33,366 nt of DNA from a virus, in the IMG/VR virus record IMGVR_UViG_3300042349_000045, positions 1-33,366 of that record. One strand, given 5' to 3'. This document shows positions 1 to 33,366 of this stretch, one piece after another. The stretch's first letter is position 1. Each line of letters opens with the position of its first letter. Under the pieces are notes generated by a model. The model ran no database searches and was not told the DNA's origin. It was given only the letters and a program-made list of their open reading frames with translations. The translations under genes were made by a program, and so were the position numbers.

Positions 1-155
1 TCATCCCAAGCTGTAGGAATAGTACGTTTCCTAATATGTGGCGTATATTGAGAATCGTAGTAATCGTTAGCTACTAAGACTTGTTTAAGTTCATTAAGTG
101 TCTTAGGATGGCGGAATTGATTACGTAGTGGTTGGTTGCGATAGGTTCTACTCAT
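1..155 (-). CDS. Partial small basic protein, N-terminus only, runs off left edge
   Basis: An ATG at 155 opens a frame that stays open to the window edge (51 codons). It begins MSRTYRNQPLRNQ and continues with HPKTLNELKQVL. The N-terminus is rich in Arg, Asn and Gln, followed by a short predicted helix. I do not recognise a domain. It is the first gene after the non-coding region that follows large terminase. In a T7-like genome assembled as a circle or concatemer, that would place it near the junction between the late end and the start of the early region. The upstream region is crowded with palindromes, so it may be the first cistron of a separately regulated transcript. The absence of a stop and the protein-like composition support a real gene; its identity is unknown. 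Confidence 0.55.
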   Translation of the reverse strand, partial: MSRTYRNQPLRNQFRHPKTLNELKQVLVANDYYDSQYTPHIRKRTIPTAWD

Positions 156-261
156 AACGTTAAACGTTATTGAGAATAGTTCTCAATAAGCAATGCCTCC
201 GGCATACGTTAATGATAATCATTCTCATTAAGCTATCCTTACTACTAACTGTGTATACAGT
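155..261. repeat. Cluster of five inverted repeats upstream of the left-edge gene
   Basis: Read on the plus strand: TAACGTT-A-AACGTTA (155-169); TTATTGAGAA-TAG-TTCTCAATAA (167-189, ten perfect base pairs); ATGCC-TCC-GGCAT (193-205); TTAATGA-N9-TCATTAA (209-231), with AATGAT-A-ATCATT nested inside; ACTGT-GTAT-ACAGT (248-261). The first touches the start codon of the gene at 155, so the cluster is its 5' leader or promoter region. The repeats differ in sequence, so they are not copies of one operator. RNA hairpins or regulator sites are both possible. Confidence 0.75.
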
Positions 262-291
262 AGAATAGGTAGTGTAGGATTGATAAGACTC

Positions 292-310
292 GCTTCGCTC
301 GTGCTTCGCT
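292..310. repeat. Direct repeat GCTTCGCT, two copies 11 bases apart
   Basis: The octamer GCTTCGCT occurs at 292-299 and 303-310, giving a spacing of about one helical turn. It lies in the non-coding region downstream of large terminase. The role is unknown; paired sites on one DNA face would suit a protein-binding site. Confidence 0.5.
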
Positions 311-367
311 ACCCATACAATAGGTGCTCACAAGATTCAGTACTGTTAGGGGGAGATGTAGTAGATG

Positions 368-418
368 AATGAACCAAGAGGGGGAGGTTGTGTCTTTGGA
401 ACCTCCTCACTGTTCATT
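368..418 (-). repeat. Long two-part hairpin in the post-terminase region
   Basis: An outer stem AATGAAC (368-374) pairs with GTTCATT (412-418). It encloses an inner stem GGAGGTT (383-389) with AACCTCC (400-406) and a ten-base loop; the inner stem can extend one or two pairs. It could be an RNase III type processing signal or part of the DNA packaging/concatemer junction. Confidence 0.6.
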
Positions 419-426
419 AGTAAAGA

Positions 427-461
427 GGGGAAGATTGTCTTGATAAAGACGAGTCTTCCCC
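427..461 (-). repeat. Strong hairpin with GGGGAAGA/TCTTCCCC stem
   Basis: GGGGAAGA at 427-434 pairs with TCTTCCCC at 454-461. Inside, after a small internal loop, GTCTT pairs with AAGAC around a four-base loop. Only eight bases separate it from the hairpin at 368-418. There is no adjacent T-run on the minus strand, so it looks more like a processing or packaging structure than an intrinsic terminator. Confidence 0.6.
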
Positions 462-539
462 CTTTGGGGTTTGGGTCCACCCTTCCCGCCCCCCTTTACA
501 TGGTGACTCAGAGATATCCCAGTCATACCAATTGATTAC

Positions 540-566
540 AAAAAGTGTTCACTGCCGAACATTTTT
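540..566 (-). terminator. Possible intrinsic terminator at the end of large terminase
   Basis: On the minus strand, an A-run and TGTTC are followed by a six-base loop (GGCAGT), then GAACA, a bulged C and five T. The stem overlaps the terminase stop codon. It is nearly symmetric, so it could also act on plus-strand transcripts. GC content of the stem is modest, so termination strength is uncertain. Confidence 0.5.
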
Positions 567-2304
567 AGCTGACCCACGTTGGTACGACTGACTTGCTTGT
601 TTTACCTCTAGCTTGTCTACGTTGGTCTAAATTAAAGCCAAGAACAAGGTGATTAGTAGCTGCTTGGGGATTATCTACAAAGGTTTCAAGGAGGTCTTGC
701 CAGTCTTCCTGTTTACGTTGCTTAACAGCTTCATGGGCTGAGATACCCATTGCATCTGTGAAGTACTTAACACCTTGTGCAAGGGAGTCTAATCTGTCGT
801 CATGTTTAACTGCACCCTTTTCACGACACATCCTAGACATTTGATAGAAAAGCATGTATAGGAGCCTTTCTTCTGGTGCTGCGTCTTTATTAGAATTGTA
901 GTCCCACTCCACCACCCCACGATCAACAATAAGACGGTGTTGATTCATGATAGGTTCAAGGGCATCAATAATACGGTCTTCTTTACGTACATTAGCCCGT
1001 ACTTCTTCTACATCAATAGCTTGTTTAGTTTGTTGGAGGTGTTTCTTAAAGAGTTCTGCAATAACACCATCACCAAAGTTAGTTTCAATAAGCAGCTTAG
1101 TGACGTTGTACTTTTTACAACCTCTAAGGATGTCTAATAGCGTAGCATCGCTATAACCATCTCTATATGCTCTTACTTGGTGAATATAAAGGAATCCATT
1201 GCGTTGTGAGATGTAAGTAGCTGCAGTTTCATCGGTACCTCTACCGCTAGGGTCCACTGAGCATATAGTTTCCGTGTATGCTCCCCATTCTCCTTGTAAC
1301 TGCATGGGGGAGTAGAAGTAATCACCAGGTAAACCTACGGTAGGAAGGTCACGAAGAACGTTACGTGGATCACTACACCACACCACAGCATCAGGTGCTT
1401 GAGTTGGGTTAACGGAAGTGATAACAAGATCACTAAACTTAAGGGGGAACTTCTCAGCATCACTCAGGGTTGTGTCTAACTGAAACTGTAGCATGAAGTT
1501 GCTACGACCCATAGCAGCTTCACGTTCCAATAGGTCATCACTGGTAAAACGATCAGGATCAGTTGGACCCCACTCCTCTACACCCATCTCGATGTCTTCT
1601 ACGATCTGTGGTGACAGTAGGTTTTCGTATTGACTGAGCTTATCTTTACGTGGATACCGGGCTGGCCAGACAAATGGACGATAGTTACGTTCAGCTAACT
1701 TACGGTAGATGGTAAAGGTAGTCTGCGGAGTACCTAAGTACATAATACGTGAGTCTTTCTTAGGCGTTAAGATCGACTCAGCCTCTGTACACAATTGAAG
1801 GAGCTTCTCTCGCATCATCTCGGTCATCGAGTTACCAGGAACTTCGATGTCATCAAGAATCATCAGGTCTGCACGAGAACCCGTTAGCTGACCCGTAATA
1901 CCAACTGACTTGACTGACGGTGCTTGGTGAGGGGAGCAGTTGACATCAAAGCTAATGCGAGACCACCGGGCATCATCCGACTTCGGTCTTAGATGACTTA
2001 GCCACGGGGTTTCAATGATCAGCTTCTGAAGGAAGATGGACATGTTATCTGCACGCTCTTTTGAAGCGGAGATGATCATGATCTTTTTTTCAGGGTTGTT
2101 GAACAAGGTCCACAACACAAAGGCACCAGTAATCCAACTTTTACCGACTCCTCGGAAGGCTTGAATCTGTAGTCGTTTAGGTCCATGCTGTAGGTAATCA
2201 GCAATGGCGTATTGTGCTCGGGTAGGAGAAGGTAGGTCAAGCTGTCCCCACAATGCTTGAAGGAAGATCTTAAAATCACCCTTAAGGGCTGTTAAAGTGT
2301 CCAT
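565..2304 (-). CDS. terL: Large terminase subunit, DNA packaging ATPase/nuclease (T7 gp19-like)
   Basis: This is the motor subunit that pumps concatemeric DNA into the prohead through the portal and cuts it. At 579 aa it is close to T7 gp19 (about 586). Visible motifs: Walker A RGVGKS at residues 51-56, Walker B LMILDDIE at about 147-154, and a C-terminal RNase H-fold nuclease with acidic residues in SVDPSGRG (D351), LLIETN (E407) and a late HDDRLD. I start at the ATG at 2304 rather than the in-frame TTG 15 bases upstream. GGAGG sits a few bases before this ATG, and the ATG overlaps the stop of the upstream PD-(D/E)XK gene as TAATG. It is the last gene of the late region, as in T7. Confidence 0.96.
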   Translation of the reverse strand: MDTLTALKGDFKIFLQALWGQLDLPSPTRAQYAIADYLQHGPKRLQIQAFRGVGKSWITGAFVLWTLFNNPEKKIMIISASKERADNMSIFLQKLIIETPWLSHLRPKSDDARWSRISFDVNCSPHQAPSVKSVGITGQLTGSRADLMILDDIEVPGNSMTEMMREKLLQLCTEAESILTPKKDSRIMYLGTPQTTFTIYRKLAERNYRPFVWPARYPRKDKLSQYENLLSPQIVEDIEMGVEEWGPTDPDRFTSDDLLEREAAMGRSNFMLQFQLDTTLSDAEKFPLKFSDLVITSVNPTQAPDAVVWCSDPRNVLRDLPTVGLPGDYFYSPMQLQGEWGAYTETICSVDPSGRGTDETAATYISQRNGFLYIHQVRAYRDGYSDATLLDILRGCKKYNVTKLLIETNFGDGVIAELFKKHLQQTKQAIDVEEVRANVRKEDRIIDALEPIMNQHRLIVDRGVVEWDYNSNKDAAPEERLLYMLFYQMSRMCREKGAVKHDDRLDSLAQGVKYFTDAMGISAHEAVKQRKQEDWQDLLETFVDNPQAATNHLVLGFNLDQRRQARGKTSKSVVPTWVS

Positions 2305-2606
2305 TAGCTGTCCTCCCAAAACCCTTCCGGGAAATGAATCTCTTTAGTCTGATGGTTATAGCCAATCTGCCAAACACCATCTTCTCTGCGACACACTTTA
2401 ATGTTAAGCATTATAGATCCGTCAACACGAGTGTATGCTGTAGTTGTAGACTTAACATCAATAGGTATAAATTTGCCGTCCTTAAAAATAACTATATCAA
2501 TAGGGCCAGAGGGTGCTACATTATGAAATACTTCATACCCTTGTTCAAGGAAATAGTGCATGACAAATAGCTCCCCACAAGCCCCTGTATGGGCTTTGGA
2601 GTTCAT
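2304..2606 (-). CDS. Small PD-(D/E)XK-like nuclease
   Basis: A 100-aa protein with the compact restriction-fold nuclease layout: a helix with GELFVMHYFLEQGYEVF (E12 in the first helix), then GPIDIVIFKDGKFIPIDVKS. The latter gives the D-X(n)-D-V-K catalytic signature (D37, then D49-V-K51). Such minimal domains occur in Holliday-junction resolvases, nicking enzymes and Vsr-like nucleases; the exact substrate cannot be read here. It is directly upstream of large terminase and coupled to it by TAATG, suggesting a role in processing replicated DNA before or during packaging. A small inverted repeat AAGCCC-N6-GGGCTT (2579-2596) lies in the first codons and could affect translation. Confident in the fold, less so in the function. 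Confidence 0.7.
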   Translation of the reverse strand: MNSKAHTGACGELFVMHYFLEQGYEVFHNVAPSGPIDIVIFKDGKFIPIDVKSTTTAYTRVDGSIMLNIKVCRREDGVWQIGYNHQTKEIHFPEGFWEDS

Positions 2607-2635
2607 TATGGTAGATTGTAAAGGATGGGTGGGAA

Positions 2636-2666
2636 AGAGGCCCTACAAGCCCTTGTAGGCACCTCT
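2636..2666 (-). terminator. Intergenic hairpin, probable RNA processing or weak termination site
   Basis: CCTACAAG at 2642-2649 pairs perfectly with CTTGTAGG at 2652-2659. An outer AGAGG/CCTCT stem (2636-2640 with 2662-2666) extends it. It occupies the gap between the 100-aa gene ending at 2676 and the nuclease gene starting at 2606. On the minus strand only three T follow, so an RNase III-type cleavage or mRNA-stabilising hairpin fits better than a classic terminator. Confidence 0.55.
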
Positions 2667-2675
2667 CAGAGTGCA

Positions 2676-2978
2676 TTAGTCAGCAAGCTTCACACGACCA
2701 GGCACATAGGAGTTATGGATGCGTTCCACAAGACCAATACTACGTGTCATGTTACGTAATTCAGCAGCAGGATCCTTTCGTTTAATTCTCATCTCAGGAT
2801 CATATGGGATGTTCATCATACTACCCATATTAAGTGCTGCATTCTTAGTGGGAAAGAAACCATGACCAGCCTGTACCTTACTAATAGGATTAGTACCTCC
2901 CCAATATTTAGGACGAATCTTAAGGTTATCTAGGATATTATCAATAAGGTTCTTTTCTTTTTGTTTTTCGTTAGGCAT
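2676..2978 (-). CDS. Hypothetical protein, 100 aa
   Basis: Not recognised. It starts with a Lys/Glu-rich helix (NEKQKEKNLIDNILDNL), followed by a Gly/Asn/Pro-rich middle (RPKYWGGTNPISK, GHGFFPTKNAALNMGSMMNIPYDPE) and a basic helical end. There is no signal peptide or membrane segment. The start overlaps the stop of the preceding 490-aa gene as TAATG, so it is very likely co-translated with it. It precedes an intergenic hairpin and the nuclease-terminase pair. Composition fits a small virion or assembly protein, but nothing in the sequence decides this. Confidence 0.7.
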   Translation of the reverse strand: MPNEKQKEKNLIDNILDNLKIRPKYWGGTNPISKVQAGHGFFPTKNAALNMGSMMNIPYDPEMRIKRKDPAAELRNMTRSIGLVERIHNSYVPGRVKLAD

Positions 2979-4450
2979 TAGATTTCTCTACCTCCAAAGA
3001 TACTTTGGAATGCACGTTGCCCTGCTTTACCAAGCCACCTAAGTTCATTCTCAATATCAATAGGTTTAGTCTTAGGCATTGTTTGACCTTGAGTACGAGC
3101 TGCAGTAGCAGTACGAGGGCGTGTTTGTGCTTTAGGTACAGCAGCCGGTCTAGGTGGTGGCATCCTAGCGGTGTCAATAGCTACATTAGCTAGATCACCA
3201 ACAGTAGATACAATTTCACCTGGAATAGCCCCAACACCAGTGTAACCAGCAACATCACCAGCAGATGAAGCTCCAGCAATACCAGCTTGAATCCAATCAA
3301 CCGGGTTACCAGTTTGACGGGCAAGTTGTACACGACCTGCAGTTTCAGCAGCACTAGCAGCGGTGCCAAGGACAGAAGGGGCAGCAAGACCAGCTACAGC
3401 CATAGCTCGGAGGGCTTTACGGTCAGGCATCAACCCTTTAGGAATACCTTTTGTAGTTACAGTAGGACCTTTAGGTTGTACTATACTTACTGGTCCTGAT
3501 TGAGCAGTAGCAGTACCACGACTCATAGTACTGGATAGATTAGCCTGATGAGCAGCGACTGCTTCTTCCCCAACTTGAGCTATAGCGTCCTTTTGTTTCC
3601 ATGCCCTCATTTCTAATGTATTTGGATCAATACCGGCCTCTCCAGTAAGATCTGGTTGCCACTTTTTACCGCGTACATCTTTAGGGAGATCAGAAGCCCA
3701 CCGTGTTTGCCCTTTAATATTAGAAGGCATACCAGATACTGGTTGAACCATTCGTTCATCAGCAGCCATAGCTAATTCATCGCTGATACGAGGTGCAGCA
3801 GGCATACCTTCTGATGCTAAAACTTTCTCGTAATAAGAACTGACCCAATCCTGGGGAACACCAAGTTGCTCCATAACTTGAACAGGCCAACGTGGTAGAG
3901 CGCCGTGCAGAGAGTTTCTCAGCCCATGTTCTGGCCACATATTTTCACGAGCAATACTGCCACCAGTCTTTGCTCCCTTTACGTGACCTCTATGAAATTG
4001 TTTGTGATACTGCTTTTGGATAGCAACACGTTCACCTTCAGACAAATTGTTCCAATCATTCTGCAACTCAGCACGAAATCGTTGAACTTCTGCTTCACCA
4101 TGAGTACGCCGTATCTGGTTCTCTTCAGCAATATTAAAGTCTTCACGGATAGCACGACGCATCCCACCTTCAGCAAATTCTATTTGCCCAGTGTCCTTAT
4201 TCTTTTCTACATTAAGGATTGGGTTACCGATAATATTTTTATAAGTAACTCCGACCGCTTCTCTAGCTTGTGGAGCAGTCATTCCTTCCTGAATCTTGGT
4301 CATAAAATCTATTTTAAGATCATCCCAAGATTTGTACTGTGCAGGTATACGCCCAGCTTTTTTCCACAAACCGAACAGCTGTTCAGGATCCGTGTCATAT
4401 GTAGGAATTTTTTTTATACCAACCCTTCTGGGCATCTTCTTTGGTGCCAT
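2978..4450 (-). CDS. 490-aa protein with His-Me-finger (HNH-like) motif and Ala/Gly-rich C-terminus
   Basis: The N-terminal 60 residues are basic. Residues 110-150 look helical. Around 153-183 there is H-R-G-H (153-156), then GGS (163-165), E-N (169-170), PEH (173-175), N179 and H182. This spacing resembles beta-beta-alpha-metal nucleases with an RGH...N...N signature. The C-terminal half is low complexity, with a mildly hydrophobic Ala/Gly segment near 340-420 and a Pro/Arg/Thr-rich tail. The start overlaps the previous gene's stop as TGATG. Possible roles are a nuclease linked to packaging or host DNA, or a virion protein ejected with the DNA. The nuclease reading is inference from a short motif; the gene itself is secure. 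Confidence 0.65.
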   Translation of the reverse strand: MAPKKMPRRVGIKKIPTYDTDPEQLFGLWKKAGRIPAQYKSWDDLKIDFMTKIQEGMTAPQAREAVGVTYKNIIGNPILNVEKNKDTGQIEFAEGGMRRAIREDFNIAEENQIRRTHGEAEVQRFRAELQNDWNNLSEGERVAIQKQYHKQFHRGHVKGAKTGGSIARENMWPEHGLRNSLHGALPRWPVQVMEQLGVPQDWVSSYYEKVLASEGMPAAPRISDELAMAADERMVQPVSGMPSNIKGQTRWASDLPKDVRGKKWQPDLTGEAGIDPNTLEMRAWKQKDAIAQVGEEAVAAHQANLSSTMSRGTATAQSGPVSIVQPKGPTVTTKGIPKGLMPDRKALRAMAVAGLAAPSVLGTAASAAETAGRVQLARQTGNPVDWIQAGIAGASSAGDVAGYTGVGAIPGEIVSTVGDLANVAIDTARMPPPRPAAVPKAQTRPRTATAARTQGQTMPKTKPIDIENELRWLGKAGQRAFQSIFGGREI

Positions 4451-4854
4451 CAGCCGATAACCCTAGACTGACCTTCCTTACGACGCTTACGCTCATCCAT
4501 ATAACGGTTCATTGCATCCTCACGCCCTGCACCAGGACGACGTGTAGGCTTCTTTTCTTCACGAGGAGCAGGCGGCTTAGCTTTTACCTGTTCTTGGCGA
4601 TACGATTCCGTATTGGAACCGGATGATGGTTTAAGTGCTTTCAGTTTAGATTCGTCAATCTTGGTGTTAGATTTGTAGCCACCAACTTGAAAGTTCTTTT
4701 CAGAACCCTGCATCTTCATTGCTTTAGAACCAGTTTCATTGCCTCCTTCAGAGACAGGGCTACGATTTTGCCGTTCTTGTGATCGACGACGCATAGCACG
4801 CAGTTCTTCTAGATCATCCTTAATGGACTTACGCTTCTTCGGAGTTGTTTCCAT
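4450..4854 (-). CDS. Highly basic, low-complexity protein, 134 aa
   Basis: Not recognised. It is dominated by Lys, Arg, Glu, Ser and Gln with almost no hydrophobic core: an N-terminal basic helix (KKRKSIKDDLEELRAMRRRSQERQ), a Gly/Ser-rich middle, a Pro/Lys stretch (KAKPPAPREEKKPTRRPGAGR), then another basic helix. It is probably disordered and could bind nucleic acid. It lies between the HNH gene and the 490-aa gene and is joined to the latter by TGATG. Candidate roles are a DNA-binding or assembly factor near the packaging genes. Confidence 0.7.
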   Translation of the reverse strand: METTPKKRKSIKDDLEELRAMRRRSQERQNRSPVSEGGNETGSKAMKMQGSEKNFQVGGYKSNTKIDESKLKALKPSSGSNTESYRQEQVKAKPPAPREEKKPTRRPGAGREDAMNRYMDERKRRKEGQSRVIG

Positions 4855-4856
4855 GA

Positions 4857-5183
4857 TTAGTTAATGTGTGATAAGATTAGTTGTTCCCTTTGGGTGATCC
4901 CAAACGTTGCTCTCATCCACGAGAGCCAATTGCTACTTCCTTTAGCCTGATTACATTTCCAACAGCTGGGTACAAGATTTGATGTAAGGTCTTCACCTCC
5001 ATAACAACGAGGGCGGACATGATCCAGAGTAAGTTGATGTAAGTCATAGGTTTCTCCACAGTATACACACTGACAATTAAAGTGTTCCTTAATGGCGCGT
5101 CTCCAAAGACGCTTTGCTTCGGGACTTGTCATTGTTATTAGGTTTTGTAGATAGTGATCAGGCGTAGGAAATAGCGGTGTCAT
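4857..5183 (-). CDS. HNH endonuclease
   Basis: A 108-aa single-domain HNH nuclease. Zinc-binding CxxC pairs are CVYC (about 39-42) and CWKC (about 74-77). Between them is LTLDHVRPRCYGGEDLTSNLVPSC, giving the D-H, N and second zinc-knuckle elements of the family. The start overlaps the preceding stop as ATGA. HNH proteins beside terminase genes are known in many tailed phages, and some are needed for packaging with the terminase. That is plausible here, since small terminase lies two genes upstream and large terminase downstream. A free-standing homing endonuclease is the main alternative; I see no intron or interrupted gene to support it. Confidence 0.88.
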   Translation of the reverse strand: MTPLFPTPDHYLQNLITMTSPEAKRLWRRAIKEHFNCQCVYCGETYDLHQLTLDHVRPRCYGGEDLTSNLVPSCWKCNQAKGSSNWLSWMRATFGITQREQLILSHIN

Positions 5184-5425
5184 TTCCGAGAGCGATTTCT
5201 AGCGCGGTTCTTAGATTGTGATTCCATTTCTGTACCACCATCTTTCTTGTGTGATACATCGAGACCATCACCATTACCATAGGTACCAGCTTTACGGTTG
5301 ATCTTATTAAGTTCAACACGTTTCTTGATTTGCATATCCTTACGGTTATACTTCTTTTGGTAATTGTTCCGCTTCTTACGAGCTTCAGGATTTTCCTTGT
5401 AGAATTTAGATGTACGACTTGCCAT
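5180..5425 (-). CDS. Small basic protein, 81 aa
   Basis: I choose the ATG at 5425 (MASRTSKFYKEN) because AGAGG lies about five bases before it; a frame start at 5443 would lie further inside the small terminase gene. The protein is extremely rich in Lys, Arg and Asn (RKKRNNYQKKYNRKDMQIKKR), with a Gly/Asp turn (GTYGNGDGLD) and a basic tail. I recall similar basic proteins in marine cyanophages but know no function. It overlaps the end of small terminase by about 20 bases and is joined to the HNH gene by ATGA, placing it in the packaging cluster. A nucleic-acid-binding role is likely from composition only. Confidence 0.7.
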   Translation of the reverse strand: MASRTSKFYKENPEARKKRNNYQKKYNRKDMQIKKRVELNKINRKAGTYGNGDGLDVSHKKDGGTEMESQSKNRARNRSRK

Positions 5426-5657
5426 ACAACCTCTTTTGTACAAGTTCAGGATCTACTTTAGGTAGGACGGTAGCAAGCTTATCAAGTGGGTTACCGTCAT
5501 AAGCAACACCACTAATGTCATTTTTAGCCAACCAATCACAAGCCGCTTTTAGATCAGCAGTAGAGGCTTCACCGGATTTAATCCGATTAAGTAGCTCCTT
5601 TGTAACCATGTTATGGAGTTCATTAAACATGTCCTCCGTTGCTTTTTTGTTAGCCAT
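5406..5657 (-). CDS. terS: Small terminase subunit (T7 gp18-like)
   Basis: This is the DNA-recognition partner of large terminase, which in T7-like phages assists packaging initiation from concatemers. At 83 aa it matches T7 gp18 (89 aa) in length, in its helical character (LHNMVTKELLNRIKSGEASTADLKAACDWLAKNDI), and in following the lysis-region membrane protein, like T7 gene 18 after 17.5. The helix ending in DWLAKNDI is typical of small terminases of this type. It overlaps the preceding membrane-protein gene by 8 bases. Large terminase is separated from it by six genes, unlike T7. Confidence 0.8.
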   Translation of the reverse strand: MANKKATEDMFNELHNMVTKELLNRIKSGEASTADLKAACDWLAKNDISGVAYDGNPLDKLATVLPKVDPELVQKRLYGKSYI

Positions 5658-5883
5658 TTCTCAGTACGATCTGATCTAGTTTGTTTTCGATGCGGATCAT
5701 GTGATCTTCCATCTTTTGAAGAGCAGCAGATAGCTCTTGTTTTTGAACATAATGTTCTGCTACACGTAGCTCAACTTTGTCTACACGGCTATCCACTTCG
5801 CTAATCTTTGTATGAAGACGGTTATGTACTGATACAATGGCAGTTAAAAGGGCAATCGCTGCCGCAGCTCCTGCTTCAATCAT
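5650..5883 (-). CDS. Small membrane protein with coiled coil, holin or spanin candidate
   Basis: I start at the ATG at 5883 (MIEAGAAAAIALLTAIVSV), which forms TGATG with the previous stop; a GTG one codon upstream is possible. One hydrophobic segment covers residues 3-20. The rest is a heptad-rich coiled coil (SEVDSRVDKVELRVAEHYVQKQELSAAL, then MIRIENKLDQIV). In T7 the holin gene 17.5 precedes gene 18, and here this gene immediately precedes small terminase. The one-TM plus coiled-coil design resembles XhlA-type holin-associated proteins and some spanin inner-membrane subunits. A lysis role is inferred from position and topology only. Confidence 0.6.
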   Translation of the reverse strand: MIEAGAAAAIALLTAIVSVHNRLHTKISEVDSRVDKVELRVAEHYVQKQELSAALQKMEDHMIRIENKLDQIVLRNG

Positions 5884-6287
5884 CACATGTACCCGATGTA
5901 AATTTGAACACCATCTGCAGAAACTGCAGTTGCATCAAGCAAAGAAGCACCATCGGTAATAGAATATGCAATACCGTTGGTAAATGTAATTCCACTTGTG
6001 AAATTAATCTCTTTGGATGAATTAGATGGTACATCAATAATAGTCATTGGTACATCTGTACCTACAGTAGGTGTTGTAATTTTATTGTACAACCTAACAG
6101 CAATAGCAGATCCACTACCACCACCTGAGTGAGTGTTGTGGATAATCATATTAAAGATTGAACCAGGAGCAGCCTTTACCAATGTTGCATTAGTGCCAGC
6201 AGTAGAGCTTTTAAAGTGAACTTTAGTTGCTACAGGTAGTTGCTTTTCAAACCTACCTGGTGTAATATTGTAAGTGGTACTAGCCAT
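5883..6287 (-). CDS. Small beta-rich protein, probable virion accessory
   Basis: A 134-aa protein rich in Thr, Ser, Ile and Gly with alternating hydrophobic residues, predicted nearly all beta: ATLVKAAPGSIFNMIIHNT, AIAVRLYNKI, ITFTNGIAYSITDGASLLDA, GVQIYIGYM. No signal peptide or membrane segment. The character matches jelly-roll decoration or fibre-tip proteins seen in marine phages, but I cannot name it. It begins 8 bases before the endolysin ends and couples by TGATG to the next small membrane protein. Confidence 0.65.
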   Translation of the reverse strand: MASTTYNITPGRFEKQLPVATKVHFKSSTAGTNATLVKAAPGSIFNMIIHNTHSGGGSGSAIAVRLYNKITTPTVGTDVPMTIIDVPSNSSKEINFTSGITFTNGIAYSITDGASLLDATAVSADGVQIYIGYM

Positions 6288-7248
6288 TTTCGGTCATCAA
6301 TCGAATGAGTTTCTCGGGATAAGTCGGGTCAGTTGCGTAACCTTCTTTTTGAAGAAGGCGAGCGCAGTCATCACGAGAGGTGGCTCGGTTGACGCCTTTA
6401 TAGGTTTTGTAGTCTCGATACCAACGATCTACAAGATATGAGATGCAGGTTTGAAGATCAGGGAAATCAATAAATCCGGCATTAATGGTGATCCATTTAC
6501 CGTTTATAAATTCTTTGGTTTCACGTTCAGTGCCAGATCCCTTCAAGCCAAAGTAGTTGTTCTTACCAGAAGTGTGCTTTCCGTAGCCTGATTCAAGAGC
6601 CCATTGAGCAGCAACTACCTCTGGATACTTAGCTCCAGTAATCTGAGCAGCAGCTTTAACTCCCTTCCAGGTATTATCAACGGTAGCGATAGGTCTCGTT
6701 TGTTGAGTAGGCCTGAAGGTCATGAACCAACCAGTCCCTGGACCTTCAACTTCCCAACGCTTTAACCAGTTACGCCAGGTGTATTTGACACTCTTACCAC
6801 CAGAGCCAACTTTGACGTAGCCACCGTTGACGTTATCCATCTCACCGTATGGATCGTGGAAGATGCCATGTTCTCCGTCATCACCAATCAAAAGCATCCA
6901 ATGGCCACCACCAACGGGATTGGAGACGTGACCTTTGTGGAGGATGCCAACAGCAACGGGATAGCCAGCCTTTAGTTCGTTGAGAAGTGTCTGTCTGGTT
7001 CCTTTCTGGTAGAAGGAAGCGAAAACACCGTACTGCTGACAGGCTTTGATTTGACTGGTGGATTGGGTTGTATCACCGTATTTGAGAACAGTTCTCAGAT
7101 AATCATCATCTGCATTACTACCCTTCAGAGCATCAGGACGCAAGTATTTAATAGCCATGGCGCACGTGCTCGAAAAACACATGCGGTCTCCATGGCTAGT
7201 TGTACTGTCCCGCTGAAGGTAGTACTGCTTCACGTCGAGCAGTACCAT
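6280..7248 (-). CDS. Two-domain endolysin: C39-like cysteine peptidase plus glucosaminidase/lysozyme domain
   Basis: Residues 1-175 look like a C39-type papain-fold peptidase: C24 in RMCFSSTCAM matches the usual CGPxSxAM nucleophile site, with H116 in GGGHW and D132 in FHDPYG. Residues 190-322 are a FlgJ/LYZ2-type glucosaminidase with the acid catalyst E219 in AAQWALESGYGK and a conserved GKNNYFGLKG segment. The protein should cut both peptide and glycan parts of peptidoglycan at lysis. There is no signal peptide, so release would depend on a holin; two small membrane proteins flank it closely. T7 uses an unrelated amidase in its early region. The second domain is paralogous to one in the internal virion protein at 16199-19165. 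A peptidase that only binds the wall is an alternative. Confidence 0.8.
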   Translation of the reverse strand: MVLLDVKQYYLQRDSTTSHGDRMCFSSTCAMAIKYLRPDALKGSNADDDYLRTVLKYGDTTQSTSQIKACQQYGVFASFYQKGTRQTLLNELKAGYPVAVGILHKGHVSNPVGGGHWMLLIGDDGEHGIFHDPYGEMDNVNGGYVKVGSGGKSVKYTWRNWLKRWEVEGPGTGWFMTFRPTQQTRPIATVDNTWKGVKAAAQITGAKYPEVVAAQWALESGYGKHTSGKNNYFGLKGSGTERETKEFINGKWITINAGFIDFPDLQTCISYLVDRWYRDYKTYKGVNRATSRDDCARLLQKEGYATDPTYPEKLIRLMTENG

Positions 7249-7253
7249 GATGT

Positions 7254-7451
7254 TTACTTGAACGTATCTTTAACACGTTGAATCTTGTCATCCTCAGTGC
7301 GGTGAGGCTTGATTGCCTCTACACCACGCAGGAGGATCTGAACAATGCTGTTCTCTTTGAGCTTAGAAGCACCGATGATCTCGGAGCCAATAAACAGCGC
7401 AAAGAAAGCAAGTGCCTCATAGGACACTTTAATACCAAGAATAGTGATCAT
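7254..7451 (-). CDS. Small one-TM membrane protein, holin candidate
   Basis: A 65-aa protein with one hydrophobic segment (VSYEALAFFALFIGSEIIGASKL, residues 9-31), followed by a charged tail with many Lys/Arg/Asp/Glu. It lies six bases upstream of the endolysin. Position and topology suggest a role in membrane permeabilisation, but it shows no diagnostic holin motif. The other small membrane protein (5650-5883) competes for the same role; a holin/antiholin or holin/spanin pair is possible. Confidence 0.6.
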   Translation of the reverse strand: MITILGIKVSYEALAFFALFIGSEIIGASKLKENSIVQILLRGVEAIKPHRTEDDKIQRVKDTFK

Positions 7452-7459
7452 GACTATAG

Positions 7460-7972
7460 TTAAGTAGTGGGTTCTTCTGGCCAGGTCACGTCGTGTGGGA
7501 AGCCTGGTTGGGAGGAAATATCACGAAGAGCTTGACGGTAATCTCCCCAAACTTGTGGGTATTGAATACCAAGACCATCAATGGCAGCCTTTTCTACTTC
7601 GTAAGTAACACGCCAATCGGTGTCAGCAAGACGCTTATTGCGATCATCACGAACACGCTTTGCTGCTTCATCATCAATACGCTGCTTGTAGGCAGCTTCT
7701 TGCTCAGCAGCAGTAGCATCTTCAGTGTCAGTAAATACAGGTCCAACGATGTACTTGGTGAACCACTGACCGTTGATTTCTTCTACACCAGCACGAACAC
7801 TGACTTCATAGGGAGGTATGGTCGTAGCCTGAGCACCTTCAAGTACAGGGTCGTAGCCGAAGCTGTCAATGATTTCAGCGGTGATCTGCTCAGGAAAGCT
7901 AGTGTTTGGGTGTTCATCACGGAACTGCCGATCAGTGATGACAGCTCCAGTCGTTCTGTTTCGGAGTTCCAT
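7460..7972 (-). CDS. Tail-fibre assembly / tail-assembly-chaperone-like protein
   Basis: A 170-aa protein whose C-terminal half carries a pattern recurrent in phage tail-assembly chaperones: RNKRLADTDWRVTYEVEKA, then WGDYRQALRDISSQPGFP and a final WPEEP. Residues 1-75 are mixed beta with acidic patches (IPPYEVSVRAGVEEINGQWFTKYIV). Residues 85-115 form a charged helix. It directly follows two fibre-type genes, the usual place for a factor that helps fold or attach fibres. Only three bases separate it from the upstream stop. The family match is from recalled consensus, not a search. Confidence 0.7.
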   Translation of the reverse strand: MELRNRTTGAVITDRQFRDEHPNTSFPEQITAEIIDSFGYDPVLEGAQATTIPPYEVSVRAGVEEINGQWFTKYIVGPVFTDTEDATAAEQEAAYKQRIDDEAAKRVRDDRNKRLADTDWRVTYEVEKAAIDGLGIQYPQVWGDYRQALRDISSQPGFPHDVTWPEEPTT

Positions 7973-7974
7973 AA

Positions 7975-9909
7975 TTAAGCAATAGCAAGGAAGATATAAG
8001 AGCCACCGTTGGCGTTGATGGCGGCAGGGGCGGTGGAGCTGATCTGGAAGCCAGAACTCAGCGGATCGATGTAGTCGGTGTTGGTGACTTCTGCAGCGGT
8101 GGAGTTGAGTAGTAGGTAGGGATCGTTACCGCTGACGATGCCTCGTGCGGTGTCCCAGACGTACCAAGTGCCGGTGCTGTCGGTGCGTTTAATCAGCACG
8201 AAGCGGGCACCATTGGTGAAGCCGCAATCAATGTCCTTGGTGGTGCCAGTGCCGGTGTAGCTGCCGACTTTGCTTACGCCGGGACAGGTGGCCAAAAGGT
8301 AGGCGATGAAAGTATTCGTGCTTAGATTTACGGCGCTAGCAGTGCCGACAGTAAAATTGGTGGTAGTTGGGGATGTATTGTTCCAAACTGTAGAAGCAGA
8401 AGCGCTAGCAGATGTTAGGTTGAGATTTAAGTAATTTGTATTTCCAAGAAAAGAGTGATAAACAAACCATTCATAGCCCGATGCATTTCTGATCTTCACA
8501 ATCATCAACTCCGGCACCACGCCGAGGCTATGATTCACTGTTCGCGCTACACCCGTGCCCGTATAAGCCACCACGTCGAAGAAGCCGGGGGCGCGGCGGA
8601 ATGAGTAGTTTATGTAATCAACTGTAGAGTTACCTATCGCATCATTGACAGTCCATGTAAAACCAGTATTGCTATCTATCTTCAGGGCGCCTGTGCTTGT
8701 AGTGGAAGCTTCAGCACCTGTTGTACCTGTATCCAGATATTTGTCAGCGCTTGTTAGTCGGTTAAACAGAGCATTTACATTGTTGCCACTCCTCCATTTT
8801 GAAAACATTCCATCGACTGGAAATCCTGTTGTCTTCGCATTGAGAGATCCCGTACCTGTGTAAGCCGTGGCCGCAAACACCTTCGTCGCATCGGTGGGCG
8901 TCTTCATCGGCCCACGGCGGATGGCGATGTAGACACAAGATGTGTTTGTGCCTGCCCATGTTCCGTCAACAGTGAACCCGGTTGAAGTAAGGTTTATGCT
9001 TGCAGTCGGAAGAGCAGCCTCAGCATTGCCTGAATCGGCAAGTAATCGATTGCCGGCCACGCCTGAAGGATTAAATCCACGCATATTGTCAACTAGATAC
9101 CAGTTAAAACCCGAAGAGGATGCTACTTTCCACAGCAACCACTGGGGTTCCCACCCAAGATCTACAGTCGCAACCGATCCTGAAGTTGTGGAGTGACTCC
9201 CACACTTCACCACACTGTCATTGCCGCTATCGCCAAACCCGCCAGCGTCGTGCGCGAACAGGTAGGCGACATAGGACTCCCCGCTTTGGTTGACACTAAT
9301 ATCGGTGCCAACAGTAAAAACCGTAGAAGTTGGGGCTGTATTATTCCAAATTGTACTTAATGTCCCTGCGGCAGCTGTATTAAACAGAAGATATTTTTGC
9401 TCGGGGTTAGTAAGTCCTCTATGATATATGATCCAGTTTTGACCAGCTGCACTAGTTTGTTTGACAATCACGCACCCTGGCACACTGCCAAGGTTGTGAG
9501 CAATGGTGCGGTTGCTGCCGTTGCCGTTGTACGTAATTACATCAAAGAACTTGGCCTGCTTGCGGAAGGTCCAGGAGGCGTAAGGCTCAGTATTGGAGTT
9601 GTAAGACGTGCCACCATTGGTAAAACTAAACCCCGTACTTGTAAACGCTTGGCCAAAGCCAGTGCCTTGCGCTGCCGTGCTGTTGCTATAAAGAATAGAA
9701 CCAGCTCCTCGCCCTGTATCAAACAGGGCGTGAGCGTAGGCACTAGTTCTGCTTTTGGTCCACAGAAGTCCTCCCTTCCCGCTCAGATCAATCCCATTCG
9801 TGATCGTCTGCGTGCTGCCGTTGCCGGTATAAAGCCAGGTGCTGAAGACATCTTCAACGTAAACCTTGGCTGCGCTAGCCGATGCTGCGAGTGCTTTAGT
9901 GTTCAGCAT
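7975..9909 (-). CDS. Repeat-containing fibre-like virion protein, 644 aa
   Basis: Composed of repeated modules of roughly 95-110 residues. Each opens with a Y-T/N-G-x-G motif (WLYTGNGSTQTI, ITYNGNGSNRTIAHNLG, AYTGTGSLNAK, AYTGTGVARTVNHSLG, SYTGTGTTKDID), followed by VP..VIVK, W..YH and WNNT.PT...FTVG segments. It is rich in Thr, Ser, Gly and Asn and should be beta-structured. I recall this type next to tail-fibre genes in marine phages, where a receptor-binding or accessory-fibre role is assumed. It overlaps the tail-fibre stop as TGATG. GC content looks higher than in flanking genes, shared with the fibre gene, hinting at modular exchange of host-range genes. Confidence 0.75.
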   Translation of the reverse strand: MLNTKALAASASAAKVYVEDVFSTWLYTGNGSTQTITNGIDLSGKGGLLWTKSRTSAYAHALFDTGRGAGSILYSNSTAAQGTGFGQAFTSTGFSFTNGGTSYNSNTEPYASWTFRKQAKFFDVITYNGNGSNRTIAHNLGSVPGCVIVKQTSAAGQNWIIYHRGLTNPEQKYLLFNTAAAGTLSTIWNNTAPTSTVFTVGTDISVNQSGESYVAYLFAHDAGGFGDSGNDSVVKCGSHSTTSGSVATVDLGWEPQWLLWKVASSSGFNWYLVDNMRGFNPSGVAGNRLLADSGNAEAALPTASINLTSTGFTVDGTWAGTNTSCVYIAIRRGPMKTPTDATKVFAATAYTGTGSLNAKTTGFPVDGMFSKWRSGNNVNALFNRLTSADKYLDTGTTGAEASTTSTGALKIDSNTGFTWTVNDAIGNSTVDYINYSFRRAPGFFDVVAYTGTGVARTVNHSLGVVPELMIVKIRNASGYEWFVYHSFLGNTNYLNLNLTSASASASTVWNNTSPTTTNFTVGTASAVNLSTNTFIAYLLATCPGVSKVGSYTGTGTTKDIDCGFTNGARFVLIKRTDSTGTWYVWDTARGIVSGNDPYLLLNSTAAEVTNTDYIDPLSSGFQISSTAPAAINANGGSYIFLAIA

Positions 9910-11969
9910 CAGGCGTCACCCACACGAGCGCCGTACACCTGCGTGCCGACTTTCCATAACGTGATCACCGTGTAGCCGGTGGTATTCAGCGTCGGTGCAT
10001 TGCCCCCGCCTGTCTTCCACACCACGCCGCTACCACCAAACGTGGAGTCGCTCCAGGTGAGCGTGTAGGCGCTGCCGTCATCAACCATCAGTGTTACTGC
10101 TTCACCTGCTGCGAAGTTGGTGGCCTTCGGTGTGCGGTTAGCGCCCAGCGTGATCAGTTGGATGCTGCCATTGCCGGGGTCAATCTCAAACGCTGCACCA
10201 TCAGTGATGGTGAACACATCCTCCAGCACCGTGCCGATGATGGCCGGATCGGTCAGCGTTTTGTTGGTGAGGGTTTGCGTGTCGCTGGTGCCAACGATGG
10301 TGCCACTAGGAGCGGTAACAGTAGTAGCAGTACCTGCACCTGTCCGGTTAATCAGACCAGTAGTAGAGAGCCCTGCTACTGCAGCAAGATCAGCGTCGTA
10401 TGCCTGAACAGTAGAGCCAATGCCACTGGTCGGCACATAGCTGCTCATGCCAGCAATCGTCTGATAAGTGCTAGCAGCAGTAGAAGAATCGAGTTTGCCG
10501 CTAATGTCTACAGGGCTTGTCCATGACAAGGCTCCAGAACCATTGGTGCTTAGCAGTTGACCGCTAGTGCCGTCTGCACTTGGCAGTGTGTAAGTCGTGT
10601 TTGCAGTAGCAGCAGTTGACGGGGCGATGCTGACTGCATACTGAGGATCAGTCTGATCAATAAAAGCTAAAGTACCCTCGATTCCAGCAACAGTGGTGAC
10701 GCTTAGTGCTGGGGTAGCAAGAGATCCGGTTACATTGACACTACCGGAACCGTCAATAGTGACGCGAGCCGTACCACCAGTAACCAGAGCAAGCTCATTG
10801 GCTCCTGTGTGAGCAATACCAGTATCAGCGTCACCGTCAAAGGAATAGACGGGAGCTGCAGTGCTGGTGCTGTCATCGGCTTTGAGTTGGCCAGTCAGAG
10901 TGCCGCCAGTTTGCTTGAGATAACGAGCATCAGAGTTGGTGGCAAAGTAGCCAAACCAGTTCCACGTACCCCCGCTGTACTGGATGCGAGCGGCAATACC
11001 ACTATCACCTACAAATCCGACAGGAAGACCAGCGAGGGGAGTGAAGCTCTCAATGCCTGTTGAATCAGTGACTTGGATATTCTGACCATTCGTTGGACTG
11101 CCAGGAATGGCTGCCACGTTGGCAACAGGAGTAAAGACAGCAGACGAGCTGATCGCGGTGATGGCTGAGTCAGCCTTTGCATTAGCCGTATTAGCTGTTG
11201 TAACTGCTGCACTGGCATTGGAGCTGGCAGTGTTTGCTGTGGTTACAGCATTACTAGCATTGGTCGAAGCAGTGTTAGCCGTAGATACCGCAGATGCAGC
11301 AGTACTAGATGCAGCGTTGGCTGTATTAACTGCAGATGTTGCATTACTTGATGCGGTGTTGGCTGTGCTCAGTGCCGTGTTGGCTGTGCTTAGAGCAGTC
11401 GCAGCATCGGATGCAGCACTTGTCGCAGTAGCACTAGCAGCGTTGGCTGTGTTGACTGCTGTCGTGGCGTTAGAGCTAGCTGTATTGGCCGTAGATACTG
11501 CAGCACTAGCGTTTGTGCTGGCGGTGTTTGCCGTGGCTACAGCAGCAGAGGCATTACTGGAGGCAGTGTTAGCCGTTGCAGTAGCTGCATTAGCCGTGCT
11601 TAGCGCGGTGTTAGCCGTGGTCGTAGCACTGTTCGCCGTAGCAATAGCAGACGTTGCATCCCTATTCGACTCCTGCGTCACATACAGGTTCTGAGTGAAG
11701 TTATCATTCAGATCCTGAGAGCGGATAGCAGAACCGGGATAGAACTGAGCAGCAAGAGCTGCGTCATCAGTTACACGGTAGATCCGAATAGCAGCTCCAT
11801 TAGCAGGTGCTGTATTGAATTGGATTGTGGTAGCTGTAGGTAAAGTGTATGCAGTTGTAAGTGTACCGTTCAAGGAGACCTTGATGTCGGTAGTCTCTAG
11901 ATATGGAAATGTAAAGGAATAGTTGGTGGATGATCCATTCCCCGTATAAGTATTCTCAGTGACAGCCAT
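9909..11969 (-). CDS. Tail fibre protein (T7 gp17-like N-terminus)
   Basis: Residues 1-105 match the T7 gp17 N-terminal attachment domain in form: NTYTGNGSSTNYSFTFPYL, a central IRIYRVTDD and a terminal SIRSQDLNDNFTQNLYVTQE-type segment. Residues about 106-275 are a run of Ala/Thr/Asn/Ser-rich 14-residue repeats, likely a long helical trimeric shaft. The rest is beta-rich, ending in a small C-terminal domain (VTLMVDDGSAYTLTWSDS, VITLWKVGTQVYGARVGDA). It should bind the tail at its N-terminus and the host surface at its C-terminus. It follows gp16, as T7 gene 17 does. The distal part is probably variable between relatives. Confidence 0.88.
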   Translation of the reverse strand: MAVTENTYTGNGSSTNYSFTFPYLETTDIKVSLNGTLTTAYTLPTATTIQFNTAPANGAAIRIYRVTDDAALAAQFYPGSAIRSQDLNDNFTQNLYVTQESNRDATSAIATANSATTTANTALSTANAATATANTASSNASAAVATANTASTNASAAVSTANTASSNATTAVNTANAASATATSAASDAATALSTANTALSTANTASSNATSAVNTANAASSTAASAVSTANTASTNASNAVTTANTASSNASAAVTTANTANAKADSAITAISSSAVFTPVANVAAIPGSPTNGQNIQVTDSTGIESFTPLAGLPVGFVGDSGIAARIQYSGGTWNWFGYFATNSDARYLKQTGGTLTGQLKADDSTSTAAPVYSFDGDADTGIAHTGANELALVTGGTARVTIDGSGSVNVTGSLATPALSVTTVAGIEGTLAFIDQTDPQYAVSIAPSTAATANTTYTLPSADGTSGQLLSTNGSGALSWTSPVDISGKLDSSTAASTYQTIAGMSSYVPTSGIGSTVQAYDADLAAVAGLSTTGLINRTGAGTATTVTAPSGTIVGTSDTQTLTNKTLTDPAIIGTVLEDVFTITDGAAFEIDPGNGSIQLITLGANRTPKATNFAAGEAVTLMVDDGSAYTLTWSDSTFGGSGVVWKTGGGNAPTLNTTGYTVITLWKVGTQVYGARVGDA
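11144..11654 (-). repeat. Tandem 42-bp (14-aa) repeats inside the tail fibre gene
   Basis: About ten imperfect copies of a 14-residue unit such as SAAVSTANTASSNA, with the TAN-A core recurring every 14 residues (two heptads). The DNA copies vary but share frequent gtgttagccgt and gtattagc-like stretches. The heptad phase with small residues suggests a coiled-coil or helical-bundle shaft. Copy number could change by recombination and so change fibre length. Confidence 0.8.
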
Positions 11970-11975
11970 TAAAGG

Positions 11976-14900
11976 TTACCGATACATTTGGGTAAGTTGT
12001 TCAATCTCAGCTTTACGCCGATCTGCAGCACGAGCAGCGTCATCAACACGCCCTTGCTTCATATAATTCTTATTACGGATGGATTCTTGAATGGATCGCC
12101 ACATTGGTTCATTCTCATTCTGAAGACGTAGTTCAGCAGCTTTTTGAGCAGTAGACATGATCTTATTCATGACACTATAAGCTTCAAGTTGTGCTGCATC
12201 TACCTCATCAGAAGGGCGACCTTGAACACGCATTGCACGTATACGATCCAACTGATCATTATACTTCTTATTCTTACTGAGTTTATCAAACTCTTTCCAC
12301 AGTTGTTGTTCACCGATATAACGATACAACACTTCACGTTCAGCAGGAGTGTACTCGTGGTTACCTGTACTATCCTTACGAATCATCTGCACACCATCCC
12401 AACCACTATCAATTAACCACTGACGCCAAGGCTCAGTACCATCACTCACTTTAACAGGACTGACAGCATTGATAGCACGAAGTACAGGATTATCAATATC
12501 ATTCAACGGTTTACCCGTATAGATATCAATCTGTTCAGGAAGAGTACTAGAAAGACCGGGAAGACGGTTCTTAATGTAACCAATCATATCGTTATAGATA
12601 TCCTTTTGAGAGCTAGTAATTGCATTATTAGCAACACCAAGAGCACTACTCAAGGGAATCATAGAACGAGCTTCGTTGGCAAGAGTCCTAGCGAGTGCAG
12701 TATCATCACCCGTAGCAGCAGCCACAAGTGGTTCCAGGCCTGAAGTCCACGTCTTATTAACAAACGTAGCACTTAGCGTCCACATTACCTTAGAACTAAT
12801 GTCTTCAGTTAATGCAGTACCAAGGTCACGTGAGTAATAAGCGAGATCACCCATTAATGTAAGGAGAGTATCAAAGGGTTCAATACCAGCATAGCTGACC
12901 CACTTACCGCCAATGTTAATTGTCTTAGGTTGCCAATTAAAGTTATCCCGGAGCTTCTTACGTTCACTAGGGTTAACAGGACCATTGCCACGAATCTTAC
13001 CATACAAGGCATGACCCATTAGTCCAGTTGTCAACAATCCAGCAAAAGCAATACGACCACGGTATTCAGCTTCTAGACCTTTAAAGATCGCCATACCATT
13101 AGGTACAGCATCATAGACAATACCATGATCCATCAGGGCATCTTTTACTGCATCTAAGTTATCACCTGCCATTAGAACCTTAGAATAACGGTTCATACCA
13201 GGGATCATAGCAATCGGTGTGTATGACATAGCATACTTAACACCGTTAACACCAGTCTTAGGGAACATAAAATATCCCTTGAGGAATGGTAGTTTATTCA
13301 AACCATTACTCAACCACGATGCAGTAGGGTCATCTAGGTTCATCGCAATCTCACCTGAAGCGTACTTCAAGGCTTGATCAGTGATGTTACCCGCTGAATC
13401 AAACATCTCATCATAGGCCATCTTCTCAGCCTTAGCAAGCTGTTGTTGGAGTTCAGCACCCTTATAACCAATAGGAGCAATCTCATCCCACGCACGGGCT
13501 TTAGCAAGTTGGTTGGCAACTGTAGTGGTTACATAAGCATCAGCACTAATAAGACCATTAGTACCATACTTCATCCATCGCCAATTACCAAGGTCATACA
13601 AGAACCGAGAGGAACGGTATTGCATGAGTTTACCCCAATTACCTTCTTTCTCCCAAAGGGGTTCCATCTTCTCCAAGGTTGACCACACATCAGGTACAAC
13701 GTAGTCTACAAGGTCTTCACGTGCTAGCATCCTAGCATCCATCTTAAGGTCATCACCCCACTTACCTGCAGCCCACAGTTGCTTGTAAGTGCTATGAGCA
13801 TCAGCCAAGGCTTTGTTGTTGGTAGACCAGATAGAACTATAAACGTGTGTAGCTTTACGGAGATCATCAATACTATTCTTACCCATCATCATACCAATAC
13901 CAGTCCCAAGGAAGGAGTTAGTAGTACGAAGAGTAAGAGTAACAGCATTGCTAAGACCAGCTCTCAACAAAGAGATACCAGATAGCATGTTGTTATAACG
14001 TACAGAGAAAGCACCTTGAGCAAAAGCATTCAACCCATCAGTATCTCCCTTAAGAAGACCCATTGGACTGACTTGCTTAGCAGCCCACTTCATCAGTTTA
14101 TCAAGTGTATCAACATCACCTTTGGTAAGAGCAAAAGCATCAATCAAAGCTTGTGCAGCATCAGGACGTTCCTTAGCGATGTTCACAATCATCTCACGAT
14201 AGTTTTGAGACTTAAGTTTAGCCTCACTAACACGAAGATCAAACTGTTTTGTGATACCTTTAATAGCTTCCTCGGGGTTACCAGACTTAGTAACCATCTT
14301 TTCCCAACGGTCTTGGTTCTTAAGCGCCCAACCTGCGATGTACTTATTGAGAGCGTATTCCTCCATAAGGAAACCAATACGATCTGCAATCGCTTCAGTC
14401 ACACGATCAAAGTCACCAACCTCAGGTAGTGCCTTATACCCTTCTGCAATATCGGAGATCTCACGACCTGCAGTATCCATAGCACGTGCTGAGGTTTCAG
14501 TAACCACACGACCAAGATAACGATCAGTTAGATCCCTCATTGCATAAGCAATACCTTGTGCTTGGATATCATTGATGTATGTAATCTTCCTACCATCAAG
14601 GATAGTCTTTACATCACGACCATCAAGGAACAACTTTTTAACATCAGTAGTGGTATCAGCAGCGATGATGTCTTTGTAGATCTTCCATGCTGCATCAGAC
14701 ATTTGAGCTTTGGTGTACCTAAAGCCATCAACAATAGCATCAAAGTCACCAGCTTCCCTAGCTGCTTCTGCAATGTCTACAATAAGATCCCTACCTGCAG
14801 TAGTACCTTCAGGGTTATCCATTGTTCTAGAGAGAGAATGGTAAGCCCTTTCAGACATCATAGGAGCAGGTGTACCACTCGTACCACCTTCTTTAATAGC

Positions 14901-16202
14901 GGTGGTATCAGCCATGTTACGAGCAATAGTAGCGACAGGTTGACTGGTAGTAGCAGAAGCACCTTCAGGGAATAGAGATGGGGTGATCATAGGATCAGCA
15001 CCACCCACACCTTCAGGGTCAGCCAACAGTCGTCCTTTACCGATTTCATCAGCTTGGAGATCACGGCTGATCTGATCACGCTCCAGGTAGCTCTCTACAC
15101 GGCTCTGTGTGGCCCTAGAAGCCCCCGTTTCTATGTATTCCTTAGTCAGAGTAGCAGCCTCATCTTCAAGCCCCTTAGAGACCCTTGTAGCGTCATCTGC
15201 TTGTTGTAGAAGAACAGGGAGTTCAGGGTTAGCAGGATCACCAGTTAGCAGTTCTTGGATACGCTGCTGGATAGTGGTAAGGAAATTAGTAGACTCCTCC
15301 TTTTGACCAGCAATCTCAGACAACCGCATGGACGTATCAGGATCAGCATTCACCATTACCTCAGAAGACATAAACTCTTCTGCTGCTTTATTCTTTGGTT
15401 TAAACCAACCCATTACCGGCTTACCAGCTTGGTACGCATAACCAATAAGAGAACCAACAACACCAAGACCTACGTTCTCATACATGTTCTTGTAACGACG
15501 TACTTGAGGTGAATCACCTTCTTCAATTACAAGAGCCTGTGGGACAGGAAGCCATGGTGCTGCTTCCTTAACCATCGTAGCAATGTTCTCGTCGGTACCT
15601 TCATCACTCAATTGAATGACACCTGACTCCAAAGCTGTACCAATACCGAAGGTAGCAGCTCCCCTAACAACAGCACCACCTTTCACTGCATTAGCAGCAG
15701 CAGTACCAGCAGGACCAGCTACAGTACCAGCAATAATACTTGGTACAACAATAGATGCTACGTTACGAAGCTTTTGAAACAATGGGTTCTGGAACTTAGT
15801 CTTTTCATCCCAACCATCATCAATGCGCTCAGCTCCAGGAATACGACCGATAGCATCCATACCAAAGTCAATAAGACCAGCAGGTACAGTCATTGCACCT
15901 TCTAATGTTTGACGGGCAGCCTTACCAACATCAAAGTTAGCAGGATCCTGCCCTGTCATCATTGCAGCAGGCGTTACAATAGCTCTACCAATCTGAGCCA
16001 TAGCTTGGTTAGTGGCACCTTGAACAGGTTGTACATTACCAGCAGCTCTGTTCTCTTCTGGTGTAGCAGTTTTGAACTCAGTCTGAGCAGCTGTTTGAGG
16101 AGTGTATTGTGGAACTGCAGCTTCTGATGCTGCCTCTTGAGCTGCATTCTCTTCTTCCAGACGCTTCAGCTCTTCTTCATCAATAAAGGGTGTTTGTGTC
16201 AT
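11976..16202 (-). CDS. Internal virion protein, gp16-like, ejected core protein
   Basis: 1,408 aa, close to T7 gp16 (1,318) and in its gene position after gp15 and before the tail fibre. In T7 this protein enters the host and helps build the trans-envelope DNA channel. Seen here: an acidic, Ala/Gln-rich N-terminus (EEELKRLEEENAAQEAASEA); hydrophobic Gly/Ala-rich segments near 145-200 and 235-255 and around residue 1045 (AFAGLLTTGLMGHALYG); and long helical regions with alternating charges. I do not find the soluble lytic transglycosylase motif that begins T7 gp16. Here that kind of activity appears in the gp15-position protein instead. The gene starts four bases before the upstream gene ends. 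Confidence 0.85.
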   Translation of the reverse strand: MTQTPFIDEEELKRLEEENAAQEAASEAAVPQYTPQTAAQTEFKTATPEENRAAGNVQPVQGATNQAMAQIGRAIVTPAAMMTGQDPANFDVGKAARQTLEGAMTVPAGLIDFGMDAIGRIPGAERIDDGWDEKTKFQNPLFQKLRNVASIVVPSIIAGTVAGPAGTAAANAVKGGAVVRGAATFGIGTALESGVIQLSDEGTDENIATMVKEAAPWLPVPQALVIEEGDSPQVRRYKNMYENVGLGVVGSLIGYAYQAGKPVMGWFKPKNKAAEEFMSSEVMVNADPDTSMRLSEIAGQKEESTNFLTTIQQRIQELLTGDPANPELPVLLQQADDATRVSKGLEDEAATLTKEYIETGASRATQSRVESYLERDQISRDLQADEIGKGRLLADPEGVGGADPMITPSLFPEGASATTSQPVATIARNMADTTAIKEGGTSGTPAPMMSERAYHSLSRTMDNPEGTTAGRDLIVDIAEAAREAGDFDAIVDGFRYTKAQMSDAAWKIYKDIIAADTTTDVKKLFLDGRDVKTILDGRKITYINDIQAQGIAYAMRDLTDRYLGRVVTETSARAMDTAGREISDIAEGYKALPEVGDFDRVTEAIADRIGFLMEEYALNKYIAGWALKNQDRWEKMVTKSGNPEEAIKGITKQFDLRVSEAKLKSQNYREMIVNIAKERPDAAQALIDAFALTKGDVDTLDKLMKWAAKQVSPMGLLKGDTDGLNAFAQGAFSVRYNNMLSGISLLRAGLSNAVTLTLRTTNSFLGTGIGMMMGKNSIDDLRKATHVYSSIWSTNNKALADAHSTYKQLWAAGKWGDDLKMDARMLAREDLVDYVVPDVWSTLEKMEPLWEKEGNWGKLMQYRSSRFLYDLGNWRWMKYGTNGLISADAYVTTTVANQLAKARAWDEIAPIGYKGAELQQQLAKAEKMAYDEMFDSAGNITDQALKYASGEIAMNLDDPTASWLSNGLNKLPFLKGYFMFPKTGVNGVKYAMSYTPIAMIPGMNRYSKVLMAGDNLDAVKDALMDHGIVYDAVPNGMAIFKGLEAEYRGRIAFAGLLTTGLMGHALYGKIRGNGPVNPSERKKLRDNFNWQPKTINIGGKWVSYAGIEPFDTLLTLMGDLAYYSRDLGTALTEDISSKVMWTLSATFVNKTWTSGLEPLVAAATGDDTALARTLANEARSMIPLSSALGVANNAITSSQKDIYNDMIGYIKNRLPGLSSTLPEQIDIYTGKPLNDIDNPVLRAINAVSPVKVSDGTEPWRQWLIDSGWDGVQMIRKDSTGNHEYTPAEREVLYRYIGEQQLWKEFDKLSKNKKYNDQLDRIRAMRVQGRPSDEVDAAQLEAYSVMNKIMSTAQKAAELRLQNENEPMWRSIQESIRNKNYMKQGRVDDAARAADRRKAEIEQLTQMYR

Positions 16203-19165
16203 ACTGATTTACCATGTAAGAAACTGAAACGACGACCATCAGGAAGTTGAATAACAACCTTATCCCCATGTTCTGTTTTAACTTTAGAGACAACTCGTGC
16301 TCCATTTTGTACAAAAACCTTGGTACCACTATAGAGACCATAGTCAATACCATGTGAACCTCGTGCTCTATGTTGAGCAAAGGTATTAGTGATGGGTGTA
16401 CGGCTAAGGGGAACACGCCCTAATTCCTTATCATCCACTACAACAAATTTATCCAAAGCATTAACAGCAAACTCTTGAGCGAACTCATTAGCTTTTGTGT
16501 TTGGGTTATCTTGTTGCTTCACATCAAGGTGAGCACCAGTAGATGTAGGGCCAATATTACCAGCAATGTACGCCAAAGTAGGTCGCATATAACCGTTATT
16601 ACGTGAAGGATTAGGGTTGTTATTCAATGGTTGATCTGGATTAACACCATTATCCTTCATCACACGGATGATCTTAGAAGCATAATCACGCTCTTGACCT
16701 GAGTAGGTCATAGCGATACCTTCAATGAACTGACGAGGAGTCTTAGCAGCCTTAAGTGCAGGTGCATACTTAGGATCAGTCATCAGGTACATGAAGTCCT
16801 TAGCTGATTCAAGAGGTGAAGCATAGTTCTTCCAACCACCAGTCTTACGGTCTTTAATGTTAAAGGTGTTATTTTTACCAGAGTGGTACTTACCATAACC
16901 AGACTCTAATGCCCACATAGCAGCCATTGCTTGGGGGAACTTGAACCCAGCAGCAGTACCGAGAGCAACAACATCGGTATACCCTTGAGTGCCTGTACGT
17001 ACAGTAGCAGGAGCATTACCACTACCAATAATAGCACTATTGAGACGCTCTTGAGTAAGTGGTTGATCCAGGATTGCACGAAGCTTAGGATCATTGATTT
17101 GATTCAACTGTTCCCTAAACCCAGGACGCACTTGTGCATTGAGACCGGCTGCTCTAAGTTGAGCATTCAATACATCAGCAGGTGACATACCAAGGGGGCT
17201 AGCCAAATCTGACAACACAGAAGGTATGGAGAACGGTTTACCGCTATTGATACGGTTATTGATGTCTTGCAATAGACCAGGACTGATTAACACCTTCTGA
17301 TCAATCAATGCAGGATTAGTGCGTACCTGCCTAATAACTGAAGACGCATCAATTACATTAAGTGGACTCGGAGCACCTGCATGTTTACCAGGGGTAAATG
17401 CAGCAAAGAATGCTTGAGAACCCTTAGCATCAGCAGATCCTACTACTTTAAACTTACCAGCACCCCCATTGATAGCATTTAATACATCATTACGTGCTTG
17501 TTCTGCTGCTTTACCAGGCTCCATTGTTTTGGAGTACTGTTTGAACTTTCGGTTATACTCCCGAAGTGCATAATCAGCAGCAGCTTTAGTACTATGGTGT
17601 GCAGCACGATCAGTACTTTCACCGATCACCTTAGACTTCAACAGGTCGTTAAACTCACCCTTAACTGTCTCTTGACTAATACCAGCTTCACCACGAAGAC
17701 GTTCTTGTTCTTTAGCACGTTCACGATAATCTTGACGTACAGCCCAAGGTACACCAGGTTGATCTACATCTTCTAAAGTAAGAGTACCTTGTTCGTAAGC
17801 ATCATCAAACTGACGCTTCCAAAAGTCGATATTCTGTTGCTCATTACTACGAGCAAGGTGAGCCTTGAGACGATCAGTAGGAATTCCCTTAGTCTCAGCT
17901 TCTTTGATGATATCATCTAGTGTTTCAGATGAGCCATCCCAATTCTCATCAACCCATTGAAGGAGAGATTTCTCTGCCGCCTTTTGCTGTTGACGTTCCT
18001 CAGCTTCACTAAGGTTAAACTCAGCTTGGCTATCAGTTTTACGATTCTTGATGAGGTCATCGTAATCACGACCAAATCTATCCCTAAAGCTTTGACCGTT
18101 ATCAGTCATTGCCTCAGACAGGATACGTTCTACATCCTGATCGGTGTACCGAGTAGTATCACTTAGTTCCTTAAACAACATACCACGTGCTTTAGCCATA
18201 CCAATAGGTGTACGACCATCGGTATCATAAGTACGTGCTACACTACGGAAAGCATCAGTGAATGCTTCACCACTCTTAGAGCGGAATAGATTCTCTAAGG
18301 AATCATCCCGCATGGTTTCTGACTTAGAGATAGTATCCGCTTTACGAGCTTCCTCTACCAAGGCATTATAAGAACCACGCATCTTAATAAGACCTTGTGC
18401 CATGAAGTCTGCCTTAAGACCGAACAAACCATTGACCTGTAGGAACTCACCAAAGAGTCCTCTCATGGCAGCAGTACGATCAGCAGCGGTAGCAGCACCC
18501 ATCTCATCAAGACGATCCTTAGCCCAGCTAGGGAACTCAACAGTAGCCATCTCCATGTATGCCTTCATCCGTCCATAATCCCGTGCCTTATTACCAGACA
18601 ACAGGTTCATGACAACTTCAGGTGGGGCACCACGTTGTTGGAAACCTTCAGCTACTTGATCTTGAGCTTCACCAGATTGTTTAAGAAGAGCTTCACCATT
18701 CTGTTGAGCCATTTGACGGTCCATAGGAAGACCACCAGAAGCAGCTTCCATATAACCATCTAGCATATCATTCTCATCCTTAACCTTCTTGTACTCCATC
18801 AAACTTTCTGAGATGGTAGTACTGAATTGGGCTAAGCTTTTGAATGTATTTTCAGCAGTTTTACTACGATTAATTTCATTTTGAACTGCAGTCCTTGCAT
18901 TCTCCGATACAGCAGCTTTACGGTTATCCCGATACTTCTGTTCTAATGCAAAGTTTTGATCTCTGTTGCGTGCTTCTTGGCCGAACTTACGTTCTAGACC
19001 AGCACCGTATTCGTCCCGAACCTGTTTAATAGCACGCCTATTATCTTCCATACCACGTATGGTACGTGCGTCACGCTCTTGCATTCTATCAAGAGCCGCA
19101 TAGGGAGCTTTGATGGGATCGAAACCAACACTACGGGCGTACCCTCTGTAGCTTACTTGATCCAT
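16199..19165 (-). CDS. Internal virion protein, gp15-like, with glucosaminidase and M23-like domains
   Basis: 988 aa, longer than T7 gp15 (747). Residues 1-720 are mostly helical and charged, as expected of a core-stack protein. Residues about 730-850 hold a FlgJ/LYZ2-like muramidase with E near 752 in AAMWALESGYGK, then SGKNNTFNIKD and a Y-SGQERDYASKI end. The C-terminal 110 residues resemble an M23/LytM fold (GPTSTGAHLDVK, RGSHGIDYGLYSGTKVFVQNG, FSFLHG), but the chain stops immediately after the final His, and the usual HxH is not intact. The extra domains suggest that murein is opened at DNA entry by this protein. It is preceded by the gp14-like gene. Confidence 0.85.
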   Translation of the reverse strand: MDQVSYRGYARSVGFDPIKAPYAALDRMQERDARTIRGMEDNRRAIKQVRDEYGAGLERKFGQEARNRDQNFALEQKYRDNRKAAVSENARTAVQNEINRSKTAENTFKSLAQFSTTISESLMEYKKVKDENDMLDGYMEAASGGLPMDRQMAQQNGEALLKQSGEAQDQVAEGFQQRGAPPEVVMNLLSGNKARDYGRMKAYMEMATVEFPSWAKDRLDEMGAATAADRTAAMRGLFGEFLQVNGLFGLKADFMAQGLIKMRGSYNALVEEARKADTISKSETMRDDSLENLFRSKSGEAFTDAFRSVARTYDTDGRTPIGMAKARGMLFKELSDTTRYTDQDVERILSEAMTDNGQSFRDRFGRDYDDLIKNRKTDSQAEFNLSEAEERQQQKAAEKSLLQWVDENWDGSSETLDDIIKEAETKGIPTDRLKAHLARSNEQQNIDFWKRQFDDAYEQGTLTLEDVDQPGVPWAVRQDYRERAKEQERLRGEAGISQETVKGEFNDLLKSKVIGESTDRAAHHSTKAAADYALREYNRKFKQYSKTMEPGKAAEQARNDVLNAINGGAGKFKVVGSADAKGSQAFFAAFTPGKHAGAPSPLNVIDASSVIRQVRTNPALIDQKVLISPGLLQDINNRINSGKPFSIPSVLSDLASPLGMSPADVLNAQLRAAGLNAQVRPGFREQLNQINDPKLRAILDQPLTQERLNSAIIGSGNAPATVRTGTQGYTDVVALGTAAGFKFPQAMAAMWALESGYGKYHSGKNNTFNIKDRKTGGWKNYASPLESAKDFMYLMTDPKYAPALKAAKTPRQFIEGIAMTYSGQERDYASKIIRVMKDNGVNPDQPLNNNPNPSRNNGYMRPTLAYIAGNIGPTSTGAHLDVKQQDNPNTKANEFAQEFAVNALDKFVVVDDKELGRVPLSRTPITNTFAQHRARGSHGIDYGLYSGTKVFVQNGARVVSKVKTEHGDKVVIQLPDGRRFSFLHGKSV

Positions 19166-19175
19166 TTTTAGTTAA

Positions 19176-20072
19176 TTAAGATTTATACCAGGAAGGTAGT
19201 TCAAAACTTGTAGAGTATTTACTGCCACCACCACTAGCAAGACCTGCGATACCAGCTTGAGCTATACCACCAACGGCATCAAAGATAGCACCCGGCATAG
19301 ACGATGCAATACTGCCTTTAATCGGCTTAGGACCGAAGTCAAACTTCTTAGGTTTACGTGGATCTTGGAAGATAGCACGTGGGGTAGTGAGAGGTTTAGG
19401 AGGTTGAGGTAGACGTTCAGGCGTAAGCATACGAGCTGCTTCTGCTGCAATATCTGCACCATACTTATCAGCTGCAATCTTCTTAAGAGCAGCTTGGGTT
19501 TCACCTTTAGCACTGATGAGAGATTCAGCGAGGATAGCCTGATTACGCCCAAGGGAAGCCATAAGAGCTTGTTCACTTTTAGCAGCACTTCTACCTTGCT
19601 GACCTTTAACAGCAGCAGCACCTTCAGCTTCTAGTGCCTTAATAACAAGGTCTTGATTTTGGAAGGCGATCTCGTTTGTGGCATCTTCAAGACGCCGATA
19701 TTCAGCTTCTTTAGCAGCCCCCTCAGCCATCTTATTGAAGCTTAGCTGTTGACCATAGAGTTTCTCAGATTTAGCATATTGCCTCATCTGTGAACGGTAC
19801 TCAGCATCTTGAATCTTTAGAGCATACTGCCAATCTTGGAGGTTTGTTTGATCCTTCCAAGCTCCCAGCATCTCTTCATTTTGGCGAGAGATGTTAACAC
19901 CACGCTTTGTATGACGGTAATCCGCCATAGTGCTGCGCTTGTTCATTCGCCAAGCTTTATTCTGGTATTTAAATTGAGCTTCAGCAGCAGAACGTGCAGC
20001 TGAATCCTGTTGAGATGCTCCTAAAATACCTAAGCCGCCTGTAACAGCAGCTGCAACTAATGGCCATACCAT
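19176..20072 (-). CDS. Internal virion protein, gp14-like
   Basis: 298 aa. The N-terminus is a short hydrophobic Gly/Ala segment (WPLVAAAVTGGLGILGASQQ), followed by a long Gln/Ala/Lys/Glu-rich helical body (residues 25-215) and a C-terminal Pro/Lys-rich linker ending in a hydrophobic Gly-rich stretch (AVGGIAQAGIAGLASGGG). T7 gp14 is shorter (196 aa) but has the same place between gp12 and gp15 and forms the outer-membrane part of the ejection channel. Assignment is by position, helical Ala/Gln composition and hydrophobic ends. Confidence 0.8.
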   Translation of the reverse strand: MVWPLVAAAVTGGLGILGASQQDSAARSAAEAQFKYQNKAWRMNKRSTMADYRHTKRGVNISRQNEEMLGAWKDQTNLQDWQYALKIQDAEYRSQMRQYAKSEKLYGQQLSFNKMAEGAAKEAEYRRLEDATNEIAFQNQDLVIKALEAEGAAAVKGQQGRSAAKSEQALMASLGRNQAILAESLISAKGETQAALKKIAADKYGADIAAEAARMLTPERLPQPPKPLTTPRAIFQDPRKPKKFDFGPKPIKGSIASSMPGAIFDAVGGIAQAGIAGLASGGGSKYSTSFELPSWYKS

Positions 20073-20074
20073 AT

Positions 20075-22507
20075 CTAAGCCTTCCTATAGAATCCAGATG
20101 AATACTGACCCTCCCATTGCATAGCCACAAGACTAATTGGGTATGGGTTCTTTGATAATACTTTCATTATGTAATTGTCAGGTCTTTGGTAAATAGGTAC
20201 TTTATAGATATAGAAGTCTCTAAAGGGAGAGCTGTCGGCTGGATAGACATCAGCAATTTGAATACCAGATATCTCGGTCCACTCAGTCCTAGTATTATCC
20301 TTCACATTGAAATACACTGCTCCACCAAGTCCAGTGTAGAACTTCATGCGAGCTGTCGTTGTATACCCAGTGAAGTCATAACCCTGATCACCAAGTGAGT
20401 AATTATAACGAGGTAGTACCAATTCCATTTGGAATGAGTATCCTATATAAATATAGTTACCAGTAACATTACCTGGAATTTCAAAATACTTACCACCACC
20501 ATCGGTAAGGACAGTAATGACATTAGATAAACCAGATTCAGTTAGATTAGTTGGGTTAACTTTAAGTAGACCAACTACATACTGCATCTCTTTGGTGGTG
20601 TCATAATGAGAAGGTATGTAGACCTTCGTTACACCATTAGCAAATGTAGGTGTAGTGGTAATCTCAAACCACGAATCAAAATGTGGATCTACTTTATTAC
20701 CGTAGTAATTAGTAAGACCACCAGTAGTGGGGGATAGTACAAGTTTATGGGAGAGTACAGTATAGCCCTCATCACCAGATGTAATTACATATAGTACATC
20801 TTGCTGGATATCTGTATGAATGATATTAGAAGGAAGCTCCCAGCGTACCCAGGAAGCCATCTTACGCTCATCCCCCTCCTCGTAGTACCTGAATATATAG
20901 ATATCGTTCAGAGTCCTACCAGAACCGATCCAGAGGCCATTCTGTGCGCTACCAATAGCAGAGGTAATCTCTTGGGGAATCCACTCAGGTACAATCTTAC
21001 TGGATTCAGAAACAGTAGGTGCCTCTCGTTGACCCCTCGTAAAGATCTCAAAGGTACGTGTCCAACTTTGGTTACGACTAACGAACATAACCGTTGAACC
21101 AAGGTCAGCTGGTTTAATGTACGTATCCCCTTCATAATTGGAGATCGTTCTAATCGTAACATTAGCAGGTGTCCATGCACCATTCTCAGCTTCCATTAGG
21201 AACTGCTGGTTATCGCTAAACAACAGTAAACCTTGAGAGATCGGTACAACAGCATGTAGTACAGCAGGTTTAATACTAGAACAACTTAAATCAATAGGAT
21301 CAGAGATAACCTGTGTGGTTGCTGATTTATGATAGAAATTAAAGTAATCCCCAGCTTGTGACATAGACACATTATCTTGTGTTAAGAATCCAAGCCTGTT
21401 GTTAAACAAAAAGATATCTTTAATTTTATTGTTTACAAAGCTAGGGTGTTCATTGGACTCTTCATCACCAACCAAACGGTCTTCCCATTCCAATGCTAAG
21501 TTATTGACGGTTACCGTTGCATCGAGTGGTGCTACCTGGAAGTTACCACTACCAAGACGCAGCAAAACAACCGGCATAGTAGCGGGATTGATGCCAGGGC
21601 TAACGCTAGGTGAACGAGTTTCTTCCCAATACCCCTTACCAGATGTACTATTCTCAGCAACAAACTTCAAGTAGAAGTCATCTTTATCTGCTGATGTATT
21701 GACAACTTTAACAACTTGGTTATGCTTAGCTTGCTCTGGAAGTCGGTTGAATGTATCGACTGAATCTTGGAAGACACGAATGAATTTACCATCAGGACCA
21801 GCTTCACCTTTCACATCAGTATCAGAAGAGAAGGTTAGGTAGATGGTATTATCAATGATCTCTTTGGTTGTAAAACCAGCAGTGATGGCAGTTGAGATAC
21901 CATTAACAATCTCAGACAACTCCAAAGGAAGGACCTGTGGAGGTGGCGTACCAGTTACATAGTTAGTCCTACTTGTGTAAGTATAAGTAGTTGCACCAAT
22001 GGTAACCTTATACTTTGTATCATACTCAACACTAGATACAACAATAGTAGCTTGACGTTTAGCATTCCATGTAGGAACAGCTTTAGTAGTTACAGTCTTT
22101 TCGGTATTAAGAAGATAAGTGAAGTCATTAATGGTAAGCCACTTAAGACTACGATAATCAGTAGCTGTGAGATAAGTACGTGTACCTGTTGTGTCAGTAA
22201 CAGTCTTCTCTACACCAGTACTTAGGTCCCAGACACGTACAACACCAGTAGACTTGATAATGGATACAACATAGGATGAGGCATCATCTCTAAAGATTGT
22301 AAACCAAGCATCATTATCTAATGCTTTAGCTGTGCCAATATTACTGAGTTTAGAGAGGAACCTACCCCCAGGACGTTTGATCATCCCAAGTGTAGTATCA
22401 GGGTAACAGTTCAAAGCATCCTTCACCTGACCTGGAAAGAGCTTCTCATCTGCTTGTTGTGATACACCTCCAAGGAAGTTAGGGATTCTTTGAGATACTG
22501 CTGTCAT
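20075..22507 (-). CDS. Tail tubular protein B, nozzle (T7 gp12-like)
   Basis: 810 aa, close to T7 gp12 (794). The N-terminus (RIPNFLGGVSQQADEKLFPGQVKDALNCYPDTTLGMIKRPGGRFL) is the typical start of podoviral nozzle proteins. The body is beta-rich with recurring features of the family (FLFNNRLGFLTQDNVSMSQAGDYFNF, LLLFSDNQQFLMEAENG, MFVSRNQSWTRTFEIF). It forms the distal tail tube. The ATG overlaps the stop of tail tube A as ATGA, matching the gp11-gp12 order in T7. Confidence 0.95.
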   Translation of the reverse strand: MTAVSQRIPNFLGGVSQQADEKLFPGQVKDALNCYPDTTLGMIKRPGGRFLSKLSNIGTAKALDNDAWFTIFRDDASSYVVSIIKSTGVVRVWDLSTGVEKTVTDTTGTRTYLTATDYRSLKWLTINDFTYLLNTEKTVTTKAVPTWNAKRQATIVVSSVEYDTKYKVTIGATTYTYTSRTNYVTGTPPPQVLPLELSEIVNGISTAITAGFTTKEIIDNTIYLTFSSDTDVKGEAGPDGKFIRVFQDSVDTFNRLPEQAKHNQVVKVVNTSADKDDFYLKFVAENSTSGKGYWEETRSPSVSPGINPATMPVVLLRLGSGNFQVAPLDATVTVNNLALEWEDRLVGDEESNEHPSFVNNKIKDIFLFNNRLGFLTQDNVSMSQAGDYFNFYHKSATTQVISDPIDLSCSSIKPAVLHAVVPISQGLLLFSDNQQFLMEAENGAWTPANVTIRTISNYEGDTYIKPADLGSTVMFVSRNQSWTRTFEIFTRGQREAPTVSESSKIVPEWIPQEITSAIGSAQNGLWIGSGRTLNDIYIFRYYEEGDERKMASWVRWELPSNIIHTDIQQDVLYVITSGDEGYTVLSHKLVLSPTTGGLTNYYGNKVDPHFDSWFEITTTPTFANGVTKVYIPSHYDTTKEMQYVVGLLKVNPTNLTESGLSNVITVLTDGGGKYFEIPGNVTGNYIYIGYSFQMELVLPRYNYSLGDQGYDFTGYTTTARMKFYTGLGGAVYFNVKDNTRTEWTEISGIQIADVYPADSSPFRDFYIYKVPIYQRPDNYIMKVLSKNPYPISLVAMQWEGQYSSGFYRKA

Positions 22508-23121
22508 CGTGCCAATGCTCTAAATGGTTGATAGCTGTTATAGTAATCGTTACCCTTTTTGAAACCAAACATACTGTAATCACCTTCATTGCAATCATAT
22601 TCGATACACAATGAACGTCTCCAACCTTCAAAGGCTGCCAATGTTTGAGCTAGGGTAGTGTCTCCAATCAAACGTACTGCAGCTCTAGAAGCAGCACGTG
22701 CCGTAATATAATCCCTGAATGGTTGCGGAAGATCATCAAAACCGAAGTACCAAACAATATCTACTTTGTACTCTTTATTAGGAGTCCAAACAAATGTATG
22801 TTCGATCTTATCATAAAGCTTACCTTCCCTGATAACAGTGTCATAAGGAGTGTTTTCATAGGAAGTGCTAAGGTCCATAGACAGGACATTAGATGGTATA
22901 TTGATAAACCCATTGTTATCAGCAACAATAGGATATTCAAATTCTCGGTTGTATGACCATCCTTCTGCTTGAACTTCTCTGCTAATGTCCATTAGGGTGG
23001 TGAAAGCAAAAGCAACTTCAGGGTTTGTTTGGTCAAGCACAGTAACTGGAGCCTGTCCTATCGACCCCAGGATTTCATTTACAGCAGCAAGTTGTGTGGT
23101 CGAATAAGTAGGAGTTGGCAT
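22504..23121 (-). CDS. Tail tubular protein A, adaptor (T7 gp11-like)
   Basis: 205 aa versus 196 in T7 gp11. Typical features: AAVNEILGSIGQAPVTVLD at the start, REVQAEGWSYNREFEYPI, and LPQPFRDYITARAASRAAVRL in the second half. It forms the ring connecting portal to nozzle and holds the fibres. Its ATG is 27 bases past the terminator at 23148-23175, with AAGG about 15 bases upstream as a weak ribosome site. Expression may therefore depend on read-through, or on a promoter I could not identify. Confidence 0.93.
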   Translation of the reverse strand: MPTPTYSTTQLAAVNEILGSIGQAPVTVLDQTNPEVAFAFTTLMDISREVQAEGWSYNREFEYPIVADNNGFINIPSNVLSMDLSTSYENTPYDTVIREGKLYDKIEHTFVWTPNKEYKVDIVWYFGFDDLPQPFRDYITARAASRAAVRLIGDTTLAQTLAAFEGWRRSLCIEYDCNEGDYSMFGFKKGNDYYNSYQPFRALAR

Positions 23122-23147
23122 AATGATAATGTTATGTGCCTTATAAT

Positions 23148-23175
23148 AAAAAAAGGGGACCCCGAAGGATCCCCC
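23148..23175 (-). terminator. Strong intrinsic terminator after the capsid operon
   Basis: On the minus strand, GGGGATCC-TTCG-GGGTCCCC forms eight pairs (one G-U) with a stable UUCG loop, followed by seven T. It sits between the 59-aa gene and tail tube A. The position matches the T-phi terminator that follows gene 10 in T7, where partial termination makes capsid mRNA exceed tail mRNA. Confidence 0.9.
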
Positions 23176-23180
23176 AATGA

Positions 23181-23360
23181 TCAGACGTTAGCGATGTTGC
23201 ACTCAACGCCAGGATAAGCGGTACGCAGACCCTTAGTGGTTGAAGCCACTGCAGAATCAGCTACAGCAGAGCCATACCCAAAACGGGTCTTGGCAACAGA
23301 GATACGCACAGCGTCAGTCGTGCAGACGCCATTGTTTCCCTTAGCTACAGAAACAGCCAT
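23181..23360 (-). CDS. Small virion-associated candidate, 59 aa
   Basis: ATG at 23360, stop TGA at 23181. The protein starts MAVSVAKGNNGVCTTDAVRIS and ends GLRTAYPGVECNIANV; it is small, Ala/Val/Ser/Thr-rich, with two Cys. Twelve bases separate it from the preceding 109-aa gene, and the terminator follows directly. Being between the major capsid gene and a strong terminator, it should be transcribed as highly as capsid. A decoration or tail-joining role is possible; I recognise no family. Confidence 0.65.
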   Translation of the reverse strand: MAVSVAKGNNGVCTTDAVRISVAKTRFGYGSAVADSAVASTTKGLRTAYPGVECNIANV

Positions 23361-23371
23361 GATAGATTACC

Positions 23372-23701
23372 TCAGTTGGTATACGAAACAGTATCAACCC
23401 TAAAGGTTGCAGGAGTAGTACCAGCTACAGTGAGGATATCACCCTTGCGATATTCATCACCACCTACAGCAACGGTTTGTCCAGTGACAACACCATCTGT
23501 AACAGTAGTAGTAATGGTACAACCACTACCATTCGGATTATCACAAGTAGTAGCTTTAGTACCAGCAGTCTGGCCAGTGCCAGCAGTGAGACGAGTTACA
23601 GTGACAACAGTACTACCCTCACGACCGGGTTCAATCGGAGGACGAGGATAGTACGTGTCGCTAGTAGTAACCCCAACACCGTCAAAAGTTTGACGAGCCA
23701 T
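23372..23701 (-). CDS. Small Thr/Gly/Val-rich protein after major capsid, 109 aa
   Basis: Almost entirely beta-prone and Thr/Val/Gly-rich: STVVTVTRLTAGTGQTAGTKATT, GSGCTITTTVTDGVVTGQTVAVGGDEYRKGDILTV, TTPATFRVDTVSYTN. The GDEYRKGDILTV segment resembles the Gly-x-x-Tyr...Gly-Asp loops of phage tail or decoration repeat domains. It starts 19 bases after the major capsid stop and precedes the 59-aa gene and terminator. It is probably a virion surface or head-joining protein; function uncertain. Confidence 0.7.
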   Translation of the reverse strand: MARQTFDGVGVTTSDTYYPRPPIEPGREGSTVVTVTRLTAGTGQTAGTKATTCDNPNGSGCTITTTVTDGVVTGQTVAVGGDEYRKGDILTVAGTTPATFRVDTVSYTN

Positions 23702-23719
23702 TGGTTATACCTCTAGTTA

Positions 23720-24736
23720 TCAGGAACGAGCCGACTGCAGTTCGATAGCAGCAGCAGGATTCAGGGTGCCGCAACCCATAGCCAGACGACCCACAATCAG
23801 GTCACCTTGATACATCACGGAGACATCACCAGAGGTGGTCTGCACGGAGGGAGCAATAGCTTCCACAACACCAGCAGCATCCTTCTGATAGATAAGACCA
23901 CAGTGGGTCGTGAAGTCACCAGAGTAGTTGTTGTTCTCGCCTTGGACAGCAGCCACGTTACCGGCCAGGAAGGGCAGGTTGTTGGAACGCTTGATGGAGA
24001 TACCAGCGATCTCATAGAGACCCTCACCAGAGGTCAGGTTACCCTGATTGTTACCGAAGTCACGGTTCAGGATATTGCTGTCAACCTGGCTCACCAGTGC
24101 ATAGTACTGACGCGGGGACAGCACAGCGGTACGACCAGTCTTAGGCAGGTTCTTCTCATCCATGATGGAAGCAGCTTCAAAGAAGGCATCCACCAGAGCT
24201 TGAGCGTTATACTCGTTAGTCACACCAAGCTGGATGATGCTACCGCCGGGCTCAGGACCAGGGGAAGCGGTGATGGGATGAGCTTCACGAGCAGCCTTAG
24301 CGATCTGACGGAAGATCTTCTTATCATAAGCTTCAGCAAGAGCATGACCAATCTTCTTGGCGATCTCACCACGAAGGCTATAATGAGCAAGAGTCTCATC
24401 CAGATCATACACGAATGCAGAGCTGATCAGGAGGTCATCACAAACGATGGTCTTCTCTGCCACCGGGGGATCCCCACTACCGAGAATAGGAGTGCCGGGA
24501 ACATGATACCCTGCCTCCATACGGCCAGTGAAGATGAATTGCATTGCCTTACCATTCTTCAGGGTACGGCTTTGCACAGTGCCTTTGGCGATAGTGGCGC
24601 TTTCATACGCCTTGAACATTTCACCAGAGAACAGTTTCAGATAAGTTGCGTACTTAGTATCATACGCATTTGCACCAGAGGTGCTGGATACCGCTTTATT
24701 AAGGGTACCCAATACGGTTTGAGTAGTGTTAGCCAC
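23720..24736 (-). CDS. Major capsid protein (T7 gp10-like)
   Basis: 338 aa, close to T7 gp10A (345). HK97-fold signs of the T7 type: N-terminal helix region (ANTTQTVLGTLNKAV), YLKLFSGEMFKAYESATIAKGTVQSRTLKNGKAMQF as the E-loop region, DDLLISSAFVYDLDETLAHY, and AAVLSPRQYYALVSQ. The start is GTG (MANTTQ if initiated with fMet); no in-frame ATG fits better. No Shine-Dalgarno precedes it, only a pyrimidine-rich stretch, unexpected for the most abundant phage protein. Upstream is a dense set of RNA structures including a tRNA-like element; the scaffold gene is separated from it by the photosynthesis cassette. Confidence 0.95.
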   Translation of the reverse strand: MANTTQTVLGTLNKAVSSTSGANAYDTKYATYLKLFSGEMFKAYESATIAKGTVQSRTLKNGKAMQFIFTGRMEAGYHVPGTPILGSGDPPVAEKTIVCDDLLISSAFVYDLDETLAHYSLRGEIAKKIGHALAEAYDKKIFRQIAKAAREAHPITASPGPEPGGSIIQLGVTNEYNAQALVDAFFEAASIMDEKNLPKTGRTAVLSPRQYYALVSQVDSNILNRDFGNNQGNLTSGEGLYEIAGISIKRSNNLPFLAGNVAAVQGENNNYSGDFTTHCGLIYQKDAAGVVEAIAPSVQTTSGDVSVMYQGDLIVGRLAMGCGTLNPAAAIELQSARS

Positions 24737-24766
24737 AATAGAAAAGAGAGAGTTGTGTACGTCTCC

Positions 24767-24869
24767 CTAAGCGCTTAGAGAATCACATGAGTAGACATGT
24801 GTTCAAAGAAATCAAAATTGTTGTCTGTCTCTCCAGACCGTCATGACTAAAGGGTATCGGTCGTAACCG
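24767..24869 (-). promoter_or_regulatory. Leader of capsid mRNA with three inverted repeats
   Basis: Between the tRNA-like element and the capsid GTG lie: CTAAGC/GCTTAG, a perfect 12-base palindrome (24767-24778); CACATG-N6-CATGTG (24784-24801); and CGGT-N4-ACCG (24858-24869), which on the minus strand has a UACG tetraloop of the stable UNCG class. None is followed by a T-run, so they are better read as processing or stabilising structures in the capsid leader than as terminators. A phage promoter may be embedded, but I could not identify one. Confidence 0.5.
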
Positions 24870-24880
24870 GCCAATAGTCA

Positions 24881-24956
24881 ACACCCCAGCGAGGAATCGA
24901 ACCATCGCTTTTCTAGGCTATCTGCCTAGCGTTTTACCAATAAGTACTATGGGGTA
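24881..24956 (-). tRNA. tRNA-like element, possibly degenerate (central triplet GAT)
   Basis: On the minus strand about 75 bases fold like a tRNA. Acceptor TACCCCA (from 24956) pairs with TGGGGTG (to 24882). The D-loop contains TTGGTAAA. A perfect five-pair anticodon stem CTAGG/CCTAG holds a seven-base loop CAGATAG with central GAT (isoleucine position). A four-base variable region follows, then a T-arm with GGTTCGATTCC. Deviations: the D-stem pairs poorly, the T-stem carries a bulged T, and position 33 is A instead of the near-invariant U. It may be a decayed tRNA, a tRNA-like RNase P/processing signal, or an attachment-site remnant. No CCA is encoded. Confidence 0.4.
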
Positions 24957-24998
24957 CTCCACATCTCTGTGGATTTCAGCCCGAGTTAGCGGGAACTA

Positions 24999-25175
24999 TC
25001 ACGGCCAAGCAACTCCACCAGCTTGAACTTTAACACCTTTAGGACTTAGTTCAGTTAGTGTTTGGTTAGCTTGACCATAAGCTGTACGGAATGCCTCTGC
25101 TCCAGCGGTAGGGGTCACATATTGTACAGCAGTTACCGAAGAATTTTCTGGTTCAAAAGGATTAGCACGTGCCAT
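24999..25175 (-). CDS. Small hypothetical protein after psbA, 58 aa
   Basis: ATG at 25175, four bases past the psbA stop; TGA at 24999. It starts MARANPFEPENSSVTAVQYV and continues AGAEAFRTAYGQANQTLTELSPKGVKVQAGGVAWP. It has no membrane segment and mixed helical and Gly/Val character. Its tight spacing after psbA suggests co-transcription with it. Coding potential looks good (codon-regular, no rare features), but I recognise no family. It could be a small capsid-associated protein, given that major capsid follows. Confidence 0.6.
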   Translation of the reverse strand: MARANPFEPENSSVTAVQYVTPTAGAEAFRTAYGQANQTLTELSPKGVKVQAGGVAWP

Positions 25176-25179
25176 TTAA

Positions 25180-26262
25180 TTATCCAATAGAAGGAGCCAC
25201 CAGTGCCACAGGAGTGGTTTCAGCACTGGCAAGGTCAAGTGGGAAGTTATGGGCATTACGTTCGTGCATCACTTCAAAACCAAGACCAGCTCGGTTGAGG
25301 ATGTCTGCCCATGTGTTGATCACTTTCCCGTCAGACGAGAGAAGAGATTGGTTAAAGTTGAAGCCATTAAGATTGAAAGCCATGGTCGAAACGCCCAAAG
25401 CAGCAAACCAAATACCAACAACAGGCCAAGCAGCAAGGAAGAAGTGAAGACTACGGCTATTATTGAAAGACGCATATTGGAAGATTAAACGTCCGAAGTA
25501 ACCATGAGCGGCTACGATGTTGTAGGTCTCCTCTTCCTGCCCAAACTTGTAACCATAGTTTTGACTTTCTTGTTCAGTAGTCTCACGCACAAGCGAGGAC
25601 GTAACGAGCGAACCGTGCATAGCACTGAATAGCGACCCACCGAACACCCCAGCGACACCCAACATGTGGAAGGGGTGCATCAGGATGTTGTGCTCAGCCT
25701 GGAACACCAGCATATAGTTGAAGGTGCCGGAGATACCCAGGGGCATGGCATCCGAGAAGGAGCCCTGACCGAAGGGATACACCAGGAACACAGCAGATGC
25801 CGCTGCAACGGGAGCTGAGTATGCAACACAAATCCAGGGCCTCATCCCTAGTCGATAGCTAAGTTCCCACTCTCGTCCCATGTAAGCATAGATGCCAATG
25901 AGGAAGTGGAACACTGTAAGTTGGAATGGACCCCCGTTGTAGAGCCATTCATCAAGTGAATTAGCTTCCCAAATTGGGTAGAAGTGTAGTCCGATGGCAT
26001 TGCTGCTCGGAACGACGGCTCCCGATATGATGTTGTTTCCATAGAGAAGACTCCCTGCAACAGGTTCGCGGATGCCATCAATGTCAACTGGTGGAGCCGC
26101 AATGAATGCAATGATGAAGCAGATGGTGGCTGCAAGGAGACACGGAATCATCAGTGTTCCAAACCAGCCGATATAAAGACGGTTGTTAGTGCTGGTTACC
26201 CAGTCACAAAAAGAGTCCCAAGGATTAATTCGGGACTCAGGGGCTGCGAGTGTAGCAGTCAT
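25180..26262 (-). CDS. psbA: Photosystem II reaction-centre protein D1
   Basis: Full-length 360-aa D1, the fast-turnover subunit binding P680, pheophytin, QB and the Mn cluster in thylakoid membranes. Nearly every segment matches cyanobacterial D1: [113 protein letters not shown]. Mature D1 should end at A345, leaving a 15-residue tail that host CtpA removes. E131 (cyanobacterial position 130) is Glu, the high-light D1:2-type residue. No intron. It starts nine bases after the RlpA-like gene, without a clear ribosome site. It replaces photodamaged host D1 during infection. Confidence 0.99.
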
Positions 26263-26271
26263 AGTTTGAAG

Positions 26272-26568
26272 TTAGTTTAAACGAGTTACTTTGACCCGTC
26301 CAACTCCAGAGCCAGTGAGACCGATTACATCAGCCGCACCTTTACTGAGATCAAGGTTCCTACCATGAATGTAAGGACCACGATCATTTACCCTCACAAT
26401 GGCACACCGCTTGAAACATACACGAAGGCGTGTCCCAAACGGAAGTGTCTTGTGCGCTGCAGTAAGGGATTGTTGATTGAACCGTTCACCATTAGCTGTG
26501 AGGTTACCGTTGAAACCCGGTCCGTACCACGAGCTAATGACTGACAGAGTAGTTAGAATAGGAATCAT
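26272..26568 (-). CDS. RlpA-like double-psi beta-barrel protein
   Basis: From the ATG at 26568 it is 98 aa. SSWYGPGFNGNLTANGERFN at the start and VRVNDRGPYIHGRNLDLSKGAADVIG later are signatures of the RlpA double-psi beta-barrel, a fold that in bacteria can cleave denuded glycan strands, and in other proteins only binds. The annotated start truncates what looks like a signal peptide: reading upstream in frame from ATT at 26592 gives IKVLRFIIMIPILTTLSVISS, basic then hydrophobic. The only good Shine-Dalgarno (AGGAGG) lies just before that, 34 bases from the ATG. An export-directed protein with a non-AUG start is therefore likely. It sits directly before psbA in the metabolic cassette; the reason for that pairing is unclear. 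Confidence 0.8.
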   Translation of the reverse strand: MIPILTTLSVISSWYGPGFNGNLTANGERFNQQSLTAAHKTLPFGTRLRVCFKRCAIVRVNDRGPYIHGRNLDLSKGAADVIGLTGSGVGRVKVTRLN

Positions 26569-26610
26569 AATAATAAAGCGAAGAACTTTAATATCGATTA
26601 CTCCTCCTAA

Positions 26611-26651
26611 TCCGCCAATACACGCGCAGTATTGACGGATCTGCCAATACT
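26611..26651 (-). promoter_or_regulatory. Three-arm alternative hairpin before the RlpA-like gene
   Basis: In the minus-strand RNA, arm A (AGUAUUG, 26651-26645), arm B (UCCGUCAAUACU, 26639-26628) and arm C (GUAUUGGCGGA, 26621-26611) are arranged so that B can pair with A (7 pairs) or with C (11 pairs, one G-U). Arm A overlaps the UAG stop of the 38-aa gene, and the AGGAGG of the next gene follows arm C by two bases. This is the geometry of a translation-responsive attenuator, though regulation is not shown. Confidence 0.6.
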
Positions 26652-26766
26652 ATTTTTTCTTTTTAGTAGGCATGGGTTTCTTCTTCCCCATTTTAACAGA
26701 AGCTTTTTTAGCAGCTGCCATACCGGCAGGAGTATACGGATACTCCTTGTTTCCAACTTTAGGCAT
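26650..26766 (-). CDS. 38-aa basic peptide between hli and the RlpA-like gene
   Basis: ATG at 26766 overlaps the hli stop as TAATG; TAG at 26650. It begins MPKVGNKEYPYTPAGMAAAKK and ends in a Lys-rich tail with four consecutive Lys. The YPYTPAGMAAAKKA segment and Lys tail recall small basic peptides encoded in many cyanophage genomes, with no function known to me. Translational coupling to hli and clean codons support expression. The stop lies within the first arm of the alternative hairpin, so its translation may also control what follows. Confidence 0.65.
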   Translation of the reverse strand: MPKVGNKEYPYTPAGMAAAKKASVKMGKKKPMPTKKKK

Positions 26767-26960
26767 TAGAATACTCCAGGGATCAGTTGACCAGTAACAG
26801 CGTAAGCGCCGATAGCTGCAATAACGCCAAGCATAGCCAGGCGACCATTGAGAAGTTCGGCTCGCTCATTGTGGGGAACAGTGTAGTCTTTGTCAGTGTA
26901 CATGGGTGGCTCTTTAGCGAAGATGTTTTGTTGGTTACGGTCGTTGGTGGTTACGGTCAT
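26766..26960 (-). CDS. hli: High-light-inducible protein
   Basis: 64 aa with the chlorophyll-binding HLIP helix: E35-L-L-N38-G39-R40-L-A42-M43-L-G45, followed by a membrane-spanning VIAAIGAYAVTGQLIPG. The N-terminal 30 residues are polar, ending in the usual charged approach to the helix. Such proteins bind chlorophyll and carotenoid beside photosystem II and dissipate excess energy. The start overlaps the scaffold stop as TAATG, so a photoprotection gene is translationally tied to a capsid-assembly gene. The neighbouring psbA belongs to the same host-derived function. Confidence 0.95.
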   Translation of the reverse strand: MTVTTNDRNQQNIFAKEPPMYTDKDYTVPHNERAELLNGRLAMLGVIAAIGAYAVTGQLIPGVF

Positions 26961-27715
26961 TAGAATTGCAGGTTAGAGCGTTCAAGTTTATCGGCCACAT
27001 CAGCACGATAGGCAGGGTCCTTATCATAGCGCGGATCACTCATGGCTCGTACAACTTCAGCTTGACTACGGAATACATCACCAGTAGCACGTGGAGCAGA
27101 ACCAGTAAGTAGCTCTCCATCAGTACCAGTAGCGTCAACGTAGCGGCTGTTGAGTGCTTGTGCAGCGAAGAACATAGCGTAAGGGTCACCACGATCCATC
27201 ACTGTATCATACATGCTGATCTCTTGTTCAGAGAGGTTCTCACTAGCCCATTGAATCATGGAAGAGTAAGCATCTACACCACCGATAGAAGCTTGGATCT
27301 GCTCAATGTCATCTGAACTAGCCTGAATGGCACTGACTTCTTGTTGATTCTCAAGGAAAAGATTTACCACATCAACTGGGTTCATACCTTCTACTTGTTG
27401 TACAAGTTCTTGATCCCACTCCCCCTTCCTAAAAGACTCCATGATGTCTTCGTAGAGGTTGGTGGTTTCAGGAGTTTCCTCCTCTGCAGTTTCCTCCTCT
27501 TGTGATTCGGACTCTACTTCCTCTTGCTTACCGCTAAGGCGTTTCTGTAGTTCAAGGTAACCACGTTCTAGTTCCTCTGCACTACGGTACTTACCAGCAA
27601 GTAGTTGTTGCTCTTCTTGTGCTAGACGCTCACCAATCTCAAGAGATTCTTGTTCATCTGCAGTAAGCTGACCATCAATATCGTCAGTTGGATTCAGGGT
27701 TAGTTCGTTTGCCAT
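26960..27715 (-). CDS. Capsid assembly scaffolding protein (T7 gp9-like)
   Basis: 251 aa, strongly acidic and Gln/Glu-rich in the first 90 residues (EEVESESQEEETAEEETPETT). The middle is helical (YEDIMESFRKGEWDQELVQQVEGMNPVDVVNLFLENQQEV), and the C-terminus is basic-helical (SDPRYDKDPAYRADVADKLERSNLQF), a pattern used by scaffolds to contact the capsid protein. The position after portal equals T7 gene 9 (307 aa). It should guide prohead assembly and leave before DNA fills the head. Confidence 0.9.
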   Translation of the reverse strand: MANELTLNPTDDIDGQLTADEQESLEIGERLAQEEQQLLAGKYRSAEELERGYLELQKRLSGKQEEVESESQEEETAEEETPETTNLYEDIMESFRKGEWDQELVQQVEGMNPVDVVNLFLENQQEVSAIQASSDDIEQIQASIGGVDAYSSMIQWASENLSEQEISMYDTVMDRGDPYAMFFAAQALNSRYVDATGTDGELLTGSAPRATGDVFRSQAEVVRAMSDPRYDKDPAYRADVADKLERSNLQF

Positions 27716-27917
27716 TTGCTGTAATTACGGTTAGATTACCAAGACCAATAGTCTTGACGTAATCGGGTGAACGACCGATAGTCGGTTCTCCAATCTTACT
27801 ACGTTTCATGTAGGGAGCTGGAGATTCTTCTACCCCACTTTGGGGTGCTTCCACTTCATTCTGGGGTGGGTTGTCCTTCTTGGACTTCCGGGGGTGGGTT
27901 GGGGTTTGCTTGTCCAT
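27684..27917 (-). CDS. Small overlapping ORF between portal and scaffold, 77 aa
   Basis: ATG at 27917 lies 62 bases inside the end of the portal gene; the stop lies 32 bases inside the scaffold start. The N-terminal half is Pro/Lys/Gln/Glu-rich and probably disordered. The second half (PYMKRSKIGEPTIGRSPDYVKTIGLGNLTVITANGKR) looks folded, and an ATG at 27809 could start it alone. Without this ORF there would be a gap of about 140 bases between portal and scaffold, otherwise absent in this tightly packed region, which supports it. No strong ribosome site. Function unknown. Confidence 0.5.
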   Translation of the reverse strand: MDKQTPTHPRKSKKDNPPQNEVEAPQSGVEESPAPYMKRSKIGEPTIGRSPDYVKTIGLGNLTVITANGKRTNPESN

Positions 27918-29466
27918 AAAGTTGATTCAATGCTTCTGGGTTTTTAGATGGATCCATCAGCGGAGTACTAGCCAAGGCTGCAGTCTGCTTAGTCATCTCC
28001 ATCTGCTGTGCTTGCTGGAAGTTCTGTTGCTTCTCTTGTTGTACCTCTTGCATAGACTTAACAAGGTTCAATACATCAATACCTTGAGCAGCAGCAAGAC
28101 GCTTAATGGCCTCATCGATGTTCATGTAAGAACCGATGGCTTCGGGACCAAGTGTTTGAGCGATAATCGTGAAGAACTGACCCAGTGATTCTCGATCCTG
28201 TCCCCTACCTAACGCATTAATACCAGCAACAATAGTAGGACGTACCAGATCTTTAGGGATCTTAGGGATGTCTTGATTCTTTTGGAGAACAGAGAGCTTA
28301 CGATTCAGGTATGGTACCAAGAACTCCACAGTAAGGAGGGAGAATAGCCCACCAAGCTGTTGTTCTAGTTCCATCTGTGTCATCCGTACTTCTTCTGCAG
28401 TAGTACGTTCGCTGTTCCTTACGTTGAGGATAAGGAATGCTTCACTAATTCTACGTTCAAGCACCTGTGCCATCTCCATAGCAGTACGGAAGTCAGCAGT
28501 CTTCCCTACTTGAACTACACCAATATCATCGGGACGCCCCTGTACGATGGCTCCGTTCCCCGCTGCGGCTAGTGTCTGTGGTTTAGTAGTACTAGACGGG
28601 GAGACGGTAAAGACCACCTTAGAGGCCACTGCAGAGCCCTCTACGAGAGCTTGCATAAGAGCTTCAAGCGAACGGAGATCACCTAGGAACTCCTCTACTC
28701 TACCACGTCCAAATGGTTCACCATCTACAACGTTGAACCTAAGGACTAACCAAGGGTTAGCATCCAATGGTGCCTTACCCTGAGAGGCAGGAATGATCTT
28801 ATCAAAGACCTCTTGATGCCAAATATAGCGATTGTTATCGCGCCTAATATGTGTGTAAACATCTACATCCTCTTCGTTATCTGCCCCATCCTCACCAGGA
28901 GAATTGACGGGGGTCATGTCTTTTAGAATAGGCTGTAGAAGCTTACGACTAATGCGTTCTTTAGTGACGATTTCTAAGATCTCACCGTTACCATCTCGGT
29001 CTACAACATAGCGATTCAATGGAAATAGCTTTAGTCCCTTAGGACCCATATAGATCAGAGCATTACCACCAACTACCAAATGCTTAAGAGCTTGGTGTAC
29101 GGTAACGCGATCACTAGATGCTGCAATGATTTCCATTACGGATCGTTCAAGCTTAGCAAAGCTAAGGTCTAGATCCGAACGTGCTTCAGGTGGTAGATCA
29201 ACACCGATCTTTGAGTCATCAATCTGTAGCTTAAAGAAGCTGGTTTGAGGAGGTAGTAGTGCTAGCATCAACTTAGATGCCAGAGTGACTACTCCCTTTG
29301 CACCAACACTTTGCCATGGTGTGATCAACCGTGCATGAGTTGTCCGACTATCTTCTGCTTCCTGACGAATCAGAGTAGGAAGTGTAAGATCAGAGCACTG
29401 AATAGCTGTGTCAAGAAACTGGGTACGATACTTACTGAGATAATCGTATCTTGTTTTAGCTGTCAT
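27856..29466 (-). CDS. Head-tail connector / portal protein (T7 gp8-like)
   Basis: 536 aa, the same length as T7 gp8. Features of podoviral portals: RYDYLSKYRTQFLDTAIQCSDLTLPTLI at the start, PWQSVGAKGVVTLASKLMLALLPPQTSFFKLQ, HLVVGGNALIYMGP, WLVLRFNVVDGEPFGRGRVEEFLGDL, and ERTTAEEVRMTQMELEQQLGG near the tunnel region. The C-terminus is Gln/Pro-rich. It forms the dodecameric ring through which DNA enters and leaves and nucleates prohead assembly. It is followed by the small overlapping ORF and scaffold. Confidence 0.96.
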   Translation of the reverse strand: MTAKTRYDYLSKYRTQFLDTAIQCSDLTLPTLIRQEAEDSRTTHARLITPWQSVGAKGVVTLASKLMLALLPPQTSFFKLQIDDSKIGVDLPPEARSDLDLSFAKLERSVMEIIAASSDRVTVHQALKHLVVGGNALIYMGPKGLKLFPLNRYVVDRDGNGEILEIVTKERISRKLLQPILKDMTPVNSPGEDGADNEEDVDVYTHIRRDNNRYIWHQEVFDKIIPASQGKAPLDANPWLVLRFNVVDGEPFGRGRVEEFLGDLRSLEALMQALVEGSAVASKVVFTVSPSSTTKPQTLAAAGNGAIVQGRPDDIGVVQVGKTADFRTAMEMAQVLERRISEAFLILNVRNSERTTAEEVRMTQMELEQQLGGLFSLLTVEFLVPYLNRKLSVLQKNQDIPKIPKDLVRPTIVAGINALGRGQDRESLGQFFTIIAQTLGPEAIGSYMNIDEAIKRLAAAQGIDVLNLVKSMQEVQQEKQQNFQQAQQMEMTKQTAALASTPLMDPSKNPEALNQLYGQANPNPPPEVQEGQPTPE

Positions 29467-29470
29467 TTAT

Positions 29471-30661
29471 TTAACCGTAGTTTGTACCTACACCAGCTGC
29501 ATAGCTAGGAGCAATTTGCATGGAAGCAAAACCTTGTGCACCTTTACCTGCTTTAGCACGACGACCTTTAGCAGTACGGAAGCCTGTTGCCCAGGAAGCT
29601 AGGTCGGCACCTGCACCGGACTGCATTGCATCAGGTGTTTCGGGGATCTCAGGAATAGAAGGAATTTCACCTTCACCTTCACCACCACCTTCACCACCAC
29701 CTTCACCACCACCTTCAGGCGGAGTGTAGAATGGTGTATAAGTGGTAGTCTGTGGTTGACCGAACTTTGTATCAGCCCAACTCTTGCCTGTACCCTGAGC
29801 AAAGATCGGTTGATCGTTATAACGACCGTACACACCAAGTCCTTTAGGCAGCTTACCTGCTCCAGGAGTCGTAGTGAAGTTTTCACCCTTCATGCGGGGG
29901 TTGACCTGATCATACATTGCGAACAAGTTCTGGGCAAGGGGACCTTCATATTTACCCATCGGTCGATAGGATGTATCACCGAACTTACCACCAAAGATTT
30001 GGTTGTAGACATTGCTCTTAACACCAAGAGGACTCATCCCCTTTTGAGCAGTGTTCTGGTTTAGCTTATCAATGCGACCCAAGATTTGAAGACCAGTCTT
30101 ATCAAACTGACCTGTGAGATATTTAAGTTCCTTACGGTTCACCATATTACCACGCCCACTAGCACCTGCTATCCTCAGGGCTTGAGCTAGGTTTTGAGCG
30201 TCTTTTATGTTAAGACGTTGCCCAACAGTGGTACCATATTGTTGTTGAAATTGATCACCAAGACCATAGCCTTGGCTCATTGCATATTGAGCAACTTGCT
30301 GAGGTGTTAGGCCAGTTGCACCAAGAGCCTGTTTAAATTCAGGAGAGTCATAAAACTGCTGTCCGATCTTCAGCCCCTGATTAGCTTGTGCTTCCATCGC
30401 ACTTGCTACGGTGGGATCCATCGCTTGACGGGCAGCTGTAGCAGCTTGTTGTTGGGCTGCAGCTTGTTGAGCAGTTGATACAGCATTTGATTTTAGACTT
30501 GCTGCTTGTACGGCAGCTTTATTAGCATTAATTAGTTTGTTGGCATTAGCAGTGTTAACACCAGCCTTGGTTAGAGCTTTGATCTGCAGCTTAGTTGCCG
30601 CTTGACCTGAAGCTGTCGCTTGTTTAATAGCAGCTTTTACTTCCTGCTTTGATTTAGCCAT
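29471..30661 (-). CDS. Gly/Glu-repeat virion candidate, 396 aa, in the T7 gene 7.3 position
   Basis: Not recognised by domain. Residues 1-95 are Ala/Gln/Lys-rich helix (KQATASGQAATKLQIKALTKAG, TAQQAAAQQQAATAARQAM). Residues 95-270 are mixed, with FYDSPEFKQALGATGLTPQQVAQYAMSQGYG. Residues about 315-335 form a GGGE tract, then a Pro/Ile/Glu stretch (GEIPSIPEIPETPD) and a Gly/Ala/Lys tail. In T7 the gene just before the portal encodes 7.3, a small Ala-rich virion protein needed for tail assembly or adsorption. Position and composition suggest a comparable, larger protein. A structural role is inference. Confidence 0.6.
   Translation of the reverse strand: MAKSKQEVKAAIKQATASGQAATKLQIKALTKAGVNTANANKLINANKAAVQAASLKSNAVSTAQQAAAQQQAATAARQAMDPTVASAMEAQANQGLKIGQQFYDSPEFKQALGATGLTPQQVAQYAMSQGYGLGDQFQQQYGTTVGQRLNIKDAQNLAQALRIAGASGRGNMVNRKELKYLTGQFDKTGLQILGRIDKLNQNTAQKGMSPLGVKSNVYNQIFGGKFGDTSYRPMGKYEGPLAQNLFAMYDQVNPRMKGENFTTTPGAGKLPKGLGVYGRYNDQPIFAQGTGKSWADTKFGQPQTTTYTPFYTPPEGGGEGGGEGGGEGEGEIPSIPEIPETPDAMQSGAGADLASWATGFRTAKGRRAKAGKGAQGFASMQIAPSYAAGVGTNYG
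29676..29717 (-). repeat. Perfect 12-bp tandem repeat (GGGE codons)
   Basis: Three identical copies of ccttcaccacca on the plus strand, at 29676-29687, 29688-29699 and 29700-29711, plus a half copy. They encode the GGGE tract in the 396-aa protein. Identical synonymous codons across copies suggest recent slippage or duplication. Confidence 0.85.
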
Positions 30662-30860
30662 TGTAATCTTCAGAGAGACGATGGTTTATCCACTCTACCA
30701 CAGAACGTTGGCCAGAGCGGTACATAATTAATGAGTGTGGATCATCCGGGTGGGGATTAGTTGGTGGGAAGTTATCCTCCAGTTCTTGGAGGAGAGATTG
30801 AAGTTGCAAGCCTGAAGTTTCCAGCAGGCTAAGCATATTGTGGGAGGTTTGGGTTTGCAT
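30654..30860 (-). CDS. Small hypothetical protein, 68 aa
   Basis: I use the ATG at 30860; a TTG lies two codons upstream and another ATG at 30836. It overlaps the end of the nrdB-like gene and runs into the start of the 396-aa gene. The protein has an N-terminal Leu/Gln helix (LSLLETSGLQLQSLLQELEDNF), then a Pro/His/Asp-rich stretch and a terminal helix (QRSVVEWINHRLSEDYNG). No family recognised. It fills the gap between nucleotide-metabolism and morphogenesis genes. Start choice is uncertain because no site shows a convincing Shine-Dalgarno. Confidence 0.5.
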   Translation of the reverse strand: MQTQTSHNMLSLLETSGLQLQSLLQELEDNFPPTNPHPDDPHSLIMYRSGQRSVVEWINHRLSEDYNG

Positions 30861-31545
30861 GTTCAAAGAAGGCAGGCATACGTGCTCTCTTGGTGTCAGA
30901 AAGTTCAGGAGCCTTACCCTCGTACATCAAGCGATCACTTGCATCCAGCCAAAATTTTTTGTCCAAATATTTAGAGGAGGTATTTCTACCTAGTGGCTCA
31001 AGAACCCAATTAATGGTTGCCTTCCTGAGCTTATCGAGAGAAGGACTCCAATTGAGACCAAGCTCACTACATACCAAGCTATTCGCTGCCACATGGACTT
31101 GTTCATCACGAGAAATGTCAGCACTTACTGTACGGAGACCAGCGTCACCATTAAACCGAAAGAATGGGAGTAGAACGAAGAAAATTGCACGCTCGGCAAC
31201 CAACGCTTTGAGGATCGTGTGATCTGGATGCGAAGTCCACGCCTCTCGGAGCTTAAGTGCTTCGGCCTCAGCTTTCGGATCAGTACCAAGAGCATTGGCG
31301 ACATAACCAAGAGCCAAGTCGTGGTTTTCTTCGTCTTTGATATTAGATTGGAGGAGGTCCCTCGCCAGAACTGGAACGTCAGTGGCAATGGCATCTCGGA
31401 TAAACTCACCCACAGGTAGTTCCATGTGTCGGATAGCGAGTGCCCGGTAGATTGTTTCTTCAGCACCTTCATTCAGTTTACCAGCGGTGGTTTGGACCGG
31501 AGTCCATGTACGTTTACGATTAAGTAGTTTTTGATAGGGGTTCAT
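30829..31545 (-). CDS. nrdB: Ribonucleotide reductase class I beta subunit-like (ferritin-like di-metal protein)
   Basis: 238 aa from the ATG at 31545, which overlaps the alpha stop as ATGA; an in-frame TTG is three codons upstream. Ferritin-like metal ligands are visible in order: E29/E30 (EETIYRA), E72xxH75 (DEENHD), E118 (ERAIFF) and E148xxH151 (DEQVH). In classical NrdB a Tyr four residues after the first His carries the radical; here it is Leu79. The protein is much shorter than E. coli NrdB (about 375 aa). It should generate the oxidant for the partner alpha subunit by a metal-based rather than tyrosyl cofactor. A published reannotation of the related P-SSP7 enzyme moved it from class II to class I, in agreement. 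Confidence 0.8.
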   Translation of the reverse strand: MNPYQKLLNRKRTWTPVQTTAGKLNEGAEETIYRALAIRHMELPVGEFIRDAIATDVPVLARDLLQSNIKDEENHDLALGYVANALGTDPKAEAEALKLREAWTSHPDHTILKALVAERAIFFVLLPFFRFNGDAGLRTVSADISRDEQVHVAANSLVCSELGLNWSPSLDKLRKATINWVLEPLGRNTSSKYLDKKFWLDASDRLMYEGKAPELSDTKRARMPAFFEHANPNLPQYA

Positions 31546-32936
31546 TCGCCGCAATTACAATCAGGAGCAGGATCATTTAGAAGAGACTCCAGGTAGCTGC
31601 TAACGTCATCCTCATCCAATGCGGCATAAGCACTAGACTTGTCTTGAACGTCACCCATTACCTGAAGTGAATAGTAAAGAGAAGTCTGTGGACTTGCCAA
31701 CCAATCTTCGATGAATTGCTCATCATAGGTAACCACATCTGACCAGCTGTTGAAAGAGTAACCATGCAACAAACCAGTCTTATCAAGTAGGGTGATGATA
31801 CCATCTACCACTTGACTATAAGCCTCCCAGCCAACTTCAGAAGCGATTTCTACATCACCATAATCAAAGCTCTGGACGCCAAACGTACCGCTATCACGGT
31901 CTACTTGACGGGCAATAGGAGGAGCGATCTCAGGGGTGGTAGTGTACCCGTCAAGATCAGTGTAACGATAGCTGCAGGAGGCCGTAGGAGCGATGGCAAA
32001 GGCACGATCCATGCGATTGTACTTAGCCACCTCTGCAGCCGCCTTAATGGCGCTCTGAAGCTCCTTAGCGAGCACGTATGCACCGTTAAGTTCTTCGGGA
32101 GTAATACCACTATTCAAATAAGTGAGTGCCTTACCGAAAGCTTGGTAGGTTATCCCGTAACGTCTGAGAAGGTTGGCAAGTCCCAGCATTCCGAGACCGA
32201 CTTGGCGATCAGTCTCTGAAGGGAGGTACTCTCCACTTTCTCCAACATTTGTTTTGCCGTGTAGCTTACACAGTTCGGACATTCCTTGGACAAATGCACC
32301 TTGAATGTCATCGAGTTCACATCCGCCGAGGTTGACATGTTGAAGTAGACAGGTCCCTCGTGAGGGGAGGTATACTTCCAGGCAAACGTTACCCCGGATT
32401 CGATTTCCATTTCGATCTACCTTCGTTTTGTTCAGCCAAATGTCACCCTTCTTGATACCTTCAAGTAGAGCATCTTTTACTTCTTGGTTAGTCTCTTGCC
32501 ACCAATGGTCATTGATGTTAACACAGCGTTTAACCCAAGGCAGCTCACTGCGGCTAGCAGTAATGAACTCAAGCACATCAGGATGGTTGAGATCAAGATG
32601 ACATACAACAGCTCCATTTTTATACACACCCCCACGTCTCAGGATTTCGTTGAGGGTTGAGTAGATTTTGGCAAATGATACTGGCCCAGATGCCACAAGA
32701 CCCTTGCCATTCTCAGATCCTTTGCTACGAATCTTGGAGAGGTGTACTGCAACGCCCGCTCCATAGCGTAGAGCATGACTAACGAATCGCCACGATGCTT
32801 CGATTCCATTGGGTCCTTCCATTGTGTCTTCAACAACGAAGACGGTGCAGCTCACAGGGAGTCGTGAGTTAGGATCATCAATCCAGGATTGTACACGACC
32901 AGTGCGAGCAATAAGTTCTTTAGGTGGTTTCGACAT
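31542..32936 (-). CDS. nrdA: Ribonucleotide reductase class I alpha subunit, compact form
   Basis: 464 aa from the ATG at 32936 (an in-frame TTG lies two codons upstream). It reduces ribonucleotides to deoxyribonucleotides for phage DNA synthesis. Catalytic landmarks: C30 (LPVSCTVF) as first redox Cys, N183-C185-E187 (GNVCLEV) with the thiyl Cys, C196 (TCLLQHVNLGG) as second redox Cys, the PTASCSYRY phosphate-binding loop near 317, a Y421-Y422 pair typical of class I radical transfer, and a C-terminal CNC motif (C460, C462) for re-reduction. It lacks an ATP-cone and is far below the 700-760 aa of bacterial NrdA. ATGA overlap with the beta gene supports a two-subunit enzyme. Confidence 0.88.
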   Translation of the reverse strand: MSKPPKELIARTGRVQSWIDDPNSRLPVSCTVFVVEDTMEGPNGIEASWRFVSHALRYGAGVAVHLSKIRSKGSENGKGLVASGPVSFAKIYSTLNEILRRGGVYKNGAVVCHLDLNHPDVLEFITASRSELPWVKRCVNINDHWWQETNQEVKDALLEGIKKGDIWLNKTKVDRNGNRIRGNVCLEVYLPSRGTCLLQHVNLGGCELDDIQGAFVQGMSELCKLHGKTNVGESGEYLPSETDRQVGLGMLGLANLLRRYGITYQAFGKALTYLNSGITPEELNGAYVLAKELQSAIKAAAEVAKYNRMDRAFAIAPTASCSYRYTDLDGYTTTPEIAPPIARQVDRDSGTFGVQSFDYGDVEIASEVGWEAYSQVVDGIITLLDKTGLLHGYSFNSWSDVVTYDEQFIEDWLASPQTSLYYSLQVMGDVQDKSSAYAALDEDDVSSYLESLLNDPAPDCNCGE

Positions 32937-32938
32937 TA

Positions 32939-33319
32939 TCAAACAAGATCAGTGAGGTTAGGTGGTTGATAGTTCGGTCCCTTCAAGACCTTCCCATCTT
33001 CACGGTAGATAGGATTACCGTTGTCGTCTAATTTAGATAGGTTACTTTTGTGGACACGATCCAGAGCTTCATCTAGATCCCAACCAAGGTTGGCAGCATA
33101 CTGGTAGCACACATAGACCAGATCAGCTAGTTCCTTTAGGCAGTCAGCAGCGTTAACTGTGAGTCCCATGATTAGCTGGTTCTCAGCATCAAGGAACTCT
33201 TTAAACTCTTCAACGATCAAACGCCTCTGCAATGTCCGTGAAGCTGGCGTAGTACTGTTGCTCACCTGGAAACTTTTCCGGAATTCTACGGCTTGCTGCT
33301 GACGGGTGGAGGATGTCAT
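32939..33319 (-). CDS. mazG: MazG-like nucleotide pyrophosphohydrolase
   Basis: 126 aa with the all-alpha NTP-PPase pattern: E37-E38-F-K-E41 (LIVEEFKEFLDAE) and E63-x-x-D66 (CLKELADLVYVCYQYA), the magnesium-binding helices. The family's C-terminal VHKSNLSK...DGKVLKGPNYQPP follows. Such enzymes hydrolyse (d)NTPs or related nucleotides to monophosphates. Phage MazG was proposed to lower (p)ppGpp or to supply dNMPs from host-like GC-rich nucleotides; activity on those targets cannot be read from sequence. The gene ends three bases before the RNR alpha ATG, forming a nucleotide operon. Its 5' end overlaps another open frame from the right edge. Confidence 0.88.
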   Translation of the reverse strand: MTSSTRQQQAVEFRKSFQVSNSTTPASRTLQRRLIVEEFKEFLDAENQLIMGLTVNAADCLKELADLVYVCYQYAANLGWDLDEALDRVHKSNLSKLDDNGNPIYREDGKVLKGPNYQPPNLTDLV

Positions 33320-33366
33320 TTTCTAGTTCGTTTTGAAGGTAATGGATTGCTTTACGTAGATCATCA
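33210..33366 (-). CDS. Possible C-terminal end of an upstream gene, overlaps mazG
   Basis: From the right edge a frame reads DDLRKAIHYLQNELEND and stays open for 51 codons, to a TGA at 33210. The first 17 residues look like a genuine amphipathic helix. The rest (ILHPSAASRRIPEKFPGEQQYY) overlaps mazG by about 110 bases in another frame, which is long for this compact genome. Either the upstream gene really overlaps, or only the first part is meaningful and the remainder is chance. Nothing identifies its function. Confidence 0.3.
   Translation of the reverse strand, partial: DDLRKAIHYLQNELENDILHPSAASRRIPEKFPGEQQYYASFTDIAEAFDR

Follow-up and report, generated by a model that had tools for sequence, protein, structure and literature searches.

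In animal mitochondria, the tRNAs that lie between genes define the ends of mRNAs, and in phage T7 long transcripts are cut at RNase III duplexes into mRNAs that end in stem-loops. Of the enzymes that form tRNA ends, RNase P cuts at the 5' side and RNase Z cuts tRNAs without an encoded CCA after the discriminator base, and both mainly read the acceptor stem and the T-arm. Both enzymes also cut degenerate tRNA-like RNAs that are not charged, namely plant mitochondrial t-elements and human mascRNA (PMC11658184). The working principle considered here is already known from mitochondria and from mammalian nuclear RNA. To our knowledge, there is no earlier phage example of tRNA-mimic punctuation, and the literature that we searched, in which coverage was partial so that an earlier report may exist, contains no description of a phage system that combines minimal forms with multiple copies in one genome and with a non-tRNA hairpin as an interchangeable alternative.

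Here we describe a tRNA-like element in front of the major capsid protein (MCP) gene of a T7-like cyanophage; no description of it at this place was found in the literature searched, in line with the initial annotation of the sequence. Like plant mitochondrial t-elements, the element is apparently tRNA-derived, lies at an apparent mRNA end, has divergent D and anticodon regions and does not encode CCA (PMC11658184). Unlike them, it occurs in cyanobacterial phages, has much smaller minimal forms, can be exchanged for a hairpin and is followed flush by a 5' stem-loop; its cleavage is something that we infer. With the MALAT1 mascRNA and the MEN-beta RNA (RF01684) it has in common its small size, its likeness to tRNA and a strong half made up of acceptor and T-arm. 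However, mammalian mascRNA ends a long non-coding RNA, whereas the phage element precedes mRNAs and has no significant match to that family (the element of phage Syn5 scores 23.4 bits, below the gathering score of 42.5, and the window element gives no match to RF01684). Punctuation in animal mitochondria is carried by working tRNAs, whereas most of the phage elements cannot decode. The T7 RNase III sites are similar in that they belong to related phages, in which long transcripts are cut and acquire stem-loop ends, but the signal in cyanophages would be a tRNA mimic. Canonical phage tRNA genes, such as the tRNA-Gly gene of NATL1A-7, occupy the same slot and are homologous in sequence in part of the family, but the window element scores too low as a tRNA and has no U33.

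Results

The window, i.e. the whole 33,366-base virus record that was analysed, belongs to a T7-like cyanophage. Its late genes lie on the minus strand and comprise a connector, a scaffold, a lytic transglycolase-like gene, psbA, a 58-aa ORF and the major capsid gene (Table 1). The initial annotation had placed the element between psbA and the capsid gene. It does lie 5' of the capsid gene, but the 58-aa ORF separates it from psbA.

Table 1. Features of the capsid gene region in the window
Feature	Position	Strand	Basis or remark
Major capsid protein (MCP; Gp10A-like, PF21703)	23720..24736	-	E 1.3e-80
Third leader element, GUCU-GGAGAGAC-AGAC	24823..24838	-	Read from sequence; present in listed relatives
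Capsid-leader 5' stem-loop	24844..24880	-	Outer helix UGACU/AGUCA, inner hairpin CGGU-UACG-ACCG; covaries
Predicted RNase Z cut, after the discriminator base	24881..24882	-	Predicted from the 0-3 nt spacing and the RNase Z rule
tRNA-like element	24882..24956	- (coding strand)	Sequence, Rfam tRNA match, fold, covariation
Conserved paired element GUUCCCGCUAACUCGGGCUGAAAUCCACAGAGAUGUGG, distinct from the tRNA-like element and immediately 5' of it	24958..24996	-	No Rfam match
58-aa ORF, between psbA and the tRNA-like element	24999..25175	-	Near-identical ORF in L007
psbA (photosystem II D1, PF00124)	25180..26262	-	E 2.2e-88

The element reads, on the minus strand from 24956 to 24882, UACCCCAUAGUACUUAUUGGUAAAACGCUAGGCAGAUAGCCUAGAAAAGCGAUGGUUCGAUUCCUCGCUGGGGUG. 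The tRNA shape ascribed to it was borne out, as the cloverleaf is its minimum-energy fold (-27 kcal/mol, z -3.66) and was equalled by 0 of 200 shuffled sequences. The acceptor, ACCCCA/UGGGGU, has 6 bp and an optional U.G pair outside, which reads better than the seven pairs originally given because, together with a bulged T-stem of 6 bp, it makes up the usual 12-bp top half. The anticodon-like arm CUAGG/CCUAG closes the loop CAGAUAG with an A at position 33, the T-arm GCGA[U]GG UUCGAUU CCUCGC has a bulged U in its stem, and the D-arm is a remnant whose stem contains two good pairs. The three departures from tRNA rules listed at the outset, namely A33, a weak D-stem and a bulged T-stem, are all real.

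The window element is not a canonical tRNA, as it falls short in score, in position 33 and in stem lengths. The Rfam tRNA model (RF00005) matched it at 24955-24883 (minus strand) with 18.8 bits, under the gathering cut-off of 29; the E-value was 0.36 for all families over 601 bases and 0.0047 for the tRNA model alone over the whole record. At the gathering threshold, Rfam gave zero matches in the window, and ARAGORN called no tRNA at the element. ARAGORN at a 50% threshold was discarded, since it produced noise on nearly all sequences. The window element has neither U33 nor a usable anticodon loop, position 33 is not a U in L007, L169, L121, L141 and L153 either, and in place of the 7-bp acceptor and 5-bp T-stem of a tRNA it has 6 bp and 6 bp with a bulge. 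Across the family, T-stem pairing amounts to 82% in the bulged register versus 70% in the canonical tRNA register, and the latter was rejected as the poorer fit to window-type elements.

Capsid-gene relatives were collected from IMG/VR and phage records and by pattern scans for a T-arm before the conserved leader. Cyanomyovirus contigs returned by the scan (L088, L092, L124 and others) were excluded, as their tRNA clusters are ordinary and this capsid gene is missing from the contigs; in L088, L092, L107 and L124 a tRNA is followed directly by the consensus promoter TTGACA-N16-18-TATAAT. A BLASTN search of the element against phage records found no homolog and only short matches of the tRNA-loop type. 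When 11 relatives were aligned, the covariation score of the cloverleaf and leader was 0.402 versus 0.180 when shuffled (0 of 500), and at most 0.110 when slid; in 13 pairs both partners have changed. The acceptor helix is paired in 100% of these relatives with 5 of its 6 pairs changed on both sides, the anticodon stem covaries as well, and RNAalifold agrees with the result for both cloverleaf and leader. The element is a member of a conserved family and not a lone relic. The initial annotation had named a low tRNA covariance score and a lack of conserved pairing in relatives as outcomes that would speak against the element. The score is indeed low, but the pairing is strongly conserved, which reverses that half of the argument. 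Furthermore, alignment A2 links the window element via L121, L153 and L131 to the genuine tRNA-Trp of L067/L111, and the family grades continuously into a genuine tRNA-Trp at the same place. Joined to tRNA-Trp in this way, the element resembles t-elements in being degenerate yet homologous to a tRNA.

The 101 distinct elements that we found range from genuine tRNAs through forms with broken arms to mini forms. A genuine tRNA-Gly (about 70 bits) occupies the capsid slot in NATL1A-7, where it is annotated and scores 70.5 bits, and in L205 and L263, and a genuine tRNA-Trp (60.5 bits) does so in L067 and L168. Where the D-arm or the anticodon arm is broken, the elements score roughly 32-51 bits as tRNA. 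The mini forms, of 36-50 nt, consist of the acceptor stem, one small hairpin or loop and the T-arm, have no anticodon arm, and stack 11 pairs instead of 12. They are carried by P-SSP7, P-SSP2, P-GSP1, Syn5, S-CBP3 and S-TIP37, and the reduced form of P-SSP7, Syn5, S-CBP3 and S-TIP37 measures 41-49 nt. Across the family, only the acceptor stem and the T-arm, i.e. the top half, are consistently kept; acceptor sequences differ between elements yet still pair, while the conservation of the T-loop is partly by construction, its consensus TTCRA or TGCRA having been part of the search. In an acceptor test based on anatomy alone, a top half of at least 11 bp was present in 96% of 141 T-arms, but also in 44% of shuffles, and we therefore put the weight on covariation. 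A MAFFT alignment of the mini forms misregistered the acceptor and was left out of the counting. In L091 and L114, the strand that carries the capsid gene has a second tRNA-like element, of 39 nt and of the GATGGTGTAGGAGGGGTTCGATTCCCCTCC type, at another place in the contig.

Structure extends beyond 24881, the boundary given in the initial annotation, because the leader of the capsid gene opens with a covarying stem-loop immediately after it. In the window, the leader helix is predicted to begin one base past the element, and its stem-loop sequence occurs there only once. Of the 95 elements counted, 93 have 0-3 nt between the end of the acceptor and the TTG of the leader. As in t-elements, the position is that of an mRNA boundary, here deduced from the genes, on the coding strand and flush with the MCP leader, and CCA is not encoded, the discriminator being followed by TTG in the listed elements. 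The paired element upstream, GUUCCCGCUAACUCGGGCUGAAAUCCACAGNNAUGUGG, shows a compensatory change, CCCG/CGGG to CCCA/UGGG, recurs in L007, L067, L077, L089, L100, L104, L105, L111, L122, L039 and L076, and accompanies both slot types. Also upstream of the slot, L089, L100, L103, L104 and L168 have a conserved hairpin with GUCCU(G/U)AUGAGGC and compensating stem changes; it has no Rfam match and resembles half a hammerhead core, the other half being absent.

The content of the capsid slot is exchangeable and can be a tRNA-like element, a genuine tRNA or a different conserved hairpin, called here the H hairpin. Among 101 capsid leaders with enough upstream sequence, which include near-duplicates and hence are not independent (e.g. 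L004 and L008 are both S-CBP1) and 8 of which were classified by inspection once the automatic search had been run, 24 follow a tRNA or tRNA-like element, 77 follow an H hairpin and 0 follow both. The finder for tRNA-like elements called nothing in 1540 shuffled slots, and in 1.06 Mb it made 3 calls that lay outside the slot. In the 77 H hairpins the loop is an almost invariant CACCTCAGAGTCGGA with a few variants, and the stem varies in sequence but pairs; examples are L004:2048-2064, L194 and L195. The H hairpin has no Rfam match. A tRNA-model search of 78 relative records gave 4 matches, 3 of which are at the capsid slot (L007, L067 and L077), the fourth being a weak match of 11.3 bits elsewhere in S-CBP1. 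Slot content differs even between near-identical capsids: S-CBP1 (96% MCP identity) has the hairpin, S-CBP3 (93%) a mini form and the window the full form. Glutamine-II riboswitches lie upstream of the capsid gene in L183, L186, L188, L191, L192, L193, L194 and L199 and also in L004, L105, L220, L226 and L263; none was found in the window region searched.

A strict search of six whole isolate genomes gave nine further calls before genes, all on the coding strand (three in P-SSP7, three in 9515-10a, two in S-TIP37 and one in P-GSP1), as well as one call inside the tail-fibre gene of S-TIP37 that is probably false. A relaxed search added a likely element at 2728 in Syn5. A perfect hairpin with 6 bp or more starts no more than 8 nt downstream of 7 of the 9 calls versus 7.0% of random coding-strand positions, drawn from all genome positions and not from intergenic ones alone (binomial about 2e-7, calculated by hand with the calls treated as independent). 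Several cyanopodoviruses share a module before early genes, in which a tRNA-like top half is followed by a short stem-loop and an ORF start. Phage 9515-10a has an H hairpin in the capsid slot, yet tRNA-like elements before early genes. Published tRNA lists give none for 9515-10a, none for S-SRP01 and one for NATL1A-7.

The RNA polymerase of Syn5 has only two promoters in its genome, one of which serves over 37 kb (PMC3950665). Exact matches to this promoter are at 4929 and 44797, and the Syn5 MCP gene at 20017 is near neither. No sigma-70-like promoter (-35/-10 hexamers) was found at 24700-25180 of the window. The Syn5 motif has one match with 2 mismatches in the window, at 24699-24713, which is at chance level. 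With two promoters only in Syn5 and no sigma-70 match in the window leader, the capsid mRNA would derive from a long transcript. Infection by P-SSP7 raises host RNase E (PMC9692554), which makes a need for protected mRNA ends plausible.

Discussion

We consider it probable that the element is a phage t-element, which host RNase Z and/or RNase P excise from a long transcript. A long late transcript would span psbA, the capsid gene and beyond. In it, the non-decoding tRNA-derived structure would present the acceptor stem and T-arm that the tRNA-end enzymes recognise, and a cut by RNase Z after the discriminator base and/or by RNase P at the 5' side would remove the element and split the psbA message from the capsid message. 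The capsid mRNA would then start with UUGACU or GUUGACU, 0-3 nt from a stem-loop that is expected to slow 5'-end-dependent decay. The initial annotation had already suggested that RNase P and RNase Z might separate the two mRNAs, and this is the best-supported reading: covariation, recurrence at the slot and retention of the top half argue for it, as do the tight spacing to the 5' stem-loop and the extra copies ahead of other genes. As most close relatives have an H hairpin without tRNA likeness, the tRNA enzymes cannot be the sole route, and some slot forms, being genuine tRNAs, may do no more than decode. The 11 stacked pairs of the mini forms, one fewer than usual, also count against this reading.

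The presence of a genuine tRNA-Trp and tRNA-Gly in the same slot, and the alignment of the window element with tRNA-Trp through intermediates, would also be expected if working tRNAs had been acquired repeatedly for late-gene translation and the window copy were a decaying pseudogene. This is unlikely. Decay yields no compensatory changes in acceptor and anticodon-like stems, reduced forms with no anticodon arm occur widely, the module is also found before early genes, and slots without a tRNA-like element hold another conserved hairpin instead of nothing. The several conserved structures of the leader, the almost invariant loop of the H hairpin and the riboswitch-type elements nearby in relatives could point to an uncut cis-acting regulator or RNA-binding site formed by element and leader, acting in translation control, in ribosome or protein binding or in 3'-end protection of the upstream mRNA. 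However, a binding site would not obviously tolerate a tRNA-Trp, a tRNA-Gly, mini forms and an unrelated hairpin at one place, and the 0-3 nt spacing better suits a site at which ends are formed, so that we regard such a regulator as distinctly improbable.

In the unrelated cyanomyovirus contigs a tRNA directly precedes a promoter, and by analogy the conserved leader might be a promoter for the phage polymerase with the tRNA-like element merely adjacent. We find this very doubtful, as the leader covaries as RNA, its sequence occurs once in the window and has no sigma-70 match, and neither of the two Syn5 promoters is at the capsid leader. A role at the DNA level, either as the remnant of a host tRNA attachment site, also raised in the initial annotation, or as a hot spot of recombination or insertion, is hardly credible, even though the scaffold-capsid interval is variable in genes and the exchange of slot content shows recombination nearby. 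The changes preserve RNA pairing, and an attachment site is unsupported, since the 20-base 3' half of the element has 0 exact matches in 84,980 bacterial and archaeal genomes and the integrase gene is 12-17 kb away in Syn5, P-SSP7, S-CBP3 and S-TIP37.

Excision by tRNA-end enzymes may be part of a wider scheme, to which we give an even chance. T7-like cyanophages would cut a few very long transcripts at a genome-wide punctuation code of minimal tRNA mimics (about 36-50 nt, top half only) by means of host tRNA-end enzymes, with each downstream mRNA opening with a stem-loop and with the capsid slot also served by an unrelated hairpin type. If true, this would explain how ocean phages that are abundant but nearly devoid of phage promoters obtain separate, stable mRNAs for their most-needed protein. 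It would be the first phage case of tRNA-mimic punctuation known to us, would indicate how small a part of a tRNA is enough in cells, and would account for the odd tRNAs and tRNA pseudogenes of cyanopodovirus genomes. The processing reading also makes exact predictions of where RNA ends should lie in Syn5, P-SSP7 and S-TIP37.

Other RNA families were met in the same set of contigs. L096:890-1122 and L157:4868-5125 are group I introns (97 and 94 bits) that apparently interrupt a cyanopodovirus capsid gene. AbiF RNAs accompany abortive-infection genes, and an abiF RNA (RF03085, 47.8 bits, cut-off 37) at L201:3901-3937 (minus strand), 6 nt 5' of the tRNA-like element of this phage contig, could for that reason be a phage decoy.
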